Below the pieces are notes generated by a model that worked only from the letters and a program-made list of their open reading frames with translations, made no database searches and was not told where the DNA came from. Below are positions 1-64,000 of a stretch of 64,000 nt of DNA, piece by piece. A program made the translations under genes and the position numbers. Every line of letters begins with the position of its first letter. Within the stretch, counting starts at the first letter, position 1. The stretch lies in assembly GCF_030296055.1 (NCBI RefSeq), contig NZ_AP027370.1:1662501-1726500 (forward strand). Direction: 5' to 3'. The stretch comes from Hydrogenimonas cancrithermarum (GTDB taxonomy: Bacteria > Campylobacterota > Campylobacteria > Campylobacterales > Hydrogenimonadaceae).

Positions 1-1770
1 AGCACAGGCCTGGAGTTTTCTTTCGAACTCGACGAAGAGAGCAAAGAGAAGACGGGAATCGGGAGCTTCGAAGTCTTCACGACGCGCCCCGATACGATCT
101 GCGGCGTCAGTTACGCCGCCGTGGCACCCGAGCACCCGCTCGCCAAAGCGCTGATGGAAAGAGGGTTGCTGGACGACGAGATCGCAGCGAAAATCGAGGC
201 GATGCGGCGTATGCCGGTGCGGGAGCGCAACATGGCCGAAAAAGAGGGGGTGCCGCTGGGCATCTACGCACGTCACCCGATCACGGGCGAGAAGGTGCCG
301 GTCTGGGTCGCCAACTTCGTTCTGATGGAGTACGGCAGCGGTGCGGTGATGGCGGTGCCGGCACACGATACGCGCGATTACGATTTCGCGAAAAAGTATG
401 GCCTGCCGATCAAGCCGGTCGTCTATCCGAAAGAGGGTGAACTGCCCGAAAACGAAGCCTACACCGAAGATGGGGTGTTGAAAGGATGCGGCGAGTTCGA
501 CGGCCTCTACGGCCAGGCGGCACGCGACGCGATCATCGCGTGGTTCGAGGAGAAAGGGATCGGCAAGAAGGTCGTCAATTTCCGCCTCAAGGACTGGGGT
601 GTCAGCCGCCAGCGCTACTGGGGTGCGCCGATTCCGATGATCCACTGCGAAAAGTGTGGCGTCGTGCCGGAAGCCAAAGAGAATCTGCCGGTGACACTGC
701 CCGACGATGTCGAGATAACCGGCGAAGGGAACCCGCTCGATCACCATCCGGCCTGGAAATTCACGAAATGTCCGAAATGCGGAGGCGATGCGACCCGAGA
801 GACCGACACGCTCGACACCTTCGTGCAGTCGAGTTGGTACTTTCTGCGCTACACGACACCGCGCCGCCTCTGGGAAGAGGTCGCGTTCACGAAAGAAGAT
901 ACCGACTACTGGATGCCGGTCGACCAGTATATCGGCGGTATCGAGCATGCGATTTTGCACCTGCTCTATGCCCGCTTCTTCACCAAAGTGTTGCGCGATC
1001 TTGGCTACGTCGACGTCGACGAGCCGTTCAAACGCCTTTTGACCCAGGGCATGGTGCTCAAAGACGGTGCGAAGATGAGCAAGTCCAAAGGCAATGTCGT
1101 CGACCCCGATGCGCTGATCGAGAAGTACGGTGCCGATACGGCGAGGCTCTTCATCCTCTTCGCCGCACCGCCGACGCAGGAACTGGAGTGGAACGACAGT
1201 GCCGTCGAGGGAGCGCACCGCTTCCTGCGCAAGCTCTACGACCGCGCGCAGAAGACCGAGCCGTGCGAATCACTGCCCGAAATCGACCACAAGTCGCTGG
1301 AGAAGAGTGAAAAAGAGGCGCGCAAAAAGGTCTACGAAGCGCTGAAGAAGGGTGAAGAGGTCTACGGTGAACGCTTCACCTTCAATACCCTGATCGCCAG
1401 CTGCATGGAGGCGATCAACGCCCTCGACAAACAGCAAAACCCGCAGATTTGGCAGGAGGGTATGTGGATTCTTCTCAACCTTCTGGAACCGATCGTTCCG
1501 CATATCGCCTGGGAACTCGGCGAGCGGCTCTTCAAACGCGCTAACTTCGTGCCTCTCGCAGTGAAGGAGGAGGTTTTCGAAGTCGACGCGATACCGATGG
1601 CCGTTTCGATCAATGGCAAACCCCGTGCCCAGATCGAAGTGGCACCGGACGCGAGCAAAGAGGAGATCCTCGAAGTCGCCCGGGCGGCCGTACCCAAATG
1701 GCTCGAGGGCAAAACGGTCGTCAAAGAGATCGTCGTGCCCAGGAAGCTGGTCAACTTGGTCGTGAAATAG
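1..1770 (+). CDS. leuS: Leucyl-tRNA synthetase, C-terminal part (5' end outside window)
   Basis: Class I aminoacyl-tRNA synthetase charging tRNA-Leu in the cytoplasm. The frame is open from the first base, so 589 residues of a protein normally over 800 are present and the N-terminal catalytic part is missing. The visible part begins in the CP1 editing domain ([10 protein letters not shown] near residue 28). It continues through [11 protein letters not shown] near residue 202, the class I KMSKS loop (KMSKSKGN near residue 357) and the anticodon-binding and C-terminal domains. It is followed by lptE, as in Helicobacter pylori. The identity is certain from motifs. Confidence 0.97.
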
Positions 1771-1777
1771 CTTGCGT

Positions 1778-1810
1778 GAGGAGTGGGAAGTGAGAAGTGA
1801 GAAGTTGAGA
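1778..1810. repeat. Heptamer array, GTGAGAA-type
   Basis: Four to five degenerate 7-bp units of the GAAGTGA/GAGAAGT kind lie directly after the leuS stop. They overlap the likely TTG start of lptE at 1805. No inverted partner of the same unit is visible nearby. Confidence 0.8.
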
Positions 1811-2359
1811 AAGGGTCGGCGCCGGACATGGACGCTTCTCCTTCTTTCATCCATCATCCATCATCCGTCATCCATCATCGCGCTCTCCGCGACAGCGCTT
1901 GCCGGTTGCGGCTACAAACCGATGACGGCCTATACCAAAAAGGTATTCACCGACAAGATCTTCACCGAGGTCGAAGTCTATCTTCGCGACCCCGAAAACG
2001 CCGTTCTGGTCAAAGATGCGATGAACGAAGCGATCGTCAGCCGCTTCGGTGCCCGCATCGCGAAGAAAAAAGATGCGACGACCCATCTGAAAATCGCTTT
2101 CAAAACGGTCTCTTTCACCCCGATTCAGTACGATGCCAACGGTTACGCCGTCTACTACCGTGCGAATGTCTCCCTTGAAATCCATTACGAATCGCCCAAG
2201 AGCAGCGGGGACGAGACCGTCTCGGGATTTTACGACTTTCCGATCGAGCCCAATGCGATCATATCGGATGCGAAGCGCTTCGAGGCGATCCGCTTTGGCG
2301 CCCAGAAAGCGCTCGACGCATTTATATCGCGTATCGCGATGCGAGGAGAGAGTCTATGA
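1805..2359 (+). CDS. lptE: LPS-assembly lipoprotein LptE-like
   Basis: Predicted outer-membrane lipoprotein that plugs LptD during LPS insertion. I choose TTG at 1805, giving 184 residues and a compact signal peptide: RKGRRR, a hydrophobic stretch and the lipobox LAGC with Cys at residue 35. The frame is open further upstream to TTG 1772, but that would put an array-coded tail before the signal. Part of the hydrophobic core (SSIIHHPSSII) is itself encoded by a second heptamer array. Position between leuS and folC matches the HP1546 lptE location in H. pylori. The family call rests on synteny plus the lipoprotein form; sequence similarity could not be tested. Confidence 0.75.
   Translation: MRKGRRRTWTLLLLSSIIHHPSSIIALSATALAGCGYKPMTAYTKKVFTDKIFTEVEVYLRDPENAVLVKDAMNEAIVSRFGARIAKKKDATTHLKIAFKTVSFTPIQYDANGYAVYYRANVSLEIHYESPKSSGDETVSGFYDFPIEPNAIISDAKRFEAIRFGAQKALDAFISRIAMRGESL
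1848..1879. repeat. Heptamer array, CATCCAT units, inside the lptE signal peptide
   Basis: Units CATCCAT, CATCCAT, CATCCGT, CATCCAT, CATC in direct tandem. They are translated as part of the hydrophobic core of the LptE-like signal peptide. Confidence 0.85.
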
Positions 2360-3891
2360 CGATACAAGAGATCATCAAAAAGTCGCTTCAAGAGATCAAG
2401 AGCCGCGGCCTTCAGCTCACGCCGGATACCTACAGCGAGATCTTCTGCCGCCATGCCAAACGTGCAAACGTCATTTTCGAAGATTGCCAGAGGCTGGAGA
2501 AGTTTCTCAAACGCCTTTCGCCGGAGCTTCAAGAGAGTGTCAAGAACCGTCATGTCTCGACACTGGACCAGCTGGTCCAGTATCTCGCATCGGAAGTGAT
2601 GCGTTCGGATACGAAAAAGAGCGGTGAGATCATCCAGGCCTATGTGTTGCTCGTCAAGCGGCTTTTACAGGCGGTTTCGATGCTGCACGACAAAAAGGCG
2701 GCACAGCTTGCGGAAAAGGATATAAAAAAGATCGTTCCCTACCTCGAAAAAGGGGAAATCGATGCGATTCGCGAGCATTGGAACCGGTTCGTCATGGAGT
2801 ACGACGACAGCTTCCTGAACCGGTTGAACCCCTACTGCGATGCCGATACGAGCGATCTCGAAGCGATGGTCGACGACCTGGTCGCCTGTTTTAAATCCCG
2901 TGAGGGAAGCGGCGGAGATTTGAGTCTGGTGGCGCAGCTGATCGTCGCGTCGCTGGTCCCGTCGATCGCGTCGGGCATGAACGACGAGATCGCCACCGTC
3001 AGTGCGCAGATCCGCTCCAATCCCGAACTGTTGACATCCCCGGCGATGATGGAAGATATCCGCCACATGATCAAAAAACGGATCGAACTGGACAAGAAAG
3101 CGGTCGTTTCGCGGATGACGGAACTCGATACGATCATCGAACATATCAATCTGACATTGGTACGTGTCGTCGACTGCGGCGAGACGAATCACGACGCGAT
3201 CAGCAAAATCCAGGGAGAGCTCGGCGAGGTCAACCTTGGAATCGACTCTTTCGAAGTGATCCATGCCAAACTTCTGGCGATCGCCAACTCCCTGGAGACG
3301 GAAACGCGGGTACTCAGCGACGAAATGAAGCAGAGCCAGGAAGATGTGACGGAACTCCGCCAGAAGGTGAGGGTGCTCGAAGACGCACTTCGCAAAGAGC
3401 GGAAAAAATCGGGGACCGATACGCTGACGAAGCTCCCCAACCGCCGGGCGATCGACGATTTTCTCTCCAAACAGGAGGCGGCTTTCAAGCGTTACGGCGA
3501 CAACTATGCCGCTGTTCTTTTCGATATCGACCATTTCAAGTCGGTCAACGACACGTATGGACACGATGCCGGCGACGTGATTCTGGCATCGTTTGGAAAA
3601 ATGCTCAGACGATACAGCCGCGAACTCGATTTCGTCGGACGATGGGGCGGAGAAGAGTTTCTGGTCGTCCTTCCGAAGACGGACAAGGAGGGTGCCTACA
3701 AATTCGCCGAGAAGCTGCGCGATGTCGTCTCCAAAAGCAAATTTATGTACAAAGGGACGCGTATCCCGGTGACGGTCAGCGGCGGCGTTGCGGACCGTGC
3801 ATCGAGCGAGAGCATGGAGGAGGTGCTCAAACGCGCCGACAAGAATCTCTACAGCGCCAAAGCGGGCGGTCGAAACAGAATAGTCGTTTGA
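2356..3891 (+). CDS. Diguanylate cyclase (GGDEF domain)
   Basis: 511 residues. The C-terminal ~170 residues form a GGDEF domain that would make cyclic di-GMP from two GTP: DTLTKLPNRRAIDD, FDIDHFKSVNDTYGHDAGD and the active loop RWGGEEFLVVLP. RELD five residues before the loop is the product-binding inhibitory site (RxxD). The N-terminal ~330 residues are soluble and largely helical with no membrane segment. They end in a coiled coil (about residues 300-345) and are an unrecognised sensor. ATG 2356 overlaps the lptE stop by 4 bases, so it is translationally coupled. H. pylori has no gene at this place, so this is an insertion into the conserved operon. Confidence 0.95.
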   Translation: MTIQEIIKKSLQEIKSRGLQLTPDTYSEIFCRHAKRANVIFEDCQRLEKFLKRLSPELQESVKNRHVSTLDQLVQYLASEVMRSDTKKSGEIIQAYVLLVKRLLQAVSMLHDKKAAQLAEKDIKKIVPYLEKGEIDAIREHWNRFVMEYDDSFLNRLNPYCDADTSDLEAMVDDLVACFKSREGSGGDLSLVAQLIVASLVPSIASGMNDEIATVSAQIRSNPELLTSPAMMEDIRHMIKKRIELDKKAVVSRMTELDTIIEHINLTLVRVVDCGETNHDAISKIQGELGEVNLGIDSFEVIHAKLLAIANSLETETRVLSDEMKQSQEDVTELRQKVRVLEDALRKERKKSGTDTLTKLPNRRAIDDFLSKQEAAFKRYGDNYAAVLFDIDHFKSVNDTYGHDAGDVILASFGKMLRRYSRELDFVGRWGGEEFLVVLPKTDKEGAYKFAEKLRDVVSKSKFMYKGTRIPVTVSGGVADRASSESMEEVLKRADKNLYSAKAGGRNRIVV

Positions 3892-5045
3892 TGAAACTGG
3901 CCGATTTTCTGGAGACGAAACCCCTCTACTACGACAAAATCGATCTGAGCCGCATGCCGCGCGCCTATGCCATGGTGCGTCCACATCTGAATCTCGGGGA
4001 GGTCGTGCATCTTGTCGGGACCAACGGGAAGGGAAGTACGGGGCGCATCCTGGCCTCTCTTCTGAAAGAGGCCGGCTACCGTGTGGGGCACTACAGCTCT
4101 CCGCACATCCTCCGCTTCAACGAACGTATCTGGATCGACGGTGCCGATGCGGAAGATCGGCGGCTCGAGGCGGCACATCGAACGCTTATGTCGTGGCTGG
4201 GCAGCGAGTGTGCCGAGGAGCTGAGCTATTTCGAATACACGACGCTTCTGGCGTTGACCGCGTTCGAAGGGTGTGATTTCGTCGTTTTCGAAGCGGGCCT
4301 GGGCGGTGAGTTCGATGCGACGAACGTCGTCGACAAAGTCTTGAGCGTCGTTACGCCCATCGGTATCGACCATCAGGCCTTTCTTGGTGACTCCATCACC
4401 CAAATCGCGGAAACGAAGATCCGAAGCATTCAAAAAGAGGCGCTCGTCGCACCCCAGCCCGCACCGGAAGTCTATGAAACGGCAAAGAGGATCGCGAAGG
4501 CAAAAGGCGCCCGTCTGCTTACGCCGGAAGGGGTGCTTGGAAAAGCGGTGCGCCGGTCCATTCTCGACACTGCGGTTTCGATAGGATGGCCTCTCTACCT
4601 GGGTGAAAACGCGGTGGCCGCTTTCGCAGCCGCGAAACGTCTCACACACCGTGACTACGACCCCGAAATGCTGGCCTCCATACAGCTCAAAGGCCGGTTC
4701 GAAAGGATCCTGCCCAACGTGATACTGGATGTCGGCCACAATCCGCTCGGAGCGAGAGCCGTTGCCGAAGCGCTTGACGGCAGGACGCCCGTTTTGGTAT
4801 ACAATGCACTCGAAGACAAAGATGTGGTGCAGATCCTCGAGATCCTCCAACCGGTCATCCGCCGTCTCGAGATCATACCGATCGAGAGCGAACGGGCGAT
4901 CGCGGAGGAGCGGCTCGCGGAAGCCGCCGCCAAACTCGGAATCGAAGCCGGGCCCTTTCGGGGATTGCGTGAAGAGGAGGAGTACCTGGTGTTCGGCTCC
5001 TTCATCGTGGCGGAAGCATTTTTGAAGTCGTTGCATGAAACATAA
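3891..5045 (+). CDS. folC: Bifunctional folylpolyglutamate/dihydrofolate synthase
   Basis: Mur-ligase-family ATP-dependent enzyme adding glutamate to dihydropteroate or folates. 384 residues, starting MKLADFLETKPLYYDKI. The P-loop GTNGKGSTGR lies near residue 44, followed by SSPHILRFNERIW, typical of FolC. ATG 3891 overlaps the last base of the diguanylate cyclase stop. The 3' end overlaps the next gene by 11 bases. Matches HP1545 in order. Confidence 0.95.
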   Translation: MKLADFLETKPLYYDKIDLSRMPRAYAMVRPHLNLGEVVHLVGTNGKGSTGRILASLLKEAGYRVGHYSSPHILRFNERIWIDGADAEDRRLEAAHRTLMSWLGSECAEELSYFEYTTLLALTAFEGCDFVVFEAGLGGEFDATNVVDKVLSVVTPIGIDHQAFLGDSITQIAETKIRSIQKEALVAPQPAPEVYETAKRIAKAKGARLLTPEGVLGKAVRRSILDTAVSIGWPLYLGENAVAAFAAAKRLTHRDYDPEMLASIQLKGRFERILPNVILDVGHNPLGARAVAEALDGRTPVLVYNALEDKDVVQILEILQPVIRRLEIIPIESERAIAEERLAEAAAKLGIEAGPFRGLREEEEYLVFGSFIVAEAFLKSLHET

Positions 5046-5928
5046 AATTCTCATCACGATCACCGACACCGGCAGCTTTCGCCAGTATACGCTGAGCCAG
5101 ATTCTCAAATGGGTGGTACTTGCACTCTTTTTCGCACTGGTTCTGGCAGGGGCCGCAACCTACCTCTATATGAAATGGCTCGAAGAGGCCAATGAAATGG
5201 CGAAGCGACGCCAAGAGGTACTCGAACGCAACATCGCGGCACTCAACCTTCAGATCGAAAAGCGGCAGAATGCGCTTGATCGTCTTGGGGACAGGCTCAG
5301 CGACCTGGAGATACTGGTCGGCGAGAAACCGGATACCGGCATCTCCACCTCGACACGGCTGGAAAACGTGACCCTTTCGGCGGCACAGCTCGCACTTCTC
5401 TTTTCGATCGTCCCCAATGGAGACCCGCTGCCGATGGAGGGGGTGACCAGCGCATTCGGCTGGCGCAGACACCCGATCAGAAAGTGCAAGGAGTTTCATG
5501 CCGGCATCGACCTGCGCGCCAAACACGGAAAGCCTGTCTGGACGACGGCCGACGGCGTGGTGGAGTATGCAGGCTACCATAAAAGGAGCGGCTACGGCAA
5601 TCTCGTCATCGTCGATCATGGATTCGGGTTCAAGACCTATTACGGTCATCTCAAAAAACTGACGGTAAGAACAGGCGATACGGTGATTAAGGGCGATGTA
5701 ATCGGCCTCAGCGGTAACACGGGGCTCAGCACTGCACCGCATCTACATTACGAGATCCGTTTCCTGTCACGTCCGCTCAACCCCTACTGGTTTTTGAAGT
5801 GGAGACGGGATGCATACACCTCGATATTCAAGAAAGTGAAGCAGGTACCATGGGAATCTTTCATCGCACTGGTAAGTCACATGGCCGCACAGGCCATACC
5901 ACCATCGTCGCCCCCGGAACAAAAGTGA
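5035..5928 (+). CDS. M23 peptidoglycan endopeptidase, Csd1/Csd2-like
   Basis: 297 residues. One N-terminal membrane segment (about 22-44) is followed by a coiled coil (about 45-95) and a C-terminal LytM/M23 zinc peptidase. Zn and catalytic motifs are present: HAGIDLRAKHG, YGHLKKL and HLHYEIR. It would cleave peptidoglycan crosslinks in the periplasm. In H. pylori two M23 proteins, Csd2 and Csd1, occupy this place before ccmA and set helical cell shape. Here there is only one, with the full zinc set, so it is closer to an active Csd1. The 3' end runs 79 bases into ccmA in another frame. Confidence 0.88.
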   Translation: MKHKILITITDTGSFRQYTLSQILKWVVLALFFALVLAGAATYLYMKWLEEANEMAKRRQEVLERNIAALNLQIEKRQNALDRLGDRLSDLEILVGEKPDTGISTSTRLENVTLSAAQLALLFSIVPNGDPLPMEGVTSAFGWRRHPIRKCKEFHAGIDLRAKHGKPVWTTADGVVEYAGYHKRSGYGNLVIVDHGFGFKTYYGHLKKLTVRTGDTVIKGDVIGLSGNTGLSTAPHLHYEIRFLSRPLNPYWFLKWRRDAYTSIFKKVKQVPWESFIALVSHMAAQAIPPSSPPEQK

Positions 5929-6176
5929 CGGGCACCATTCGAAGCGGCGGCGGCATCCATATCGACGGAGAGGTCGAAGGGAACGTCGAAGCCAAAAGTT
6001 ATGTCATCGTGGCGAAAGGGGCCGTCGTGCATGGAGATATCCATGCCGCGGAAGTCTATCTGAGCGGGACGGTTCACGGTGACATCTGGGCGCTTGAAAT
6101 AGAGCGCTACGCCACCGGCGTCTGCCACGGACAGATCGAAGCATTCAAAATCAACGAGGATATAACGAAAAGATGA
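5850..6176 (+). CDS. ccmA: Bactofilin, CcmA-like
   Basis: 108 residues, nearly all a right-handed beta-helix typical of bactofilins, with regular hydrophobic/glycine repeats such as GGIHIDGEVEGNV and VYLSGTVHGDIW. Bactofilins polymerise on the inner face of the membrane and position M23 peptidases. The adjacent Csd-like gene supports the same pairing here. ATG 5850 (MGIFHRTGKSHGRTG) resembles the H. pylori CcmA start and lies inside the upstream gene, giving an unusually long 79-bp overlap. Its stop overlaps mfd by 4 bases. Confidence 0.9.
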   Translation: MGIFHRTGKSHGRTGHTTIVAPGTKVTGTIRSGGGIHIDGEVEGNVEAKSYVIVAKGAVVHGDIHAAEVYLSGTVHGDIWALEIERYATGVCHGQIEAFKINEDITKR

Positions 6177-9175
6177 TCGAAGCCAATCTCTACGACTATT
6201 TCGAAAAAAGCAAAGCCCCGCAGATCCTGCTGGTCGAGAACGACAAAGAGGCGCAGACCGCCGCGACGGTCGCCACGCTGCACGGCATCGAATCCGTCGT
6301 ACTCCCGGATTTTCGTGCCACCTACGGCGAAGACCTCAGAAGCTGGCGGGAAGAGCTCTTTGCATTGAACGATGCCCTGAAACGCTATTACGAAAAAATC
6401 ATCCAAAATCCAAAATCCAAAATCCAAAATCCCATCCTGATCGCCCCGTACCACACCCTTCTCTATCCCCTGCCGAAGCCGGAGCTGATGCAAACCTTCT
6501 CTCTCGCGTTCGGCGACGATCTCGATCTCGAAGCGCTCAAAGAGAAGCTCTACGCATGGGGTTACAGCTTCGTCGACGTCGTCGAGACGAAAGGGGAGGT
6601 ATCGATCCGCGGGGATATCGTCGATATCTTTTCCCCCGGAAGCGAAAAGCCGTGGCGCATCAGCCTGTTCGACACCGAAGTGGAGAGTATCCGGACGTTC
6701 GAAGTGGAGAGCCAGAAGTCCAACAAAGAAGAAGAGCTCGAAGAGGTTGTCGTGGAGCCGGCACTCTTTTCCCTGACGAAGCCGGCGTTCGAAGCGCTGC
6801 AAAAACGGGTGGAGCTGAGCGACAGCGACGTTTTCGTCAAGGATGTGGCCTCTTTGGGGCTCTGGTTTCTGGAGGATCTCGCGCACGATCTGATGGCGGG
6901 GAAGATGGCGGTCGCGGTAAAAGATCTCGCCGACGAGGTGGCGTTCGCCTACGAACATGCCAAAAACGCCCTTCCCAAAGCGCGTTTCGACGTCGAAGTC
7001 GTTCCCGAAACGGGCCGTGTCAAAGCGATCGAACCGATCAATGTCGACCTGCTGACCGAAAACTACCCCGAGAGGGAACTTGTCATCGTCGCCGCCAGCG
7101 AAGCGCTCGTGCGCCGAAGCCCGATCAAGGAGCTGGCACGCGCGACGATCGTCAAAGCCGAGGGGGCCGTCAATCTTCTGACGCCCGAAAAGATCATCGT
7201 TTCGCTCAACAAACCGTTCAAGAAACGCGCCGTCAAGCGCCCGACGATTCTGCTCGACGACCTGAAGCCGGGCGACTACGTCGTGCATGAAAACTACGGT
7301 GTCGGCATCTTCAAAGGGATCGAACCGCACCAGGTGCTCGGCGCCGTGCGCGACTTCGTCCACATCGCCTACCAGAACGACGACACGCTGCTTCTACCGG
7401 TCGAAAACCTCGACATGATCGACCGCTACATCGCCGAAGGCGGTTCGCTGCCGGCCCTCGACCGGCTCGGAAAGGGGGGCTTCGGAAAGCTCAAAGCGAA
7501 AGTCAAAGAGCGCCTCTTCGCGATTGCGAGCGAGATCGTCAACATGTCGGCGAAGCGGATGCTGATAAAAGGGGCGGTGATCGATACCGATATCCCGGAA
7601 CTGTTCGAGTTCCGCGAGGCGTCGGGCTTCGAGTACACACCCGACCAGATCACGGCGGTGGAGGAGATTTTCGCCGATCTCTCCAGCGGCCGCGTCATGG
7701 ACAGACTGCTCAGCGGCGACGTCGGTTTCGGAAAGACCGAAGTGGCGATGAACGCGATTCTCGCCGTCGCCAAGTCGGGTTACCAGAGTGCGTTCGTCGT
7801 GCCGACGACACTGCTGAGCGCACAACACTTCAAGAGTGTCGAGGCCAGGCTCGCACCCTTCGGCGTGCGTATCGACAAGCTCGACCGTTTCACGACGGCG
7901 AAACGGAAACGGCAGATCCTCGAAGAGCTGGAGAAGGGGGAACTCGATCTCGTCGTCGGCACCCATGCGCTGCTCGGGGCGAAGTTCAAGAACCTGGGGC
8001 TTGTCATCATCGACGAAGAGCACAAGTTCGGCGTGAAGCAGAAAGAGGCGCTCAAACTTCTCAGCGAAAACGTCCATCTTCTCAGTATGAGCGCCACGCC
8101 GATTCCGCGAAGCCTCAACATGGCACTCTCCAAAATCAAAGGGTACAGCGAGTTGCGCACGCCGCCCGTGGAGCGCAAAGGGGTGCGTACCTTCGTCAAG
8201 AGTTTCGACGAGACGGTCGTCAAAGAGGCGATCATGCGCGAACTCCGGCGCGGCGGACAGCTCTTCTATGTCTACAACTCGATCGCCGGCATCGAGAGCA
8301 AGAAGAGCGAGCTTCTGGAGATTCTTCCCGGCCTTCGTATCGCGACGCTCCATTCGAAAATCACGGCGGCGCAGACCGAAAAGGAGATGCTGAAGTTCGA
8401 GGCGGGCGAGTACGACCTGCTGCTTTCCACCTCCATCATCGAGTCGGGTATCCATATGCCCAAAGTCAACACGATGATCGTCGACGGCGCCGACCGTTTC
8501 GGGATGGCGGACCTGCATCAGCTGCGCGGCCGTGTCGGGCGGGGCAAAGTCGAGGGGTACTGCTACTTTCTCGTCGAAAACAAGGATGCCCTCACCGACC
8601 AGGCCAAACGGCGGCTCATCGCACTGGAGAGCAACTCCTTCCTCGGAAGCGGTGCCGTGCTCGCCTACCACGACCTGGAGATCCGCGGCGGCGGCAACCT
8701 GATCGGCGAGAGCCAGAGCGGGCACATCAAGCAGATCGGTTATGCGCTCTACCTGAAGATGCTCGAGGACGCGATCCGTATTTTGAGCCAGGAGGCGGCG
8801 CCGGAACGCAAGAGTGTCGATATCAAACTCTCCATCACCGCCTATATTTCCGACGAGTTGGTGCCGCACGAGCGGGTCCGCTTGGAGCTCTACCGGCGTC
8901 TGAGCGCCTGCAGCGAGCCCCACGACGTCATCGAGATCGAGCAGGAGATCGAAGACCGCTTCGGCAAACCCGATCTTCCGACACGCCAGTTCCTCGATCT
9001 CGTCACGATCAAGGTACTCGCCCTCAAAAAGGGTGTCGAGCGGATCGGCAATTACAACGAAAATATCACAATACAGTATAATGATGAGAACAAAACGGTG
9101 GTCAAAGCGCGCAGCAGGGACGATGACGACCTGATCGCGAGCGTGCTGGAGGCACTGAGGAGCAAAGCGACATGA
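6173..9175 (+). CDS. mfd: Transcription-repair coupling factor Mfd
   Basis: Superfamily 2 DNA translocase that removes RNA polymerase stalled at lesions and recruits UvrA. 1000 residues. UvrB-like N-terminal part, then the RNA-polymerase-interaction domain (LKPGDYVVHENYGVGIFKGI near 365). The translocase domains carry Walker A GDVGFGKTEVA near 516 and DEEHKFGV near 614, and the relay domain and C-terminal TRCF domain follow. A heptamer array at 6401-6432 adds in frame the peptide IQNPKSKIQNP near residue 77, in the N-terminal UvrB-like part. The gene lies last in the conserved leuS-to-mfd block and overlaps the next gene by 4 bases. Confidence 0.97.
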   Translation: MIEANLYDYFEKSKAPQILLVENDKEAQTAATVATLHGIESVVLPDFRATYGEDLRSWREELFALNDALKRYYEKIIQNPKSKIQNPILIAPYHTLLYPLPKPELMQTFSLAFGDDLDLEALKEKLYAWGYSFVDVVETKGEVSIRGDIVDIFSPGSEKPWRISLFDTEVESIRTFEVESQKSNKEEELEEVVVEPALFSLTKPAFEALQKRVELSDSDVFVKDVASLGLWFLEDLAHDLMAGKMAVAVKDLADEVAFAYEHAKNALPKARFDVEVVPETGRVKAIEPINVDLLTENYPERELVIVAASEALVRRSPIKELARATIVKAEGAVNLLTPEKIIVSLNKPFKKRAVKRPTILLDDLKPGDYVVHENYGVGIFKGIEPHQVLGAVRDFVHIAYQNDDTLLLPVENLDMIDRYIAEGGSLPALDRLGKGGFGKLKAKVKERLFAIASEIVNMSAKRMLIKGAVIDTDIPELFEFREASGFEYTPDQITAVEEIFADLSSGRVMDRLLSGDVGFGKTEVAMNAILAVAKSGYQSAFVVPTTLLSAQHFKSVEARLAPFGVRIDKLDRFTTAKRKRQILEELEKGELDLVVGTHALLGAKFKNLGLVIIDEEHKFGVKQKEALKLLSENVHLLSMSATPIPRSLNMALSKIKGYSELRTPPVERKGVRTFVKSFDETVVKEAIMRELRRGGQLFYVYNSIAGIESKKSELLEILPGLRIATLHSKITAAQTEKEMLKFEAGEYDLLLSTSIIESGIHMPKVNTMIVDGADRFGMADLHQLRGRVGRGKVEGYCYFLVENKDALTDQAKRRLIALESNSFLGSGAVLAYHDLEIRGGGNLIGESQSGHIKQIGYALYLKMLEDAIRILSQEAAPERKSVDIKLSITAYISDELVPHERVRLELYRRLSACSEPHDVIEIEQEIEDRFGKPDLPTRQFLDLVTIKVLALKKGVERIGNYNENITIQYNDENKTVVKARSRDDDDLIASVLEALRSKAT
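6401..6432. repeat. Heptamer array, ATCCAAA units, inside mfd
   Basis: Four perfect ATCCAAA units plus ATCC. Three units equal 21 bp, so such a tract can lengthen a protein by seven residues without shifting the frame. Confidence 0.92.
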
Positions 9176-9564
9176 GATATCTCGTAACGATGGCAGCGTG
9201 TACAGTCATGCTTTTTGCAGGCGATTACTACTATATGGAGGGTGGAAAACGTGTCGAGTTGACCCCCGTCACCTCGGAGTTTCCGGCAGCCAGGAGCCTC
9301 CAAAACGTCTTGAAGTTCAAGAACGAAAGAGGCGCCGACGTGGCGATTCCGAACAGGCTGATCGTGAAGTTCAAATCGCCCGAAAATTTCGACCGCTATC
9401 TGAAAGAGTTCGGGTTGAAACTTCTGCACAGGTATCGAAACGGCACATGCCTTCTTCAAGCGCCCACGCCGAAAGCGGCCATGGATGCGGCCAACGCACT
9501 GAGCCAAAGAGAGGATGTGCTTTTCGCGCAGCCCGATCTCATCAAAAAGTGGAGCTTGCGATGA
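9172..9564 (+). CDS. Secreted subtilase propeptide (stand-alone)
   Basis: 130 residues with an N-terminal signal peptide (MRYLVTMAACTVMLFAG). It then resembles the prodomain of subtilisin-like proteases: IPNRLIVKFKSPENFDRYL, a core, and LSQREDVLFAQPDLIKK, the typical last strand of such propeptides. It ends exactly where the mature protease would begin, and the protease is encoded by the next gene with an overlap of 4 bases. I infer that it acts in trans as folding chaperone and inhibitor of that protease in the periplasm. ATG 9172 overlaps the mfd stop. Confidence 0.75.
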   Translation: MRYLVTMAACTVMLFAGDYYYMEGGKRVELTPVTSEFPAARSLQNVLKFKNERGADVAIPNRLIVKFKSPENFDRYLKEFGLKLLHRYRNGTCLLQAPTPKAAMDAANALSQREDVLFAQPDLIKKWSLR

Positions 9565-10742
9565 GGTATCGGGATTTTTGTGCAGCGTTTTCGCTGACGG
9601 GCGCGCTTCTTCTTTCCGGTTGCGGCGGCGGTGGATCGGCGGATATGGTTTCCGTCGTCACACCCTCGAACGATTCGACCCTTTCATGCCAGGTAGACGA
9701 TATCAACAAATCCAACCTTCCGCCGCTCCCCTCCGCCTCTTCCTTTTCCGCCAATCCTCTCTTTTCGCAGCAGTGGGCGATCAACTACGACGAAAATTTT
9801 TACTGGCATGCCGCCCGTGCGACGGAGGACGCTTCGATCCATATGGAGCCGGAGCACAGGTTTCTGGGCCGTGGAATCAAAGTGGCCGTCATCGACAATG
9901 GGCTCGATCTGACTCACGAGGACCTTCGGGGCGCGGTCGCCGGGGCCTACGATGTCGAGAGTAAAAGCTCCGACGTCCAGCCCACGGAGGACGAGCAGAA
10001 CCACGGGACGGAAGTGACGGGCGTTATCGCGGCGAGGAACAACGGGTTGGGCCTCGTCGGTGTCGCACCGGAGGTGCAGATCTACTTCATCCGCCTGCCC
10101 TTCGACCGGGAAGTCTCCATTTCCGATATCGTGGAAGCTTTCGAGAAAGCCGCCGCGTGGGGCGCGGACGTGATCAACTGCAGCTGGGGAAGCGGCGATG
10201 TCAACGACGCCGTCAGAAGCGCCATCGTCGATGTGGCGAAGAACGGCCGCGACGGCAAAGGGACGATCGTCGTTTTCGCCGCGGGTAACGGCGGGATCGA
10301 TGGCAAAGGCGACCCGATAGGAAACGACGAATCCTCGATTCCGGAAGTGATCGCCGTAGGCGCCACCAACATCTACAACGAGAGAGCGGAGTACAGCAAC
10401 TACGGCGAAGCGCTCGATCTCATGGCGCCCGGAGGGGAGTATACCGGCCTTGCGACACTCGATCAGATGGGAAGTGCCGGCACGGCGACAAATCAGCCGA
10501 ACTATCTGGAGTACAACGATGCCAAAGCGTTCGTGGGGACATCCGCCGCTACACCGGTCGTTACCGGTGTCGTCGCGCTTCTTCTGGAAGCCAACCCCAA
10601 CCTGACACGCGAAGAGGTGCTGAGCCTGTTGGCGTGCAGTGCCGAGAAAATCGGCGATCGTTCATCCTATGCCGATGGGCGAAACGACTATTACGGTTAT
10701 GGCAAAGTGAATGTCGTCGACGCGTTGAACCTTGCACGATAA
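9561..10742 (+). CDS. Subtilisin-like serine protease (S8), lipoprotein
   Basis: 393 residues. Signal peptide with lipobox LLLSGC (Cys near residue 20), a Gly/Ser linker, then an S8 domain. The catalytic triad is visible: Asp in VAVIDNGLDLTHEDL, His in NHGTEVTGVIAA and Ser in GTSAATPVVTGVVALLLE. The oxyanion Asn lies in FAAGNGG. It lacks its own prodomain, which is the preceding gene. Probably anchored to the outer membrane or periplasmic face. ATG 9561 is the in-frame start joining the lipoprotein signal; the longer open frame upstream is the propeptide gene in another frame. Confidence 0.93.
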   Translation: MRYRDFCAAFSLTGALLLSGCGGGGSADMVSVVTPSNDSTLSCQVDDINKSNLPPLPSASSFSANPLFSQQWAINYDENFYWHAARATEDASIHMEPEHRFLGRGIKVAVIDNGLDLTHEDLRGAVAGAYDVESKSSDVQPTEDEQNHGTEVTGVIAARNNGLGLVGVAPEVQIYFIRLPFDREVSISDIVEAFEKAAAWGADVINCSWGSGDVNDAVRSAIVDVAKNGRDGKGTIVVFAAGNGGIDGKGDPIGNDESSIPEVIAVGATNIYNERAEYSNYGEALDLMAPGGEYTGLATLDQMGSAGTATNQPNYLEYNDAKAFVGTSAATPVVTGVVALLLEANPNLTREEVLSLLACSAEKIGDRSSYADGRNDYYGYGKVNVVDALNLAR

Positions 10743-10752
10743 GGAGGGGTGG

Positions 10753-11262
10753 ATGAGAGAGCTTTTTATTTTGCGCCATGCGAAGTCGAGCTGGGACGAT
10801 CCGGCACTTTCCGATTTCGACCGGCCGTTGAACCATCGCGGCAAAGAGGACGCGCCGATGATGGGAAAACATCTGGCGACGATCGGCGTCGATCCCGATC
10901 TCATCGTCTCCTCGCCGGCGAAGCGCGCGAAAAAGACGGCGAAGATCGTGGCGGAAAAGCTTGGGTACGATCCGCAGAAGATCGTGTATAGCGAAACGAT
11001 CTACGAGGCGTCACCGCAGTCGCTTCTCTATCTCGTCTGCCAGTTTCCGGAAAACGCGAAGCGGGTGATGCTTGTCGGGCACAATCCCGGATTGACGCAA
11101 CTGGCGAATATCCTCGGCGATATCACGATCGACAACATCCCCACCGCGGGGATCGTCGCCATCGCGTTCGACACCTCCAAATGGGAAGAGGCGTGCCGGA
11201 TGAAAGGCCATACGCTCTTTTTCGAATATCCGAAAAAAATCAAAGAAAAGGGAACGAAGTGA
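10753..11262 (+). CDS. sixA: Histidine phosphatase family protein, SixA-like
   Basis: 169 residues. Starts MRELFILRHAKSSWDD, with the RHA catalytic motif of histidine phosphatases of the SixA type. The second catalytic part VGHNPGLTQLA lies near residue 103. SixA proteins remove phosphate from phosphohistidine. Start ATG 10753 has an AGGAGGGG ribosome-binding site immediately upstream, which separates it from the S8 protease stop. The substrate is unknown. Confidence 0.85.
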   Translation: MRELFILRHAKSSWDDPALSDFDRPLNHRGKEDAPMMGKHLATIGVDPDLIVSSPAKRAKKTAKIVAEKLGYDPQKIVYSETIYEASPQSLLYLVCQFPENAKRVMLVGHNPGLTQLANILGDITIDNIPTAGIVAIAFDTSKWEEACRMKGHTLFFEYPKKIKEKGTK

Positions 11263-11272
11263 CCTTGCAGAA

Positions 11273-11304
11273 ACTCTCCACTCTCCACTCTCCATTCTCC
11301 ATTT
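11273..11304. repeat. Heptamer array, ACTCTCC/ATTCTCC units
   Basis: Three ACTCTCC units, one ATTCTCC and a partial ATTT fill the gap between sixA and the next gene. No inverted partner is visible close by. Confidence 0.9.
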
Positions 11305-11317
11305 CAAAGGTTCTCCT

Positions 11318-12130
11318 TTGAAGATCGGCTTTATCGGCGATATCGTGGGGCGTCCTGGGCGCGCGATGGTACGGAAACATCTGCAGGAGCTGCGTGAAAC
11401 GGAAGGGCTCGATTTCGTCATCGGCAATTACGAAAACGCCAGTCACGGCTTCGGCCTGACCGAGAAGAACGCCCAGGAGCTTTTCAAAGCGGGTATCGAC
11501 GTCATGACGGGTGGCAACCATACCTGGGACAAAAAAGAGATAAAAGGGATGCTGGAGTCGTTGCCGCTGCTTCGTCCCGTCAACTACCCCGAAGGGGTTC
11601 CCGGACGTGGCGTACGCATCTTCGAAGTTGGCGGAGAGCGGCTGGCGGTCGTCAACATCATGGGCCACTTCGCGATGCCGATGGTCGACAACCCTTTCAT
11701 CGCCGCCAACCGCATCGTCGATGTACTCCGCTCCGAAGGGATCGGGCATATCTTCATCGATATGCATGCCGAAGCGACGAGCGAAAAGCGGGCGCTCCTG
11801 ATGATGCTGCGCGAAAAGGTGAGCGCGATCGTGGGAACGCACACCCATGTCGGCACCGACGATCTGGTGATCGACAAGGGGTGTGCCTACGTGACCGACG
11901 TCGGCCTTACCGGATGTCGCGACAACGTCATCGGGATGGACGCCAGAGTGCCGATCGAGCGTTTTCTGACCGGGCTTCCCGGCCGCTTCGACGTACCGGA
12001 CAAGTGCAAAGCGATTTTGCAGATGGCCGTCGTACGGCTCGAGAAAGGGCGTGCGGCCGATGCGTACAAAATCCGGGTTTACAGCGAAGGCGACAGGGAG
12101 ATCGCGCTCAGGGCGCGGATAGAGGACTAA
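11318..12130 (+). CDS. YmdB-type metallophosphoesterase (TIGR00282 family)
   Basis: 270 residues from TTG 11318. Metal-binding motifs of the YmdB/TIGR00282 phosphodiesterases are clear: GFIGDIVGRPGR, GNYENASHGFG, TGGNHTWDKKE, NIMGHFAMPMVDNPF, HAEATSEK and GTHTHVGTDD. In Bacillus, YmdB hydrolyses 2',3'-cyclic nucleotides and influences development. The role here is unknown. Upstream spacing is filled by a heptamer array, so the start context is weak (AAAGG 10 bp before). Confidence 0.9.
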   Translation: MKIGFIGDIVGRPGRAMVRKHLQELRETEGLDFVIGNYENASHGFGLTEKNAQELFKAGIDVMTGGNHTWDKKEIKGMLESLPLLRPVNYPEGVPGRGVRIFEVGGERLAVVNIMGHFAMPMVDNPFIAANRIVDVLRSEGIGHIFIDMHAEATSEKRALLMMLREKVSAIVGTHTHVGTDDLVIDKGCAYVTDVGLTGCRDNVIGMDARVPIERFLTGLPGRFDVPDKCKAILQMAVVRLEKGRAADAYKIRVYSEGDREIALRARIED

Positions 12131-12151
12131 TGTGATCGAGGAAGGGGGCAA

Positions 12152-12173
12152 GGAGAGGCAAAAAAGCCTCTCC
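12152..12173. terminator. Hairpin between the YmdB-type gene and the small peptide gene
   Basis: Perfect 8-bp stem GGAGAGGC/GCCTCTCC around a six-A (or six-T) loop. It stands just after the convergent stops of the YmdB-type gene (+) and the peptide (-) and could end both transcripts, although no long U-run follows the stem. Confidence 0.5.
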
Positions 12174-12181
12174 TGTGACGG

Positions 12182-12241
12182 TCAGTGTGCTTTGATCGCA
12201 AAGATGCAGATCAGCGCAATGACAAGTAGTAGCCGCCACAT
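12182..12241 (-). CDS. Candidate type I toxin-like hydrophobic micro-peptide
   Basis: 19 residues, MWRLLLVIALICIFAIKAH: one charged residue after the start, a 13-residue hydrophobic helix and a basic tail. Form and length recall the Ibs/TisB class of membrane micro-toxins. A G-rich ribosome-binding site (GAAGGGGG) precedes the ATG. Its 5' region forms an inverted repeat with a short upstream transcription unit that has its own promoter and terminator. The protein call is inference from shape; no homology was tested. Confidence 0.5.
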   Translation of the reverse strand: MWRLLLVIALICIFAIKAH

Positions 12242-12347
12242 GATTGCCCCCTTCGGTGTAATTGGGGGGACGGTAAAAAAAAAGCCCGCCGGGAGCGACC
12301 CGACAGGCTAACCGTCCCTTCAATTACACCGAAGGTTACTACTTGTC
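12221..12347. repeat. Interrupted inverted repeat enclosing the peptide start
   Basis: Three matching blocks: GACAAGTAGTA (12221-12231) with 12337-12347, CCTTCGGTGTAATT (12250-12263) with 12322-12335, and GGGACGGT (12267-12274) with 12311-12318. The unpaired island 12232-12249 holds the peptide start codon. The loop holds the small-RNA terminator. Confidence 0.9.
12275..12347 (-). ncRNA. Candidate ~70-nt regulatory RNA with intrinsic terminator
   Basis: Bounded by a good promoter (12354-12383) and an intrinsic terminator on the minus strand: a GC-rich stem (12284-12309) followed by nine U (12275-12283). Its first ~35 nt are complementary, in three blocks, to the leader and early codons of the micro-peptide just downstream on the same strand. 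It could therefore act either as a trans-acting antitoxin RNA or as a cis attenuator of read-through transcripts. Confidence 0.55.
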
Positions 12348-12353
12348 GTTTCA

Positions 12354-12383
12354 ATTATAGCGAAAAAAGAGTGAAGATGACAA
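12354..12383 (-). promoter_or_regulatory. Sigma-70-type promoter for the small RNA
   Basis: TTGTCA (12378-12383), an 18-bp spacer and a perfect TATAAT (12354-12359), reading leftward. The -35 box overlaps the start codon of the divergent magIII-like gene. Confidence 0.65.
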
Positions 12384-13039
12384 ATAGCTACGAGCTTCTT
12401 AAAGTGTTATACACACTCCAACTGCCGATCCAGGCGCGCGATCCCTGGTGGTGGCCGAACAGCGGAACCTACGAGGTGGTGATCGGTGCCGTTCTGACGC
12501 AAAATACGAAGTGGCAGAAAGTGGAAGAGGCGCTGGAAAATCTTCGAACTCTGGAAGCGTTGACGATCGAAGGGCTGGCGAAGATCGACGAGGAGTCGTT
12601 GCGCGAGGCGATCAAACCGGCCGGCTTCTACAACACCAAAGCCAAGCGTCTCAAGCTTCTCAACCAATCCATCGGCGACAAGTTCGGCGATTTCGAAACG
12701 TTTCAGGCAGAAGTCGATCGCCGTTGGCTGCTCGGCAAGAAGGGAATCGGCGAAGAGACGGCCGACGCGATTCTGAACTACGCATGTTACGGTGAAGCGA
12801 TGGTGGTCGACAGTTATACGGCGGCACTGCTGCGCGCTTTCGGATACGACTTCGAGGATTACCGCGGCATTCAGGGGTGGCTGATCGAAGGGCTCAAAGA
12901 TTACGACATCAAAGTACGCGAACTTTTCCCCCGTGAGCCAAAAGCGCAGATCTACGCCCTTTTTCACGGAATGATCGTGGAGTACTGCAAGCGGTACAAA
13001 AAGGGAAAGAGTGTGGATGTGGGATTGTTGGAGGGTTGA
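12377..13039 (+). CDS. Endonuclease III-superfamily DNA glycosylase, MagIII-like
   Basis: 220 residues from ATG 12377 (GTG 12371 is an alternative). HhH-GPD fold: GAVLTQNTKWQKVE near residue 38, then LLGKKGIGEETADAILNYA and the following MVVDSYTAALLRAFGY with the conserved Asp. The C-terminal Fe-S cluster cysteines of Nth are absent, as in H. pylori MagIII, a 3-methyladenine glycosylase. It would remove alkylated bases in the cytoplasm. The exact substrate is inferred from this resemblance. Confidence 0.85.
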   Translation: MTNSYELLKVLYTLQLPIQARDPWWWPNSGTYEVVIGAVLTQNTKWQKVEEALENLRTLEALTIEGLAKIDEESLREAIKPAGFYNTKAKRLKLLNQSIGDKFGDFETFQAEVDRRWLLGKKGIGEETADAILNYACYGEAMVVDSYTAALLRAFGYDFEDYRGIQGWLIEGLKDYDIKVRELFPREPKAQIYALFHGMIVEYCKRYKKGKSVDVGLLEG

Positions 13040-13084
13040 ATGTGGGCTTCGCCCACCGTCATTGGTCATTGGCCATTTGGTAGC

Positions 13085-13250
13085 GTTGAGTATTGAGTTT
13101 TGAGGGTTGAGAATTGAAACAGTTTTTTACCCAAAAATTGACCGAAACCCTTGACAAGGCTCGGCAGGCTGTGCTCGCCTTCTCAAAACTCAAAACTCAA
13201 AACTCAAAACTCAAAACTCAAAACTCAAAACTCAAAACTCAAAACTCAAC
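13085..13250. mobile_element. Mini-element 1: inverted heptamer arrays, no gene
   Basis: Left array 13085-13119 (GTTGAGT, ATTGAGT, TTTGAGG, GTTGAGA, ATTGAAA). Right array 13183-13250 has nine perfect TCAAAAC units plus TCAAC. The right array is the reverse complement of the left unit type. 63 bp lie between them and hold no ORF. The C40 peptidase ends inside the right array: its last codons and stop are heptamer units. Confidence 0.8.
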
Positions 13251-14537
13251 TACGATATTCATCGACCGTATTCTCTCGATCAACAGTGACGCTTTGTCCG
13301 CTTCCGGCAGATTCTCTCCCAGCCAAAGATCGGTAATGACCGCCTTTCCGACGATGTAGCGGCCGCCGTTGCCGGTCCGTATGCCCCATATGTTGTGCAT
13401 GGCGTAGGCTCTGCCCTCTTGTTTCCCCACATAGAGCATGATGTGCCCCGGCAGGTAGAGGAGTGTACGAAACGGTACGGCCTCTTTCAGAATGATCCTC
13501 TCTTTCTCTTTGGCGGAAAGCGTCTGAAGATCGATGGCCTTTCCGGCCTTCGCCTGCGCTTTGGAGTTACGCGGCAGCCAGATGCCGAAGGGGGCGAAAA
13601 AGTCGCGTGTCATCGCCGAGCAGTCACGGTCTTCCGCCATACCGCCCCATCCGTAGGGTTCGCCAAGCAGCTGTGAGGCGACACGTCCCACGTTCTCCCT
13701 CTTCATCTCCAGGGGCATGGCGGAAGCCCACGCTTTGGGAAGCAGCGATCGGCTCAAAGATAGAGATCCGCCCTCTTTTTGGGGAACGAGAATTTTGTAA
13801 AACCCCTCCTCTTCTCCGGCCCATGGAAAGAGTGTGGCCATCTTGGCATAGAAGAGAAAATTCTGGCGGCCGTCGTAGACTGGGATATACTCTTTCAACA
13901 CGGCAAGCTTCGGAAGCCGCATGATCGTCTCGATCTGTTTCTCGGAGACGAATGCGATGTCCCGGACCGGAAGCCATCCCAGGGCGAAGGGGCTCTGCAC
14001 GAAAGCCCATCCGCCGTCACGGCTCAGATGGGAGACGATGAGCGGCGTGCAGGCTTTGATCGCACTGTTTTGGTTGTAGTCGAAAGGGTACCCCTCGCCG
14101 GGCAGGCTCGGGTCGTAAAAGATGGGCCGACGGGTCGGAAAGAGGCGCAGCGATGTCGGGTGGACGACGATCGCATGGCGTTTCAGCGTATTGAACGCTT
14201 CGTAGTCGGCATTCTCCACCCATGCGTCGAAACGCGCTTTGGGCAGAGGACGCCTGTTTTCGGCGAAAAGAGCTTTTCCGGCGTAGTGGCGAACGGCCCA
14301 GGAGGCCGTTTCGGCCGTCGTATCGAGCTCGTCGAGTTGCCAGGGACGGTAGTAGCGGGCAAGAAAGTCGGCATAGAGCCGTTTTTCCTGCGTTTTGGGC
14401 AGAGGGCCGGATACCTGCTTCAAAAAGGGGGCGATCTGCGTGGAGGTTTCCAGAAGATGGGGCGATTTCGGTGCACATCCTGCGAACCATGCCAGCCAGA
14501 GGAGTGCGAGAACGAGCCCGAAGTGCGAGCGGCTCAT
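13239..14537 (-). CDS. SH3-domain C40 (NlpC/P60) peptidase, lipoprotein
   Basis: 432 residues. Signal peptide with lipobox WFAGC. The middle region contains SH3-like strands, including GGWAFVQSPFALGWLPVRD. The C-terminal NlpC/P60 domain has Cys in AEDRDCSAMTRDFF and His in PGHIMLYVG. Probably a periplasmic or outer-membrane peptidoglycan hydrolase. ATG 14537 overlaps the dnaX stop by 4 bases. The stop codon lies inside the heptamer array of mini-element 1, so the last residues (VVEF) are array-coded. Confidence 0.9.
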   Translation of the reverse strand: MSRSHFGLVLALLWLAWFAGCAPKSPHLLETSTQIAPFLKQVSGPLPKTQEKRLYADFLARYYRPWQLDELDTTAETASWAVRHYAGKALFAENRRPLPKARFDAWVENADYEAFNTLKRHAIVVHPTSLRLFPTRRPIFYDPSLPGEGYPFDYNQNSAIKACTPLIVSHLSRDGGWAFVQSPFALGWLPVRDIAFVSEKQIETIMRLPKLAVLKEYIPVYDGRQNFLFYAKMATLFPWAGEEEGFYKILVPQKEGGSLSLSRSLLPKAWASAMPLEMKRENVGRVASQLLGEPYGWGGMAEDRDCSAMTRDFFAPFGIWLPRNSKAQAKAGKAIDLQTLSAKEKERIILKEAVPFRTLLYLPGHIMLYVGKQEGRAYAMHNIWGIRTGNGGRYIVGKAVITDLWLGENLPEADKASLLIERIRSMNIVVEF

Positions 14538-16252
14538 ACTTTCGAGCGGATGACGATCTTTTTGGCGCCGAAGAGCTCCTGCGCTTTTTTGACCATCGGG
14601 TCGTTGAGGATCTCTTTGGCGTCGTGCTCTTTGCTTGGCTCCTCTTCGCTGCAGTTGCCGGTGACGCATCCGGCATTGTTGCAGTCGACATCCTCGACCA
14701 TCGACCCCGTATGGGTCGCCCCGTTGGCGTCACTCTCCGGTGAGGAGAGATCGGCATCGGTGGAGCTGGAAGGGCTTCGCTCGTTCGGCGTACCGTTTTT
14801 TACGGCCGTTTCGACCTTCGGAGGCGGCGGGTTGTCCGACTTGACCAGTTGGATTTTTGTGCCGACTCCGAAAACGTCCTGCACGAAGTGGCGGACGATG
14901 CCGAAATGGGTCTTCAGGAGTTCGCGGTTTTCCCCTTCCGCATGGCTCGCCCACGAAAGCACGCCATCTTCGTAGCCGACGAACTCGATGCTCTCTTCGA
15001 ACGCTTTTCCCAGATCGGCATTGCGGTCGTAGAGTTTTTCGATGAGCTTCTTGAAGCGGATTTCGTTGTTGGGTGTCGGGTGCTGGGTATCGGGCGCCGG
15101 GGCTCGAGCCTGTTTGGCCTCCGCGGCAGGGGAAGGGGTTGGAGCCGGGATGGGAGCGGCTCGCTCCGTTTTCCATTTTCCATTCTCCATTCTCAATTCC
15201 GCTTCGAGCGCCTCGATCATCTCGTCGATCTGCTTGATGTTCATCGCTTCGACCATTTTGAAAAGGGTGAGCGAAAGCACGAAATCGCCGTCGGTATTCA
15301 GTGCCAGCAGCGGTTTCGCTTCGGCGAGGATGCGGTAGAAGCGCTCCAGCAGCATCGGAGAGAATTTCGGGTCGTTCTGCAGCAGCTTCTCTTTCAGAAA
15401 GAGGCTCATCTCGTCGATCACCATTTCCGCTTCGTAGTTTTCGAGATCTTTGAGGTATTCGCGGATCTTTCTCTCATCCTTTTGCAAGACCGCATCGAAA
15501 AGTTTTTCGAGAAACTCCGGGTCGATGATGCCGAGCATCTGTGTCACCGTCGCGACGTCGACATGGCTTTTGGAGTAGACGATGGCCTGGTCGAGAAGGG
15601 TCAGCGTATCGCGCAGCGAGCCGCTGCCACTGCGCGCCAGAATCTCCAGCGCTTCGGGTTCGAACGCGATATTCTCGGTGTTGAGAATGTGCTCGAGATG
15701 TTTGATGACGAGTGGCTTGGCGATCTTTTTGAAGCGGAAGTGCTGGGTACGGCTAAGAATCGTCGCCGGCAGTTTCAGCGGGTCGGTCGTCGCCAGGATG
15801 AACTTCACGAACTCCGGCGGCTCCTCGAGCGTCTTCAAAAGCGCGTTGAACGCCTCTTTGGTGAGCATGTGCACTTCGTCGATAATGAAGACTTTGTAAC
15901 GCCCGACGGAGGGTTTGTACTTCGTATGCTCGATGAGGTCGCGGATGTCGTCGATCTTGCGGCTTGAGGCTGCATCCATCTCGATGATGTCGATATGGCG
16001 CCCTTCGTTGGCCATGCGGCACTGTTCGCAGCTGTCGCACGGTTTGGAAGTTGGGCCGTTTTCACACAGGAGCGCCTTGGAGAAGATGCGCGCCGTCGAC
16101 GTCTTCCCGCTTCCGCGCAGCCCGGAAAAGAGGTAGGCGTGCCCCAGCCGGTTCTGGTCGAGTGCCATTGCCAGGGTCTGGGAAATGGAGTCCTGGCCGA
16201 TCAGATCTTCGAAACGTTTCGGACGGTATTTGAGTGCGAGCGCCTGTGACAC
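14534..16252 (-). CDS. dnaX: DNA polymerase III gamma/tau subunit
   Basis: 572 residues; clamp-loader ATPase of the replisome. P-loop GLRGSGKTSTAR near residue 45, a four-Cys zinc finger (CENGPTSKPCDSCEQC) near 64, DEVHMLTKEAF with the sensor region, then the tau-like C-terminal half. Two heptamer arrays are translated in the interdomain linker: MENGKWKTE near residue 351 and DTQHPTPNN near 385. The linker is where an insertion would be tolerated. No programmed-frameshift heptamer for gamma was recognised. Confidence 0.96.
   Translation of the reverse strand: MSQALALKYRPKRFEDLIGQDSISQTLAMALDQNRLGHAYLFSGLRGSGKTSTARIFSKALLCENGPTSKPCDSCEQCRMANEGRHIDIIEMDAASSRKIDDIRDLIEHTKYKPSVGRYKVFIIDEVHMLTKEAFNALLKTLEEPPEFVKFILATTDPLKLPATILSRTQHFRFKKIAKPLVIKHLEHILNTENIAFEPEALEILARSGSGSLRDTLTLLDQAIVYSKSHVDVATVTQMLGIIDPEFLEKLFDAVLQKDERKIREYLKDLENYEAEMVIDEMSLFLKEKLLQNDPKFSPMLLERFYRILAEAKPLLALNTDGDFVLSLTLFKMVEAMNIKQIDEMIEALEAELRMENGKWKTERAAPIPAPTPSPAAEAKQARAPAPDTQHPTPNNEIRFKKLIEKLYDRNADLGKAFEESIEFVGYEDGVLSWASHAEGENRELLKTHFGIVRHFVQDVFGVGTKIQLVKSDNPPPPKVETAVKNGTPNERSPSSSTDADLSSPESDANGATHTGSMVEDVDCNNAGCVTGNCSEEEPSKEHDAKEILNDPMVKKAQELFGAKKIVIRSKV
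15062..15102. repeat. Heptamer array, TCGGGTG/CTGGGTA units, in dnaX
   Basis: Degenerate 7-bp units (TTCGTTG, TTGGGTG, TCGGGTG, CTGGGTA, TCGGGCG), translated as part of the DnaX linker. Confidence 0.75.
15169..15201. repeat. Heptamer array, TTTTCCA/TTCTCCA units, in dnaX
   Basis: Units TTTTCCA twice, then TTCTCCA and TTCTCAA. Same unit type as the C-rich end of the S23 element next to murI, 2 kb away. Confidence 0.88.
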
Positions 16253-16290
16253 ATGAACCTCTTTTTTTGTTTTAGTGTAGCGAAGAGCAG

Positions 16291-16347
16291 CTAATAAACT
16301 TCTTTTCGATGCCGAACCCGTATGACCTCTGTTTTGTCGGCGAACAT
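16291..16347 (-). pseudogene. Remnant of a RelE/ParE-type toxin (C-terminal tail)
   Basis: An 18-codon frame, MFADKTEVIRVRHRKEVY, begins 2 bp after the stop of the antitoxin-like gene. The last dozen residues (VIRVRHRKEVY) look like the conserved end of RelE/ParE toxins; compare IVRIGHRKEIY in the intact toxin at 37463. The rest of the toxin is missing, so this appears to be a deletion remnant. Confidence 0.5.
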
Positions 16348-16348
16348 C

Positions 16349-16558
16349 TTACAAGCCAAGCTCTTTTTCTATCTCTTCGAGCGTGATCGATTCACGATGT
16401 GGGTCGTTTTTGCGTTTCATCACTTCGTGATAGTCGATCATATCCTCCAGATAATTTTCGAGAGCTTCCTTGACGAGAGAACTTATGGGACGTTTTGTCT
16501 CCTTCGCCAGTTTTTCAAGTTTCTCTTCCATCTCTTTGTCGAGTCTCACGGAAATCAT
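16349..16558 (-). CDS. Ribbon-helix-helix antitoxin-like protein
   Basis: 69 residues, MISVRLDKEMEEKLEKLAKE at the N-terminus: a typical RHH beta-strand and helix, then an acidic tail (EEIEKELGL) resembling the RelB-type antitoxin at 37724 (AEEVWKELGL). ATG 16558 is preferred because AAAGGGGAA lies about 9 bp upstream; the frame extends to 16600 inside murI. Its toxin partner survives only as a short tail downstream, so this is an orphan antitoxin. Confidence 0.75.
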   Translation of the reverse strand: MISVRLDKEMEEKLEKLAKETKRPISSLVKEALENYLEDMIDYHEVMKRKNDPHRESITLEEIEKELGL

Positions 16559-16584
16559 TGCGCGTTCCCCTTTCATATGATGAA

Positions 16585-17373
16585 TCAACGTGAAAGCCAC
16601 TTTTCAGCGATGCGCTTCAACCCATCCGGATTCTCCGAAGCGAAAATTTTCAGATCGGATTTCCCTTGTTCGCGTGGTTTGCATCCGTTGTTTTCCAAAT
16701 GCTCCGCGATCGCCTCGCCGGAGTGGATGAGCAGGGGCCTGTTTGGAAAATAGTTGCGAATGGCGTCTGCAATGAGCGGAAAATGGGTGCAGCCGAGGAT
16801 GATCGCGTCGGGTGGCCGAACCTCTTTGAAGTAGTGGTCGAGTACACTTTGGAGCACCGGCCCTTCGAAAAGCCCCTCTTCGACGATCGGTACGAAAAGT
16901 GAAGGTGCGATCGCCTCGATGTTTTCGAACCCCAGCTCGCGAATGCCGTTTTGGTAACGGCCGCTGCCGATCGTCGCTTTCGTCCCGAGCACCAGAATAC
17001 GGCTTGCGCTTGGAAGGTTCGCGTTTTTAAGCGCCAGAATACCCGGTTCGATCACCCCGTAGACATCGAAGTCTGCATTGGCCCGAAGCTCGGGCAGCGC
17101 ATGCGCACTGACACTGTTGCAAGCCGTGATCATCAGATCGATCTCGAAGTTTTTGAAAAACTCCAACGCCTCGAGCGCATACCGGGTGATCGTGGCAGGA
17201 TCTTTCGGCCCGTAGGGAACACGCGCCGTGTCGCCATAGTAGATGATCTCGTCGAACAGGTGATGCTCGAGAAGGCTTTTCACCACAGTCAAACCACCAG
17301 AGCCGCTGTCGAAAACGCCTGCGCGTTTTCGAATGGAGAATGGAGAATGGAGAATGGAGAATTTTTTTTTCAT
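16585..17373 (-). CDS. murI: Glutamate racemase
   Basis: 262 residues; makes D-glutamate for peptidoglycan. AGVFDSGSGGLTVVKSL holds the first catalytic region, YGDTARVPYG follows, ACNSVSAHALPEL has the first catalytic Cys and GCTHFPLI the second. The protein normally begins just before AGVFDSG. Here a leader MKKKFSILHSPFSIRKR is added, coded by the heptamer array of S23 element 1. Function is probably retained because the leader precedes the first strand. Confidence 0.95.
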   Translation of the reverse strand: MKKKFSILHSPFSIRKRAGVFDSGSGGLTVVKSLLEHHLFDEIIYYGDTARVPYGPKDPATITRYALEALEFFKNFEIDLMITACNSVSAHALPELRANADFDVYGVIEPGILALKNANLPSASRILVLGTKATIGSGRYQNGIRELGFENIEAIAPSLFVPIVEEGLFEGPVLQSVLDHYFKEVRPPDAIILGCTHFPLIADAIRNYFPNRPLLIHSGEAIAEHLENNGCKPREQGKSDLKIFASENPDGLKRIAEKWLSR

Positions 17374-17777
17374 GGCGGTTTAGAGTGACTCTTTGGATGT
17401 GATGGTGATCGATGTCAGAAGCTTGATGAGTTCTTCTGCTTCGGACAAGAGAGTCGATACATGATGATGCGACTTGTCGAGGTATTCCGTTTCGATGAGA
17501 AGGCGTAGCCAATATCGTGTCTCTTTGGCCTCTTTCAATGCGATGGAAATCTTTGAAATGAAATCTTTTTTGCTTTGAGCATCCTGTGCTTCTGTGACGT
17601 TTGCCCCAATAGAAGTCCCTGAACGTAGAAGTTGGTCAGCCAGGGAATAGGCTTTGTAGCGCTCGTTGAGATATTTGTAAAGTTTTACGATACGAACGGA
17701 GAAACGAAACGAACGCTCCAGAACGACATTTTTGTGCATCGAATCATTCTCCATTTTCCATTCTCAATTCTCAATTC
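17331..17777 (-). mobile_element. S23 element 1 (murI/rho): four-helix-bundle gene between inverted heptamer arrays
   Basis: 447 bp. Left end 17331-17361: four GAATGGA units plus a partial. Right end 17746-17777: ATTCTCC, ATTTTCC, ATTCTCA, ATTCTCA, ATTC, the reverse complement of the left unit type. The S23 gene fills the space between. The left array also encodes the murI leader, and the S23 start codon lies in the right array. Read on the coding strand, GAGAATG-type units lie upstream and their complement downstream. Confidence 0.75.
17380..17754 (-). CDS. Four-helix-bundle protein (S23/23S rRNA intervening-sequence family), copy 1
   Basis: 124 residues, almost entirely helical. The family signature lies in the second helix: DQLLRSGTSIGANVTEAQDA, then KDFISKISIALKEAKETRYW and a final long helix. 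S23 proteins are known from ORFs inside 23S rRNA intervening sequences and resemble the Avd protein of diversity-generating retroelements. Their general function is unclear. The start ATG (MENDSMHKN) lies within the right heptamer array. The stop is 6 bp before the murI start, so both sit in one transcript. This is the most divergent of the four copies. Confidence 0.88.
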   Translation of the reverse strand: MENDSMHKNVVLERSFRFSVRIVKLYKYLNERYKAYSLADQLLRSGTSIGANVTEAQDAQSKKDFISKISIALKEAKETRYWLRLLIETEYLDKSHHHVSTLLSEAEELIKLLTSITITSKESL

Positions 17778-17796
17778 GCGAAGCGTAAGCTTCGCG
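17777..17796. terminator. Hairpin directly after rho
   Basis: CGCGAAGC/GCTTCGCG with a 4-nt loop, adjoining the rho stop and the outer edge of S23 element 1. No U-run follows, so it may be an RNA stability or processing stem instead of a terminator. Confidence 0.4.
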
Positions 17797-19125
17797 CTAA
17801 GCTCCTTCGTTCATGATGCTAAGAAACTCTTCGTTGTTCTTCGTCTTCAACATCTTCGAGTAGAGGAACTTGAGTGCTTCGACCTCGTCCATCTGGTGCA
17901 TCGCGTTGCGCAGCGCCCAGATTTTCGGCAGCGTGTTGGGGTCGGTCAGAAGCTCCTCTTTTCGCGTGCCCGACTTGATGATGTCGACAGCCGGGTAGAT
18001 GCGGCGGTCGGCGATGTTGCGGCTGAGGACGATTTCGCTGTTGCCCGTACCTTTGAACTCTTCGAAGATCACTTCGTCCATGCGGCTTCCCGTGTCGACG
18101 AGGGCGGTCGCGATGATGGTGAGGCTGCCGCCGTTTTCGATGTTACGCGCTGCACCGAAGAAGCGTTTTGGCTTGTGCAGGGCGTTGGCGTCGACACCGC
18201 CGGAGAGGACTTTTCCGCTGCTGGGTGTCACGGTGTTGTAGGCGCGTGCGAGGCGGGTGATGGAGTCGAGGAGAATGACGACATCTTTTCCGAGCTCCAC
18301 ACGGCGTTTTGCCTTTTCGATGACGAGTTCCGCGACACGCACGTGGTTTTGCGCCGGAAGATCGAAGGTGGAGCTGTAGACTTCGCCTCTGACGCTTCGC
18401 TCCATGTCGGTCACCTCTTCGGGGCGTTCGTCGACGAGAAGGACGATGAGCTCGACTTCCGGGTGGTTGTGGGTGATGCCGTGGGCGAGCTCTTTCATCA
18501 GCTCCGTCTTTCCGCTTCTCGGCGGTGCGACGATGAGCCCGCGCTGTCCTTTTCCGATCGGCGTGAAGAGGTCGAGGACGCGGCCGGTCAGTTTCGTCGG
18601 GTGGTACTCGAGTTTCAGCTTCTCCTGCGGGTAGAGCGGCGTGAGGTTGTCGAAGAGCGGCCGGTTCTTGCTCTCGGCCACCGGCATGTAGTTGATCGCC
18701 TCGATTTTGAGCAGGGCGTAATAGCGCTCCTGATCTTTGGGCGGACGCACCTGGCCGGTGACGACGTCCCCGTTACGCAGGGCGAATTTGCGGATCTGTG
18801 TACTGGAGACGTAGGCGTCGTTGCTGGAGTTGGAGAAGTTGGCGTCCATCGCGCGCAAAAATCCGTACCCTTCGTTGGTGATTTCGAGGATGCCGGTAAA
18901 GAGGATGTATCCTCCTTTGCTAACTTGCGACTTGAGGATCTCGAACATCAGATCCTGGCGCTTGAGTTCGTTCGGATGCTCGACGCCGAGCTCTTTGGCG
19001 ATCGCGATGAGATCTTCGAGGTTCTTTCGGCGAAGATCTTCGATCTTGTACCCTTCGACGGGGATATGGGTTCGGGATTTGCTGTTGTTGCTGTTGCCGG
19101 TATTACGGGTAGAGGTTTCGCTCAT
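17797..19125 (-). CDS. rho: Transcription termination factor Rho
   Basis: Hexameric RNA helicase ending untranslated transcripts. 442 residues: N-terminal helix bundle with a low-complexity Asn/Ser start, RNA-binding OSB fold ([14 protein letters not shown] near 105), Walker [18 protein letters not shown], and [18 protein letters not shown]-loop and Q-loop motifs are intact. Its promoter is visible upstream and its leader is about 90 nt. Downstream it runs into S23 element 1 and murI, which are therefore probably co-transcribed. Confidence 0.97.
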
Positions 19126-19220
19126 GGTTCCTTCTTTGTGAACTTGAAATTTTGCAGAATTCTGGCAGGATTGTAGAAGTGCCGAAGCACAGAATGTGTC
19201 AGATAAGTTTTGTTAGGGCT

Positions 19221-19250
19221 ATTGTATCAATTTTGGGATTTTTTTGTCAA
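19221..19250 (-). promoter_or_regulatory. Sigma-70-type promoter of rho
   Basis: Perfect TTGACA (19245-19250), an 18-bp spacer and TACAAT (19221-19226), reading toward rho with about 90 nt of leader. The -35 box overlaps the 3' end of the preceding membrane-protein gene. Confidence 0.75.
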
Positions 19251-19639
19251 CCTGTAAGCGCCATCGCCAGAAGCGCAGGGTAGATTACGACATTGATCCA
19301 TGGCATCCATGGCGAAAGCGGAACACTGAGCATGCCTCGAAACTCGGCCGAGAGCGCACCTTCGTCGATCTTCCTTACCATCCAGAGTTTGAAGGCGAGG
19401 TCGGCCGCTTTCATGACCAATATAAGGCTCAGAAGCGTCCCTCTTCCACCCTGGTAAAGAAAGATGAAAAGCACCAGCCAAAACGAAGGATGCATCAGCA
19501 ACAGAACGAAGATGTCGATATGGTAATAATGGCGGACCTTCTCCAATACCCCGCCCAACGTCGGCGCATGCTGCCACCAGCTTTCGAAAATCTCGCAGAG
19601 TATCAGAAGTACGATGAAAAAAACCGCGTCATTCATCAT
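19247..19639 (-). CDS. Unrecognised small membrane protein
   Basis: 130 residues, with about four hydrophobic segments (7-17, 44-62, 66-80 and the C-terminus) and basic residues between. No family recognised. Its start codon lies at the edge of a heptamer array (ATGATGA units on the coding strand), which supplies several alternative ATG codons; MMNDAVFF is the likely N-terminus. It follows galE in the same direction with only the arrays between them. Confidence 0.6.
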   Translation of the reverse strand: MMNDAVFFIVLLILCEIFESWWQHAPTLGGVLEKVRHYYHIDIFVLLLMHPSFWLVLFIFLYQGGRGTLLSLILVMKAADLAFKLWMVRKIDEGALSAEFRGMLSVPLSPWMPWINVVIYPALLAMALTG

Positions 19640-19691
19640 TCATCATTCATCATTTAAAATTCAACATTCAACATTCAACATTCAACATTCA
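19628..19691. repeat. Two adjoining heptamer arrays (TCATTCA and ATTCAAC units) between galE and the next gene
   Basis: 19628-19653 has three TCATTCA units plus TCATTT. 19658-19691 has four ATTCAAC units plus ATTCACC. They have different units but the same orientation. galE ends inside the second array (its final residues NVEC and stop are array-coded), and the downstream gene begins in the first. Confidence 0.92.
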
Positions 19692-20694
19692 CCCCGTATC
19701 CTTCCGGATTTTTCGTCTGCCAGTTCCAAGTATCTTCACACATCTTTTTCATATCCCGCGTCGCTTCCCACTTCAGAAGCCGTTTCGCTTTCGAGGGGTC
19801 GGCGTAGCAAGCGGCGATGTCTCCGGGGCGGCGCTCGACGATGCGGTAGGGGACTTTTCTGCCCGATGCCGCTTCGAAAGCTTCGACCACGTCGAGCACA
19901 CTGTAGCCGTTGCCGGTGCCGAGGTTGACCGCTTCGCACTGTGCGGACTCGAGCGACTCGAGTGCTTTCAGATGCCCCAGCGCCAGGTCGACGACATGGA
20001 TGTAGTCGCGTACGCCGGTACCGTCATGGGTGTCGTAGTCACCGCCGAAGACGTTGAGGTATTCGCGGCGCCCCACGGCTACCTGGGCAACGAATGGCAT
20101 GAGGTTGTTCGGGATCCCCTGCGGGTCTTCGCCGATGAGCCCGCTTTCGTGGGCGCCGACGGGGTTGAAGTAGCGCAGGATGCTGATGCGCCAGCTCTCG
20201 TCCGAACGGTAGAGGTCGCGCAAAATCTCTTCGATGACGAGCTTGGTCTGGCCGTAGGGGTTGGTGGTGCGTAGCGGGTGCTCTTCCGTCAGCGGAAGAA
20301 AGTCCGGATCGCCATAGACGGTGGCCGAGGAGCTGAAGACAATCGTCTTGATACCGAGCTTCTTCATCGTTTTGAGCAGCGTCACGGTACCGCCCACATT
20401 GTTGTCGTAGTACTCCAGCGGTTTTTCGACCGACTCGCCCACCGCTTTGAGCCCGGCGAAATGGATGACGGCGTCGCAGCCGGCCATCGCCTCCTCGAGT
20501 CTCTCGGCATCGCGGATATCCCCTTTCACGAAAGCCAGGGACTTCCCGGTAATCCGCTCCACTCTCCGCAGCGCCTCTTCGCTCGCGTTGGAGAGATTGT
20601 CGTAAACGACGACGTCGTACCCTGCATTCAAAAGCTCGACGCAGGTATGGGAACCGATGTATCCGGCACCGCCGGTCACGAAAATTCTTTTCAC
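19675..20694 (-). CDS. galE: UDP-glucose 4-epimerase
   Basis: 339 residues; NAD-dependent interconversion of UDP-glucose and UDP-galactose for LPS and capsule. Rossmann motif [15 protein letters not shown] at residue 7, Ser in SSSATVYG and the catalytic YGQTK. The C-terminus [11 protein letters not shown] is normal; the last four residues come from the adjacent heptamer array. It stands at the edge of the polysaccharide locus. Confidence 0.95.
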
Positions 20695-20709
20695 AGATAT
20701 CCTTTAAAG

Positions 20710-20757
20710 TAGAACCCATCTCAAAAATCCTCATAGGCGGGAATGAGATGGGTTCTA
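20710..20757. mobile_element. 48-bp palindromic copy of the MITE end
   Basis: The first 31 bp match the terminal repeat of the larger element at 20808 with one mismatch. The last 14 bp (TGAGATGGGTTCTA) are its inverted end. Flanked by TA on both sides when the ends are taken as GAACCC/GGGTTC. Probably a minimal deletion derivative. Confidence 0.8.
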
Positions 20758-20807
20758 GTAAACTCTAAGGGTATTTTAGTGTATGGTTGGTTAAAGTTGG
20801 TGAAAAA

Positions 20808-21082
20808 TAGAACCCATCTCAAAAATCCCCATAGGCGGTAACGGAAGCGATTTTGCTTCCTGTCGCGGCGGTTCGACGAAGGCGTGGCCAAAGCCACGTC
20901 GAGGAGAACCAACAAAAAGAGGGGGCAAAAGCGCTCCGCCCGTAGGGGTGGCTCTCAATCGGCACCTTCACTTCGTTGAAAAGCTTGAACGTAGCTTCGG
21001 GGCTATGCCCTGCGCCTTTCGCCTTGTGATCGCACCGATCGAAAGCCATTCCCGCCTATGGGGATTTTTGAGATGGGTTCTA
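20808..21082. mobile_element. MITE-like element with perfect 31-bp terminal inverted repeats
   Basis: The left end TAGAACCCATCTC... (20808-20838) is the exact reverse complement of the right end (21052-21082). The interior holds no gene but is rich in short hairpins, for example GAAGCGATTTTGCTTC and CGTGGCCAAAGCCACG. Ends GAACCC...GGGTTC sit between TA dinucleotides, the kind of target used by IS630/mariner transposases. No transposase is in the window. It lies just upstream of the PAP2 gene and carries any promoter for it. Confidence 0.85.
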
Positions 21083-21097
21083 TGCACAGGGGAACGG

Positions 21098-21610
21098 ATG
21101 AAACGGATAGCGATGATCTTGACGGCGGGTAGCATGCTGTACGCCGGAACGGTGGAGCGTTCGGGAGATTTGCTGGCACTGCTGCTGCCGGCGGCTGCGG
21201 CGGGTTCTACGGCCGTGTTGGAGGATCGCACCGGCGGATGGCAGTTCGCCCGGGGGTTCGCCGCGAATGCCGCCGTGACCCTGGGGCTCAAATATACGGT
21301 GGCCGAAACCCGTCCGAACGAAGAGGACGATCACAGCTTCCCCTCCGGGCATACATCGCTCGCTTTTCAAAGCGCTGCGTTCATTCATAAACGCTACGGT
21401 TTGAATTATGCACTGCCCGCCTACCTCGCCGCCGTTTATGTCGGCTACAGTCGGGTGGAGTCGGACAACCACTACATCCATGACGTCGTTGCCGGAGCTT
21501 TGATCGGCACGGTAAGCACCCTCTGCTTTACGACGAAATACAAAGGGTGGAAGATGAGCCCCGTGGCGAGAGGGAAGCGTATCGGAGTGGAGTTGAGTTT
21601 CAAGTTTTGA
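21098..21610 (+). CDS. PAP2-family membrane phosphatase
   Basis: 170 residues. All three PAP2 motifs are present: KYTVAETRP (K-x6-RP), PSGHT and SRVESDNHYIHD (SR-x5-H-x3-D). Such enzymes dephosphorylate lipid phosphates, for example undecaprenyl pyrophosphate or lipid A, in the periplasm. Start ATG 21098 (MKRIAMILTAG, signal-like) has AGGGGA upstream; the longer frame begins inside the MITE and is not used here. Substrate unknown. Confidence 0.88.
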   Translation: MKRIAMILTAGSMLYAGTVERSGDLLALLLPAAAAGSTAVLEDRTGGWQFARGFAANAAVTLGLKYTVAETRPNEEDDHSFPSGHTSLAFQSAAFIHKRYGLNYALPAYLAAVYVGYSRVESDNHYIHDVVAGALIGTVSTLCFTTKYKGWKMSPVARGKRIGVELSFKF

Positions 21611-21635
21611 AACTTTTATCCAACCGAATGTTATA

Positions 21636-23033
21636 TCAAAAGATCCATTTGACTTTCACTCCAAGCCATGAAGCATCCTCGCCTACGCTGCCATCGACGC
21701 CGTATTCGACACTGTTTTGTGCCCGGTAGCGGACTCCGAAGCGCAGCGTGTCGCTGCTCTTTTCCAGGCCGCTGAAGTGCTCCCATGCGAGGGTATAGTC
21801 GCTTTGGATATCTTTCAGATACTTCACGCGCAGGATGTCGCGGCTGCCGTTGCTGCCGTTGTAGTGCCCCATGATCATCCCGTCGTTGGTGTAGCCGTCG
21901 CGGTAGATGTGGTGGTGATACCAGAGGTTTTTTACCTTGTACATTTTCAGATGTTCGAAACTCGTCTGCAGGCCTTCGATGTTTCCCGTATCGGAAAACA
22001 ATATCCCTACAATGTAACTCTCTTTGTAGGGGAGCATTCCTGCCTCGTCTTCACCAGCCCACTCCCCATAGAGTTTCAGCGGCTGAACGGTGTTTGGAAT
22101 GTACCATTCGAAGTTGAAACCACCCTTCTGGTCGCCCGGTTCGTTCAGTGTGCCGGTGTTTTCACTCTGTCCGAAAGGGAAGAGTACTTTCCAGAAGGTG
22201 CTGAAGCTCTCGTCACGCCCGCCGCCGCCGAACAGTGCGGTCCGGTAGATCCCGACACTGAAAAGGTCCCACGGCCGGAAGGTGAACTGCATCCCCATCA
22301 GTTTGGGGTATCCACTGTGAATCGTCCCGTCTTCTTTCACGATCGTGTCGTAGCGGTGCAGGCGCCCGACGAAGAAGTCGACGTCCATCGCACCGAAGAG
22401 TTTGTTCAAAATATTGTGCCGGTAGGGGTGGAAACGAAACGGACGGCGAGACGAAAACCGGGCTATGTCGAGCGATTTCGCGTTTTGAGAAAAGAGCAGG
22501 GTCCCTTCGCGGCCGGCACCCATCCAGAGCGCTTCGCGCCCCAACGTGATGTTCATGTTTTTCCAGGGGATGCGAAGGTAGGTGTCGCCCACGCGCCCGC
22601 CGCTGTCGCTTGCGTTGTCGCGATACCCGGGTGTGAAAACGAGGCCGAGTTTTCTGGTTACCATCTGCATGCGCACCGACGCGTCGGCATTTGCCCCATC
22701 CCTCAAAACGCGCCCCTGGGCATTGGGCACTGCCGTTTCTTTATCGGCATAGGTAGCGCTGATGCCGGCTTCGACGACGGCCGTACGTTTGTAACGCCGG
22801 AGTTCCCGCTCCAAAAACCGTTTGGCCGCCATTGCGGAAGGCTCCTCCATCGAATCGAGAAGTGCTTCCACTTCGTCGGTGTTGAACGGTTTCATCATCG
22901 GCAGTGCGGCCTCGATGGCTCCGAGGCTCTTTAGGCGTTCGAGCTGCGCATAGAGGGGAGAGTCGAGCGGAATGTCGACATTGCCGCCCCAAAGAAGGGA
23001 GGCGGCCAGCAGCGGAAGGGTGAGTTTTTTCAT
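21636..23033 (-). CDS. Outer-membrane capsule-assembly protein, Wzi-like
   Basis: 465 residues. Signal peptide MKKLTLPLLAASLLWGG, then alternating amphipathic strands of a beta-barrel ending in an aromatic residue (VKVKWIF). The form and the place downstream of wza and wzz fit the Wzi family, which holds capsule at the cell surface. ATG 23033 overlaps the wzz stop by 4 bases, giving a wza-wzz-wzi operon. Confidence 0.75.
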   Translation of the reverse strand: MKKLTLPLLAASLLWGGNVDIPLDSPLYAQLERLKSLGAIEAALPMMKPFNTDEVEALLDSMEEPSAMAAKRFLERELRRYKRTAVVEAGISATYADKETAVPNAQGRVLRDGANADASVRMQMVTRKLGLVFTPGYRDNASDSGGRVGDTYLRIPWKNMNITLGREALWMGAGREGTLLFSQNAKSLDIARFSSRRPFRFHPYRHNILNKLFGAMDVDFFVGRLHRYDTIVKEDGTIHSGYPKLMGMQFTFRPWDLFSVGIYRTALFGGGGRDESFSTFWKVLFPFGQSENTGTLNEPGDQKGGFNFEWYIPNTVQPLKLYGEWAGEDEAGMLPYKESYIVGILFSDTGNIEGLQTSFEHLKMYKVKNLWYHHHIYRDGYTNDGMIMGHYNGSNGSRDILRVKYLKDIQSDYTLAWEHFSGLEKSSDTLRFGVRYRAQNSVEYGVDGSVGEDASWLGVKVKWIF

Positions 23034-24004
23034 GTGGCTCGAGGTGCGGTACCCTCATCGTTTTTGGAGTTTTTCAAAAATTCCAAAAAGAAAACCGCGA
23101 AAATCCCCAGAATGATCGACGTGATGAACGCCACGACGAGAATGAGACCCCGTTTGGGCTTCGTCTTGTCCATGACGTTCGCCACGCCGGGCATGATGAG
23201 CGGCTGGACGTTGTAGTAGCGGTTGCTCTGCGCCAGCACTTTTTTCTGGATGAGCGAAGAGATCATCTGGCTCAGCTGCTCTCTCAGCTGAACGTTGTTT
23301 GTACTTTCGAGCGCCTTTTCGTAGTAGGCGATCTTCTTGTCGACATCGAGCATCTCGTTCTCTCTCAGCCGGTTCACCGCTTCGTCGAGGTAGATCAGCA
23401 CGAGATCGCGGGCGAAGAAGCGGTTGGGGTGGCTGGCACTGAGCGTGATGGCACCGCTCTTTTTGTCGGAGGAGATGCTGACACTCCCTTTGAGCGCTTT
23501 GTAAACTTGAAAGAGTGTCTTCTCGTCGTGCGCATACTCCGGTTTGGAGTGAAAGAGTTTGAAAAGGCCGTCGTAACCCAGTGCGAAGACATACCCTTTG
23601 GTTAGGTTCTCGTCGTACCATCGGTCGATGAGGTTGTGTTTTTCTATGACATACTTCTGGAAGTCGTAATCTTCCAGAATCGTCTTGAGCGAAGTGAAGG
23701 CATCCATCTGGCCGCCGCCAAGGGAGATGCCCGCCATGCCGGCCAGTGCCCCGAGTCCGCCCCCGAGCGAGACCCCTTTTTGCTGCTCCTGCGGTGCCAG
23801 GACCGCTTTGGAGCTGTAGCTGTTGGGTGTCGCGAGAAGGTAGGCCAGCACCAGGGAAACCACGACGAAAGTGAAAAGCGCAATCTTTCCTTTATAGCGG
23901 CCGATCGTGGCGAAGAGTTCGCGCAGGTCGATCTCGTCCTCTTCCGCACATTCGGGAGGCATCACATAGTAGGGCTGTTGGGGCATCGTTGTGTTCTCTT
24001 GCAT
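23030..24004 (-). CDS. Polysaccharide chain-length/co-polymerase protein (Wzz type)
   Basis: 324 residues. Acidic N-terminus, first membrane segment near 45-63 (IALFTFVVVSLVLAYLL), a long periplasmic helical domain, and a second segment near 292-312 (GLILVVAFITSIILGIFAVF) preceded by the Pro-rich motif. No tyrosine-kinase domain, so it is of the Wzz-like co-polymerase class. ATG 24004 shares one base with the wza stop. Confidence 0.85.
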   Translation of the reverse strand: MQENTTMPQQPYYVMPPECAEEDEIDLRELFATIGRYKGKIALFTFVVVSLVLAYLLATPNSYSSKAVLAPQEQQKGVSLGGGLGALAGMAGISLGGGQMDAFTSLKTILEDYDFQKYVIEKHNLIDRWYDENLTKGYVFALGYDGLFKLFHSKPEYAHDEKTLFQVYKALKGSVSISSDKKSGAITLSASHPNRFFARDLVLIYLDEAVNRLRENEMLDVDKKIAYYEKALESTNNVQLREQLSQMISSLIQKKVLAQSNRYYNVQPLIMPGVANVMDKTKPKRGLILVVAFITSIILGIFAVFFLEFLKNSKNDEGTAPRAT

Positions 24005-26733
24005 CAAAGCGCCCCTATGCCGCTGAGAGCCGCGATGCTCACAGCCGTCTGATAGATGATCTGCGTGGCATCTTTGGCGATCTGCAGGTTCGACGTCGTT
24101 TTGATGAGAATCGGTGCGACGATGGTATCGCCCGGACGAATTTCCGGGGTATCGATGACGAACATACCGTCGTCGAGTCTCTCCGCCTCTCCGTTGGCGT
24201 GGACGATGTAGATGGAATCTTCGTTGGCGTTGTCGCTGAGGCCCCCCGCGCGCTCGATGTAGTCCCACGGGCTCATAGACTTTTTGTAGACCATCGCCGT
24301 CGGGTTGAGCACTTCACCGAGGACCGTCACCGTATCGTTTTTGGTTGGGATGTAGAGGGTGTCGCCATTTTTGAGGACGATGTTACTGTCGCTTTTTCTG
24401 AGCTTTTCAGGGTCTTTTTCGAGGTCGATGGTGATCCGGCCAATGGGCTGCGCCTCTTTCGCCTGCTCGATGACGGCGTCGATACTCGTCAAAAGGTCCT
24501 GTGGCGCCATCTGGCCCGTGCCGAAGTCGGAGGGCTGTGCCGAGACGATCATCGCTTTTTTCTTCAAGCGGTTCAGTGCCTTCATCAACTGTTCACGCTG
24601 CATCCTTTTCACGCTCTCGCGCGTGAAGACTGCGCCATCGATGAACGCGTCCTCCGTAAAGCCGCCGGCCCGTTCGATAACGTCGGCGAGTGTTTCACCC
24701 TCTTTGACGATGTAGGTTCCCGGGTATTTCACTTCCCCTTTGAGAGTGACGCGCATCTGCTCGCTCCAGTTCGGAATGCGGAAGACCGTCACGATGTCGT
24801 GGTTCTCCAGCGGCCTGTCCAGCGCTTCGTCATCGAGTCGGAAAGGGACGATTTTTCGTTTGCGCTCGTCGTTTTCGACGTAGTAGCGGACGATCTCTCC
24901 TCTTTTCGAGGCGCGTTCGGTCAGGCCACCCGCGATGCTTATGATCTCCCGCAACGTCGTCTCTTTCCCTATGGCGTATTCACCTGGTTTCACGACTTCT
25001 CCGCCAACGGTTACGGCCGCTTTTTGGTGGGTTTTGTAGTAGTCGAACAGGTAGACTTCGTCATAAGCATGAAGCGGATAGCCGGGGTGCTTTTTCATGT
25101 TCACGACCACGGTTTTTGGCAGATGGTCCGGCGTAGCATAGGTGGTGATCTGCACATTCTCGTCGGCGAGGCGCCTGATGCCCGCGGCATGGACGAGGTC
25201 GCTGAGTTTCATGCCGTCGATATAGCGGTAGAGTCCCGGTTTGAGAACCTGTCCGTCGACGGTAATGTAGGGGCTCTCCATGACGTCGTAGCGGTTGAGG
25301 AAGTAGATTTCGTCCTCTTTGTGCAGGGCGATGTCGCTTTCCCCCGCATAGACCTTCATCGGGTCGAACCCTATGATGCGCTCTTTCAGGTTGGGCAGAC
25401 GCCGTTTGATGTAGGCGTATCTGAAGTAGGTGTCGGGCAGGAAGAGCTGGCCGAACGCTTCGGGTGCTTCACGGCGAAGCAGGGTATGCAGCGTCATTCC
25501 CGCTTTTTGCAAGGCGCGGGGGCCCGGTTTGACGACGTTGCCGAAGAGGTAGACATTCTCTTTTTTCGCACTGTCGAGTGGGTAGATGCAGACTTCGTCT
25601 CCGTCTTTCAGGCTAAAACGCTTGAAAGCGTCGAGAGTGAGGCGGTAGGTCTTGAGGGCGCGGTGGGTGTCGTAGCGTTTGACGACGATGGCGTCGCGTC
25701 CCGCTTTGGGAGTCAGCCCGCCTGCGTAAATCAGCAGTCTGTCGCTCTTCTCACCCTTTTTCAGCTCATAGATGGCCGGCTTTTTGATCTCTCCATAGAC
25801 GGCCACTTCGCTTCCGGCTTTGGCGACATGGACGATATCACCGGAACGCAGTAGCGTCTCCCGTTCGGGTTTGCCGGTCAGAAGCGCGTAGAGGTCGACC
25901 CTGTCGATGCGTTTGCCGTTACGGTAGATCTCGATGTTTCGCAGGCTTCCGGTCGGCAAAACGCCATGTGCCTGCACGAGAAGCGTCTGGACCGTCGAAA
26001 GGGAGGGGAGGTTGTAGATGCCGGGGGCTTTCGCCTCTCCCGTCAGGATCACCTGGATCGTCGAGAATTTCTGGATGTTGACGGTCGCCTCGATGCCGGG
26101 AAACGACTTTTCGATCGTGACGGCGAGCTCTTTCTTGACCTCGCCGAACTCTCTTCCTCCCACATGTCTCGGCCCGATGACGGGGATCATGATCTCCCCG
26201 TTGTTGTCGATGGGAAGCGAGTAGGTTTTGTTGGTCGAGCCGTAGACCTGGACGATCAGCTCGTCACCCGGTGTCAGGACGTAGTAGTCGGGTGTTGGAA
26301 GAATCGTGGGGTCGAAGGTATTGGCATTGGCGAAAAAGTTGAAGCCGAAATGGGGCAGCCCTTTGGCTTCGAGCGGTTTTTGTTGAAGCTTCATCACCTT
26401 TTTTATCAGCGCATCGCCGCCGATGTAGGCGAGGGGGTTCTTTCGCGTACCTTTCGTTTCCACTTTTATGATGGTGGGTGTTTGGGCGGTTTCCGTCACC
26501 GTCGTGTCGATCTCCTGCGTGATCGCGGCGCTTTCGACACGCTGGGCCGCACTCCCGCTTTGTTGCAGCAGCGCTTTCGCATCCTCTTTGCTCAGGCCGT
26601 ACTTTCTCAGCATCACCTGGCCCTGTGGTGTGTCGAGCAGGGCGGGATTGGCTCGAAGCGTGTCGAGAGCGCTTTTTGGGATCTCGGCCGCGAGAACCGA
26701 GAAGATCATAAGTAGTAGCCAGAAAATTCTCAT
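24004..26733 (-). CDS. Polysaccharide export protein with multiple SLBB domains (Wza-like)
   Basis: 909 residues. Cleavable signal (MRIFWLLLMIFSVLA) without a lipobox Cys. A poly-export domain near 150-240 (YYVLTPGDELIVQVYGS) is followed by about six SLBB repeats, each with a pattern such as GEIKKPAIYELKKGEKSDRL and GEVKYPGTYIVKEGETLADV. It would form the periplasm-spanning outer-membrane channel for capsule or O-chain. Much longer than E. coli Wza (~380) because of extra SLBB copies. AGGAGACT precedes ATG 26733. Confidence 0.88.
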   Translation of the reverse strand: MRIFWLLLMIFSVLAAEIPKSALDTLRANPALLDTPQGQVMLRKYGLSKEDAKALLQQSGSAAQRVESAAITQEIDTTVTETAQTPTIIKVETKGTRKNPLAYIGGDALIKKVMKLQQKPLEAKGLPHFGFNFFANANTFDPTILPTPDYYVLTPGDELIVQVYGSTNKTYSLPIDNNGEIMIPVIGPRHVGGREFGEVKKELAVTIEKSFPGIEATVNIQKFSTIQVILTGEAKAPGIYNLPSLSTVQTLLVQAHGVLPTGSLRNIEIYRNGKRIDRVDLYALLTGKPERETLLRSGDIVHVAKAGSEVAVYGEIKKPAIYELKKGEKSDRLLIYAGGLTPKAGRDAIVVKRYDTHRALKTYRLTLDAFKRFSLKDGDEVCIYPLDSAKKENVYLFGNVVKPGPRALQKAGMTLHTLLRREAPEAFGQLFLPDTYFRYAYIKRRLPNLKERIIGFDPMKVYAGESDIALHKEDEIYFLNRYDVMESPYITVDGQVLKPGLYRYIDGMKLSDLVHAAGIRRLADENVQITTYATPDHLPKTVVVNMKKHPGYPLHAYDEVYLFDYYKTHQKAAVTVGGEVVKPGEYAIGKETTLREIISIAGGLTERASKRGEIVRYYVENDERKRKIVPFRLDDEALDRPLENHDIVTVFRIPNWSEQMRVTLKGEVKYPGTYIVKEGETLADVIERAGGFTEDAFIDGAVFTRESVKRMQREQLMKALNRLKKKAMIVSAQPSDFGTGQMAPQDLLTSIDAVIEQAKEAQPIGRITIDLEKDPEKLRKSDSNIVLKNGDTLYIPTKNDTVTVLGEVLNPTAMVYKKSMSPWDYIERAGGLSDNANEDSIYIVHANGEAERLDDGMFVIDTPEIRPGDTIVAPILIKTTSNLQIAKDATQIIYQTAVSIAALSGIGAL

Positions 26734-26902
26734 AAAATGAAGTCTCCTTAAAATTGCCGGTTGCTCGGAAGAGGGGTGCAAAAAACCGTTATAAAGATTT
26801 TTTTGCAAAACAAAATTGGGAAAGATTATACAGTAAAGAGTTTTAAAAACGTTTTTACCCGATATGGTGGCTTCCGGAAATATCTTGTGAAAAATCGAGT
26901 TC
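26734..26902. promoter_or_regulatory. AT-rich leader region of the wza operon
   Basis: A perfect TATAAT on the minus strand at 26825-26830 lies about 90 bp before wza with no good -35 box. No gene is seen in this stretch. Confidence 0.3.
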
Positions 26903-27058
26903 CTAGATTCGTCTATGCCGATCTTTCACTCTTCTCTCACTGGTCAGGTACGCTTCCACTCGCAAAAAATCGAGATATTTACTGATATCTTCACCTTTAT
27001 CGAACTTTTCATCGAATTCACTGAGGGCAATAGCTCTATTTTCATCTCGCTTCATCAT
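26903..27058 (-). pseudogene. Truncated CopG/BrnA-type antitoxin fragment
   Basis: 51 codons beginning MMKRDENRAIALSEFDEKFD and continuing KGEDISKYLDF. This is the typical N-terminus of ribbon-helix-helix antitoxins of the BrnA/CopG kind (EFDKKFDEGEDI.KYLD). After KYLDF the sequence (LRVEAYLTSERRVKDRHRRI) no longer fits and the RHH fold is missing, suggesting a frameshift or deletion. A GGAG box precedes the start. No toxin gene is adjacent. Confidence 0.55.
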
Positions 27059-27210
27059 AGTGCTTCTCCTCGTTTTTTCTGCATCTACGAAGTCGATTCT
27101 ATATTTTCTTGATTGGCGAGACTTTTGTTCGGGTTATACAATGGATATGTAATTGAAGGTATATTAATCATACTCCAACTCGAAAACCTGCGGTAAGTCA
27201 AGTGAAAATG

Positions 27211-28650
27211 TCAGTTGCGTTTGAAATCGTCGTCGAGACGGACGATGTCGTCTTCACCCGTATACTCCCCTACCTGCGCCTCGATGAGTACGACGGGTAT
27301 CTTCCCTTCGTTGGCGAGGCGGTGGACTTCACCCATCTTGATGTAGGTCGACTCGTTGGGGCGTATCAGTTTGGTTTCGTTGCCCACCGTCACCGTAGCC
27401 GTACCGCTTACGACGATCCAGTGTTCGTTTCGATGGTAGTGCTTTTGCAGGCTCAGGCGTTTGCCCGGTTTCACGACGATACGCTTGATCTTGTAGCCAG
27501 GGGTGTCTTCCAGTACCGTGTAAGTTCCCCATGGACGGTGGGCGGTCAGGTGAATCTTCGGCAGTTCCGAGCCTTTCTCTTTCAAATGCTTGACGACCTC
27601 TTTGACTTTCTGAGAGCTTCCTTTTTTCGAAACCAGCAGCGCGTCTCCCGTGTCGACGATCATCAGGCCTTCCACGTCGATCGTGGCGATGGTTCTGTCG
27701 TCGGCGATGACGAGGTTGTTTTTCGAATCCAAAGAGATGTGGTTGTCGTTGAGAGTGTTGCCGTTTTCATCTTTCTCCAGCTCATCGTAGAGGGCGTCGA
27801 AACTTCCCAGGTCGCTCCAGCCGATGTCGCAGGGGATCACCTTGACCTTATCGCTCTTCTCCATCACCGCGTAGTCGATGCTTTCGTCGGGAATCGCCAT
27901 CATATCTTCATGTCGTATGCGCAGCTGCCCTTGGGTAATCTCCTGTTCGTTTTCATACGCCTCGAGGCACGCTTCGTAAATCTCGGGCGCGTACTTTTTC
28001 AGCTCATCCAGAAAGAGGCCGGCTTTAAAACAGAACATGCCACTGTTCCAGTAGTAGTTTCCCGCATCTAGATATTTTTGCGCCGTTTCGGCATTGGGTT
28101 TCTCATGAAATTTTCGAACATCGAGTACAGAAAACTTCCCACTTCCCACTTCTAACTTCTCACTATCTCGAGACTTTGCCTCGATATACCCAAACCCCGT
28201 TTCCGGATAGGTCGGTTCGATGCCGAAAGTGACAAGGTTTCCCTCTTCGGCGGCAAGCTTCGCAGTGGATACCGCTTCGAGATAGGCTGTTTCGTTTTTG
28301 ATGAGGTGGTCCGACGGTGTGACCAGAACGATCTCCTCCGCATCGATGTTCAGGCATGCCAGGGCGATGGCAGGTGCCGTGTTGCGTCCTACCGGTTCGA
28401 GTAGGAATGTTGAATGTTGAATGTTGAATGTTGAATGAATACCCGGTTCTTCGAGCTGGTCGAGAGCCAGAAAGTACTGCTCGGCATTCGAGACGATGAA
28501 CTGGTGGTCACATGCTTTGGCATTGCGCTCCACGGTCAGCTGAAAAAGCGATTTGTCATTGAAAAGTTTGACGAACTGTTTTGGCATCAATGTCCTGCTG
28601 ATGGGCCAGAGTCTCGTGCCGCTTCCGCCGCATAGAATGATGTTGGTCAT
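27211..28650 (-). CDS. manC: Mannose-1-phosphate guanylyltransferase / mannose-6-phosphate isomerase
   Basis: 479 residues, type II bifunctional enzyme supplying GDP-mannose. Nucleotidyltransferase signature LCGGSGTRLWPISR at the N-terminus. The C-terminal cupin phosphomannose isomerase includes RPWGTYTVLEDTPGYKIKRI and QKHYHRNEHWIV. Two heptamer arrays are translated in frame: [11 protein letters not shown] near residue 73 and EKLEVGSGKF near 163. GDP-mannose feeds gmd and fcl downstream. ATG 28650 overlaps the gmm stop. Confidence 0.95.
   Translation of the reverse strand: MTNIILCGGSGTRLWPISRTLMPKQFVKLFNDKSLFQLTVERNAKACDHQFIVSNAEQYFLALDQLEEPGIHSTFNIQHSTFLLEPVGRNTAPAIALACLNIDAEEIVLVTPSDHLIKNETAYLEAVSTAKLAAEEGNLVTFGIEPTYPETGFGYIEAKSRDSEKLEVGSGKFSVLDVRKFHEKPNAETAQKYLDAGNYYWNSGMFCFKAGLFLDELKKYAPEIYEACLEAYENEQEITQGQLRIRHEDMMAIPDESIDYAVMEKSDKVKVIPCDIGWSDLGSFDALYDELEKDENGNTLNDNHISLDSKNNLVIADDRTIATIDVEGLMIVDTGDALLVSKKGSSQKVKEVVKHLKEKGSELPKIHLTAHRPWGTYTVLEDTPGYKIKRIVVKPGKRLSLQKHYHRNEHWIVVSGTATVTVGNETKLIRPNESTYIKMGEVHRLANEGKIPVVLIEAQVGEYTGEDDIVRLDDDFKRN
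28134..28168. repeat. Heptamer array, ACTTCCC units, in manC
   Basis: ACTTCCC twice, ACTTCTA, ACTTCTC, ACTATCT. Translated near residue 163 of ManC. Confidence 0.88.
28405..28438. repeat. Heptamer array, GAATGTT units, in manC
   Basis: Four perfect GAATGTT units plus GAATGAA. Translated as [11 protein letters not shown] near residue 73 of ManC, between two conserved parts of the nucleotidyltransferase domain. Confidence 0.93.
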
Positions 28651-29111
28651 CGTATTCCTTTCCCGTCGAGGAAGTAGTTTTTCGTATATCGGTGCACCAT
28701 GGGGTCTGCCAGCAACGTTTCGACATCGAACCACCGGTACGCCTCGTGCTGCGCTTTCATCCCCTTGGGGACATCTTCGAGCGATATCTCGAAACCCATC
28801 ACGATGTAGTGAGTCGAAAAGTCGTCGTTGAAGGCATTGTTGTCGTAAAAATGTTCATAGAGACCGAGAAATTTTGATTGACTGATATTATATTCTATGC
28901 CAAGTTCGTTTTCGCTTATGCGTTTAAATGCGTTGTCGATGGTTTCATCTTTGAAGATGCGGCCGCCGGGGACGAACCAGAGACCTTTGGCGGGTTCGTT
29001 TTTCCGCAGGCCCAGCAAAATCTCCCCTTTCCTATTTTTCACGACAAGGTCGATGGAAACGAGCGGAGCGAACCTGATGACGCATTCAAAATTGGATTTT
29101 TCTAAAAACAT
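28647..29111 (-). CDS. gmm: GDP-mannose mannosyl hydrolase (Nudix family)
   Basis: 154 residues. The Nudix-like segment GLWFVPGGRIFKDETIDNAF is of the Gmm/WcaH subtype, and the upstream RFAPLVSIDLVVKNRKGEIL also fits that family. It hydrolyses GDP-mannose to mannose and GDP, adjusting the GDP-mannose pool next to manC. First gene of the minus-strand manC unit, divergent from the sugar transferase. Confidence 0.88.
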   Translation of the reverse strand: MFLEKSNFECVIRFAPLVSIDLVVKNRKGEILLGLRKNEPAKGLWFVPGGRIFKDETIDNAFKRISENELGIEYNISQSKFLGLYEHFYDNNAFNDDFSTHYIVMGFEISLEDVPKGMKAQHEAYRWFDVETLLADPMVHRYTKNYFLDGKGIR

Positions 29112-29235
29112 CGTATTCCTCTTTCATTCCTTTAAAAGATAATTAAATACCGTTCGTATTTTTAGTTTAACGATCATTTACAAATCTGTCTATTTGCCAA
29201 ATAATAAATTAAATGAAGCTTTATTATAAAAAGAT

Positions 29236-29241
29236 TATAAT
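29236..29241 (+). promoter_or_regulatory. Candidate -10 box for the sugar transferase gene
   Basis: TATAAT 31 bp before the GTG start in an AT-rich divergent region; no convincing -35 box. Confidence 0.35.
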
Positions 29242-29271
29242 CACGCAATGCATTGAAAAAGGGAAAAATTA

Positions 29272-30198
29272 GTGATCATTCTTGGTGAAAAGTATATTCT
29301 TACCGAACTGGAAAGAAAGAGACTGGCGAAAAAATTTTCCAAAATCGAGTATATCAAATATCGTAACGGTGATGTAGAAGAGATTATCGGAAAGATTGAA
29401 AAAGCGTTAGATGGCAACGGGCCAAAGCTGATCGTTCTAAACACGAAAGCTCCGACCCCAAACAGGCTCATAGCTTACCTGACAAACCTGGAACTGAAAG
29501 GGGTTTCATTCGTTTCCATCGAACACTTTTTGGAAAGCTACCTTCATAAGTGTTTCATCTCCGAAGATCGTACCGATCTGACCTATCTCGAAAACATCAA
29601 ACCCTACACTCCGTGGCAGTACTTCCAAAAAAGAGCCGTCGACTTTTTCGGGATCTTCTGGCTTTTTTTCTTCTCCTGGCCTTTCATGCTCTACTCGGCT
29701 TACCGCATAAAAAAAGAGTCGCCCGACGGCCCCATCTTTTTTAAACAGAAGCGCGTTGGGTTCGGTGGTAAAGAGTTCGAATGTATCAAATTTCGCAGCA
29801 TGGTTCCCGATGCGGAAAAAGGGACGCCAAAGTTCGCCAGCAAAGACGACCCGAGGATTTTCGAGTGGGGAGCCGTCATGCGAAAGACCAGGCTCGATGA
29901 ACTCCCGCAAATGTGGAATATTTTAAAAGGTGAAATGCACCTTATCGGCCCCAGGCCCGAACGAAAGTACTGGACCGATCAGTTTGAAAAGATCATCCCT
30001 TACTACAACGAACGGCACTTGGTAAAACCGGGAGTCACCGGTTGGGCACAGGTCATGTACCCTTATGGCTCCCATCACGAAGATGCCAAGCAGAAACTGA
30101 TGTACGACCTTTACTACATCAAATATTGGAATATCATACTTGAATTAAAGATAGTTTGGATGACGGCGATGACGGTTATCGGTAAAAAGGGTATTTAA
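29272..30198 (+). CDS. Initiating sugar transferase (undecaprenyl-phosphate sugar phosphotransferase)
   Basis: 308 residues from GTG 29272. The C-terminal two thirds is the bacterial sugar-transferase domain (PF02397 type): a membrane segment near 125-143 (FFGIFWLFFFSWPFMLYSAY), GPIFFKQKRVGFGGKEFECIKFRSM, RKTRLDELPQMWNILKGEM and GPRPER. It loads the first sugar phosphate onto undecaprenyl phosphate at the inner membrane. The N-terminus is short and lacks the four membrane segments of WcaJ. It runs against the neighbouring polysaccharide genes. Confidence 0.93.
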   Translation: MIILGEKYILTELERKRLAKKFSKIEYIKYRNGDVEEIIGKIEKALDGNGPKLIVLNTKAPTPNRLIAYLTNLELKGVSFVSIEHFLESYLHKCFISEDRTDLTYLENIKPYTPWQYFQKRAVDFFGIFWLFFFSWPFMLYSAYRIKKESPDGPIFFKQKRVGFGGKEFECIKFRSMVPDAEKGTPKFASKDDPRIFEWGAVMRKTRLDELPQMWNILKGEMHLIGPRPERKYWTDQFEKIIPYYNERHLVKPGVTGWAQVMYPYGSHHEDAKQKLMYDLYYIKYWNIILELKIVWMTAMTVIGKKGI

Positions 30199-30206
30199 AC
30201 ACTTGT

Positions 30207-31031
30207 TTATGTTCGAAGTTTTGTATAGATGATTTTGACAAGTCGTTTTGGCAAAATTCTCGAAATAAAACGCAACGATACATTGCGGATAAATTCTCCT
30301 TTATCGATAAACCCCATGTTCAAGAGTTTTTTTTGAAACTCTATTTCACTTAAAGCATATTTCATACCACTTCGTCTTTCCAGCTGTCCGTATCCGGCTC
30401 TCATGTGAACGAGAGGTTCTTGAATATTGTAAAATTTTGCGCCATGAAGAATCATTTTACTCCAAAGGTAGTAATCTTCGAACCACATCATTTTTTGATA
30501 TCCGCCGGCCTCGACAACCTTGCTCTTTCTGTACATTACAGCCGGATGGTTTAATGGATTTCTCTTTTTTGCAAAATGTCTTATTTCCTCGTCGCTTTCA
30601 GGCACTTTTCTGAAGGAAACGGTAGTACTTTCATCTTTGTCAAATTCAGCTACCCAGCTGCTGCAAATATCGATATCTTTCTTTTCAAAAACCGCCAGTT
30701 GTTCTTTGAAACGGTCGGAGGTTGAAATATCATCCGTATCCATTCTGGCGACGAGATCGTATTTGCATTGTTGAAGCCCGATATTCAACGCATCCCCTAG
30801 CCCGACATTCTCCTCCAGGGTGATTATGTCCAGCACACCCTTTAGCTTCTCTTTCCAGTAAGAGATCGCATCTTCCAGCTCCTGTGTCAATGGGCCGTCT
30901 TTGACCAAAACGATCTGGTTTGGTTTAATGCTTTGTTCATCCCATATGGACTGCATCGCACGATCGAAATATTCTGGTTTTTCTTTATGGTAAATTGATA
31001 ATAATACGGATAAATTTAAATTCATCGTCAA
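30207..31031 (-). CDS. Glycosyltransferase family 2 (AmsE-like)
   Basis: 274 residues. GT-A fold: LSVLLSIYHKEKPEYFDRAM at the N-terminus, IVLVKDGPLTQELE, and the metal-binding DTDDIS. Similar in type to amylovoran/O-antigen glycosyltransferases. The sugar donor cannot be predicted. Start is MTM at 31031 or M at 31025. First gene at the GC-poor end of the O-antigen block; it ends 8 bp from the convergent sugar transferase. Confidence 0.88.
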   Translation of the reverse strand: MTMNLNLSVLLSIYHKEKPEYFDRAMQSIWDEQSIKPNQIVLVKDGPLTQELEDAISYWKEKLKGVLDIITLEENVGLGDALNIGLQQCKYDLVARMDTDDISTSDRFKEQLAVFEKKDIDICSSWVAEFDKDESTTVSFRKVPESDEEIRHFAKKRNPLNHPAVMYRKSKVVEAGGYQKMMWFEDYYLWSKMILHGAKFYNIQEPLVHMRAGYGQLERRSGMKYALSEIEFQKKLLNMGFIDKGEFIRNVSLRFISRILPKRLVKIIYTKLRT

Positions 31032-31044
31032 CCTTTTATTTCAT

Positions 31045-32055
31045 TTAATTTGTAATAATATTTGCCCATGTAGTCGATTTTTCCAATCCATATAATGAAA
31101 TCATAGAATTGATCATTGAAAAGCCAATAATAAAAAATTTTATTTTTTTCGAACCAATTGCATAAAGTTCAGCTAATAAAAAAGGGAAAAAAATAAAGAA
31201 AAAATGCATATATCGAGATGAAGCAGCGGGAGCAAAGAACAATAAAAGAGTTGAAATAAATAGTATAGAAACATTAACTATAAATAAGTTACTATAAATA
31301 ATATTTTTTACAGGTGTGCTTTCAAACTTGAAGAAAGTAAAAACAATAATTATTGAACTCCCTAATGCTATAAATCCATACAAAACTCTTATTGCAGCCA
31401 TTTTCTGTGTTGTTCGTGCATAAATTTCTAAAATTTCTAAAGTATTGTTTAAAAAATCTTTGAAAAAGAAAAAAAGAAAAAAAGAAAAAAAGAAAAAAAG
31501 AAAAAAAAGAATAAAAAATTTACCATTGATAATATTTTTTATTGTTTGATAGCTAACTAACATTAGAGCAGATGAAATTATATGAAATAAGCTGCTTAAA
31601 TAAATGAATATTCGTGCGTCATAAACCAAGAAAAGTAAAAAAATAAATGTAAAATATCCTTGCCTCCATATATTAAAAAATAATCCCCAAAAAGATGCTG
31701 AAGTTACTTCAAGTATTAAAAGAAAAATAAAAAAACTGCTTTTCCGATATTTTAATATTGAAATAACAAAAATAAAATATAAGAATATAACAAATAGAAA
31801 TGATAAAATATAAAAATCTGAAGAAATTTTATTTAGAAAAAATGATAAAAATATAAAAAATATATCACTAGACCATCTTTCAGATGCGACGAAAGCATCA
31901 TGTAATGTTTTTGAATTAATAGTCGCTTCAACGTAGTAAATAGGATCAATTAAATGTTGATAATTTACTTCTAAAGTAAATAAAATAAAAAATATACTGA
32001 ATAATAGACATACTGTAATATTAAATATTATAATAAAATTTTTATTTGCAATCAT
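31045..32055 (-). CDS. EpsG/Wzy-like polysaccharide polymerase
   Basis: 336 residues, very hydrophobic, with about ten membrane segments and almost no charged loops. The only candidate polymerase in the locus, so it is assigned as Wzy/EpsG by position and topology. Extremely AT-rich. An octamer tract (31462-31509) in the middle codes for a Phe-rich segment and would shift the frame if a unit were lost or gained. ATG 32055 overlaps the preceding gene by 4 bases. Confidence 0.65.
   Translation of the reverse strand: MIANKNFIIIFNITVCLLFSIFFILFTLEVNYQHLIDPIYYVEATINSKTLHDAFVASERWSSDIFFIFLSFFLNKISSDFYILSFLFVIFLYFIFVISILKYRKSSFFIFLLILEVTSASFWGLFFNIWRQGYFTFIFLLFLVYDARIFIYLSSLFHIISSALMLVSYQTIKNIINGKFFILFFLFFFFSFFLFFFFKDFLNNTLEILEIYARTTQKMAAIRVLYGFIALGSSIIIVFTFFKFESTPVKNIIYSNLFIVNVSILFISTLLLFFAPAASSRYMHFFFIFFPFLLAELYAIGSKKIKFFIIGFSMINSMISLYGLEKSTTWANIITN
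31462..31509. repeat. Octamer tract (GAAAAAAA)n inside the polymerase gene
   Basis: Four perfect GAAAAAAA units at 31468-31499 plus one unit with an extra A and a short one before. Eight is not a multiple of three, so slippage would switch the reading frame. Such tracts drive phase variation of surface genes in this phylum. Confidence 0.85.
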
Positions 32056-32879
32056 AATTTTAAATTATTTTTTTTTCTTTCATACTCTATTGTTGCAACA
32101 GCAGATAAAAATTCAAATATTGACATATAGCACGCAACAATAAAACCAGCACGACCTTCTAAAATACCACCTCTGAAGACATATAAATAAATAAATCTTA
32201 AAAAAGGCCTTAACAGCCCTAATTTTGCAACGATACGTTTTGTTTTTCCCATTGCGCCAACTTTTTCAAAATACTCACTTTGCTCACCATCTAAAAATTT
32301 TGCAGTAACTTCTCCAATAAAATCTGCATATCTAGCTTGTTTTTCAACAAATCTTTTCATGCCATTGGAATTAAAATAATGATCTAGAACCGCTCCTTTG
32401 CATTTTTTACGATTTTTAGAATTTACATATTCTCCAACTGCAGCAGAAAATCTAACGTTTTTTTTGACAACCCTATCATGCCAATTTGGATACCCCATAG
32501 ATTTTATTTTTTTGCCGTGGAGGTTATACAATAAGGGTATCATTATGACATCCGCATCAATATTTGAGTGCAAACATTTTAATAATTCTTCTTTAAATCC
32601 AGAAATAGGTTCTTCGTCAGCATCAATAAATAGTAACCAATTAGCTTTTGTAACTATATTTTCAATGGTCCAATTTCTTTGAAGTGCTGCGGAGTATTTA
32701 TTCTCCTGTATAAATGTGTATGTTTGAGCTCCTAGTTTTGTTGCCAGTTCTAACGTTTTATCAGTGCTACCAGAATCTATTACGTGTATTTCCTCAAATC
32801 CTTCTTCTTTACAGGCCTTTATACATGAACTTATATTGTTTTCTTCATTTAATGTTAAGATACAGACAGCTATTTCCAT
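32052..32879 (-). CDS. Glycosyltransferase family 2 (WaaE/KdtX-like)
   Basis: 275 residues. ILTLNEENNISSCIKACKEE at the N-terminus, EIHVIDSGSTDKT, and metal-binding FIDADEEP. This subtype, with the AALQRNW element, is seen in LPS core beta-glucosyltransferases of the WaaE kind. The C-terminus has a weakly hydrophobic helix and a basic tail. Overlaps the polymerase gene by 4 bases and the flippase gene by 10. Confidence 0.88.
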   Translation of the reverse strand: MEIAVCILTLNEENNISSCIKACKEEGFEEIHVIDSGSTDKTLELATKLGAQTYTFIQENKYSAALQRNWTIENIVTKANWLLFIDADEEPISGFKEELLKCLHSNIDADVIMIPLLYNLHGKKIKSMGYPNWHDRVVKKNVRFSAAVGEYVNSKNRKKCKGAVLDHYFNSNGMKRFVEKQARYADFIGEVTAKFLDGEQSEYFEKVGAMGKTKRIVAKLGLLRPFLRFIYLYVFRGGILEGRAGFIVACYMSIFEFLSAVATIEYERKKNNLKL

Positions 32880-33967
32880 TTTTTATTTTCCTCCTTGATA
32901 ATCATTAAATAATTAATAATCCCTCCTGTCAGAATGGGTACGGTTATAGCCAAAAGCAATTGCTCTGGCCGAAAATTAAGTAAAAATGCTATTAGAATGA
33001 CTAAAATTAAAAATAAAATTCTAGTTATTTCCTGAACTAGCATATCAATTTTTACATCAAATTTTATTCTAGTAAATACAAATGATGATGTATAAAAGCC
33101 TTTTGCTAAAATATATATGAATATATAACCAAATCCTACGTTAAAACCTTTTTTTATGAAAAATTCGGCATATTTCGAATGCAAAAATAACTCAAGAACA
33201 ATGGATTCAAAAAAACATATAATTGTAACTATAAGCAATATTGCCTTAATATCAGAAATATAATCTTTTGAATAAAAAATTCTGTTAATAGCTAATTGAT
33301 TTACGGAAGAAGGAAGGCTGACGATATATAACAACAAGGCAAACTCGGCTACATAAGAGGTTGAGAAAAGCATATATAAAATTGGTAACAAGAGCAGTGT
33401 ATTTGCTTGTGAGAGAAAAAAAGATAATTTAGTTCTTGTTAGATTTTTTATTTTATTTTTATTTAATTGTATTTTAGGAAAAGGAATCAAAAAAAATACT
33501 ATTGTTGTCATTATTCCATAAGTGAAAAATATTGATAATTTTATATCAAAGTCATATAATGATAGGATCATTAATATTACAAGAACGAAAAGATGTGAGG
33601 ATTCAGATAATATTAAATTTTTCAATGTTTTATGAATTAAAGATGAATAGGATAAATATTCGTATGTTGTTAAAAAACAAGTAACGATAATTAGTTCAAT
33701 GAAATAATTTTGATAATATAAAATATATAGAAGAAAACCTAAACTTATTGTGATACTGAATTTATCTAATAAAATAATATTATTATTTTTATAATATTTT
33801 GGATAAAGCCTAGGAAATCCACCAAGAAGTTGTGATGCTATCAACATAGCCATACTCCAAACTACTACGATAAAGGCATAATCCGAGTCATCTAAAATCG
33901 TAGATAGTTTGAGCCTAATAAAACTGAATGATATAGAAAATAAAAAACTTATAGCAAAAAACTTCAT
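32870..33967 (-). CDS. Flippase-like polysaccharide transporter (Wzx type)
   Basis: 365 residues with about 10-12 hydrophobic segments and basic loops; no enzymatic motif. Begins MKFFAISFLFSISFSFIRLK. By topology and place between glycosyltransferases it is the likely MATE/MOP-family flippase moving lipid-linked repeat units across the inner membrane. Somewhat shorter than usual Wzx (~400+). Shares one base with the pyruvyltransferase stop. Confidence 0.65.
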   Translation of the reverse strand: MKFFAISFLFSISFSFIRLKLSTILDDSDYAFIVVVWSMAMLIASQLLGGFPRLYPKYYKNNNIILLDKFSITISLGFLLYILYYQNYFIELIIVTCFLTTYEYLSYSSLIHKTLKNLILSESSHLFVLVILMILSLYDFDIKLSIFFTYGIMTTIVFFLIPFPKIQLNKNKIKNLTRTKLSFFLSQANTLLLLPILYMLFSTSYVAEFALLLYIVSLPSSVNQLAINRIFYSKDYISDIKAILLIVTIICFFESIVLELFLHSKYAEFFIKKGFNVGFGYIFIYILAKGFYTSSFVFTRIKFDVKIDMLVQEITRILFLILVILIAFLLNFRPEQLLLAITVPILTGGIINYLMIIKEENKKWK

Positions 33968-34893
33968 TAGTTTGATTTTAAGAAAATTGAAGGAGATACT
34001 CTGTCAAGTTTTTCTGTAAAAGGTAGTTTGTACCAGCTTTTTTCATATATCTCAGCAAGTAAGGCTCCATGGTACCTTTCTGTAACAACAAATTTGGAAC
34101 ATGGGAGAATCGATAATAAATTTTCAATGTCTTCATTACAAGAGTAATTTATTATATCACATTTAATATTGGGTTCGAGTATTTGTCTTATTTGATTTGC
34201 CCTCAATATATCTTCGTTACCTTGACAAAATAAAATTCCTTTTTGTGTTTTTTTAAAAATATTATTATTTATAATAAAATCTTTTGTGATTTGTAAAGAA
34301 TACTTATTTTTTTTTGCGGCTGGTTGGGAAATGAACCAAATAAAAAATTCTTTTTCTGAACATTTTAAATAAGTATTGTATTGTTTTAACAAAGCAGTTT
34401 TAGATCTTATAACCCTATCTGGTTGCATAGTAATATTTTTTTCAATTTTCAAATAAAAAAAACAATATCTTAAATATCTGTAAGAAAAATTGTCTCTTAG
34501 GCTAATGTGATCTGCTAAAAGAAACGTTTTTATAATAATTTTTCGCAATCTTTTATCTATTTCTAAATCCAATCCAATTGAATCAATAATGTTTGTTTTA
34601 CCAATCTTTTTTCTAAAAAGAAATAACATGTATATAAAAATTATTTTAAAAATAGATTTTTTTCGTTCATATGAAAAAATATTTCCCCCAGTTGTAACTA
34701 AATCATCAGCTAGAAACATATATATTAGTTTTCTTAATCCATTTAAAGATTTTACTCCTTGAAAAGGATACAAAAGTTTACCTGTATATATTTTGTTATA
34801 AAAAGACTTCTTCTCAATAAGAAAACTTTTTGCCATTAAGTCATCACCTATGTTTCCTAGTCCATGATAACCTAATAAAAAGCAATCTTTCAT
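33967..34893 (-). CDS. Polysaccharide pyruvyl transferase family protein
   Basis: 308 residues. Starts with the family pattern LLGYHGLGNIGDDLMAKSFL, and the C-terminal part has the TERYHGALLAEIYEKSW element. These enzymes add pyruvate ketals from PEP to sugars, or act in related nucleotide-sugar-like chemistry. First gene of the AT-rich unit; a long AT-rich gap precedes it. Confidence 0.85.
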   Translation of the reverse strand: MKDCFLLGYHGLGNIGDDLMAKSFLIEKKSFYNKIYTGKLLYPFQGVKSLNGLRKLIYMFLADDLVTTGGNIFSYERKKSIFKIIFIYMLFLFRKKIGKTNIIDSIGLDLEIDKRLRKIIIKTFLLADHISLRDNFSYRYLRYCFFYLKIEKNITMQPDRVIRSKTALLKQYNTYLKCSEKEFFIWFISQPAAKKNKYSLQITKDFIINNNIFKKTQKGILFCQGNEDILRANQIRQILEPNIKCDIINYSCNEDIENLLSILPCSKFVVTERYHGALLAEIYEKSWYKLPFTEKLDRVSPSIFLKSN

Positions 34894-35164
34894 ATAAATT
34901 CCTTAATAGATGTAATGCGTATTTTTTTATTTTTGGATATATTTATGTATTTACTAATATTTTTGATATTTGAGTATTTTCTATACGAATTTCTTTTATA
35001 GCTTATAACATGGTTATTAGTATGCAGTACTTTTCGACCGTATGTTTATTAATGTACTTAATGGTACTTTTATGAGATTCTGGCTTTTGTTTTATTAAGA
35101 AACAAATTTAGTAGTATTCCGTTGGAAAGGCCGACGTAACCGGTTCTTGCAATAGCGATTTTCA
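34894..35164. other. AT-rich intergenic gap upstream of the pyruvyltransferase gene
   Basis: No convincing ORF. It probably carries the promoter of the AT-rich operon, but too many AT-rich hexamers occur to choose one. Confidence 0.3.
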
Positions 35165-35321
35165 TTATTTTCTTTTCCTTGGATTTTTGAAGCGTAACTT
35201 TAGATGGAATATTTTTCTTTTAAAGATTAAACGAATTTTATCCAATATGTCATAAAGAGGAGTTAAAAAAAGATAATATGAATATGCTTGAATATCAAAA
35301 TCTCCTCTTGATTTCAAGTTC
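35165..35321 (-). pseudogene. C-terminal remnant of an unrecognised polysaccharide protein
   Basis: An open frame runs on after the fcl stop and ends in RGDFDIQAYSYYLFLTPLYD, followed by ILDKIRLIFKRK. This looks like the basic, amphipathic end of a membrane-associated glycosylation protein. A diverged copy of the same tail (FLTLPYYLLDKIRFIL) lies at 39256-39301 beyond gmd. No start codon of its own is convincing. Confidence 0.4.
35232..35280. repeat. Left copy of a direct repeat flanking the fcl-gmd block
   Basis: About 50 bp starting CGAATTTTATCCAA and ending near ATAATAT. It resembles 39256-39301 in the same orientation, at roughly three quarters identity by eye. Confidence 0.5.
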
Positions 35322-36563
35322 TTAAATTTCTTTTCCCTTATACCAATTATATATTTTTTTAATACCTTTATCAAGTTCGATTTTATGCTTCCATCCAAGA
35401 CTATGCAGCTTCGACGGGTCAGTCAGCTTTTTCATCGTACCGTCAGGTTTTTCTGTGTTGAAAACGAACTCTCCTTGGAAGCCTACAATCTCTTTGATGA
35501 GATGAGCGAGATCTTTGATGGAGATATCTTTGCCTGTACCGATGTTTATATGAGTGTTTCGAACTTCGTTCGAAAACTCATTAATTTTGAATTTTGAATG
35601 TTGAATGTTGAATTGCTCTTTTACTATATCTTCGAAATCGATCTTTTCCATGAGAAAGACGCAGGCGTCGGCCATGTCTTCGCTCCAGAGGAATTCTCGC
35701 ATCGGTTTGCCGGAGCCCCAAATTTCGATCCTGACGGAGTCAGGATCAATTTTGAACGTTGAATTTTGAATGTTGAATGAAATGCCGTATTTATTGAGAA
35801 TCGATTTTATTTCATCTTCGCTTGCTTCGCCGGTGACGCCTTCGATGGGGAGGTTGTTCAGGTCTTTTCGTATGGTTTCCCAGTCGTTTTCTTCGAGGGC
35901 TTTGCCGAGGTGGATCTTTCGGATGAGTGCCGGCAAGACGTGGCTCTTTTCCAGGTCGAAGTTGTCGTTGGGGCCGTAGAGGTTGGTGGGCATGACGGAG
36001 ATGTAGTTGGTGCCGTACTGGAGGTTGTAACTTTCGCACATCTTGATGCCGGCGATCTTGGCGATGGCGTAGGGTTCGTTCGTATACTCTAGCTCACCGG
36101 TGAGCAGGTACTCCTCTTTCATCGGCTGCGGGCAGTTTTTGGGGTAGATGCAGGTGGAGCCGAGAAACATCAACTTTTTGACGCCGTTCAGGTAGCTTTG
36201 ATGGATGACGTTGTTCTGAATTTGGAGATTTTGGTAGATGAAGTCGGCGCGGTAGGTGTTGTTCGCCACGATGCCGCCCACTTTGGCTGCCGCCAGAAAT
36301 ACGAACTCCGGTCGCTCTTTTTCGAAAAACTCTTTGACGGCGATGGGGTCCATGAGGTCGAGCTTTGTCCAGTTTATGATGGGTTTATTGGCATATTGGT
36401 TATTGGTTATTGGGGGGCGGTTGTGGTAGTTGGCGACGATGTTGGTGTAGCCTTTTTCCAGTAGGTTTTTGACGATGGCGCTGCCAACCAGCCCTGTGCC
36501 GCCGGCGACGAAGATTTTGCTCTCTTTGGTCATTGGTGTATTGATGTATTGGTTATTGGCCAT
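35322..36563 (-). CDS. fcl: GDP-L-fucose synthase (epimerase/reductase)
   Basis: 413 residues from ATG 36563 (MANNQYINTPMTKES); the alternative ATG 36533 removes an array-coded leader. Converts GDP-4-keto-6-deoxymannose to GDP-L-fucose. Motifs: VAGGTGLVGSAIVKNL, LGSTCIYPKNCPQPM, YAIAKIAGIKMCESYN with catalytic Tyr and Lys, and SGKPMREFLWSEDMA. Longer than usual. Three heptamer arrays are translated inside it: PITNNQYANKP near 51, FNIQNSTFKI near 262 and [10 protein letters not shown] near 317. Its start overlaps the S23 copy 2 stop. Confidence 0.93.
   Translation of the reverse strand: MANNQYINTPMTKESKIFVAGGTGLVGSAIVKNLLEKGYTNIVANYHNRPPITNNQYANKPIINWTKLDLMDPIAVKEFFEKERPEFVFLAAAKVGGIVANNTYRADFIYQNLQIQNNVIHQSYLNGVKKLMFLGSTCIYPKNCPQPMKEEYLLTGELEYTNEPYAIAKIAGIKMCESYNLQYGTNYISVMPTNLYGPNDNFDLEKSHVLPALIRKIHLGKALEENDWETIRKDLNNLPIEGVTGEASEDEIKSILNKYGISFNIQNSTFKIDPDSVRIEIWGSGKPMREFLWSEDMADACVFLMEKIDFEDIVKEQFNIQHSKFKINEFSNEVRNTHINIGTGKDISIKDLAHLIKEIVGFQGEFVFNTEKPDGTMKKLTDPSKLHSLGWKHKIELDKGIKKIYNWYKGKEI
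35584..35614. repeat. Heptamer array, ATTTTGA/ATGTTGA units, in fcl
   Basis: ATTTTGA twice, ATGTTGA twice, ATTG. Codes for [10 protein letters not shown]. Confidence 0.92.
35749..35780. repeat. Second heptamer array in fcl, ATTTTGA/ATGTTGA units
   Basis: ATTTTGA, ACGTTGA, ATTTTGA, ATGTTGA, ATGA. Codes for FNIQNSTFKI, 55 codons before the previous array in protein order. Confidence 0.92.
36384..36416. repeat. Third heptamer array in fcl, TATTGGT units
   Basis: TATTGGT twice and TATTGGG, with a related TTATTGG before. Same unit family as the ends of S23 element 2, which begins 115 bp away. Confidence 0.85.
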
Positions 36564-36966
36564 TTTGTACCTTTTTTTTAATGCTTTCAATGAAGTTATT
36601 GAGTTTTTTACCCAATAGGTTGATATCATCCATCATTTTTTCATATCGGGCTTTTTCCATCAGGTTTCTGTTTGCAAGCAGATAAAGCCAATGTTTCGAT
36701 TCCCAAAGAGAACCTCTGGCATAGTAGTAAAACTTCATGCTGTCTTTGTAATGAAACCTTCCGTAGCCTTCGGCGATGTTCGCACCGATCGAATCGATAG
36801 AGCGCACCGACTGATCTCCAATGCCAAACTGTAACTGTTTTGGAAGTTTTTCGTAAACGAGCCAAATCTCACCGCTGAGTTTCAAAGCCAGTCGATACAC
36901 TTCAAGTTTTCCAAGTTCCATCGTTCATCTCCCAATACACCAATAACCGATAACCATCAATCACTC
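36531..36966 (-). mobile_element. S23 element 2 (fcl/gmd): four-helix-bundle gene between inverted heptamer arrays
   Basis: 436 bp. Left end 36531-36565: ATTGGTG, TATTGAT, GTATTGG, TTATTGG. Right end 36931-36966: CCAATAC, ACCAATA, ACCGATA, ACCATCA, i.e. the complementary family in inverted orientation. The left array supplies the fcl start and the S23 stop. The right array abuts a decayed 3' end of a gmd gene. Confidence 0.75.
36553..36921 (-). CDS. Four-helix-bundle protein (S23 family), copy 2
   Basis: 122 residues. LEVYRLALKLSGEIWLVYEK at the N-terminus, the signature SVRSIDSIGANIAEGYGRFH, and KFYYYARGSLWESKHWLYLL, the usual S23 pattern. ATG 36921 follows a good C-rich array; the last codons and stop are array sequence shared, in another frame, with the fcl start (11-bp overlap). 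Co-directional with fcl and gmd. Confidence 0.92.
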   Translation of the reverse strand: MELGKLEVYRLALKLSGEIWLVYEKLPKQLQFGIGDQSVRSIDSIGANIAEGYGRFHYKDSMKFYYYARGSLWESKHWLYLLANRNLMEKARYEKMMDDINLLGKKLNNFIESIKKKVQNGQ

Positions 36967-37032
36967 AAAGTAGTTCATAATCGTATGGCCGCCGGCGGTG
37001 AAAAATTTTCACCAGTTCAGCTTTCTGCTTGC
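36961..37032 (-). pseudogene. Remnant of a gmd 3' end
   Basis: The last 16 codons of a gmd-like frame (KFFTAGGHTIMNYFE then stop) are preserved at 36961-37008; compare [11 protein letters not shown] at the end of intact gmd. Nucleotides match the intact gmd end around CATxATCGTATxGCCGCCG. Upstream of these codons the frame is broken by a stop. The toxin-antitoxin block 37033-38056 lies between this remnant and the intact gene. Confidence 0.75.
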
Positions 37033-37134
37033 TGTTGAATGTTAAGTGCTGAATTTTTTTCCATTTTACTTTTCCTGGCGATGGGCATTTTGGCTATGAA
37101 ATCGTTATCCATTCAAAATTCAAAATTTATCATT
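37033..37134. mobile_element. Mini-element 2: inverted heptamer arrays, no gene
   Basis: Left array 37033-37057 (TGTTGAA, TGTTAAG, TGCTGAA). Right array 37111-37134 (ATTCAAA twice, ATTTATC), inverted relative to the left. About 53 bp between. It occupies the place directly downstream of the ccdA-like gene where a ccdB toxin would be expected. Confidence 0.6.
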
Positions 37135-37162
37135 ATGTCGAAACGATGCAAGTACTTTTCGA

Positions 37163-37363
37163 CTAAAAGGTCCTGTACTCTTCGCCGAAGAGACCGTTCG
37201 TTTCGATATGTCGGTTGTACGCTTCTATGGCAGATTGGTCGCTTTTGAGCCACTCCTTTCGGCGCTTCTCTTTTTGGGTATCCGATAGATGGGAGATGGA
37301 TGCAGTTTCACAATGCGTGTTTGTCGACGACGCTTCGAGCGTAATCGTCGTGATGCGCATCAT
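37163..37363 (-). CDS. CcdA-like antitoxin without its toxin
   Basis: 66 residues from ATG 37363, preceded by AAGGAGAG. N-terminal strand MMRITTITLEA. The C-terminal half EKRRKEWLKSDQSAIEAYNR ends in ETNGLFGEEYRTF, closely resembling the end of F-plasmid CcdA (NGSFADENRDW), the part that binds CcdB. No CcdB follows; an array mini-element stands there instead. The frame extends further upstream to 37447 but without a good start. Confidence 0.8.
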   Translation of the reverse strand: MMRITTITLEASSTNTHCETASISHLSDTQKEKRRKEWLKSDQSAIEAYNRHIETNGLFGEEYRTF

Positions 37364-37462
37364 ACCGCTCTCCTTGTTCGGTGTAATACCATATTTTATC
37401 ATATTTTCATTCGAACGAAACGCTTTTTCGTTTGGCCATGCCATCATAAATGTTTCTCGGAT

Positions 37463-37723
37463 TCAGTAGATCTCTTTTCTATGTCCGATGCGGACGATGA
37501 GGATAAGTACTTTCGCTTCTATGATTTGGAAGACGATCCGGTACTCCCGCACGCGAAGTCTGAATTTTCCGGCAAATTTTCCTTTCAGCGGTTTGATATT
37601 GTTTTTTAACCGTTCAGGGTTTTCCGCCAGTAAAATCATTTTCGCTTTCAACTGTTTTTGGACGGTGAAATCCAACTGTTTCAGCTCTTTTTGGGCTGCG
37701 GGGAGAAACTCGATGGTGTACAT
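37463..37723 (-). CDS. RelE/ParE-family toxin
   Basis: 86 residues: YTIEFLPAAQKELKQLD at the N-terminus, LKGKFAGKFRLRVREYRIVF, and the end VLILIVRIGHRKEIY, typical of RelE mRNA interferases. Directly follows its antitoxin (adjacent stop and start), so translation is coupled. Apparently intact. Confidence 0.92.
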   Translation of the reverse strand: MYTIEFLPAAQKELKQLDFTVQKQLKAKMILLAENPERLKNNIKPLKGKFAGKFRLRVREYRIVFQIIEAKVLILIVRIGHRKEIY

Positions 37724-37963
37724 CTACAGACCGAGTTCTTTCCAAACCTCTTCGGCAGGCGTGGTGCGTACTTTTCCCTCCTCCAGCTCTTTGAGACGTT
37801 TGTCGGCCACTTTTTCGTCGAGAAGATCGAAATAGTGGGTCAACGCTTTTTCGATGAGATGACTTTTTTTCTCTCCAAGCTCCAGAGCCAGGGTGTTCAA
37901 CTCTTCCGCAACGTTTGTATCGAGGGTAATGCTCATTTTTTTTACGTTAATGTATCGGTTCAT
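37724..37963 (-). CDS. Ribbon-helix-helix antitoxin of the RelE-type toxin
   Basis: 79 residues: MNRYINVKKMSITLDTNVAE begins an RHH fold (strand plus two helices), and the C-terminus TTPAEEVWKELGL should bind the toxin. An upstream in-frame ATG choice (M at residue 10, MSITLD) is possible. Autoregulation at its own promoter is expected for the family. Confidence 0.85.
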   Translation of the reverse strand: MNRYINVKKMSITLDTNVAEELNTLALELGEKKSHLIEKALTHYFDLLDEKVADKRLKELEEGKVRTTPAEEVWKELGL

Positions 37964-38022
37964 TTGTCCATCCTTTTATATGGACAATTGTACCATATAA
38001 TTGTCACTCATCGAGCTGTTCC

Positions 38023-38056
38023 ATTCAAAATTCAAAATTTAACATTTAACATTCGA
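38023..38056. repeat. Heptamer array after gmd, ATTCAAA/ATTTAAC units
   Basis: ATTCAAA twice, ATTTAAC twice, ATTCGAT. Inverted relative to the array inside gmd at 38289. It marks the outer edge of the TA block, 8 bp from the gmd stop. Confidence 0.9.
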
Positions 38057-38063
38057 TCATGAA

Positions 38064-39215
38064 TCACTCGAAGTAATTCATGATCGTATAGCCGCCGTTT
38101 TTGAGGTACTCGTCCTTTTTCATCAGCTTCAGGTCGCTTTCCATCATCTCGTCGACCAGATCGTTAAGGGTGTGTTCTGGTACCCAGCCCAGTTTCTCTT
38201 TCGCTTTGGTCGGGTCGCCGATGAGCAGGTCGACTTCGGTCGGGCGGAAGTAGCGCGGGTCGACGGCGACGATTTCTCGCCCGAGTAAATTTTGAATGTT
38301 GAATGTTGAATTTTGAATCACTTCGTTGGCGCGTTTCATGTCGATGTTTTCGACGAAACCGACTTCTTCGACACCGGTGCCTTTGAATGCGAGTTCAATG
38401 CCAAGATAGCCGAATGCCATTTTGACGAAGTCGCGGACGGAGGTGGTCGTTCCGGTAGCGATGACCCAGTCTTCCGGTTCGTTGGCCTGTAAAATCATCC
38501 ACATCATGCGGACATAGTCTTTGGCGTGGCCCCAGTCGCGTTTGGCGTCGAGGTTTCCGAGGTAGAGTTTCTCTTGAAGGCCCAGTGCGATCTTGGCGGC
38601 GGCGCGGGTGATCTTGCGTGTGACGAAGGTTTCGCCGCGTACCGGGGATTCGTGATTGAAGAGGATGCCGTTGCAGGCGAACATATTGTAGGCTTCGCGG
38701 TAGTTGACGGTGATCCAGTAGGCGTACATCTTGGCGACGGCATAGGGTGAACGCGGGTAGAATGGCGTCTTTTCGGTTTGGGGAATCTCCTGTACTTTGC
38801 CGTAGAGCTCGGAAGTGGAAGCCTGGTAGACACGTGTCTTTTCGGTCAGTCCCAGAAGGCGGACCGCTTCGAGGATGCGGAGTGTTCCTGTGCCGTCGGC
38901 GTTGGCCACATACTCTGGCATTTCGAAACTGACGGCGACATGGCTCATGGCAGCGAGGTTGTAGATCTCGTCGGGTTGCACTTCCTGGATGATGCGCGTG
39001 AGGTTCATGCTGTCGGTCATGTCTCCGTAATGAAGAATGAAGTTTCTGTTTTCGACATGCGGGTCCTGGTAGAGATGGTCGATGCGGTCGGTATTGAAGA
39101 GTGAGGCGCGGCGTTTGATGCCGTGGACCACATACCCTTTTTTAAGCAGAAATTCTGCGAGATAGGAGCCGTCCTGTCCTGTGATACCGGTGATCAGTGC
39201 TACTTTCTGTTCCAT
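38064..39215 (-). CDS. gmd: GDP-mannose 4,6-dehydratase
   Basis: 383 residues; first step from GDP-mannose to GDP-fucose. [19 protein letters not shown] at the N-terminus, [29 protein letters not shown] with the catalytic Tyr and Lys, and [16 protein letters not shown]. An array-coded insert [11 protein letters not shown] lies near residue 300. The C-terminus is the usual [10 protein letters not shown]. With fcl it makes GDP-L-fucose for the O-chain. Confidence 0.96.
38289..38321. repeat. Heptamer array, ATTTTGA/ATGTTGA units, in gmd
   Basis: ATTTTGA, ATGTTGA twice, ATTTTGA. Same units as the two arrays in the fcl 3' half, 2.5 kb away. Confidence 0.92.
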
Positions 39216-39255
39216 GTGTCATAAAGCCTTTGTGTAACGTCAGTGAAGAATAAAG

Positions 39256-39301
39256 CGAATTTTATCCAAAAGATAATAAGGAAGAGTTAAAAAAGTAATA
39301 T
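39256..39301. repeat. Right copy of the direct repeat flanking the fcl-gmd block
   Basis: Starts CGAATTTTATCCAA like 35232-35280. On the minus strand it reads FLTLPYYLLDKIRFIL, a diverged copy of the protein tail left of fcl. No gene in 39216-39440 otherwise. Confidence 0.5.
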
Positions 39302-39440
39302 AGGTTAAAAAATGACTTATGCCGTTGTTTTTTCATGACAGCTTTTAAACTGCACGATGGGGAGTGGGTCGTCTGATAACAATAACTTGATCGCTTTAAA
39401 AGCGGGTTGCTGGCTGATAGTAGGTGACCGACTGCTCTTT

Positions 39441-39730
39441 TTATCCATAGATCACTTCTTTTTCAATATTTTCTTTTAAAGAAGGCCTCATGTTTTTATG
39501 CAGATAAAAAAGATCGACTTTTTTTCCGAAAGCCTCTTCCAAATAGTTCCATGCACCGGCAATATTTCTAAATTTTTTATTTTCAAATTCTGCATAAAGA
39601 TCGATATCGCTTTCCTCGGTAGCGCACCCTTTTGCGTAAGAACCAAAAAGACCGATTTTGACAAGGCTGTATTTTTCTTTGAGTTCATCCTGATGTGTTT
39701 TTAAGAAGTTTGAAAATCTGCCTTTGTCAT
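39441..39730 (-). pseudogene. Frameshifted MNT-type nucleotidyltransferase (antitoxin)
   Basis: ATG 39728-39730 starts MTKADF. The frame then shifts by one base in a run of four T (needs a fifth) and continues SNFLKTHQDELKEKYSLVKI, then GLFGSYAKG, EESDIDLYAEF and KKVDLFYLHKNM. GS-x-DxD is the MNT catalytic motif and is intact. The gene is broken only by the frameshift. No HEPN partner was recognised next to it. Confidence 0.7.
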
Positions 39731-39920
39731 CTCATTCCTTTGGCAATGTTTGTCTATTTTTTATATCTAAAAACCTTGATATCCCCACTGAAGGAAGATA
39801 AAGAGAGGTTGGCCTCTATTTTACAAATCCATGAAAATTATCTTTTTCGCTTCGGTAGCCGGATGCGTACGGCTTGAATGCTCGTGAGAGATAAACTGGC
39901 ATGAAAATTTTCGGTTTGGC

Positions 39921-39926
39921 TATAAT
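39921..39926 (+). promoter_or_regulatory. Candidate -10 box of ccoI
   Basis: Perfect TATAAT 26 bp before the TTG start; the -35 region is poor. Confidence 0.4.
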
Positions 39927-39952
39927 TGTGTCAAAAATTTGGAAGGTTCGTT

Positions 39953-42367
39953 TTGGCCAAAGTACCGTGCACACACTGCCATCTGGAGTTTGACGAATCG
40001 GTGATGATTACCGAGGAAGAGGAGAATGGCGAGATTCGCTATTTCTGCTGCAAAGGGTGTCAGGGCGTTTACCACCTTTTACGCTCCGAAGGCCTCGACA
40101 CCTTTTACGACAAGCTCGGAAAAAACCGGCTCGAGCCGCCCAAAGAGCTCTCCGACGATCTGCATAAGTTCGATCTCGAAGGGTTCAGGAAGAAGTACAT
40201 CGTCGAACGGAGCGACGGGCTTTACGAGATCTTCCTGATTATCGAGGGGATCCACTGTGCGGCGTGTGTCTGGCTGAACGAGAAGGTGTTGCACCAGACG
40301 CCGGGAGTCGTCGAAGCGACCATCAATTACACGACGAACAAGGCGCATGTGGTGTGGGACCCGGAAGCCATCAAGCTTTCGCAGATCATCGAGAAGATCC
40401 GCGCCATCGGCTACAACGCCTACCCGTACGATCCGAAGTTGCAGGAGGAGCGGGCCAACAAGGCGCGGCGAGACTACTACAGCCGGCTTTTGGTGGCGAT
40501 TTTCGCCACGATGAACATCATGTGGATCGCGGTGGCGCAGTACACGGGGATGTTTACCGGGATGCGTTCGGATGTGAAGGCGGTGCTCAACGTGGCCGAG
40601 TGGGTGTTGGCGACGCCGACGCTCTTTTACAGCGGATGGGTCTTTTTCCGCGGGGCGTGGTTCGGCCTGAAGAACCGCTTTGTCAACATGGATCTGCTGG
40701 TGGCCTCGGGCGCGTCGCTGGCATACATCTATTCGCTCTGGGCGATGATCACGGGCAAGGGTGAAGTCTACTTCGACTCGGTGACGATGATCATCACCTT
40801 CGTGCTGGCGGGCAAGTACCTGGAAGTTTTGAGCAAGAAGCGGGCAGCCGACACGATGGATGCGCTCTCCAACGCATTGCCGACCGAGATTATGGTCATC
40901 GAGAACGATGAGAAGGTGATGGTGCCGGTCGAGGAGGTGAAACCGGGCGACATCATCGAGGTGCGTCCGGGCGAGAAAGTGGCGATCGACGGCGTGGTCG
41001 TGGCCGGTGAGGGGAGTTTCGACGAGAGTTCACTGACGGGCGAGAGCGAACCCATCTACAAGCGTCCGGGCGACGAGATCGTCAGCGGAAGCGTGGCGAT
41101 CGACGGGGTGGTGCGCTATGAAGCGACCAAAGATTACGGCTCCTCGATGCTGACGACGCTGGTGGGGCTGCTGGAGGAGTCGCTGACCAAAAAGCCGAAA
41201 ATCGAGCGGCTGGCGAACGAGATTTCGGGCTACTTTTCGCTGACGATTCTCTCTATCGCTTTGTTGACCTTCGTAGGTTGGTTCTGGATGACGGGTGAGT
41301 TCGAGCGTGCGCTTGTCGTGGCCATTTCGGTCATCGTTATCGCCTGTCCGTGTGCACTAGGGCTGGCGACGCCGGTGGCGACACTCATCGGCATCAACCT
41401 CGCGGCGCGGCGCGGCGTCCTTTTCAAAGAAGCGGCCTACATCGAAACGATGGCGAAAGCGGATGTGCTGGTACTCGACAAAACGGGGACGATCACCGAA
41501 GGAAAGCCGCATGTGGTGAGTTACGAAGCATACGGCGAGTACGATCCGAACTGGCTCTATGCGCTGGCCAAAAGCTCCATCCACCCGGTGAGCCAGGGGA
41601 TCGTACGCTATCTGAACGAACACCACGAGAGGCTCGAAGAGGTGCCGCTGCAAAAGGTGAAACAGGTGCAGGCACGCGGTATAACGGCGGAGTTCGAAGG
41701 GCATACGTTGCTGGGCGGCAACGCGAAAATGATGCAGGAGTTCGGCATCGACGTCGACGAGGAGAGCGAGTACACGCTCTTCTACTTCGCTGTGGATGGA
41801 AAAGCCGTGGCGCGGTTCGAACTGCGTGACCTGCCCAAACAGGGGGCGAAAGAGGCGATCGAGCAGATCCGGAAACTCGGTATCGACATCGTTATGCTGA
41901 CCGGTGACAACGAAAAGGCGGCGGCGAGGGTCGCTGAAGAGGTGGGGGTACCGCACTTCAAAGCGGGGCTTTTCCCGGAGGAGAAAGCCAAAGAGATCGA
42001 TATTCTGCACGCCGAGGGGCATGTCGTCGTCATGGCGGGGGATGGCATCAACGATGCGCTGGCACTCTCCAAGAGCGATATCGCCATCGCGATGGGAAGC
42101 GGCTCGGATGTGGCGCTCGAGGTGAGCGACGTGGTGCTTTTGGACGACCGCATCACTTCGCTGCGCGACGCCTTTCTGATTAGCCGTCGAACCTACAAGT
42201 TCGTCAAGCAGAACCTCGCCCTTTCGGTCATCTACAACTCCATTACGATCCCCCTGGCGGTGGCAGGGTATGTCATTCCGCTCGTGGCGGCGCTTTCGAT
42301 GAGTCTGAGCTCTTTGATGGTCGTGGGTAACTCGATGCGCATCAAGTCGGCTTTCAAAACGAAGTAG
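39953..42367 (+). CDS. ccoI: Copper-translocating P1B-type ATPase for cbb3 oxidase assembly
   Basis: 804 residues. N-terminal Cys-rich metal-binding domain (PCTHCHLEFDES, FCCKGCQGVYHLL), then an HMA domain with GIHCAACVWLNEKVL. Eight membrane segments, with ACPCALGLATPVAT (CPC), DKTGTITEGKP, the HP locus (SSIHPVSQ) and GDGINDALALSKSDIAIAMG. The extra N-terminal domain is that of CcoI/FixI-type pumps, which supply Cu to cbb3 cytochrome oxidase; ccoS 1.4 kb downstream agrees. TTG 39953 is preferred (GGAAGG upstream, MAKVPCTHC). Confidence 0.9.
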   Translation: MAKVPCTHCHLEFDESVMITEEEENGEIRYFCCKGCQGVYHLLRSEGLDTFYDKLGKNRLEPPKELSDDLHKFDLEGFRKKYIVERSDGLYEIFLIIEGIHCAACVWLNEKVLHQTPGVVEATINYTTNKAHVVWDPEAIKLSQIIEKIRAIGYNAYPYDPKLQEERANKARRDYYSRLLVAIFATMNIMWIAVAQYTGMFTGMRSDVKAVLNVAEWVLATPTLFYSGWVFFRGAWFGLKNRFVNMDLLVASGASLAYIYSLWAMITGKGEVYFDSVTMIITFVLAGKYLEVLSKKRAADTMDALSNALPTEIMVIENDEKVMVPVEEVKPGDIIEVRPGEKVAIDGVVVAGEGSFDESSLTGESEPIYKRPGDEIVSGSVAIDGVVRYEATKDYGSSMLTTLVGLLEESLTKKPKIERLANEISGYFSLTILSIALLTFVGWFWMTGEFERALVVAISVIVIACPCALGLATPVATLIGINLAARRGVLFKEAAYIETMAKADVLVLDKTGTITEGKPHVVSYEAYGEYDPNWLYALAKSSIHPVSQGIVRYLNEHHERLEEVPLQKVKQVQARGITAEFEGHTLLGGNAKMMQEFGIDVDEESEYTLFYFAVDGKAVARFELRDLPKQGAKEAIEQIRKLGIDIVMLTGDNEKAAARVAEEVGVPHFKAGLFPEEKAKEIDILHAEGHVVVMAGDGINDALALSKSDIAIAMGSGSDVALEVSDVVLLDDRITSLRDAFLISRRTYKFVKQNLALSVIYNSITIPLAVAGYVIPLVAALSMSLSSLMVVGNSMRIKSAFKTK

Positions 42368-42372
42368 CGTGG

Positions 42373-42378
42373 TATAAT
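42373..42378 (+). promoter_or_regulatory. -10 box of Uma2 gene 1
   Basis: TATAAT 22 bp before the ATG, suggesting its own promoter and a very short leader. The second Uma2 gene has the same arrangement. Confidence 0.45.
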
Positions 42379-42399
42379 AAAGAGAAAAAAGGATGGCAA

Positions 42400-42948
42400 A
42401 TGGCAGCGTTGAAGTGGGAAGATTTGCCGCACTATACCTACGAGGACTACAAACAGTGGGAAGGCGACTGGGAGCTGATCGGTGGTGTGGCGTATGCGAT
42501 GGCGCCGGCACCGGTGAAGATCCATCAGAAGCTGATGGGAGATATCTACAGTCAAATCCGTGAAAAACTGCTGGCTTGCGAAAATTGTGAAGTTCTCTTC
42601 GAAGAGGATTGGAAAGTTTCGGAAGATACGGTTTTCAGGCCTGATGTCGCCGTCGTCTGTAACGACGACAACGAAAATTTCATCACCAAAACGCCGGAAG
42701 TGATTTTCGAGATTCTTTCTCCTTCGACGGCACGGCGCGACGAAGGGTTGAAGTTCGAAATGTATGCCGCCGAGGGCGTCAAATACTATGTGCTCGTCTA
42801 TCCGAACGAGTTGGTCGCCAAGGTCTATCGCAACGGCGGCGAGGGTTTTAGAAAAGTGGGAGATTTCCGCAGGGAAACGGTTTCGTTCGAGCGTTTGGTG
42901 TGTGATTTCGCGTTCGATTTCGACGCGCTCTTTTCACGTTTTAGATAA
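42400..42948 (+). CDS. Uma2-family (PD-(D/E)XK-like) protein, copy 1
   Basis: 182 residues. HYTYEDYKQWEGDWELIGG and AMAPAPVKIHQ at the N-terminus, FRPDVAVVC, then FEILSPSTARRDEGLKFEMY and GVKYYVLVYP, the Uma2/DUF820 pattern with the D...E-x-K-like nuclease residues. The function of the family is unknown; many members occur in genomes rich in mobile DNA. A clear paralogue lies at 50070 on the other strand. Confidence 0.88.
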   Translation: MAALKWEDLPHYTYEDYKQWEGDWELIGGVAYAMAPAPVKIHQKLMGDIYSQIREKLLACENCEVLFEEDWKVSEDTVFRPDVAVVCNDDNENFITKTPEVIFEILSPSTARRDEGLKFEMYAAEGVKYYVLVYPNELVAKVYRNGGEGFRKVGDFRRETVSFERLVCDFAFDFDALFSRFR

Positions 42949-43018
42949 TCTCGCGCTTTAAGCCCCGCTGCAGAGGCGGCATGATAGCATTAACGAAACA
43001 AAAGTAGAAGGATGGTCA

Positions 43019-43357
43019 ATGCAGTATGTCGATATGAGTTCGGACGAGTTTCTGGCGGAGTTGGAGAAAACGAAAAAATTTACGGACAAAGTATGCAAAC
43101 AGTTCGGATGGGTCTACAACCCCAATGAAGATGTTAACGAAGGTGTGACGATGGGGCTGGCCCGTAACAAACTTCTGTATGGGAAGCGATGGTGCCCCTG
43201 TTTTATGGTCATCGAAGATGAAAACGGCAAACACAAAAGTGCGGATGGCCGCATCTGCCCCTGCAAACCGGCGATCGAAAAAGAGATCCCAGAAGAGGGA
43301 AAATGCCACTGTGGGATCTTCTGTACACCGGAGTATGCGGCGACGCATGATCATTGA
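43019..43357 (+). CDS. Ferredoxin-thioredoxin reductase catalytic-subunit-like protein
   Basis: 112 residues. Cys motifs KRWCPCF, GRICPCKPA and EGKCHCGIFCTPEYA match the catalytic subunit of ferredoxin:thioredoxin reductase, which carries a 4Fe-4S cluster beside a redox disulfide. No variable (alpha) subunit is nearby. It probably passes electrons from ferredoxin to a thioredoxin-like partner. AGAAGGATGG precedes the ATG. Confidence 0.88.
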   Translation: MQYVDMSSDEFLAELEKTKKFTDKVCKQFGWVYNPNEDVNEGVTMGLARNKLLYGKRWCPCFMVIEDENGKHKSADGRICPCKPAIEKEIPEEGKCHCGIFCTPEYAATHDH

Positions 43358-43364
43358 TTTTTTT

Positions 43365-43396
43365 GAGTGAGAAGGTTGGACGGTTAGAGGGTGAGA
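43365..43396. repeat. Octamer-type array (GGGTGAGA-like units)
   Basis: GAGTGAGA, AGGTTGGA, CGGTTAGA, GGGTGAGA: 8-bp units of the same kind as those flanking S23 element 3. Lies between the FTR-like and Dabb genes. Confidence 0.7.
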
Positions 43397-43431
43397 TCGT
43401 CATCTTCGATGACTGGTGGGGTCGCTTCGCT

Positions 43432-43458
43432 GGTGGGAAGGTGATAGGGTGAGAAAGG
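43432..43458. repeat. Octamer-type array (GGTGAGAA-like units)
   Basis: GGTGGGAA, GGTGATAG, GGTGAGAA. Same orientation as 43365, so not an inverted pair; it may serve as the ribosome-binding region of the next gene. Confidence 0.75.
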
Positions 43459-43464
43459 ATTGAA

Positions 43465-43755
43465 ATGGTTGTGCATATCGTAATGTTTCGGTTCGAGGAT
43501 GAGAACAAATCTGAAAATATCGAAAAAGTGAAAGAGATGCTCGAGGCGCTGCCGGAGAAGATTCCTTCGCTTCGGTCGATGGAGGCCGGGGTCGATTTTC
43601 TCCATTCCGAGCGGTCGATGGATCTGGTGCTGACTTCGACGTTCGACGACCGAGATGGGCTGGAAGCGTACCGCGTGCACCCGGCACATCAGGAGGTGGT
43701 CGCTTTCATTAAAGAGGTTACCGTCGAAAGCCGTGTGGTCGACTATGAAAGATAG
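43465..43755 (+). CDS. Dabb-family (stress-responsive alpha/beta barrel) protein
   Basis: 96 residues. MVVHIVMFRFEDENKSENIE at the N-terminus, LVLTSTFDDRDGLEAYRVHP and HQEVVAFIKE follow the Dabb ferredoxin-like fold. Usually dimeric, with no defined general reaction. Start follows the octamer array. Confidence 0.88.
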   Translation: MVVHIVMFRFEDENKSENIEKVKEMLEALPEKIPSLRSMEAGVDFLHSERSMDLVLTSTFDDRDGLEAYRVHPAHQEVVAFIKEVTVESRVVDYER

Positions 43756-43812
43756 ATGTCGTTTGTCGTTCGGACGGGGCTTCGCCCCTCTTTGTCGTAA
43801 GAGAAGAGTGTT

Positions 43813-44067
43813 ATGAGTTCCGGAATTCTCGCGATGATGCTGGGCGTCTCCACGCTGCTCGGGGCGCTCGGCCTTTTTGCGCTGCTTTGGGGACACAAGA
43901 CCGGACAGTTCGAAGACAAGCACAAGTTTCTGGACGGGGCGCTTTACGATGGCGAAGAGGAGCTCAAAGACGCGGTGATGATGGAAGAGAAACGCAAAGA
44001 GGTCGCGAGCCGCAAAGCGCAAGCTTTGGAGGAGAAGAGGAAAGACAAACGGGTGATGCCGGATTGA
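43813..44067 (+). CDS. ccoS: cbb3-type cytochrome oxidase assembly protein CcoS
   Basis: 84 residues. A single membrane helix (ILAMMLGVSTLLGALGLFALL) is followed by WGHKTGQFEDKHKFLDG, matching the conserved W-x-x-x-x-GQF(D/E)D of CcoS. A charged cytoplasmic tail is longer than in some homologues. Works with CcoI in cbb3 maturation. The stop borders a heptamer array. Confidence 0.9.
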   Translation: MSSGILAMMLGVSTLLGALGLFALLWGHKTGQFEDKHKFLDGALYDGEEELKDAVMMEEKRKEVASRKAQALEEKRKDKRVMPD

Positions 44068-44096
44068 GTGAGGAGTGAGAAGTGAGCAGTGAGAAG
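44068..44096. repeat. Heptamer array, GTGAGAA units, at the start of the MNT gene
   Basis: GTGAGGA, GTGAGAA, GTGAGCA, GTGAGAA. The GTG start codon of the following gene (44082) is the first base of a unit, so alternative GTG starts recur every 21 bp. Confidence 0.9.
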
Positions 44097-44450
44097 GCAG
44101 TAGAAAAGATTCGTGAGATTCTCGCGAAAGATGAAAATGTACGATTCGGTTATCTTTTCGGCTCCTATGCGGATGGAACGTTCGATGAACGCAGTGATGT
44201 GGATATCGCGGTCTTTTGTGAGCGGGACGATCTGGATATGCGGCTCGGACTCCATCATCGGCTGCAAAAGTTCTTGAAAAAAGAGGTGGATTTGGTCTGT
44301 CTGAACCGTGTCAAAAACCTTTTTCTGCTCGAATCTATCCTGGATGGTATTCTCCTCAAAGATCATGAGGAGCGGCCTTATTACGAAGTGATGAAACGGC
44401 ATGAGATTATCGATTACAAACTCTTCAAAAGTATGATCGATGCGGCATAA
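44082..44450 (+). CDS. mntA: MntA-type nucleotidyltransferase antitoxin
   Basis: 122 residues. YLFGSYADGTFDERSDVDIA contains the GS-x10-DxD motif of MNT antitoxins, which AMPylate the HEPN toxin. The partner HEPN gene overlaps the 3' end. The first residues (MSSEK) are coded by a heptamer array. Confidence 0.9.
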   Translation: MSSEKAVEKIREILAKDENVRFGYLFGSYADGTFDERSDVDIAVFCERDDLDMRLGLHHRLQKFLKKEVDLVCLNRVKNLFLLESILDGILLKDHEERPYYEVMKRHEIIDYKLFKSMIDAA

Positions 44451-44850
44451 AATCGAAAAGAAGATCGAGAGGATCGATTATTGTGTCGATTTGCTGGAAA
44501 ATTACAAACCTGAGTGCAGAGATAAATTCAAAACGGACCCTATGTTCGAAGGTGCGTTGCTACACTATCTCTATTTGGCGAGCGACGGGTGTGTGTCGTT
44601 GGCCGAAATGGTCTTGAAGTACAAGAAAAAGGGCAATGCCCAAAGTTATTACGAAGCGATCGATGCTTTGGGCGAGTATGGCATCATTCCCAGAGCGTTT
44701 GCCTACGATTTCGCCAAAATCGCCTCTTTCAGAAATTTTTTGGCCCACGATTATGAAAAGATTGATCCATTGTTGATTTGTGAGCAGGCTCTGGAAAAGT
44801 TGGAAGAGATTCGAGAGTATCTGCGTTTTATAGAAAAAGCTATCGATTGA
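44440..44850 (+). CDS. hepT: HepT-type HEPN ribonuclease toxin
   Basis: 136 residues, all-helical. The catalytic R-x4-H-x-Y is RNFLAHDY near residue 107. Overlaps mntA by 11 bp, so it is co-translated. An intact type VII-like module next to the heptose operon. Confidence 0.9.
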   Translation: MRHKIEKKIERIDYCVDLLENYKPECRDKFKTDPMFEGALLHYLYLASDGCVSLAEMVLKYKKKGNAQSYYEAIDALGEYGIIPRAFAYDFAKIASFRNFLAHDYEKIDPLLICEQALEKLEEIREYLRFIEKAID

Positions 44851-44862
44851 AGGATTGAAGAG

Positions 44863-44985
44863 ATGATACCAGCGGGTATGCCGACGGGAGGGTATGTGAT
44901 CAATACGGCGGCGCTGCCGGGATTTTTGGTGTGGGCCGGGGTGATCGTTCTGACGATGGCGTTGGCATGGTTGCTCGAGCGATGA
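44863..44985 (+). CDS. Small single-pass membrane peptide, unrecognised
   Basis: 40 residues, with Gly/Pro-rich start MIPAGMPTGGYVINTAALPG and a helix FLVWAGVIVLTMALAWLL. GAAGAG precedes the ATG, and the stop overlaps the gmhB start as ATGA, which argues that it is translated. Function unknown. Confidence 0.55.
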   Translation: MIPAGMPTGGYVINTAALPGFLVWAGVIVLTMALAWLLER

Positions 44986-45779
44986 AAAGAGCGCTGTTTC
45001 TCGACCGCGACGGGGTGATCAACATCGATCACGGGTATGTGAGCCGTATCGAAGATTTCGAATTTGTCGATGGGATTTTGGATTTTATAAAAGATGCCCA
45101 GGAAAAGGGGTATCTGCCCATCATCGTGACCAACCAGTCGGGGATTGGGCGCGGGTATTACTCGTCGGAGGATTTCGAGAGACTGACGGACTACATGCTC
45201 GAAAAGATGCGGGAGGCGGGCATAGCGATCGACCGTTCGCAGATTTTCCACTGCCCGCACGATCCGGAAGAGGGGTGCGACTGCCGCAAGCCGATGCCGG
45301 GGATGCTCCTGGCGGCCAAAGAGCGTTTCGCGATCGATATGGAACACTCCTGGATGCTCGGTGACAAACCCGGCGATATCGAAGCGGCCAAGAGAGCCGG
45401 GGTGGGGCATACGCGCTTTGTCGAAAGAAACAGCTCCATCGATTGGCGGTTGGACGAGTGGGAAAGTGATACAATTGTAGAAAAGATTCGTGAAGCTCTC
45501 GTGTCGGATCGCATCATGTGGCAAAAGCACGCCTTGCAGCGTATGTTGGAGCGGGGCATCTCCCGAAAAAGGGTGCGAAAGGCTCTCCTGTGTGGAATGG
45601 TCATCGAGCGGTACGATAACGACCGGCCGTTTCCCAGTCTACTTCTGCTCGATAAGAGCGAGGAGCCTCTGCACGTCGTCGCGGCATATGACGAGGTTGG
45701 AGAGATGTGTTACATCGTGACGGCCTACCGCCCCGATACGAGATATTTCGAACCGGATTTGAGAACGAGGAGAAGATGA
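44982..45779 (+). CDS. gmhB: GmhB heptose-bisphosphate phosphatase fused to a DUF4258 toxin-like domain
   Basis: 265 residues. 1-175: HAD phosphatase GmhB (FLDRDGVINIDHGYV, zinc site CPHDPEEGCDCRKP, GDKPGDIEAAKRAG), which removes the 7-phosphate of heptose-1,7-bisphosphate. 179-265: DUF4258 domain (MWQKHALQRMLERGISRKRV, DRPFPSLLLLDK, LHVVAAYDE, YIVTAYRPD), a RelE-like fold normally encoded alone and paired with a YgiT-type zinc-finger antitoxin, which is exactly the next gene. Internal starts GTG 45501 or ATG 45516 could still make the second domain alone. Confidence 0.9.
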   Translation: MKRALFLDRDGVINIDHGYVSRIEDFEFVDGILDFIKDAQEKGYLPIIVTNQSGIGRGYYSSEDFERLTDYMLEKMREAGIAIDRSQIFHCPHDPEEGCDCRKPMPGMLLAAKERFAIDMEHSWMLGDKPGDIEAAKRAGVGHTRFVERNSSIDWRLDEWESDTIVEKIREALVSDRIMWQKHALQRMLERGISRKRVRKALLCGMVIERYDNDRPFPSLLLLDKSEEPLHVVAAYDEVGEMCYIVTAYRPDTRYFEPDLRTRRR

Positions 45780-46024
45780 TGCGAAAAAGCCGATGTGCTC
45801 TATGTGGGGGCGAGATGAAGCCCGGCAAGACGACTTTTACGGTGGATCTGGGATTTGGCGTCGTCGTGGTGCGCGGCGTGCCCGCCATGGTTTGCGAACA
45901 GTGTGGGGAAGAGTGGATGAAGGAGGAGACGGCGGAGACACTCGAACGGATCGTCGACGAGGCCCGCGGCAGGCATGCGATGATCGAAGTGGCCCAGTAT
46001 GAAGATATCAAAAAAGCGAGTTGA
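45776..46024 (+). CDS. YgiT-type zinc-finger antitoxin-like protein
   Basis: 82 residues. Two CxxC pairs, CALCGGEMKPG and VCEQCGEEW, followed by a helical tail (ETAETLERIVDEAR). Normally the partner of DUF4258 or MqsR-like toxins. ATG 45776 overlaps the preceding stop (ATGATG); GAGGAGA is its ribosome-binding site. Like MqsA it may bind both the DUF4258 domain and DNA. Confidence 0.85.
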   Translation: MMRKSRCALCGGEMKPGKTTFTVDLGFGVVVVRGVPAMVCEQCGEEWMKEETAETLERIVDEARGRHAMIEVAQYEDIKKAS

Positions 46025-46027
46025 ACT

Positions 46028-47023
46028 ATGATCGATTTTAACAAAAAGACCATTCTCATCACCGGTGGAGCCGGCTTCATAGGCTCCAATCTGGCGTTTT
46101 GGTTTCAGGAGAACCATCCTGATGCAAAGGTCGTGGTATTTGACCTTTTTCGCACGGGTGAGACCTTTTCCAACGGCAATCTGAAAAGCTTCGGGCACTA
46201 CAAAAACCTCAAAGGTTTCACCGGAGAGATCATCGCCGGAGATATCACGAAAAAAGAGGATCTGGAGCGGCTACGGGATTTCAAGTTCGACTACATCTTC
46301 CACGAAGCGGCGATCAGCGATACGACGGTGTATGATCAGAAGATCATGATCGACACCAATCTCAATGCTTTCAAAGATCTGCTGAAGATGGCCAAAGAGA
46401 TGGGTTCGGCGATGATCTACGCCAGTTCGGGCGCGACTTACGGCAACGCACCGGCCCCGCAGACGGTCGGACGCGAAGACCCGGCCAACATCTACGGCTT
46501 CAGCAAATTGGCGATGGACCATCTGGCCTATGACTGGATGAAGAGAACCGGCCTGCCCATCGTCGGCCTGCGCTACTTCAACGTCTACGGCCCGCGCGAG
46601 TTTTTCAAGAACAAAACGGCATCGATGGTATTGCAGTTCGGCCATCAGATCCTGGTGGGCAAAAATCCGCGCCTTTTTGAAGGGTCCGACAAGATTCTGC
46701 GCGACTTTATCTATATCGACGATGTCATTCAAGCCAATATCAAAGCATGCAACCCGAAAAAGAGCGGTGTCTACAATGTCGGAACCGGCAAAGCGAGAAG
46801 CTTTCAGGATATCGTCGACATTCTGCAAAAAGAGCTTGGAACGCACCTGCCGTGCGAGTATATTCCCAACCCCTATATCGGACAGTATCAATTCTTCACG
46901 CAAGCGGATATCGAACCCACAAGAGAGTTTCTGGGATACGAGCCGGAAGTGACACTGGAGGAGGGGATCAGGCGGTATATTCCGGAGATTCGGAGACTCT
47001 TTGAAGAAGAGGTGAGAGGGTGA
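46028..47023 (+). CDS. hldD: ADP-L-glycero-D-manno-heptose 6-epimerase
   Basis: 331 residues. Rossmann ITGGAGFIGSNLAFWF, EAAISDTTVYDQ, and catalytic YGFSKLAMDHLAYDW. Final step to ADP-L-glycero-D-manno-heptose for the LPS core. The last residues (EEVRG and stop) fall in the left array of S23 element 3. Confidence 0.95.
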   Translation: MIDFNKKTILITGGAGFIGSNLAFWFQENHPDAKVVVFDLFRTGETFSNGNLKSFGHYKNLKGFTGEIIAGDITKKEDLERLRDFKFDYIFHEAAISDTTVYDQKIMIDTNLNAFKDLLKMAKEMGSAMIYASSGATYGNAPAPQTVGREDPANIYGFSKLAMDHLAYDWMKRTGLPIVGLRYFNVYGPREFFKNKTASMVLQFGHQILVGKNPRLFEGSDKILRDFIYIDDVIQANIKACNPKKSGVYNVGTGKARSFQDIVDILQKELGTHLPCEYIPNPYIGQYQFFTQADIEPTREFLGYEPEVTLEEGIRRYIPEIRRLFEEEVRG

Positions 47024-47450
47024 GAGGGTTAGAAGGTAAGGTATGAAGTGTGAAACGTTGGATGTCTGGAAAATTTCGTGTGCATTGAGCAGCGAAATTT
47101 ATATGGGCTTGAGGGAGTGTCGAGATTATGGGTTCAAAGATCAGATCACTCGATCGGCTCTTTCGATCCCCAGCAATATAGCTGAAGGTGTAGAAAGGGA
47201 ATCCGACAAGGAGAGCTGGCGATTTTTGGATATCGCACAAGCTTCCGCAGCCGAATTGAAAACGCAGGTTTATATCGGCATGAAGATCGAATATATCGAA
47301 AAGATACAGGGTAAAAAGTGGCTGCAGGAGACCGATAGGGTGCATAGAATGATCAAAAGCCTTAAAAGGAGCTTTCGTGTACAGTGAGAGACAAAAGTTG
47401 AATGGAAAAAACCTTCTCACCCTCCCACCTTCTCACCTTCCCACCTCCTC
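47010..47450 (+). mobile_element. S23 element 3 (hldD/hldE): four-helix-bundle gene between inverted octamer arrays
   Basis: 441 bp. Left end 47010-47041: AGGTGAGA, GGGTGAGA, GGGTTAGA, AGGTAAGG. Right end 47411-47450: ACCTTCTC, ACCCTCCC, ACCTTCTC, ACCTTCCC, ACCTCCTC, the inverted complement. Units here are 8 bp. It splits the hldD-hldE gene pair. Confidence 0.75.
47043..47387 (+). CDS. Four-helix-bundle protein (S23 family), copy 3
   Basis: 114 residues. LDVWKISCALSSEIYMGLRE, DYGFKDQITRSALSIPSNIA followed by EGVERES, then SWRFLDIAQASAAELKTQV. Close to copy 4 (KNFGFKDQITRSALSIASNI), although the two elements have different end arrays. Starts 2 bp after the left array. Confidence 0.93.
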   Translation: MKCETLDVWKISCALSSEIYMGLRECRDYGFKDQITRSALSIPSNIAEGVERESDKESWRFLDIAQASAAELKTQVYIGMKIEYIEKIQGKKWLQETDRVHRMIKSLKRSFRVQ

Positions 47451-47464
47451 ATCGAGGAGTGCGT

Positions 47465-48898
47465 ATGCGTAAATACGCCGCCGTTCGTCCTTCGATTCTC
47501 GTCGTTGGCGATTTGATGCTCGACCATTATCTTTGGGGAAAGACCGACCGTATCTCTCCCGAAGCGCCGGTACCGGTCATCGATGTGCAGGAAGAGAGCG
47601 AAGTGTTGGGCGGTGCGGGGAATGTGGTGAACAATCTGATCGCCCTGGGTGCGGACGTAAGTGTCGCTTCGGCGATCGGGAAGGATGAAAACGGCAAGCG
47701 GCTGGCGAAGATGCTGAAGTCTCTCGGTGTGCGAACCGACGCGCTGGTTGCCGAGCCGGAGCGAAAAACGACACGCAAGAGCCGGGTGATCGCTTCGCAT
47801 CAGCAGGTGATCCGCTTCGACAGCGAGACGCGACAGGATATAACGAAAGAGACGGAGGAGAAGATTCTGGCTTCCGTCCAGCGGCAGCTTTTTGTCACGG
47901 ATATCATATTGCTCTCCGATTACGGCAAAGGGGTGTTGAGCGAACGTTTGACGCAGCAGATTATCCAAATGGCGCGAGCGACCGGTGTGAAGGTGCTTGT
48001 CGATCCCAAGGGAAAAGATTACGCCAAGTACAGTGGTGCGACGCTGGTGACACCGAACAAAAAGGAAGCCAGCGAAGCGACGGGGATCGATATCGTCGAT
48101 ACCGAGTCGCTTGGCAAAGCGGGGTTTTGGCTCAAAAACGAGTTGAACCTCGATATGGCGATGATCACGCTTTCGGAAGAGGGAATGGCGATCTTCGACG
48201 AGACGATGCGGACGATCCCGACGGTGGCCAGAGAGGTCTACGACGTCACGGGTGCGGGCGATACGGTGCTCGGGACGCTCGGGTTCGTTCTGGCGGCGGG
48301 CGGCGATATCGACGAGGCGGCGCGTATCGCCAACGCGGCGGCTGCGGTGGTCGTCGGCAAACTCGGGAGTGCCACGGCGTCGTGGGACGAGATCATCGAG
48401 TATGAGACGACGTTGCACGAATCGACGACGGAGCATCGCATCAAGAGCCGCGAAGCGCTGGCTCAGAGTGTCGAACGATTGAAAAACGAAGGCAAACGGA
48501 TCGTCTTTACCAACGGCTGTTTCGATATACTTCACCTGGGGCATGTGAAGTATCTGGAAAAGGCGAAAAGCTTCGGGGATGCACTGATCGTGGGGGTCAA
48601 TTCCGATGCATCGGTCCGGCGTCTAAAAGGCGAGAGCCGGCCGGTCAATCCGGAGTATGACCGTGCCTATCTGCTGGCGGCGCTCGATGCTGTCGATTTC
48701 GTGACGATCTTCGACGAAGATACGCCTTACGATCTCATCAAAATTGTGGAACCGGATGTGCTTGTCAAAGGGGGAGACTACGAAGGCAAAGAGGTGGTCG
48801 GCAGCGATATCGCCAAAGAGGTGAGGCTTGTCGACTTCGTCGATGGAAAGAGTACGACGAAAATTATCGAAAAAATCAATGACGACAAAAGGGAGTGA
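47465..48898 (+). CDS. hldE: Bifunctional heptose 7-phosphate kinase / heptose 1-phosphate adenylyltransferase
   Basis: 477 residues. PfkB-type kinase (SILVVGDLMLDHYLWGKTDR, DVTGAGDTVLGTLGF), then a C-terminal nucleotidyltransferase (FTNGCFDILHLGHVKYLEKA). Start ATG 47465 has GAGGAG upstream. The open frame extends to 47402 through the right array of S23 element 3, which would add a leader TFSPSHLLTFPPPH. Confidence 0.96.
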   Translation: MRKYAAVRPSILVVGDLMLDHYLWGKTDRISPEAPVPVIDVQEESEVLGGAGNVVNNLIALGADVSVASAIGKDENGKRLAKMLKSLGVRTDALVAEPERKTTRKSRVIASHQQVIRFDSETRQDITKETEEKILASVQRQLFVTDIILLSDYGKGVLSERLTQQIIQMARATGVKVLVDPKGKDYAKYSGATLVTPNKKEASEATGIDIVDTESLGKAGFWLKNELNLDMAMITLSEEGMAIFDETMRTIPTVAREVYDVTGAGDTVLGTLGFVLAAGGDIDEAARIANAAAAVVVGKLGSATASWDEIIEYETTLHESTTEHRIKSREALAQSVERLKNEGKRIVFTNGCFDILHLGHVKYLEKAKSFGDALIVGVNSDASVRRLKGESRPVNPEYDRAYLLAALDAVDFVTIFDEDTPYDLIKIVEPDVLVKGGDYEGKEVVGSDIAKEVRLVDFVDGKSTTKIIEKINDDKRE

Positions 48899-48899
48899 G

Positions 48900-49469
48900 A
48901 TGCTGAAGAAAACGATTGGAGCGGCTTTGTTGGCGGCACTGCCGCTGATGGCGCAAAACAGTGCGGAGATCGACCTCAATTCGGACGATATCGAAATCGC
49001 CGGAAAGTATGAGCTGGGGCAGAGTTTCGATTATGACGGCCGAAGCAGCAGGAACTATCTGCATGCGGCCTATCTCTACAGCGGCGAGAGCCATACCCGC
49101 GGAAAGAACCTTGTGGAGTTCGGTTACCTTGCGACGGGTACGCTGGGCGATTTTACGCGCCTGCGTTTCGGCATCGGTATCAAAGCCGCTTTGGCGGAGG
49201 ATTATGTGGCGGTCCCTCTGGGATTGACGGTGCATTACCGGGTCCCTGTGGAGTGGCCGGTGAGCCTGAGCGGGGAGGTGTATGCGGCACCCGATCCGCT
49301 GGTCTTCTCCGACGGAAAGGGTTATGGCGGCTACAGATTCGGAGTCGAAAGCAAGCTGATTCCCAATGCGACGATCTATGCGGGGTATAGAAATATCGAC
49401 CTCAAATATAAAGACGACAGCAAGAATTTCAATGACGGATGGTATGCGGGTGTCCGTTTCTACTTTTAA
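48900..49469 (+). CDS. YfaZ-like outer-membrane protein
   Basis: 189 residues. Signal peptide MLKKTIGAALLAALPLMAQ, then amphipathic strands of a small beta-barrel ending in Phe (GVRFYF). Pattern fits the YfaZ family. Follows hldE within 2 bp, so part of the heptose operon; function unknown. Confidence 0.75.
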   Translation: MLKKTIGAALLAALPLMAQNSAEIDLNSDDIEIAGKYELGQSFDYDGRSSRNYLHAAYLYSGESHTRGKNLVEFGYLATGTLGDFTRLRFGIGIKAALAEDYVAVPLGLTVHYRVPVEWPVSLSGEVYAAPDPLVFSDGKGYGGYRFGVESKLIPNATIYAGYRNIDLKYKDDSKNFNDGWYAGVRFYF

Positions 49470-49478
49470 GGAACCGAG

Positions 49479-50045
49479 ATGTTGACAGTGATCGAAAAAG
49501 AGCTCGAAGCGCATCGAAAGACACTTGAATCGGTGGTTGAAGGGCTTCAGCACTTCATCTACACCGCCGGTGTGATCGCGACCGAAACACTCGAAGCGGG
49601 GCACAAAATCCTGCTGTGTGGTAACGGCGGCAGTGCGGCCGATGCCCAGCATATCGCGGCCGAACTGACGGGGCGCTACAAGGTGGAGAGAAGAGGCCTT
49701 CCCGCGATCGCACTGACGACCGACACTTCCGCGCTGACCGCGATCGGAAACGATTACGGGTACGAGCACGTTTTTTCGCGTCAGGCCGAAGCACTGGCAC
49801 AGCCGGGTGATCTGATGATCGGGATTTCGACCAGCGGCAACAGTGTGAATGTCGTTTATGCGCTGGAAAAGGCCAAAGAGATCGGATGCCGTACCGTGGG
49901 GCTGAGCGGTAAAGGGGGCGGAAAGATGAACGATGTCTGCGATCTCAACATCATCGTCCCTTCAGACGATACGGCACGCATCCAGGAGATGCACATCCTC
50001 ATCGGCCATATCCTATGTCAGCTGATCGACAACGAGTACCGGTAG
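49479..50045 (+). CDS. gmhA: Sedoheptulose-7-phosphate isomerase
   Basis: 188 residues. SIS-domain enzyme making D-glycero-D-manno-heptose 7-phosphate. [38 protein letters not shown] and [14 protein letters not shown] with the active-site His and Gln. Completes the ADP-heptose pathway with gmhB, hldD and hldE in one operon. Confidence 0.96.
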
Positions 50046-50069
50046 CCGATAGGTAAAACGGGATGGGGG

Positions 50070-50609
50070 CTACTCCTCCCAGATTCTCGAGAAATCGAAA
50101 TCGATCGTGCACTTCTTCAGATCGAAGGTGAAGGTTTCGTCCGTCGCGTCGAGCGCTTTGACGTAGCGGCCTTCGTGGAGCTTGAAGACTTTGGCCATCT
50201 TTTCGTTCGGGTAGACGATGACGTAGTAGAGTACGCCTTCGCGCTCGTAGAGGTCGAATTTGAGGTGCTCGTCTTTGGCGGCCGTTGAAGAGGAGACGAC
50301 TTCGAAGATGAGCGAAGGCGCTTTGGTGATATAGCTTCCGGCCGGTTTGTAGCAGAGCACCAGGTTGTCCGGTTGGACGATCGTGTCTTCGGTAATGTGC
50401 CAGTCGATGGGTAGATAGGCATGGCACGCTTCACACTTTTCAAGGGATACAACGAGTTGAGCCGAAATTTTGGCACTAATTGACTGATGTGAAGGCATGG
50501 GCGCCGGGCTCATGGCGAATGCTTCACCGTCGATAATCTCCCATCGCCCCTCCCAATGTTTGTAGTCTTTGTAGGTGTAGTGCGGTTTGTAATCTCGTGC
50601 GGCTCGCAT
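50070..50609 (-). CDS. Uma2-family protein, copy 2
   Basis: 179 residues. HYTYKDYKHWEGRWEIIDG, VQPDNLVLC, FEVVSSSTAAKDEHLKFDLY and GVLYYVIVYPNEKMAKVF. Same domain as the copy at 42400 and clearly paralogous; here the second acidic/Lys pair is also kept. Own -10 box upstream. Ends 24 bp from the convergent gmhA. Confidence 0.88.
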   Translation of the reverse strand: MRAARDYKPHYTYKDYKHWEGRWEIIDGEAFAMSPAPMPSHQSISAKISAQLVVSLEKCEACHAYLPIDWHITEDTIVQPDNLVLCYKPAGSYITKAPSLIFEVVSSSTAAKDEHLKFDLYEREGVLYYVIVYPNEKMAKVFKLHEGRYVKALDATDETFTFDLKKCTIDFDFSRIWEE

Positions 50610-50610
50610 T

Positions 50611-51588
50611 TTACGCTCCGTTTTTTTCCCCTATTATACCATGGGCGGCGTCGATGACCTCCTGTGCCGAAATCCCTTTCATGCATTCATGCGTTTTGAT
50701 GGGACACGTCCGTTTCATGCAGGGTGCGCATTCGAGATCGTGACGGACGATGACGCTTTCGGGATTCATCCACTGGCAGGTCTCTTTGTGCTTTGTTGGG
50801 CCGAAGATCGCGACGGTAGGGATTTGGTAGGCGGCGGCGACGTGCATCGGCCCGCTGTCGCCGGTGATGAAGAGGTCGAGTCCGGCGATCGTGCTGCAGA
50901 GTTCAGGGATCGTCGTTTTTCCGGCGAGGTTGGTGACGTTTTTTATGCCTTTTTCACGAACCATCTTCTCGATATCACCCGCGATGTCTGTTTCCGCCGG
51001 GCCTCCGAAGATGACGATGTCGAACCGGCCGGCGAGCGCTGCGGCCACCTCGGCGAACTTTTCGGGGTACCACCGTTTGGCACTGCCGTAGGTGGCACCG
51101 GGGTTGATGCCCATGGCCGGCCGTTCGAACCGTTTGATGGGCCAGTCGAGCCGTAAAGGGCCGGGGGTGTCGTTTCGGCCGGTGACGATGTCGATGAATG
51201 CCTGGTATTTTTCGACCTGGTGAGTGGTGGTGAGAGGGTGAGAAGGTGAGAGGGTGAGAAGGTTTTTGTCGTAAACGTATCTTTTTGGGGTGCCGGTGAG
51301 ATAGAGCAGGGCTTTGGAATAGAGGTGGCTGCGGAAGCTTACGGCGATATCGTGCGGGCCGATGGTTTTGGCAAGTCTGTAGACGTTCAGGGGGCGGAAA
51401 CCGTCCGCTTTGGTCTTGTCGACGATAACGCTGTCCACACGTGGATGCGCTTTCAACGCTTCGGTGCTGACGTAGGAGCCCAGAAGCGTCACCTCGGCAT
51501 CCGGGTAGGCGGCGAAAAGGTTTTCGAGCGCGGGTGTCGTCATGACGGCGTCGCCGAGCCATGTGGGAAGTTCGATGAGCAGTTTCAT
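50611..51588 (-). CDS. waaF: LPS heptosyltransferase II
   Basis: 325 residues, GT9 family. LLIELPTWLGDAVMTTPALE at the N-terminus, INPGATYGSAKRWYPEKFAE, LFITGDSGPMHVAA and ATFGPTKHKET-like IFGPTKHKETC with CAPCMKRTC. Adds the second inner-core heptose. An octamer array adds LTLSPSHPLTTTH near residue 110, between the two Rossmann halves. Confidence 0.94.
   Translation of the reverse strand: MKLLIELPTWLGDAVMTTPALENLFAAYPDAEVTLLGSYVSTEALKAHPRVDSVIVDKTKADGFRPLNVYRLAKTIGPHDIAVSFRSHLYSKALLYLTGTPKRYVYDKNLLTLSPSHPLTTTHQVEKYQAFIDIVTGRNDTPGPLRLDWPIKRFERPAMGINPGATYGSAKRWYPEKFAEVAAALAGRFDIVIFGGPAETDIAGDIEKMVREKGIKNVTNLAGKTTIPELCSTIAGLDLFITGDSGPMHVAAAYQIPTVAIFGPTKHKETCQWMNPESVIVRHDLECAPCMKRTCPIKTHECMKGISAQEVIDAAHGIIGEKNGA
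50633..50638 (-). promoter_or_regulatory. -10 box of Uma2 gene 2
   Basis: TATAAT (minus strand) 24 bp before the ATG, inside the end of waaF, mirroring the promoter of Uma2 copy 1. Confidence 0.45.
51229..51264. repeat. Octamer array, GGTGAGAG/GGTGAGAA units, in waaF
   Basis: GGTGAGAG and GGTGAGAA alternate twice. Same unit type as S23 element 3, 4 kb away. Translated in frame. Confidence 0.92.
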
Positions 51589-53417
51589 TTGACGAACCTT
51601 CGGTTCTGGTTGAGCACTTCGAGGATGTAGCGGTTGGCGTTGGGGTCTTTAGGATAGGGGATCGGTTTGTAGGTAATGGTGTCGTAGACCCGGGTTTTGA
51701 GAATCTCGTTCGGAAGATTCGAGAAGACGAGGGTGTATTTCGGTGTGATGATGGCGTTTTTGTACCAGTTGCCGCAGGTGGTGAAATCTCTGCGGTAGTC
51801 GTCCGCGAGAAGGTCTTTGCCGTTGGAGAAGTCGGCGAAGTCGTTCGTGACGCCGATCTTTCGCATCAGGGTCGGCATCAGGTCGATGCTCGAAGCGAGT
51901 GTGTCGATCTTTCGGGATGCGAGGCCGGGGACTTTCATGATGAGCGGGGAGTTCGTCTGCTCGATGTCGAAGGCGCTGTTGTGGCCGAGCAGGCCGAACT
52001 CGTAATACTCCTGTCCGTGGTCCGAGGTGAAGATGACGATGGCGTTTTCGTAGAGTCCTTTGGCTTTCAGTTTTTCGATCATCATTCCGATGAGGTGGTC
52101 GGAATAGTGGACGGCGTTTTTGTACTGGTTGAAGAGTTCGGTGCGGTCCTCTTCGCTCGCCGTCGCGTAGTTGACCTCACCGGCACCGTCGGGCTGGAAT
52201 TTCGCGAAATCTTCGGGATAGGAGTTGCCGTGCGGGCCGTCGAGGAAGACGAAGGAGAAGATCGGCTGCGAGCCGTTTTTGTCGTCGATCCACTTCAGCC
52301 AGCTTTGGGTGAGAGCTCTGTCTTTTTCCCAGGGAAGGCCGGGGAACTGGTCGTGAATACGCTCTTTCACATCGTAGTAGACGGTCTGTTTGAACTCCGG
52401 CCAGCTGGTGTCGGTACTCGAGAAGATGCCGATGTCGTAGTCCAGTCGTTCGAGCGCTTTGAAAAAGACCGGGCCCGTTTTGGCGTTGAGAAAGGTGAAC
52501 CAGTAGGCGGAGTTGAGTCCGTAGAAGAGCGAGAAGATGCCAAAGCGTGTCGTATTGCCGCCGCTTCGGTTGTTGGTGAACCAGAGTGCGTCCTGGCTGA
52601 AGCGAAGGATGTTGGGGGTGACGGCGGCATCGAGGATGTCGTTGCGTACGGCGTCGGAGGCGAAGATGAAGATATGCACGGGTTTGGGGTGCGGAATCTC
52701 GATGGGTTTGAGCGGGTAGACGACTTTGGCATCGCTTTTGACACCGACGTCGGCACTTTTGCGTTCGGCCGCATGGAGTCCAAAGCGCTTCTCCATGAAC
52801 CGTGTGAAGGTGAGCGGCTGGTAGAGTGGGATCGGCTTGGTGCTCTCCAGGATCTTGTCGTTGGCGTACATGTTGGCGAAACCGTAGTAGACCTTCTCCG
52901 TCAGTGCGACGAGCAGGACGATGGGTGCGACGACACGGTTGAATGTTCGGTTCCAGCCTTCAAGAAGGGGTGCCTCTTTTCTCTTCAGAAAACGCAGAAG
53001 CCAGAGTTCGAAGGTGACAAAGGCGACAAAGTAGCCAATGGTGATGAGAACGGGGCCCGAGCCGGTCTGGATGCTGTCGAACGCGGCCGGCGACATCAGG
53101 ATGTTGAGCACCATTCCGTTGATGTGAAACTTCCAGATACGAAAGATGAAAAAGTCGAGTAGCAAGGCGAAGTTCGTCAGTGTAAAGAGAGCGACAAGCA
53201 GCGGCAGCATCACCTTCTCGAAACGGAACAATGGACGCAGCAGGAGAAAATAGGCCAGATAGAGCATCGCCGAGGTGGAGAGGGCGGCCGGAACCGTGAA
53301 AAGCAGCGTATCGTTGTCGTGGTTGAAGATCAGGAAAAGGAGAAAAAAGAGTGTCGTGACAAAAAAGTTGGCTTTGAAAAAGAGTGTCAGGGTCGTAATG
53401 TTTTTTTTGTTTTGCAT
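51585..53417 (-). CDS. YejM-like inner-membrane protein with sulfatase-fold domain
   Basis: 610 residues. Five membrane segments in the first ~190 residues (DUF3413-like), then a periplasmic alkaline-phosphatase/sulfatase-like domain (FIFASDAVRNDILDAAVTP, FVFLDGPHGNSYP, IVFTSDHGQEYYEFGLLGHN). E. coli YejM/PbgA is a regulator of LPS synthesis rather than an enzyme; here the HGQE motif is kept. Overlaps waaF by 4 bases. Confidence 0.85.
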   Translation of the reverse strand: MQNKKNITTLTLFFKANFFVTTLFFLLFLIFNHDNDTLLFTVPAALSTSAMLYLAYFLLLRPLFRFEKVMLPLLVALFTLTNFALLLDFFIFRIWKFHINGMVLNILMSPAAFDSIQTGSGPVLITIGYFVAFVTFELWLLRFLKRKEAPLLEGWNRTFNRVVAPIVLLVALTEKVYYGFANMYANDKILESTKPIPLYQPLTFTRFMEKRFGLHAAERKSADVGVKSDAKVVYPLKPIEIPHPKPVHIFIFASDAVRNDILDAAVTPNILRFSQDALWFTNNRSGGNTTRFGIFSLFYGLNSAYWFTFLNAKTGPVFFKALERLDYDIGIFSSTDTSWPEFKQTVYYDVKERIHDQFPGLPWEKDRALTQSWLKWIDDKNGSQPIFSFVFLDGPHGNSYPEDFAKFQPDGAGEVNYATASEEDRTELFNQYKNAVHYSDHLIGMMIEKLKAKGLYENAIVIFTSDHGQEYYEFGLLGHNSAFDIEQTNSPLIMKVPGLASRKIDTLASSIDLMPTLMRKIGVTNDFADFSNGKDLLADDYRRDFTTCGNWYKNAIITPKYTLVFSNLPNEILKTRVYDTITYKPIPYPKDPNANRYILEVLNQNRRFVK

Positions 53418-53420
53418 GGT

Positions 53421-54182
53421 CTACTTTGTTTTAATCGCTTTTCGATGAAGTTCGATGAGTTTTGCGTATTTGAGATAGGAAGCCGTCGATTTCGCTATGC
53501 AGATGGTCATGCCATCCAGGCCTTCGAGGAATCCAAGTTTGAAAACGTAGAATTTGACAAACGAGAAAAGGCCGTGGAAAAAGGGTGAAAAGGGAGAGGC
53601 GCTTTTACCGTGTTTGTAGAGTTCCTGTGCCGACCAGCTGGAGTAGCTGTTGAGTTTTGACATCATCTCCTCGATCGAGTCGTAGGTATAGTGAACGATG
53701 TGTGCGTCGAGTCGATCGTAGTTTTCCGATTCGATTTTCGAGTGGACTTTGACCGGTTTGAAGTCTGTTTTGGTTTTGTCGAAAAGGCGGCGGACATAGT
53801 CCGGGTACCATCCGGCATAGCGGATCCATCTGCCGTTGAGAAAGTTTTTCCGCTTGAATTCGAATGCTTCGTAGGGGGTGTTTTCGAAGTCGATCTGCCG
53901 GATGGCGTTCACCATATCTTTATCGAGGCGCTCGTCGGCATCGAGATTCAGCACCCATTTGTGTTTGCAGTGGGGAAGGCCGATACTGCGTTGAGGCCCG
54001 TCCCCCAAAAAAGCCTGCCGGATGACGAGAGCCCCCATTTTTTCGGCGAGTTCGATGGTTCCGTCTTCGCTGTAGGAGTCGACGACGACGATATCGTCGC
54101 ATACCTGGAACATCGAGGCGAGGCACGCTTCGATGTTTTTTTCCTCGTTGTACGTGATAACCAGTCCGCTGATTTTTTTCAC
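53421..54182 (-). CDS. Glycosyltransferase family 2 (WaaE-like)
   Basis: 253 residues. ISGLVITYNEEKNIEACLAS at the N-terminus, IVVVDSYSEDGTIELAEKMG, LNLDADERLDKDMVNAI. LPS core-type GT2 of the WaaE kind. Donor unknown. Overlaps the GT25 gene by 4 bases. Confidence 0.9.
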   Translation of the reverse strand: MKKISGLVITYNEEKNIEACLASMFQVCDDIVVVDSYSEDGTIELAEKMGALVIRQAFLGDGPQRSIGLPHCKHKWVLNLDADERLDKDMVNAIRQIDFENTPYEAFEFKRKNFLNGRWIRYAGWYPDYVRRLFDKTKTDFKPVKVHSKIESENYDRLDAHIVHYTYDSIEEMMSKLNSYSSWSAQELYKHGKSASPFSPFFHGLFSFVKFYVFKLGFLEGLDGMTICIAKSTASYLKYAKLIELHRKAIKTK

Positions 54183-54949
54183 GATCGATCCATTATGAAG
54201 TTTTCGATGCGTTTTTTGCTCAGATTCGTGGTGACGTACTCATGGTATCTCTGTTTGAAAAACCAGGCGATCTGTCCGGCGACTCCGGTGCGTCTGTTTC
54301 CACTCAGGAAAGAGTCGAACATTCCGTTCTTGCTGCCTTGGAGGGCGAGGGGAGGTTGAAGCCAGTAGATATCGATGAAACCATGCTGTGACATTTTGGT
54401 GTGCATATGGTCGATAGGGTAGTCATATTTGTTGAGCTCGAGAAATTCGAGCATCTTTTTCGCCGCCTCCAGATTGACGATATAGGCTCCCGTTCTTTTG
54501 GTTTTCTTCGCTTTATAGAGATATTTGTCTCTTTTTCTGAAATAGAGGGGGACATATTCGAAAGCCTCTTCGATATTGATGAGAAAAGGGGCCGTCTCCG
54601 TGAAATCTTTCAGGTAGCGGGTCAATTTTTTCCTGAAATTCTTTTTCAGAATGACATCGTCTTCGAATACGAGCGCGTAGGGGATCTCTTTTTGAACCAT
54701 TTCTCTGTAGACAAGAATGTGTTTGTAGGTGCATGACATCGCCGCCTTGCCCTCTTTGAAGATATCTCCTTTTGCAAAATGCTTTTCGATGATATCGTCG
54801 GTCAAATCGGAAATATCGCCGTCCAATATGTAGTTGAAATGCGGTATATCCCTTTGGGGAAGATGTTTGTCGATATGTTTTTTTCTCTCTTCATACCCTT
54901 TTCTGACATGAATGACATAGACATGTTCGAAAATTTCATCGATCTGCAT
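54179..54949 (-). CDS. Glycosyltransferase family 25 (LPS)
   Basis: 256 residues from ATG 54949 (GGAG 7 bp upstream; the frame is open to 55072 but without a better start). HVYVIHVRKGYEERKKHIDK, LVFEDDVILKKNF with the metal DxD-like EDD, and TGAYIVNLEAAKKMLE, as in LPS galactosyl- and glucosyltransferases of GT25. Confidence 0.9.
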   Translation of the reverse strand: MQIDEIFEHVYVIHVRKGYEERKKHIDKHLPQRDIPHFNYILDGDISDLTDDIIEKHFAKGDIFKEGKAAMSCTYKHILVYREMVQKEIPYALVFEDDVILKKNFRKKLTRYLKDFTETAPFLINIEEAFEYVPLYFRKRDKYLYKAKKTKRTGAYIVNLEAAKKMLEFLELNKYDYPIDHMHTKMSQHGFIDIYWLQPPLALQGSKNGMFDSFLSGNRRTGVAGQIAWFFKQRYHEYVTTNLSKKRIENFIMDRS

Positions 54950-55010
54950 AGCGCTCCGTTTAATTGTCTGGTGTGAGATAGTTTCTAAATAAAGCGATAT
55001 TTTAGCATAT

Positions 55011-55039
55011 TTGCAGATAGGTGGTTCAGAGGGTATAAT
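55011..55039 (+). promoter_or_regulatory. Sigma-70-type promoter of the cytidylyltransferase-LicD pair
   Basis: TTGCAG (55011-55016), a 17-bp spacer and TATAAT (55034-55039), with a 60-nt leader to the first gene. Confidence 0.65.
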
Positions 55040-55098
55040 AATGAAATTTTTCATAAAATTTATTTGAAACATACGACAAAGGCAGGGCGGATTAGTAA

Positions 55099-55557
55099 AT
55101 GGGCAAAACGATTATCACATATGGAACGTTCGATCTGTTTCATATAGGGCATCTGAAACTGTTGAAACGACTGAAGGAGATGGGTGACCGGCTGATCGTA
55201 GGTGTTTCGACAGATGAATTCAATGCATTGAAGGGGAAGAGAACCTTGATTCCGTATGAACAGCGAGCGGAAATAGTCGGTGCCATCAAATATGTCGATG
55301 AGGTGATTCCGGAAAAAAGCTGGGATCAGAAGATCGACGATATCAGGCGTTTGAATGTCGATGTTTTCGCGATTGGAAACGATTGGGCGGGTAAGTTCGA
55401 TTTTCTGAAAGAGTATTGCGAGGTTGTCTATCTGGAACGGACCAAAGGCATCTCTTCGTCGCAATTGAAAAACGTTCTGACCTCCGTATCGGTCTCCAAA
55501 GAAGAGCTTTTGAAGGCGTTTGAAGTGCTCGAACAGCTGAAAAACGATTTGGCATAG
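55099..55557 (+). CDS. Glycerol-3-phosphate cytidylyltransferase-like (TagD type)
   Basis: 152 residues. YGTFDLFHIGHLKLLKRLKE, the nucleotidyltransferase HxGH, TDEFNALKGKRTLIPYEQRA and ERTKGISSSQLK. Would activate an alcohol phosphate (glycerol phosphate, or perhaps another) as a CDP derivative. Paired with licD. Confidence 0.9.
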   Translation: MGKTIITYGTFDLFHIGHLKLLKRLKEMGDRLIVGVSTDEFNALKGKRTLIPYEQRAEIVGAIKYVDEVIPEKSWDQKIDDIRRLNVDVFAIGNDWAGKFDFLKEYCEVVYLERTKGISSSQLKNVLTSVSVSKEELLKAFEVLEQLKNDLA

Positions 55558-55575
55558 AATCGATAGGAAAATCAC

Positions 55576-56427
55576 GTGAATGAAACTGTACAACAAAATG
55601 AAAACGATTTCGTCATTTCGGACGAACTGTTGAAGGATGCGCAAGCTGTCATGTTCGATCTTCTCAAAGAGATCGACAGAATATGCAAAAAACACGATAT
55701 AAAGTATTGGCTCGACGGTGGCACGCTGCTCGGAGCCGTACGTCACCAGGGATTCATCCCGTGGGATGATGATATCGATATCGCGATGATGCGGGAGGAT
55801 TATACCCGTTTTATGGAAGTGGCTCCGAAAGAGCTGCCGGAGAATATGTTTCTGCAGACGAAAGAGACGGACCCGGGCTATTTCAACCTGGTCGCACGTA
55901 TGAAAGTGAGAGACAAAAACAGTCTGATCCTGGAGGATTTCGAAAGCGGAGACGAACCCTACCATTTGGGGCTTTTTGTCGATATTTTTCCCTACGATCA
56001 CCTCCCTTCGGAAAAATCGAAAAGAAAATTCTACAAGTATTTGAGTAAAAAGATCATCAAGTTTCAAAAATTCAAACTGGAAAAAAAGGGGTTGTTCAAG
56101 GATGGAAATGTGATCTATTTTCTGCTCGGCCCATTTTTTTCTTACACCTTTTTGGAAAATACGCTGCAGAGGATGATCGAAAAAACAAACAGGGAAAATA
56201 GTGAAGTGATCGGCTTTGGGCTCGATTGTGTCTTGACGAGAGTTTACGACAAAAAAGAGTTTTTCCCTCTCGACGATCTTCCTTTTGTCGAAGGCGATTT
56301 CCCCGTTCCGAAAAACTGGGACTATTATCTTCGTACGACATATGGTGACTATATGCAGTTGCCGCCGGAAGAGGAGCAGCGTCCGCGGCATATCAAGAAG
56401 TGTATCCCCCGATTGAATCAATCCTGA
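55576..56427 (+). CDS. LicD-family phosphotransferase
   Basis: 283 residues from GTG 55576 (AGGAAA upstream). YWLDGGTLLGAVRHQGFIPW followed by DDDIDIAMMREDY is the LicD nucleotidyltransferase-fold signature. LicD proteins attach phosphocholine or similar head groups from CDP-alcohols to sugars. With the preceding cytidylyltransferase this predicts a phospho-substituent on LPS. Ends overlap the convergent sulfatase-like gene by 10 bp. Confidence 0.92.
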   Translation: MNETVQQNENDFVISDELLKDAQAVMFDLLKEIDRICKKHDIKYWLDGGTLLGAVRHQGFIPWDDDIDIAMMREDYTRFMEVAPKELPENMFLQTKETDPGYFNLVARMKVRDKNSLILEDFESGDEPYHLGLFVDIFPYDHLPSEKSKRKFYKYLSKKIIKFQKFKLEKKGLFKDGNVIYFLLGPFFSYTFLENTLQRMIEKTNRENSEVIGFGLDCVLTRVYDKKEFFPLDDLPFVEGDFPVPKNWDYYLRTTYGDYMQLPPEEEQRPRHIKKCIPRLNQS

Positions 56428-58436
56428 CGTTTTTTCAATAGAGATTTGGCGATATAGTCAGTCACGGCGATGGCCGCTCTTCTGTAACGATCGCACGCAC
56501 TTTGTGCGTCGTTTTGTGGTTTTCCCGCGAAGAAGGCGCCTGCTTTGGAGATGACGATGCCCGATTCGTTGAGCCCGCAGTGGAGCCGGGTGTCGTCGAG
56601 CAGGCTGCTTCCGACCGAGAGGTAGTCGGTGTCGGAGAGGGTCAGGCCGTAGAGTGTGGCCATCAGGTCCTTGTGGGAGCCGGGGACGCTCGTGTCGATC
56701 TTTTCGGGGCGGATGGCGGGTGGCAGATAGAGATAGAAGGGGATCTTTTTCGACTCTTCGGCGAAGTTGTCGTAGCTCATGACCCCTTCGATCGTGTTGT
56801 TGTCGGCGGTGATGACGACGACGGTGTTTTGGGCCAGTTCGCCGTTTTTTATGGCATCGAGGAATTTTCCCGCCATGTCGAGCGCGTACTGGTAGTCGTA
56901 GAGGCGTTTTCGTATCAGCTCGATATCTCCGCGCAGATGTTTTTTCAGTTCGGGGCTTATTTTCAGCGGTTTGGGTTTGTACCCTTTGTAGAGTTCGTAT
57001 GGCGGGTGGTTGTTGGTGGTCATGGCGTAGATGAACTGCGGCTGTGTCGCCCGTTTCAGTTTCAGGAGGATGTACTCGTAGAGGAACTGGTCGTAGACGC
57101 CCCAGTCGTGGAAATCCTCTCTTTTGAGATGAAGGGTGCTCGCGATTTTGGCTTTGCCTTCGATGCTGTCGAAGCCCTGTTTGGAGAAGAAGCTGCCGAC
57201 GTTGCGCCACGAGAGGTCGCCGCCGTACATGAAGGTCGTTTCATACCCGCTTTTTCGGTAGACCTTCGCCGCGGCGGTCGGGAACGAGCTGTTTTGGTAG
57301 ATACTCTGGCCGTAGGGGATCGTTCCGGGGCGGGCGGTAAGGTTGAGAAGCATCGGTTCCATCGAGACGATCGTGCCGTTGGCGGCGGAGATGAAATGGG
57401 TGAAGAGAGTGTCTTCGTCGAAATGTTTTTTGAGACTGCGCAGGATGTCGAAGCTCTCGCTCTGGTACTTCGTGATCGGCAGGCCGAAACTCTCGACCAT
57501 GATGACGACGACATGGGGTTTGAGCTTCTCCAAAAGCGGGTTTTTGGGCGTCGTCTCTTTCAGCGAGGCGAGAAGGTCGGAGGGGTCGACCTCCTTTTTG
57601 CCCGTGACGATTTTGAAAGCATCTTCGATATGGCCGGCGAATCCCATCGCTTCGATGAAATCCTGGTCGGCGTTTTGGCTCTTTTTATACTGCTCGATCG
57701 CTTTGGCCATGGCGAAGACGCCGTTTCTGGAGATCAGGTTGACGAAATGGTTGCCGGAGATATCTTTGGTCCAGTGGAAGATGGGAAAAATCCCCAGGGA
57801 ACCGCGGATGGCCAGGAAGGTCGCCACCAAAAGTATGAAGAGCAGGGTGCTCTGTCCGACGATGCCGTGGGATTTTTTCGCCGGCAGCAGGGGGCGGCAG
57901 ATGATTTGGCGTACCGTGAGGTAGAGCGAAGCGGTGTATCCCAGTGCCATCGCGAAGATAAGCGGGAGATTGTAGTTCTTTTGGGCGATTTTGAGCAGGG
58001 CGGCGGTGTCGTCGTCGAAAATGCCGAAGATCCAGAGGGTGATGTGTTCTCCGAAGTAGGAGAAGTAGGCGTAGTCGGCCGCGAGAATGAGCGAAACAAG
58101 AAGATAGACAACGAAAAAATAACCGAACAGGGCACGTTGCAGCCAGATCGGGGCGATGCGGTTTTTAAGGAAGGCGGCGGCGATGAAGAGCAGGACCGGC
58201 AATACATAGGCGAACCCGAGAATGGAGAGGTCCAGACGCATTCCGAACCAAAAAGCTGCGACGATCTCGTTCATCGGAACATCCGACAGGGATGTGGGGG
58301 TGAACGAGATGAAAAGGGCCGCCCTGAATATGGTCATGACCAAAAGAAAAAGAAGCTGCAGCAGCAGGGTACGTTTGACGAGGGTGACGATCTGCTCGAA
58401 GGTCAGATGTTTCAAAGTCGAAGATGGGTGTTTCAC
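56418..58436 (-). CDS. LTA synthase-like sulfatase-fold membrane protein
   Basis: 672 residues from GTG 58436, which overlaps the upstream stop as GTGA. About five membrane segments in the first 220 residues, then a large periplasmic alkaline-phosphatase-fold domain (KPHVVVIMVESFGLPITKYQ, SAANGTIVSMEPMLLNL with the nucleophile Thr, MTTNNHPPYELYKGY, VVVITADNNTIEG). Family enzymes transfer glycerol phosphate or phosphoethanolamine. The terminal 23 residues near YRRAAIAVTDYIAK are helical. Confidence 0.88.
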   Translation of the reverse strand: MKHPSSTLKHLTFEQIVTLVKRTLLLQLLFLLVMTIFRAALFISFTPTSLSDVPMNEIVAAFWFGMRLDLSILGFAYVLPVLLFIAAAFLKNRIAPIWLQRALFGYFFVVYLLVSLILAADYAYFSYFGEHITLWIFGIFDDDTAALLKIAQKNYNLPLIFAMALGYTASLYLTVRQIICRPLLPAKKSHGIVGQSTLLFILLVATFLAIRGSLGIFPIFHWTKDISGNHFVNLISRNGVFAMAKAIEQYKKSQNADQDFIEAMGFAGHIEDAFKIVTGKKEVDPSDLLASLKETTPKNPLLEKLKPHVVVIMVESFGLPITKYQSESFDILRSLKKHFDEDTLFTHFISAANGTIVSMEPMLLNLTARPGTIPYGQSIYQNSSFPTAAAKVYRKSGYETTFMYGGDLSWRNVGSFFSKQGFDSIEGKAKIASTLHLKREDFHDWGVYDQFLYEYILLKLKRATQPQFIYAMTTNNHPPYELYKGYKPKPLKISPELKKHLRGDIELIRKRLYDYQYALDMAGKFLDAIKNGELAQNTVVVITADNNTIEGVMSYDNFAEESKKIPFYLYLPPAIRPEKIDTSVPGSHKDLMATLYGLTLSDTDYLSVGSSLLDDTRLHCGLNESGIVISKAGAFFAGKPQNDAQSACDRYRRAAIAVTDYIAKSLLKKRQD

Positions 58437-59329
58437 GTGTTGTAGAGTTCTCCGTATTGGTCTTTCCAGCGGCGATGGAGCCAGAACCACTCCTCCGGTT
58501 TGTTGCGGATCGCGCGTTCGATCGCATCCGACTGTGCTTGGATGTTACGGCGCATATCTTCGTCTTTGTCCTCCGTCTTTTCGACTTCCAGCGGCGGATA
58601 GAAGGTGATGGTGAAGGTTTTGTGGTCTTCGCTGGTGATGAAGGTGGGGATGATGATGGCGTCGAGGCGCCGTGCCAGCAGTGCGACCGCCATGGTGTGG
58701 CGCGCTTTTTTGCCGAAAAAGTCGACGAGGATCCCTTCGTTTCTCGTCGTGTTCTGGTCGACGAGGAGCCCCACGGCACGCCCCTCTTTCAACGCTTTGA
58801 TGAGCGGTTTCATCGCACCCTGTTTTGGGATGAGCTCCACATCGAACTGTTGGCGGTTTCTTTCCAGGATCGTGTTCATCGTTTTCGAGTCGAGGGGGCG
58901 CCCTACGACGGAGATGGGAAGGTCGAACTTCACGGCGGTGGCGAGGGGAAGAATCTCCCAGTTTCCGTAGTGGGCCGTCATGAAGATGATGGGTCTGCCG
59001 CTCTTTTTGGCTTTTTCGAGGATCTTACCGTTTTCGAACCGGACTTTCGAGAGCAGCGCCTCTTTCGAGATCCCCTGGTTCTGCACGAAGTCGGCCAGGT
59101 TGAAGAGCATGTTTTCATAGCACTTTTCGACGATGCGCTCTTTCTCTTCGTCGCTCATCGTTTCGCCGAATGCCAGGTCGAGGTTGACCCTCGCAATGCG
59201 GCGATGTTTCGCATCGAGCCAATAGGCGAGTTTCGCCAACCCTTTGAGGACCGGGAACTTGACGGCGTCGGGGGTGCGGCGGACGATCCACTGAAAGAGG
59301 TTGAAGGCGGCGAGGTAGAGGGCATCCAT
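58433..59329 (-). CDS. lpxL: Lipid A late acyltransferase (LpxL/HtrB family)
   Basis: 298 residues. A membrane-associated N-terminus, FMTAHYGNWEILPLATAVKF with the catalytic H-x4-E, VVGRPLDSKTMNTILERNRQ and LVDQNTTRNEGILVDFFGKK. Adds a secondary acyl chain to lipid A. Start MDALYLAAFNLF at 59329 overlaps waaC's last base. Confidence 0.92.
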   Translation of the reverse strand: MDALYLAAFNLFQWIVRRTPDAVKFPVLKGLAKLAYWLDAKHRRIARVNLDLAFGETMSDEEKERIVEKCYENMLFNLADFVQNQGISKEALLSKVRFENGKILEKAKKSGRPIIFMTAHYGNWEILPLATAVKFDLPISVVGRPLDSKTMNTILERNRQQFDVELIPKQGAMKPLIKALKEGRAVGLLVDQNTTRNEGILVDFFGKKARHTMAVALLARRLDAIIIPTFITSEDHKTFTITFYPPLEVEKTEDKDEDMRRNIQAQSDAIERAIRNKPEEWFWLHRRWKDQYGELYNT

Positions 59330-60330
59330 CACGACAGTACCTCGCGCACCGCCTCGGCGATCCTCTTCGGTAGAATCGTTGCGATCGAGCGGTCGTTTTT
59401 GTCGAAACGGCATGGGTGGACCTTCGCCCCCGAGGTGATGGCGATGTTGACGGGGGTTTCCATCATCATCGATTTCGGGGTCGAGCCGAAAAGGAGGATG
59501 GAGGGCCTGTTCATCGCCCACGCCATGTGGCTGGGGCCGGTGTCGCCGCCGATGAGCAGGTCGCTTTTGGCGACGGCGTATTTGAGGGTGTTCAGGCTCA
59601 TCGGCGGCAGAAGCGTGGCCGGGGAGTTTTCGGCGATGGCCCGGGCGGATTCGCGTTCGGCTTCGCTGCCGGCGACGAGCAGGAGGTTGTACTCCTTCAG
59701 CAGCTCGGCGAGTTCGGTGAACTTTTCGGGCGGGTAGGTTTTGCTCGCATTGCTCGCTCCCGTGACCACGAGGACGTTTTTTTTGTCGTGAGTGAAAAAG
59801 GGGTCGAGGGTGCGGCACGCTTCGTCGGTTTCGAAATAGAGGTAGGGGGCCTTGTTCGACAGCATCTCTTTCGTGATCTCGATGCCGAGCGACTGGGCCA
59901 GAAGCGACGCGAAACGCATAGGTGCGATCTCGGCACAGTCGACCGGGTAGGTGTAGCGGTAAAGAAGCGTCGCGATCCCCTCTTTGGCCGATGCCGCATC
60001 GAGGCCGGCCACGTCGCTTCCTGCGATACGCGCGAGTACGGCCGATTTGATGAGGCCCTGGACATCGATGACACGATCGAACGGCCCGGCCGCTTTGACA
60101 GTGTGAACGATCGCTCTAAGTGCAGAAAGAGAGGGCGCTTTTTTGAGTCCGTGCATATCTACCGGCACGATGGTGTCGATGTGGGGGTTGTGCCGAAGAA
60201 TCTCGGCGAATTTCTCTTCCACGAACCATGTGATGTGTATACCGGGGATCCGGGCTTTGATGAACTGCATCGAAGCGAGGGTGTGGATGACATCACCCAT
60301 CGCCGTCAGACGGACGATCGCGACTCTCAT
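59329..60330 (-). CDS. waaC: LPS heptosyltransferase I
   Basis: 333 residues, GT9 family. VAIVRLTAMGDVIHTLASMQ at the N-terminus, ITWFVEEKFAEILRHNPHID, VIDVQGLIKSAVLARIAGSD and LIGGDTGPSHMAWAMNRP. Adds the first heptose to Kdo. A -10 box (60353-60358) lies 22 bp upstream. Confidence 0.95.
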   Translation of the reverse strand: MRVAIVRLTAMGDVIHTLASMQFIKARIPGIHITWFVEEKFAEILRHNPHIDTIVPVDMHGLKKAPSLSALRAIVHTVKAAGPFDRVIDVQGLIKSAVLARIAGSDVAGLDAASAKEGIATLLYRYTYPVDCAEIAPMRFASLLAQSLGIEITKEMLSNKAPYLYFETDEACRTLDPFFTHDKKNVLVVTGASNASKTYPPEKFTELAELLKEYNLLLVAGSEAERESARAIAENSPATLLPPMSLNTLKYAVAKSDLLIGGDTGPSHMAWAMNRPSILLFGSTPKSMMMETPVNIAITSGAKVHPCRFDKNDRSIATILPKRIAEAVREVLS

Positions 60331-60352
60331 TGTGGCCTTAGTTTTTACGCGT

Positions 60353-60358
60353 ATTATA
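60353..60358 (-). promoter_or_regulatory. -10 box of waaC
   Basis: TATAAT on the minus strand, between the gspK stop and waaC; -35 weak. Confidence 0.4.
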
Positions 60359-60363
60359 CCATT

Positions 60364-61266
60364 TCACTCGCAGGTTACGGGGGAGAGCGAAAGGTGTGTG
60401 ATCTTTTTCTTTTTCACGCCCATCCAGAACCCCATGGAACCGCTGCACTCCTGGGTGGAAGAGAAAGTGATCCGTACATCGAGTGTGTCGGTTTCGAGTG
60501 TGGGTGTGATGCCGAAGTGGACGGTAAGAAGAGAGGCTTTGTACTCTTCATCGATCGGGAGATCTTCCGCTTTGGCGTAACGCTCGTCGTGTGCGGCGAG
60601 TCTGGCGATGACAGCCGGAGGAAAATCGGGGTAGAGAAGCCTCAGTTGTTCGCTGGTGGCGTAGTTGAGGTCGAGGGCCGCTCCTTCGTATCCGAAGGTC
60701 TCTTCCCAGCTTTCGAGGGTCAGGTTCGCGTCGCCGCTGAGGGTCGTGTAGGTCTGTAAAATCGTCTCCATCGCGCGGCTGTTCGCGATCTGTCCGTTTT
60801 GAAACCACGGTCGGTTGTTGCGTATTTCGCTGCCGCGTTCGCGTTCGTAGCTGTCGGTATCGTAGCTGTCTAGAAGAATTGCCAGCAGCAGCGAGGGCGC
60901 TTTGACATGCCGGTTCTCCATCCAAAGCAGCAGGCCATCGAGTGCCTGTTGCTCCTTTTGTACCGAGCCGAGCAGTGCGTTGATATCTATTTTGTCGCGC
61001 GCCGAGGAGAGCGTGATGGTACCGGAAACCGGCCCCAGGTCGAGCGAGACGGGGATTCCGCTTCCATAGAAAATATCGTCCTGGGTGAAGTTTTGAGACT
61101 TCAAAAAATCGCTCATGTCGCTGAGAAGCAGATTGGTCTGAATGATATCGATGTTTTTTCTGACACTCTTCTTGAGTGCACCGCTTTGCTGAAGAAAGAG
61201 AAATACGATGGAACTCAGAAGCAGCAGAATACCGAGGGTGATGAAGAGTACGATGCCGCGTCTCAT
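60364..61266 (-). CDS. gspK: Type II secretion minor pseudopilin GspK-like
   Basis: 300 residues from ATG 61266. N-terminal hydrophobic helix MRRGIVLFITLGILLLLSSI without the usual FxxxE of major pilins, then a large globular domain. In GspK the helix caps the pseudopilus tip. LDLNYATSEQLRLLYPDFPP is the helix-hairpin-helix-like part of the family. Last of the pseudopilin genes; overlaps gspJ by 4 bases. Confidence 0.85.
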   Translation of the reverse strand: MRRGIVLFITLGILLLLSSIVFLFLQQSGALKKSVRKNIDIIQTNLLLSDMSDFLKSQNFTQDDIFYGSGIPVSLDLGPVSGTITLSSARDKIDINALLGSVQKEQQALDGLLLWMENRHVKAPSLLLAILLDSYDTDSYERERGSEIRNNRPWFQNGQIANSRAMETILQTYTTLSGDANLTLESWEETFGYEGAALDLNYATSEQLRLLYPDFPPAVIARLAAHDERYAKAEDLPIDEEYKASLLTVHFGITPTLETDTLDVRITFSSTQECSGSMGFWMGVKKKKITHLSLSPVTCE

Positions 61267-61778
61267 CGGTCGCCTTTGTAGAGTGTCATGACGATGGGCG
61301 CGATCTTCTGGCACTTGAGCAGAAGATCGGCATGGGATTTGTTGTCGCTGATGCGCAAAGAGGTGCACTCCACCGCGAGTTTGTCGGCGAAGAAATAGGT
61401 ACCGTTCAAGTCGCCGATGTAGTTGCTTCCGAAAAAGTCGATGGGCTTCGTCGCTTCGATGCGGATCAGTGCGTTTTCCCTGCGGCTGACGTAGTAGTGG
61501 ACCCAGGGCCTCGCGATACCGTAGGTGGAGTGGTCCGTCGTGAACGAGAAGCGGTCGTAACCCGCTTCGTGTACGATCGTCATGGGGCTTCGCATCTGCG
61601 TGATGTCTTCTGTCAGCAGCGAAAAGATGGTCTGGCTCGCCGTGACGCTTTTGGCCGACTTTTCGTAGCGCGCATGGCTGCTTCTCAGATCGTTCAGTGT
61701 GGCGAAGAGATAGGTGAATACGATCGCCGTGAGCAAAACGGCGATGAGCATTTCGACGAGGGTGAACGCTTTTTTCAC
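61263..61778 (-). CDS. gspJ: Type II secretion pseudopilin GspJ-like
   Basis: 171 residues from GTG 61778. Prepilin leader VKKA then FTLVEMLIAVLLTAIVFTYL, with Glu5 after the cleavage point. The residue before the cut is Ala rather than the usual Gly, as in its neighbours. Overlaps gspI by 4 bases. Confidence 0.85.
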   Translation of the reverse strand: MKKAFTLVEMLIAVLLTAIVFTYLFATLNDLRSSHARYEKSAKSVTASQTIFSLLTEDITQMRSPMTIVHEAGYDRFSFTTDHSTYGIARPWVHYYVSRRENALIRIEATKPIDFFGSNYIGDLNGTYFFADKLAVECTSLRISDNKSHADLLLKCQKIAPIVMTLYKGDR

Positions 61779-62179
61779 GGTTCGAGCCTCAGAAAATTGA
61801 CCGAACTTCCATCCTGTTCGATCCGGACCGGAAAGAGTTTGTAGGTCAGGTCGAGGTCGCCGCTTTGAAAGAGTGTCTTTTTCTCCTCTTTTCCGAGTGT
61901 CGCTTTCGCCTCGAGGCTTTTGAGCCAAAAAATTTCGTCATCGCGGAGTTTCGTGAAACGGGTCGTATCGTAGAGCGTGATATCTCTTTTTCCGATCCGG
62001 TGAAGATTTGCATAAAGAAGCGGTGTCGATTGGTAGAGAAGGATCGCTTTGCCGCGATAGCGCTCCATCTCCCCTTTGATCCAGCCATCGAATTTCAACA
62101 GCGCAAGTCCCATCGTGAAGAGAAGCATGATGCTGATCAGCACTTCCAGCAGCGTGAAGGCGGGGGTTTCACTGCGCAT
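61775..62179 (-). CDS. gspI: Type II secretion pseudopilin GspI-like
   Basis: 134 residues. MRSETPA then FTLLEVLISIMLLFTMGLAL, with Glu5. Short globular tail rich in Lys and Asp. Assigned by position between gspH and gspJ; the exact letter is less sure than the pseudopilin class. Confidence 0.75.
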   Translation of the reverse strand: MRSETPAFTLLEVLISIMLLFTMGLALLKFDGWIKGEMERYRGKAILLYQSTPLLYANLHRIGKRDITLYDTTRFTKLRDDEIFWLKSLEAKATLGKEEKKTLFQSGDLDLTYKLFPVRIEQDGSSVNFLRLEP

Positions 62180-62762
62180 AACCGGCTCTGTCTGGGAGGT
62201 AGTCGCTCTGGCGTATAGCGCTGACCAGTGCGACCGGGTCGTCGAAAAAACGGGGCTTTTCATAGGGGTGGATGTAGAGCCACCGTTCGCCGACGCGGAT
62301 GATCTGCGGATCGAAAAAGCCATCTTTGCGGCAGCGAACCGCAAAGGAGGGGCGGAATTCGTCGGTGCCTATCTTGATGTGGGGGTAGTCGATACTTTGA
62401 AGGGTCTCGTCGGGATTGAGACGGTAGGCGATCCCGGTTTCACGAAGAGAAAAGACCGAGAGCAGCTCACCTTCGGCTGTCAGACGGCATTTTTTCGATT
62501 CGCTGCAGTAGAGGGTCATTGCACGCTTCTTGTAGTTCGGAGAGGTTTTGAAAAGGGTGTCGATGGTCCGCAGCGAAAGCTCTTCACGGGCCGCTTCCGC
62601 GGGGGATTTCGGCATGACGGTGTTGAAAGCGATGCCGTAGACGATGCCCATCAGTAGAAGTACGATGAGCAGTTCGATCAGGGTGAAGGCGCCACGAAGT
62701 GGCGCGAGTGTTGAGTGTTGAGTGTTGAGTGTTGAGTGTTCGGATGCGTGAAGCTTACTCAT
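62169..62762 (-). CDS. gspH: Type II secretion pseudopilin GspH-like, with array-coded leader
   Basis: 197 residues. Ordinary prepilin start FTLIELLIVLLLMGIVYGIA is preceded by a long basic leader that contains HSTLNTQHSTL, coded by a heptamer array. The cut would fall before Phe after ...PLRGA. Overlaps gspI by 11 bases; the start lies inside mini-element 3. Confidence 0.8.
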   Translation of the reverse strand: MSKLHASEHSTLNTQHSTLAPLRGAFTLIELLIVLLLMGIVYGIAFNTVMPKSPAEAAREELSLRTIDTLFKTSPNYKKRAMTLYCSESKKCRLTAEGELLSVFSLRETGIAYRLNPDETLQSIDYPHIKIGTDEFRPSFAVRCRKDGFFDPQIIRVGERWLYIHPYEKPRFFDDPVALVSAIRQSDYLPDRAGYAQ

Positions 62763-62798
62763 AAAATCTTCTCAATGCTCAGTCCTCAATGCTCAGTG
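62706..62798. mobile_element. Mini-element 3: inverted heptamer arrays between gspG and gspH
   Basis: Left array 62706-62740: five perfect GAGTGTT units. Right array 62771-62798: CTCAATG, CTCAGTC, CTCAATG, CTCAGTG, in the inverted orientation. 30 bp between. It supplies the gspH start and leader and the gspG stop. Unit type equals that of S23 element 4, 420 bp away. Confidence 0.75.
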
Positions 62799-63266
62799 TC
62801 TCTCGCACTCCTGCAGTGTGATGTCCTTGGCATCCCCTTCGCCTCCCTCTTTGCCGTCGGCTCCGAGGCTTATGATATTGATCTCGTTGCCTTCGTTGAT
62901 GTAGATGTAGGGGTGCTTCCACGGGTCTCGTGGGAGTGTTTTGCTCTCGAGATAACCGGTCGGTGCGTAGTTCGTGTACTTCTGGGGATCGGGGTTTTTG
63001 ATGAGCGCTTCGAGCCCCTCCTCCGTTGTCGGGTACATGCCGTTGTCGAACTTGAACGATTTGAGTGCCTCCTCGATCTGCTTCATCTGGATGCAGACCA
63101 GCTTGCGTTTGGCACTTTCGGCCTTGCCGATCAGGTTCGGCAGCACGAGGGCACTCAGAAGTCCCAGAATGATGATGACGATCATCAGTTCAAGGAGCGA
63201 AAACGCAGAACGTTTTCGGGAGTGTTGAGTGTTGAGTGTTGAGTGTTGAGATCTTTTTTCTTTCAT
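62793..63266 (-). CDS. gspG: Type II secretion major pseudopilin GspG
   Basis: 157 residues. Leader with array-coded HSTLNTQHS, then KRSA and FSLLELMIVIIILGLLSALV, Glu5 present. GMYPTTEEGLEALIKNP and DPWKHPYIYINEGNEI match the GspG Ca-binding region, and the globular end fits. Overlaps the S23 copy 4 stop by 4 bases. Confidence 0.93.
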   Translation of the reverse strand: MKEKRSQHSTLNTQHSRKRSAFSLLELMIVIIILGLLSALVLPNLIGKAESAKRKLVCIQMKQIEEALKSFKFDNGMYPTTEEGLEALIKNPDPQKYTNYAPTGYLESKTLPRDPWKHPYIYINEGNEINIISLGADGKEGGEGDAKDITLQECERH

Positions 63267-63653
63267 GCCAGTTTCTCCTTGTATGTGTTCTTCAAACCGC
63301 CTAGCATATTGGCGATCTCTTCAATGACTGTTATCCATTGCAAGCCGATCTTCTTTTCGATATATCCGATTTCGATGCCGATATAGGTTTGCGTGATCAG
63401 TTCGGCGGTCGAACCACGTGCGATTTCTATGAATCTAATCGTCTCTTTGTTCGAATCTTTCTCCACTCCCTCGGCGATATTGCTCGCAATCGAGAGTGCG
63501 CTTCTTGTGATTTGGTCTTTGAATCCAAAATTTTTACACGTTTCAAAATATCTATAAATCTCGACCGAAAGCCGACAACTCTTTTTCCAAACGTTCAGGT
63601 TTTTACACCGCACATTCACTCCACTCAACACTCAACGCTCAGCCCTCAATACT
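63220..63653 (-). mobile_element. S23 element 4 (gspG/gspF): four-helix-bundle gene between inverted heptamer arrays
   Basis: 434 bp. Left end 63220-63252: four GTGTTGA units plus GATC. Right end 63622-63653: ACTCAAC twice, GCTCAGC, CCTCAAT. Arrays supply part of the gspG leader and the last codons (SIEG) and stop of gspF. It splits a normally contiguous secretion operon. Confidence 0.78.
63263..63631 (-). CDS. Four-helix-bundle protein (S23 family), copy 4
   Basis: 122 residues. LNVWKKSCRLSVEIYRYFET, KNFGFKDQITRSALSIASNI then AEGVEKDSN, RFIEIARGSTAELITQTYIG and a last helix. Near sister of copy 3. The start ATG 63631 is inside the right array; GTG codons at residues 5 and 7 are alternatives. 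Co-directional with the secretion genes, overlapping gspG as ATGA. Confidence 0.93.
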   Translation of the reverse strand: MLSGVNVRCKNLNVWKKSCRLSVEIYRYFETCKNFGFKDQITRSALSIASNIAEGVEKDSNKETIRFIEIARGSTAELITQTYIGIEIGYIEKKIGLQWITVIEEIANMLGGLKNTYKEKLA

Positions 63654-64000
63654 TATTGAGAAAATCGGCAACAGCATCGAGATGACCAGAAATCCGATAA
63701 TCCCGCCGATCGTGAGCATCAAGACAGGTTCCAGCAGGGCGAGCATCACTTCGATGCGGTCGCGGTTCTGTTGGGCGTAGAGTTCGGCGAGGCTTTTGAG
63801 CGAAAATGCCAGGTGTGAGCTCTTCTCTCCCAGCGCCACGGCGTTGATGAAGTCGTTGGGAATCTCTTTGTTTTTGACATTCTCGCGAACCGCTTGTGTG
63901 AAACTTTTTCCCTCGACGATTTGTGAAGCTATTTTACCAAAAAGTTTTTGAAGATAGCGGTTTCCGATGGTCTGTGCGGCATAATTGAGCGCCTGGGCGA
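63639..64000 (-). CDS. gspF: Type II secretion inner-membrane protein GspF, C-terminal part (5' end outside window)
   Basis: 120 residues are visible. The frame runs in from the right edge: NAVALGEKSSHLAFSLKSLA, EVMLALLEPVLMLTIGGIIG then FLVISMLLPIF, the conserved last membrane segment of GspF/PilC proteins. Ends SISIEG, where the final codons and stop are heptamer array units; normal proteins end soon after LLPIF too. Confidence 0.93.
   Translation of the reverse strand, partial: AQALNYAAQTIGNRYLQKLFGKIASQIVEGKSFTQAVRENVKNKEIPNDFINAVALGEKSSHLAFSLKSLAELYAQQNRDRIEVMLALLEPVLMLTIGGIIGFLVISMLLPIFSISIEG

Follow-up and report, generated by a model that had tools for sequence, protein, structure and literature searches.

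Type I antitoxins are described as RNAs encoded on the strand opposite to their toxin genes, either overlapping or divergent, and transcribed from promoters of their own (PMC4147584; PMC12390103). The locus presented here, found in a 64,000 nucleotide stretch of DNA from Hydrogenimonas cancrithermarum (contig NZ_AP027370.1, positions 1,662,501 to 1,726,500; hereafter the window), raises the question of whether a short RNA encoded upstream of a 19-residue hydrophobic peptide, and on the same strand, can serve as the antitoxin of that peptide. The locus sits between two plus strand genes that, from their translations, we take to encode YmdB-type phosphoesterase-like (11318-12130) and endonuclease III-like (12371-13039) proteins. 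The original prediction was of a type I-like toxin-antitoxin locus with a new geometry, and the promoter, short RNA, terminator, hydrophobic ORF and three paired blocks that it listed are all present in the sequence where it had placed them. On the minus strand the parts follow one another in the order promoter, RNA of ~74 nt with its terminator, Shine-Dalgarno (SD) sequence, ORF, hairpin and anti-SD tail (Table 1); the last two, together with a helix that joins the start codon to the sequence just past the stop codon, are additions of the present analysis. Two inverted repeats, one of 25 nt (92% complementary) and one of 17 nt (88%), make up the three paired blocks that join the RNA to the mRNA. 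The toxin ORF has no intrinsic terminator 3' of it, which leaves the 3' end of the mRNA undefined. Our preferred reading, to which we would give a probability of roughly 70%, is that the locus is a compact toxin-antitoxin module of ~240 bp that combines a type I-like RNA-RNA mechanism with a type III-like layout, and in which a read-through toxin mRNA would be closed by its own 3' tail.

Table 1. Parts of the module, numbered by position in the window
Feature	Position	Strand	Basis
Promoter, TTGTCA-18-TATAAT (-10 at 12359-12354)	12354-12383	-	Scan; 11/12 consensus
Candidate antitoxin RNA, ~74 nt	12275-12348	-	Scan; intrinsic terminator at its end
Intrinsic terminator, 11-pair stem and 8-T run	12309-12283 (stem), 12282-12275 (T run)	-	Scan
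Pairing block 1, RNA side (RNA 5' end; partner is codons ~3-8)	12334-12350	-	Inverted repeat; family covariation
Pairing block 1, mRNA side (within coding sequence)	12218-12234	-	Inverted repeat; family covariation
Pairing blocks 2 and 3, RNA side	12311-12335	-	Inverted repeat; family pairing and covariation
Pairing blocks 2 and 3, mRNA side (reaching into SD region)	12250-12274	-	Inverted repeat; family pairing and covariation
Shine-Dalgarno sequence GAAGGGGG	12247-12254	-	Sequence; SD present in intact copies
ORF of 19-residue hydrophobic peptide MWRLLLVIALICIFAIKAH, candidate toxin	12182-12241	-	Sequence; family coding constraint
CCGTCACA just past stop codon (partner is TGTGGCGG, 12240-12233, at start codon)	12174-12181	-	Fold; compensating changes
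3' hairpin GGAGAGGC-TTTTTT-GCCTCTCC	12152-12173	-	Folds; hairpin at same place in nearly all intact copies
Anti-SD tail TTGCCCCCTTC, 11 nt, complementary to GAAGGGGGCAA	12141-12151	-	Fold; SD/tail type match in family

Comparison with related copies establishes the parts of the module, its cognate pairing and covariation, the coding constraint on its ORF, and its gain, loss and decay. A DNA search of 60 relatives returned copies within the same genus, and a first covariance model, built from seven copies, was positive in seven of the 18 Hydrogenimonas genomes and also found copies in other families of the order. A second model was positive in 38 of the 151 Sulfurimonadaceae genomes (the family to which Sulfurimonas belongs), with one to six matches each, and in 16 of 397 genomes sampled across the phylum; copy counts are based on these model searches. 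A DNA pattern scan of named genomes produced 79 stretches, of which only three lay outside Campylobacterota records; most came from Sulfurimonas, Sulfuricurvum and Helicobacteraceae or Campylobacterales MAGs, and Sulfurimonas indica NW8N is among the carriers. The pattern required the T run, the SD and the ATG, so that these are partly selected for, and it did not require the arms, the -10, the peptide or the 3' tail. The three stretches outside of named Campylobacterota records (L078, L086 and L092) have no match to the model and were set aside as chance; a weak model match in genome G441 (L181), which has no terminator, also looks like chance. Using the covariance model together with the DNA pattern, more than 90 distinct copies were found in Campylobacterota (Hydrogenimonas, Sulfurimonas, Sulfuricurvum and relatives), at one to six per genome, and the module recurs across deep-sea and freshwater sulfur bacteria. 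Absence of the peptide or of the pairing from related genomes had been named at the outset as grounds for abandoning the idea; both recur, and most of the original interpretation is upheld.

The order and spacing of the parts are constant across 91 distinct copies. The -10 is TATAAT, or matches it at five of six positions, in nearly all of these copies, the RNA is 59-88 nt in length (mostly 70-85), and in almost every intact copy the T run and the ATG are 29-34 nt apart. In the Sulfurimonadaceae the terminator loop of the RNA (L065-L143, for example L130 and L054) is a near-palindrome of few types (GGGATTAATTACCC, GGGAGTCATGACCC and GGGAGTAATTAACCC), which could permit loop-loop contact between RNAs. 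A search of the whole window with Rfam at the gathering cut-off gave no match, and at a relaxed E-value there were sub-threshold matches only, the best of which, to MIR1319 and Burkholderia anti-hemB, were far under the gathering scores. NCBIfam and Pfam returned nothing of note for four members of 20-21 residues (members of 19 residues fall below the length that these tools can handle), and the module is undescribed in the open-access literature that was searched, a scope that most subscription papers fall outside. Carriage on viruses was considered and rejected: a single element lies in one viral contig, L144 (IMGVR_UViG_3300026512_000316), at 11843-11988, with the peptide MNKILIAIIFVCLLAPVLH, and two further family patterns gave none. 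The viral copy is flanked by ORFs that, by eye, are antirepressor-like and IS200/IS605 transposase-like.

The peptides of the 91 copies are 19-21 residues long and are encoded by an ORF with an SD, and diversity by codon position across the family (0.40/0.10/0.40) indicates coding constraint. In the Sulfurimonadaceae the peptide takes the form M-D/N-K-L-hydrophobic-LMCIFAP-M/L-L-N/H/R. A small hairpin within codons 11-16 of the ORF, as in L045 and L053, seems to be kept despite differing sequence, being GTGCA-TTTT-TGCAC in the Sulfurimonadaceae and GATCGCGA-TTTTTT-TCGCGATC in L045. Inverted repeats, a discrete insertion of ~240 bp at a gene junction and multiple copies per genome are what would also be seen if the locus were a DNA-level element, such as a small inverted-repeat transposon or a recombination site, with an incidental ORF. 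The coding constraint argues against such an element, as does the strand-specific succession of TATAAT, T run, SD, ATG and stop at fixed spacing, and the pairing covaries copy by copy and not as one spreading sequence; we give this explanation almost no weight.

Predicted pairing between RNA and mRNA is specific to each copy. Over the 91 copies the mean predicted energy of cognate pairing is -38.7 kcal/mol, versus -19.7 kcal/mol for non-cognate pairing, and for 83 of the 91 RNAs their own mRNA is the best partner. Within the 22 genomes that have two to six copies the values are -40.9 kcal/mol for cognate and -21.4 kcal/mol for paralogous pairs, from which the copies in one genome appear to be largely orthogonal; orthogonality breaks down between closely similar copies, for instance L208 and L072 or L214 and L077. 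The outer helix joins the 5' end of the RNA to codons 5-7; in 61 aligned sequences its pairing stands at 98.3%, and at each of its eight pairs both partners have changed. The covariation score of this helix was reached by none of 500 shuffles, and slid controls were 36-61% paired. Covariation of the paired blocks in relatives had been suggested as a check on the locus, and strong compensatory change is indeed found there, along with recurrence of the promoter, the terminator and the spacing. The covarying changes lie within codons, yet second codon positions vary very little, so both the peptide and the RNA pairing are under selection. Covariation alone is not proof of action in trans, since a purely cis-acting rod needs the same complementarity.

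Such a rod is predicted from folding. The 199-nt transcript folds at -104.3 kcal/mol (z = -10.9; none of 200 shuffles was as stable) and the read-through leader with the start region at -76.3 kcal/mol (z = -8.9), and the same rod forms in five relatives folded alongside, despite their diverged sequence (z from -7.4 to -11.8). The extreme stability of the rod within the read-through transcript would suit an alternative in which the upstream RNA is an attenuated leader that does not act in trans, the terminator and the rod keeping a membrane peptide at a very low level, and complementarity by itself cannot separate cis from trans. The original prediction suggested that the short RNA could also fold read-through transcripts shut. 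The rod does form, but in the folds the leader clamps both flanks of the start site and brackets the SD, the core of which stays partly exposed when the tail is absent; leader sequestration as the sole lock on the SD was rejected on these grounds, and in the folds most of the sequestering is done by the 3' tail.

The 3' end is a regular feature of the family, with nearly every intact copy having a hairpin after the stop codon followed by a tail complementary to the SD. The type of tail tracks the type of SD, there being 42 GGGGG/CCCCC and 25 GGGAG/CTCCC combinations and few that are mismatched, and in Hydrogenimonas the match is copy-specific (GGGGACA/TGTCCCC, GGAGGC/GCCTCC and GAGGAGGGC/GCCCTCC). 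The helix between the start codon and the post-stop sequence has compensating changes in the relatives L044 (ACGCCACA) and L045 (CTTCGCG). Once freed of its leader, the mRNA of the window is predicted to form an 11-pair SD-tail helix and a second helix between the start region and the post-stop sequence, whereas its 5' arm and some ten bases at codons 4-7 stay unpaired. In the mean of folds of 76 freed mRNAs, positions -28 to -13 are open, the SD is closed and codons 5-8 are mostly open. These open positions are the pairing sites of the short RNA, which argues against a leader that acts in cis only. Removal of the anti-SD tail alone barely opens the SD in the folds (from 0.06 to 0.21 unpaired), perhaps because a hairpin arm can substitute for it.

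The module has been gained, lost and degraded. At the locus of the window, the flanking genes are 3-6 nt apart in G001, G002 and G010, which represent the empty site; G000, G006, G007 and G011 have the module from the promoter through the anti-SD tail, and G016 has a remnant consisting of the promoter and RNA arm only. In G015 the gap at this gene junction is filled by a 7-bp tandem-repeat array. Similar arrays with differing units (CTCAAAA, GAATGGA, GAGTGTT and others) recur in the window, several of them intergenic (1847-1879, 6401-6432, 11273-11301, 13182-13249, 17331-17362, 19630-19691, 28405-28437, 62706-62740 and 63220-63250). The genome from which the window is taken has a second copy, L035 (~791-837; G000 C1:1775591-1775636, minus strand), in which two tandem promoter-RNA-terminator units stand ahead of one peptide ORF; the first of these units seems to be only a partial match to that toxin and may serve another target.

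Elsewhere in the family the toxin is broken and the RNA persists, through a change of ATG to ATA (L049), a stop at codon 2 (L048), a frameshift (L038), a truncation (L064) or an interruption (L089), and some RNAs are toxinless (L194, L195 and L202). In G286 and G302 the toxinless RNAs have kept their promoter and terminator, and each matches, at all three blocks, a toxin encoded elsewhere in its genome (-37.8 kcal/mol in G286, where cognate pairing is -44.7 kcal/mol, and -28.5 kcal/mol in G302). Such RNAs are the best hint of action in trans, although they may also be remnants of duplication. That toxinless RNAs retain the promoter, terminator and arms is at odds with a leader that works in cis only, and an arm whose pairing extends into the coding sequence, with a terminator that would free that arm as an RNA of its own, is more in keeping with a regulator that acts in trans. 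We consider purely cis action unlikely.

The peptide is probably a toxin. The RNA could instead regulate, in just the manner described here, a small regulatory or structural membrane protein that is made on demand; many small membrane proteins are benign, and residues 10-16 (LMCIFAP in the Sulfurimonadaceae) are conserved beyond what bulk hydrophobicity needs. A harmful product is the better fit to the patchy presence of the module (7/18 Hydrogenimonas and 38/151 Sulfurimonadaceae genomes), to the several orthogonal copies per genome, to the frequent loss of the ORF while the RNA is kept, and to the layered locks on translation. A peptide without toxic function seems to us quite unlikely.

No second promoter for the toxin was found between the RNA start and the SD of the family copies, where TATAAT-like hexamers are depleted (30 versus 66.7 expected). 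These hexamers are also depleted antisense over the toxin (67 versus 104.4 expected), and both a separate toxin promoter and an antisense promoter were rejected. Promoters that match the consensus only weakly do occur in Campylobacterota and could be missed, in which case an antisense antitoxin, or a promoter belonging to the toxin alone, might have escaped detection and the locus might be an ordinary type I system; given the depletion in both regions, we regard this as very unlikely.

The module is best placed by comparison with known systems. Like the type I systems hok/Sok, tisB/istR-1 and ldr/rdl, it has a short hydrophobic peptide (an ORF of 19-21 residues with an SD and coding constraint), an RNA complementary to a structured toxin mRNA (predicted pairing with covariation and cognate specificity) and several copies per genome. 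Unlike them, its RNA lies upstream on the same strand, with one promoter and depleted antisense -10 sites, and since the published definition includes an opposite-strand antitoxin with its own promoter, the module is not a plain member of type I. The type I-like label is apt for the hydrophobic peptide and the complementary RNA, and fails for the strand and promoter of the antitoxin; the same-strand geometry is real and is unlike any type I description in the literature searched. The Ibs/Sib systems of E. coli encode a peptide that also has 19 residues and is built alike (IbsC MMRLVIILIVLLLISFSAY, compared with MWRLLLIVLLLCLLAEKAF and similar peptides here), and consist of multi-copy repeats of ~140 nt whose antitoxin extends over both the ribosome binding site and codons (PMC4147584). 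In the annotation, however, sibC overlaps ibsC from the opposite strand, whereas the antitoxin of the module is on the same strand. The module has no match in Rfam, nor its 20-21 residue members in NCBIfam or Pfam, and no antisense Sib RNA layout, placing it outside the Ibs/Sib family, and the likeness to IbsC in length and build may be convergence.

In the AapA/IsoA system of Helicobacter pylori, a member of the same phylum, the toxin mRNA is kept inert by long-distance pairing between a 5' SD and a 3' anti-SD and is activated by 3' trimming, and IsoA is a small RNA antisense to aapA (PMC6733600). From sequence and folds, the toxin mRNA of the module is likewise closed by a 3' anti-SD, but there is no IsoA-type antisense RNA, the sole promoter-terminator unit found being upstream on the sense strand. 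With the type III systems (ToxIN, AbiQ, CptIN and TenpIN) the module shares an arrangement of promoter, antitoxin RNA, Rho-independent terminator and toxin on one strand, and in toxIN termination of ~90% gives a ratio of RNA to toxin transcript of ~10:1 (PMC4147584). In type III systems the antitoxin consists of tandem repeats and binds a protein endoribonuclease, whereas the module encodes a hydrophobic peptide of 19 residues, with whose mRNA the RNA pairs; direct or tandem repeats were sought in the RNA and none were found.

From these features we infer a scheme of transcription, read-through, processing, trans action and toxicity that is modelled on hok and AapA, both of which have a closed toxin mRNA that 3' trimming activates (PMC6733600), and on toxIN for the ratio set by a terminator (PMC4147584). 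A single promoter would mostly give the ~74-nt antitoxin RNA, ending at the strong terminator, and occasional read-through would give the mRNA of a 19-residue membrane-type toxin peptide. As the read-through transcript carries its own antitoxin, it would be born folded shut. Removal of the leader, as by RNase III cleavage within the rod or the U-rich loop, would release a toxin mRNA still kept closed by pairing between its 3' tail and the SD, with its 5' arm and codon loop exposed as landing sites for free antitoxin RNA. This RNA would pair on both sides of the ribosome binding site, over ~25 nt upstream of and into the SD and over codons 3-8. Translation of the toxin would have to await a shortage of antitoxin RNA that coincides with opening of the mRNA by 3' trimming or remodelling. 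Somewhat more cautiously, we think it probable that the scheme extends to a widespread, undescribed Campylobacterota family whose members would use a single promoter and a single terminator to yield both the antitoxin RNA and a self-silenced read-through toxin mRNA. Termination would set the ratio of the two, as in type III, RNA-RNA pairing would silence the toxin, as in type I, and paralogues would be kept orthogonal by compensatory change that runs through the toxin codons.

In the published toxin-antitoxin descriptions that we searched, a layout combining a same-strand RNA antitoxin with a tiny peptide was not found, and relative to these it is new. A published de novo search examined the antisense strand only (PMC12390103), and screens of that kind, as well as gene callers that skip ORFs of 19 codons, would both miss the module. 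Since each copy is only ~240 bp, the module is directly testable. Nature has supplied dozens of orthogonal RNA-mRNA pairs in this family, and in them the same codons are under selection for both the function of the peptide and the pairing of the RNA; such a set would be useful for studying how toxin-antitoxin systems diverge without cross-talk.
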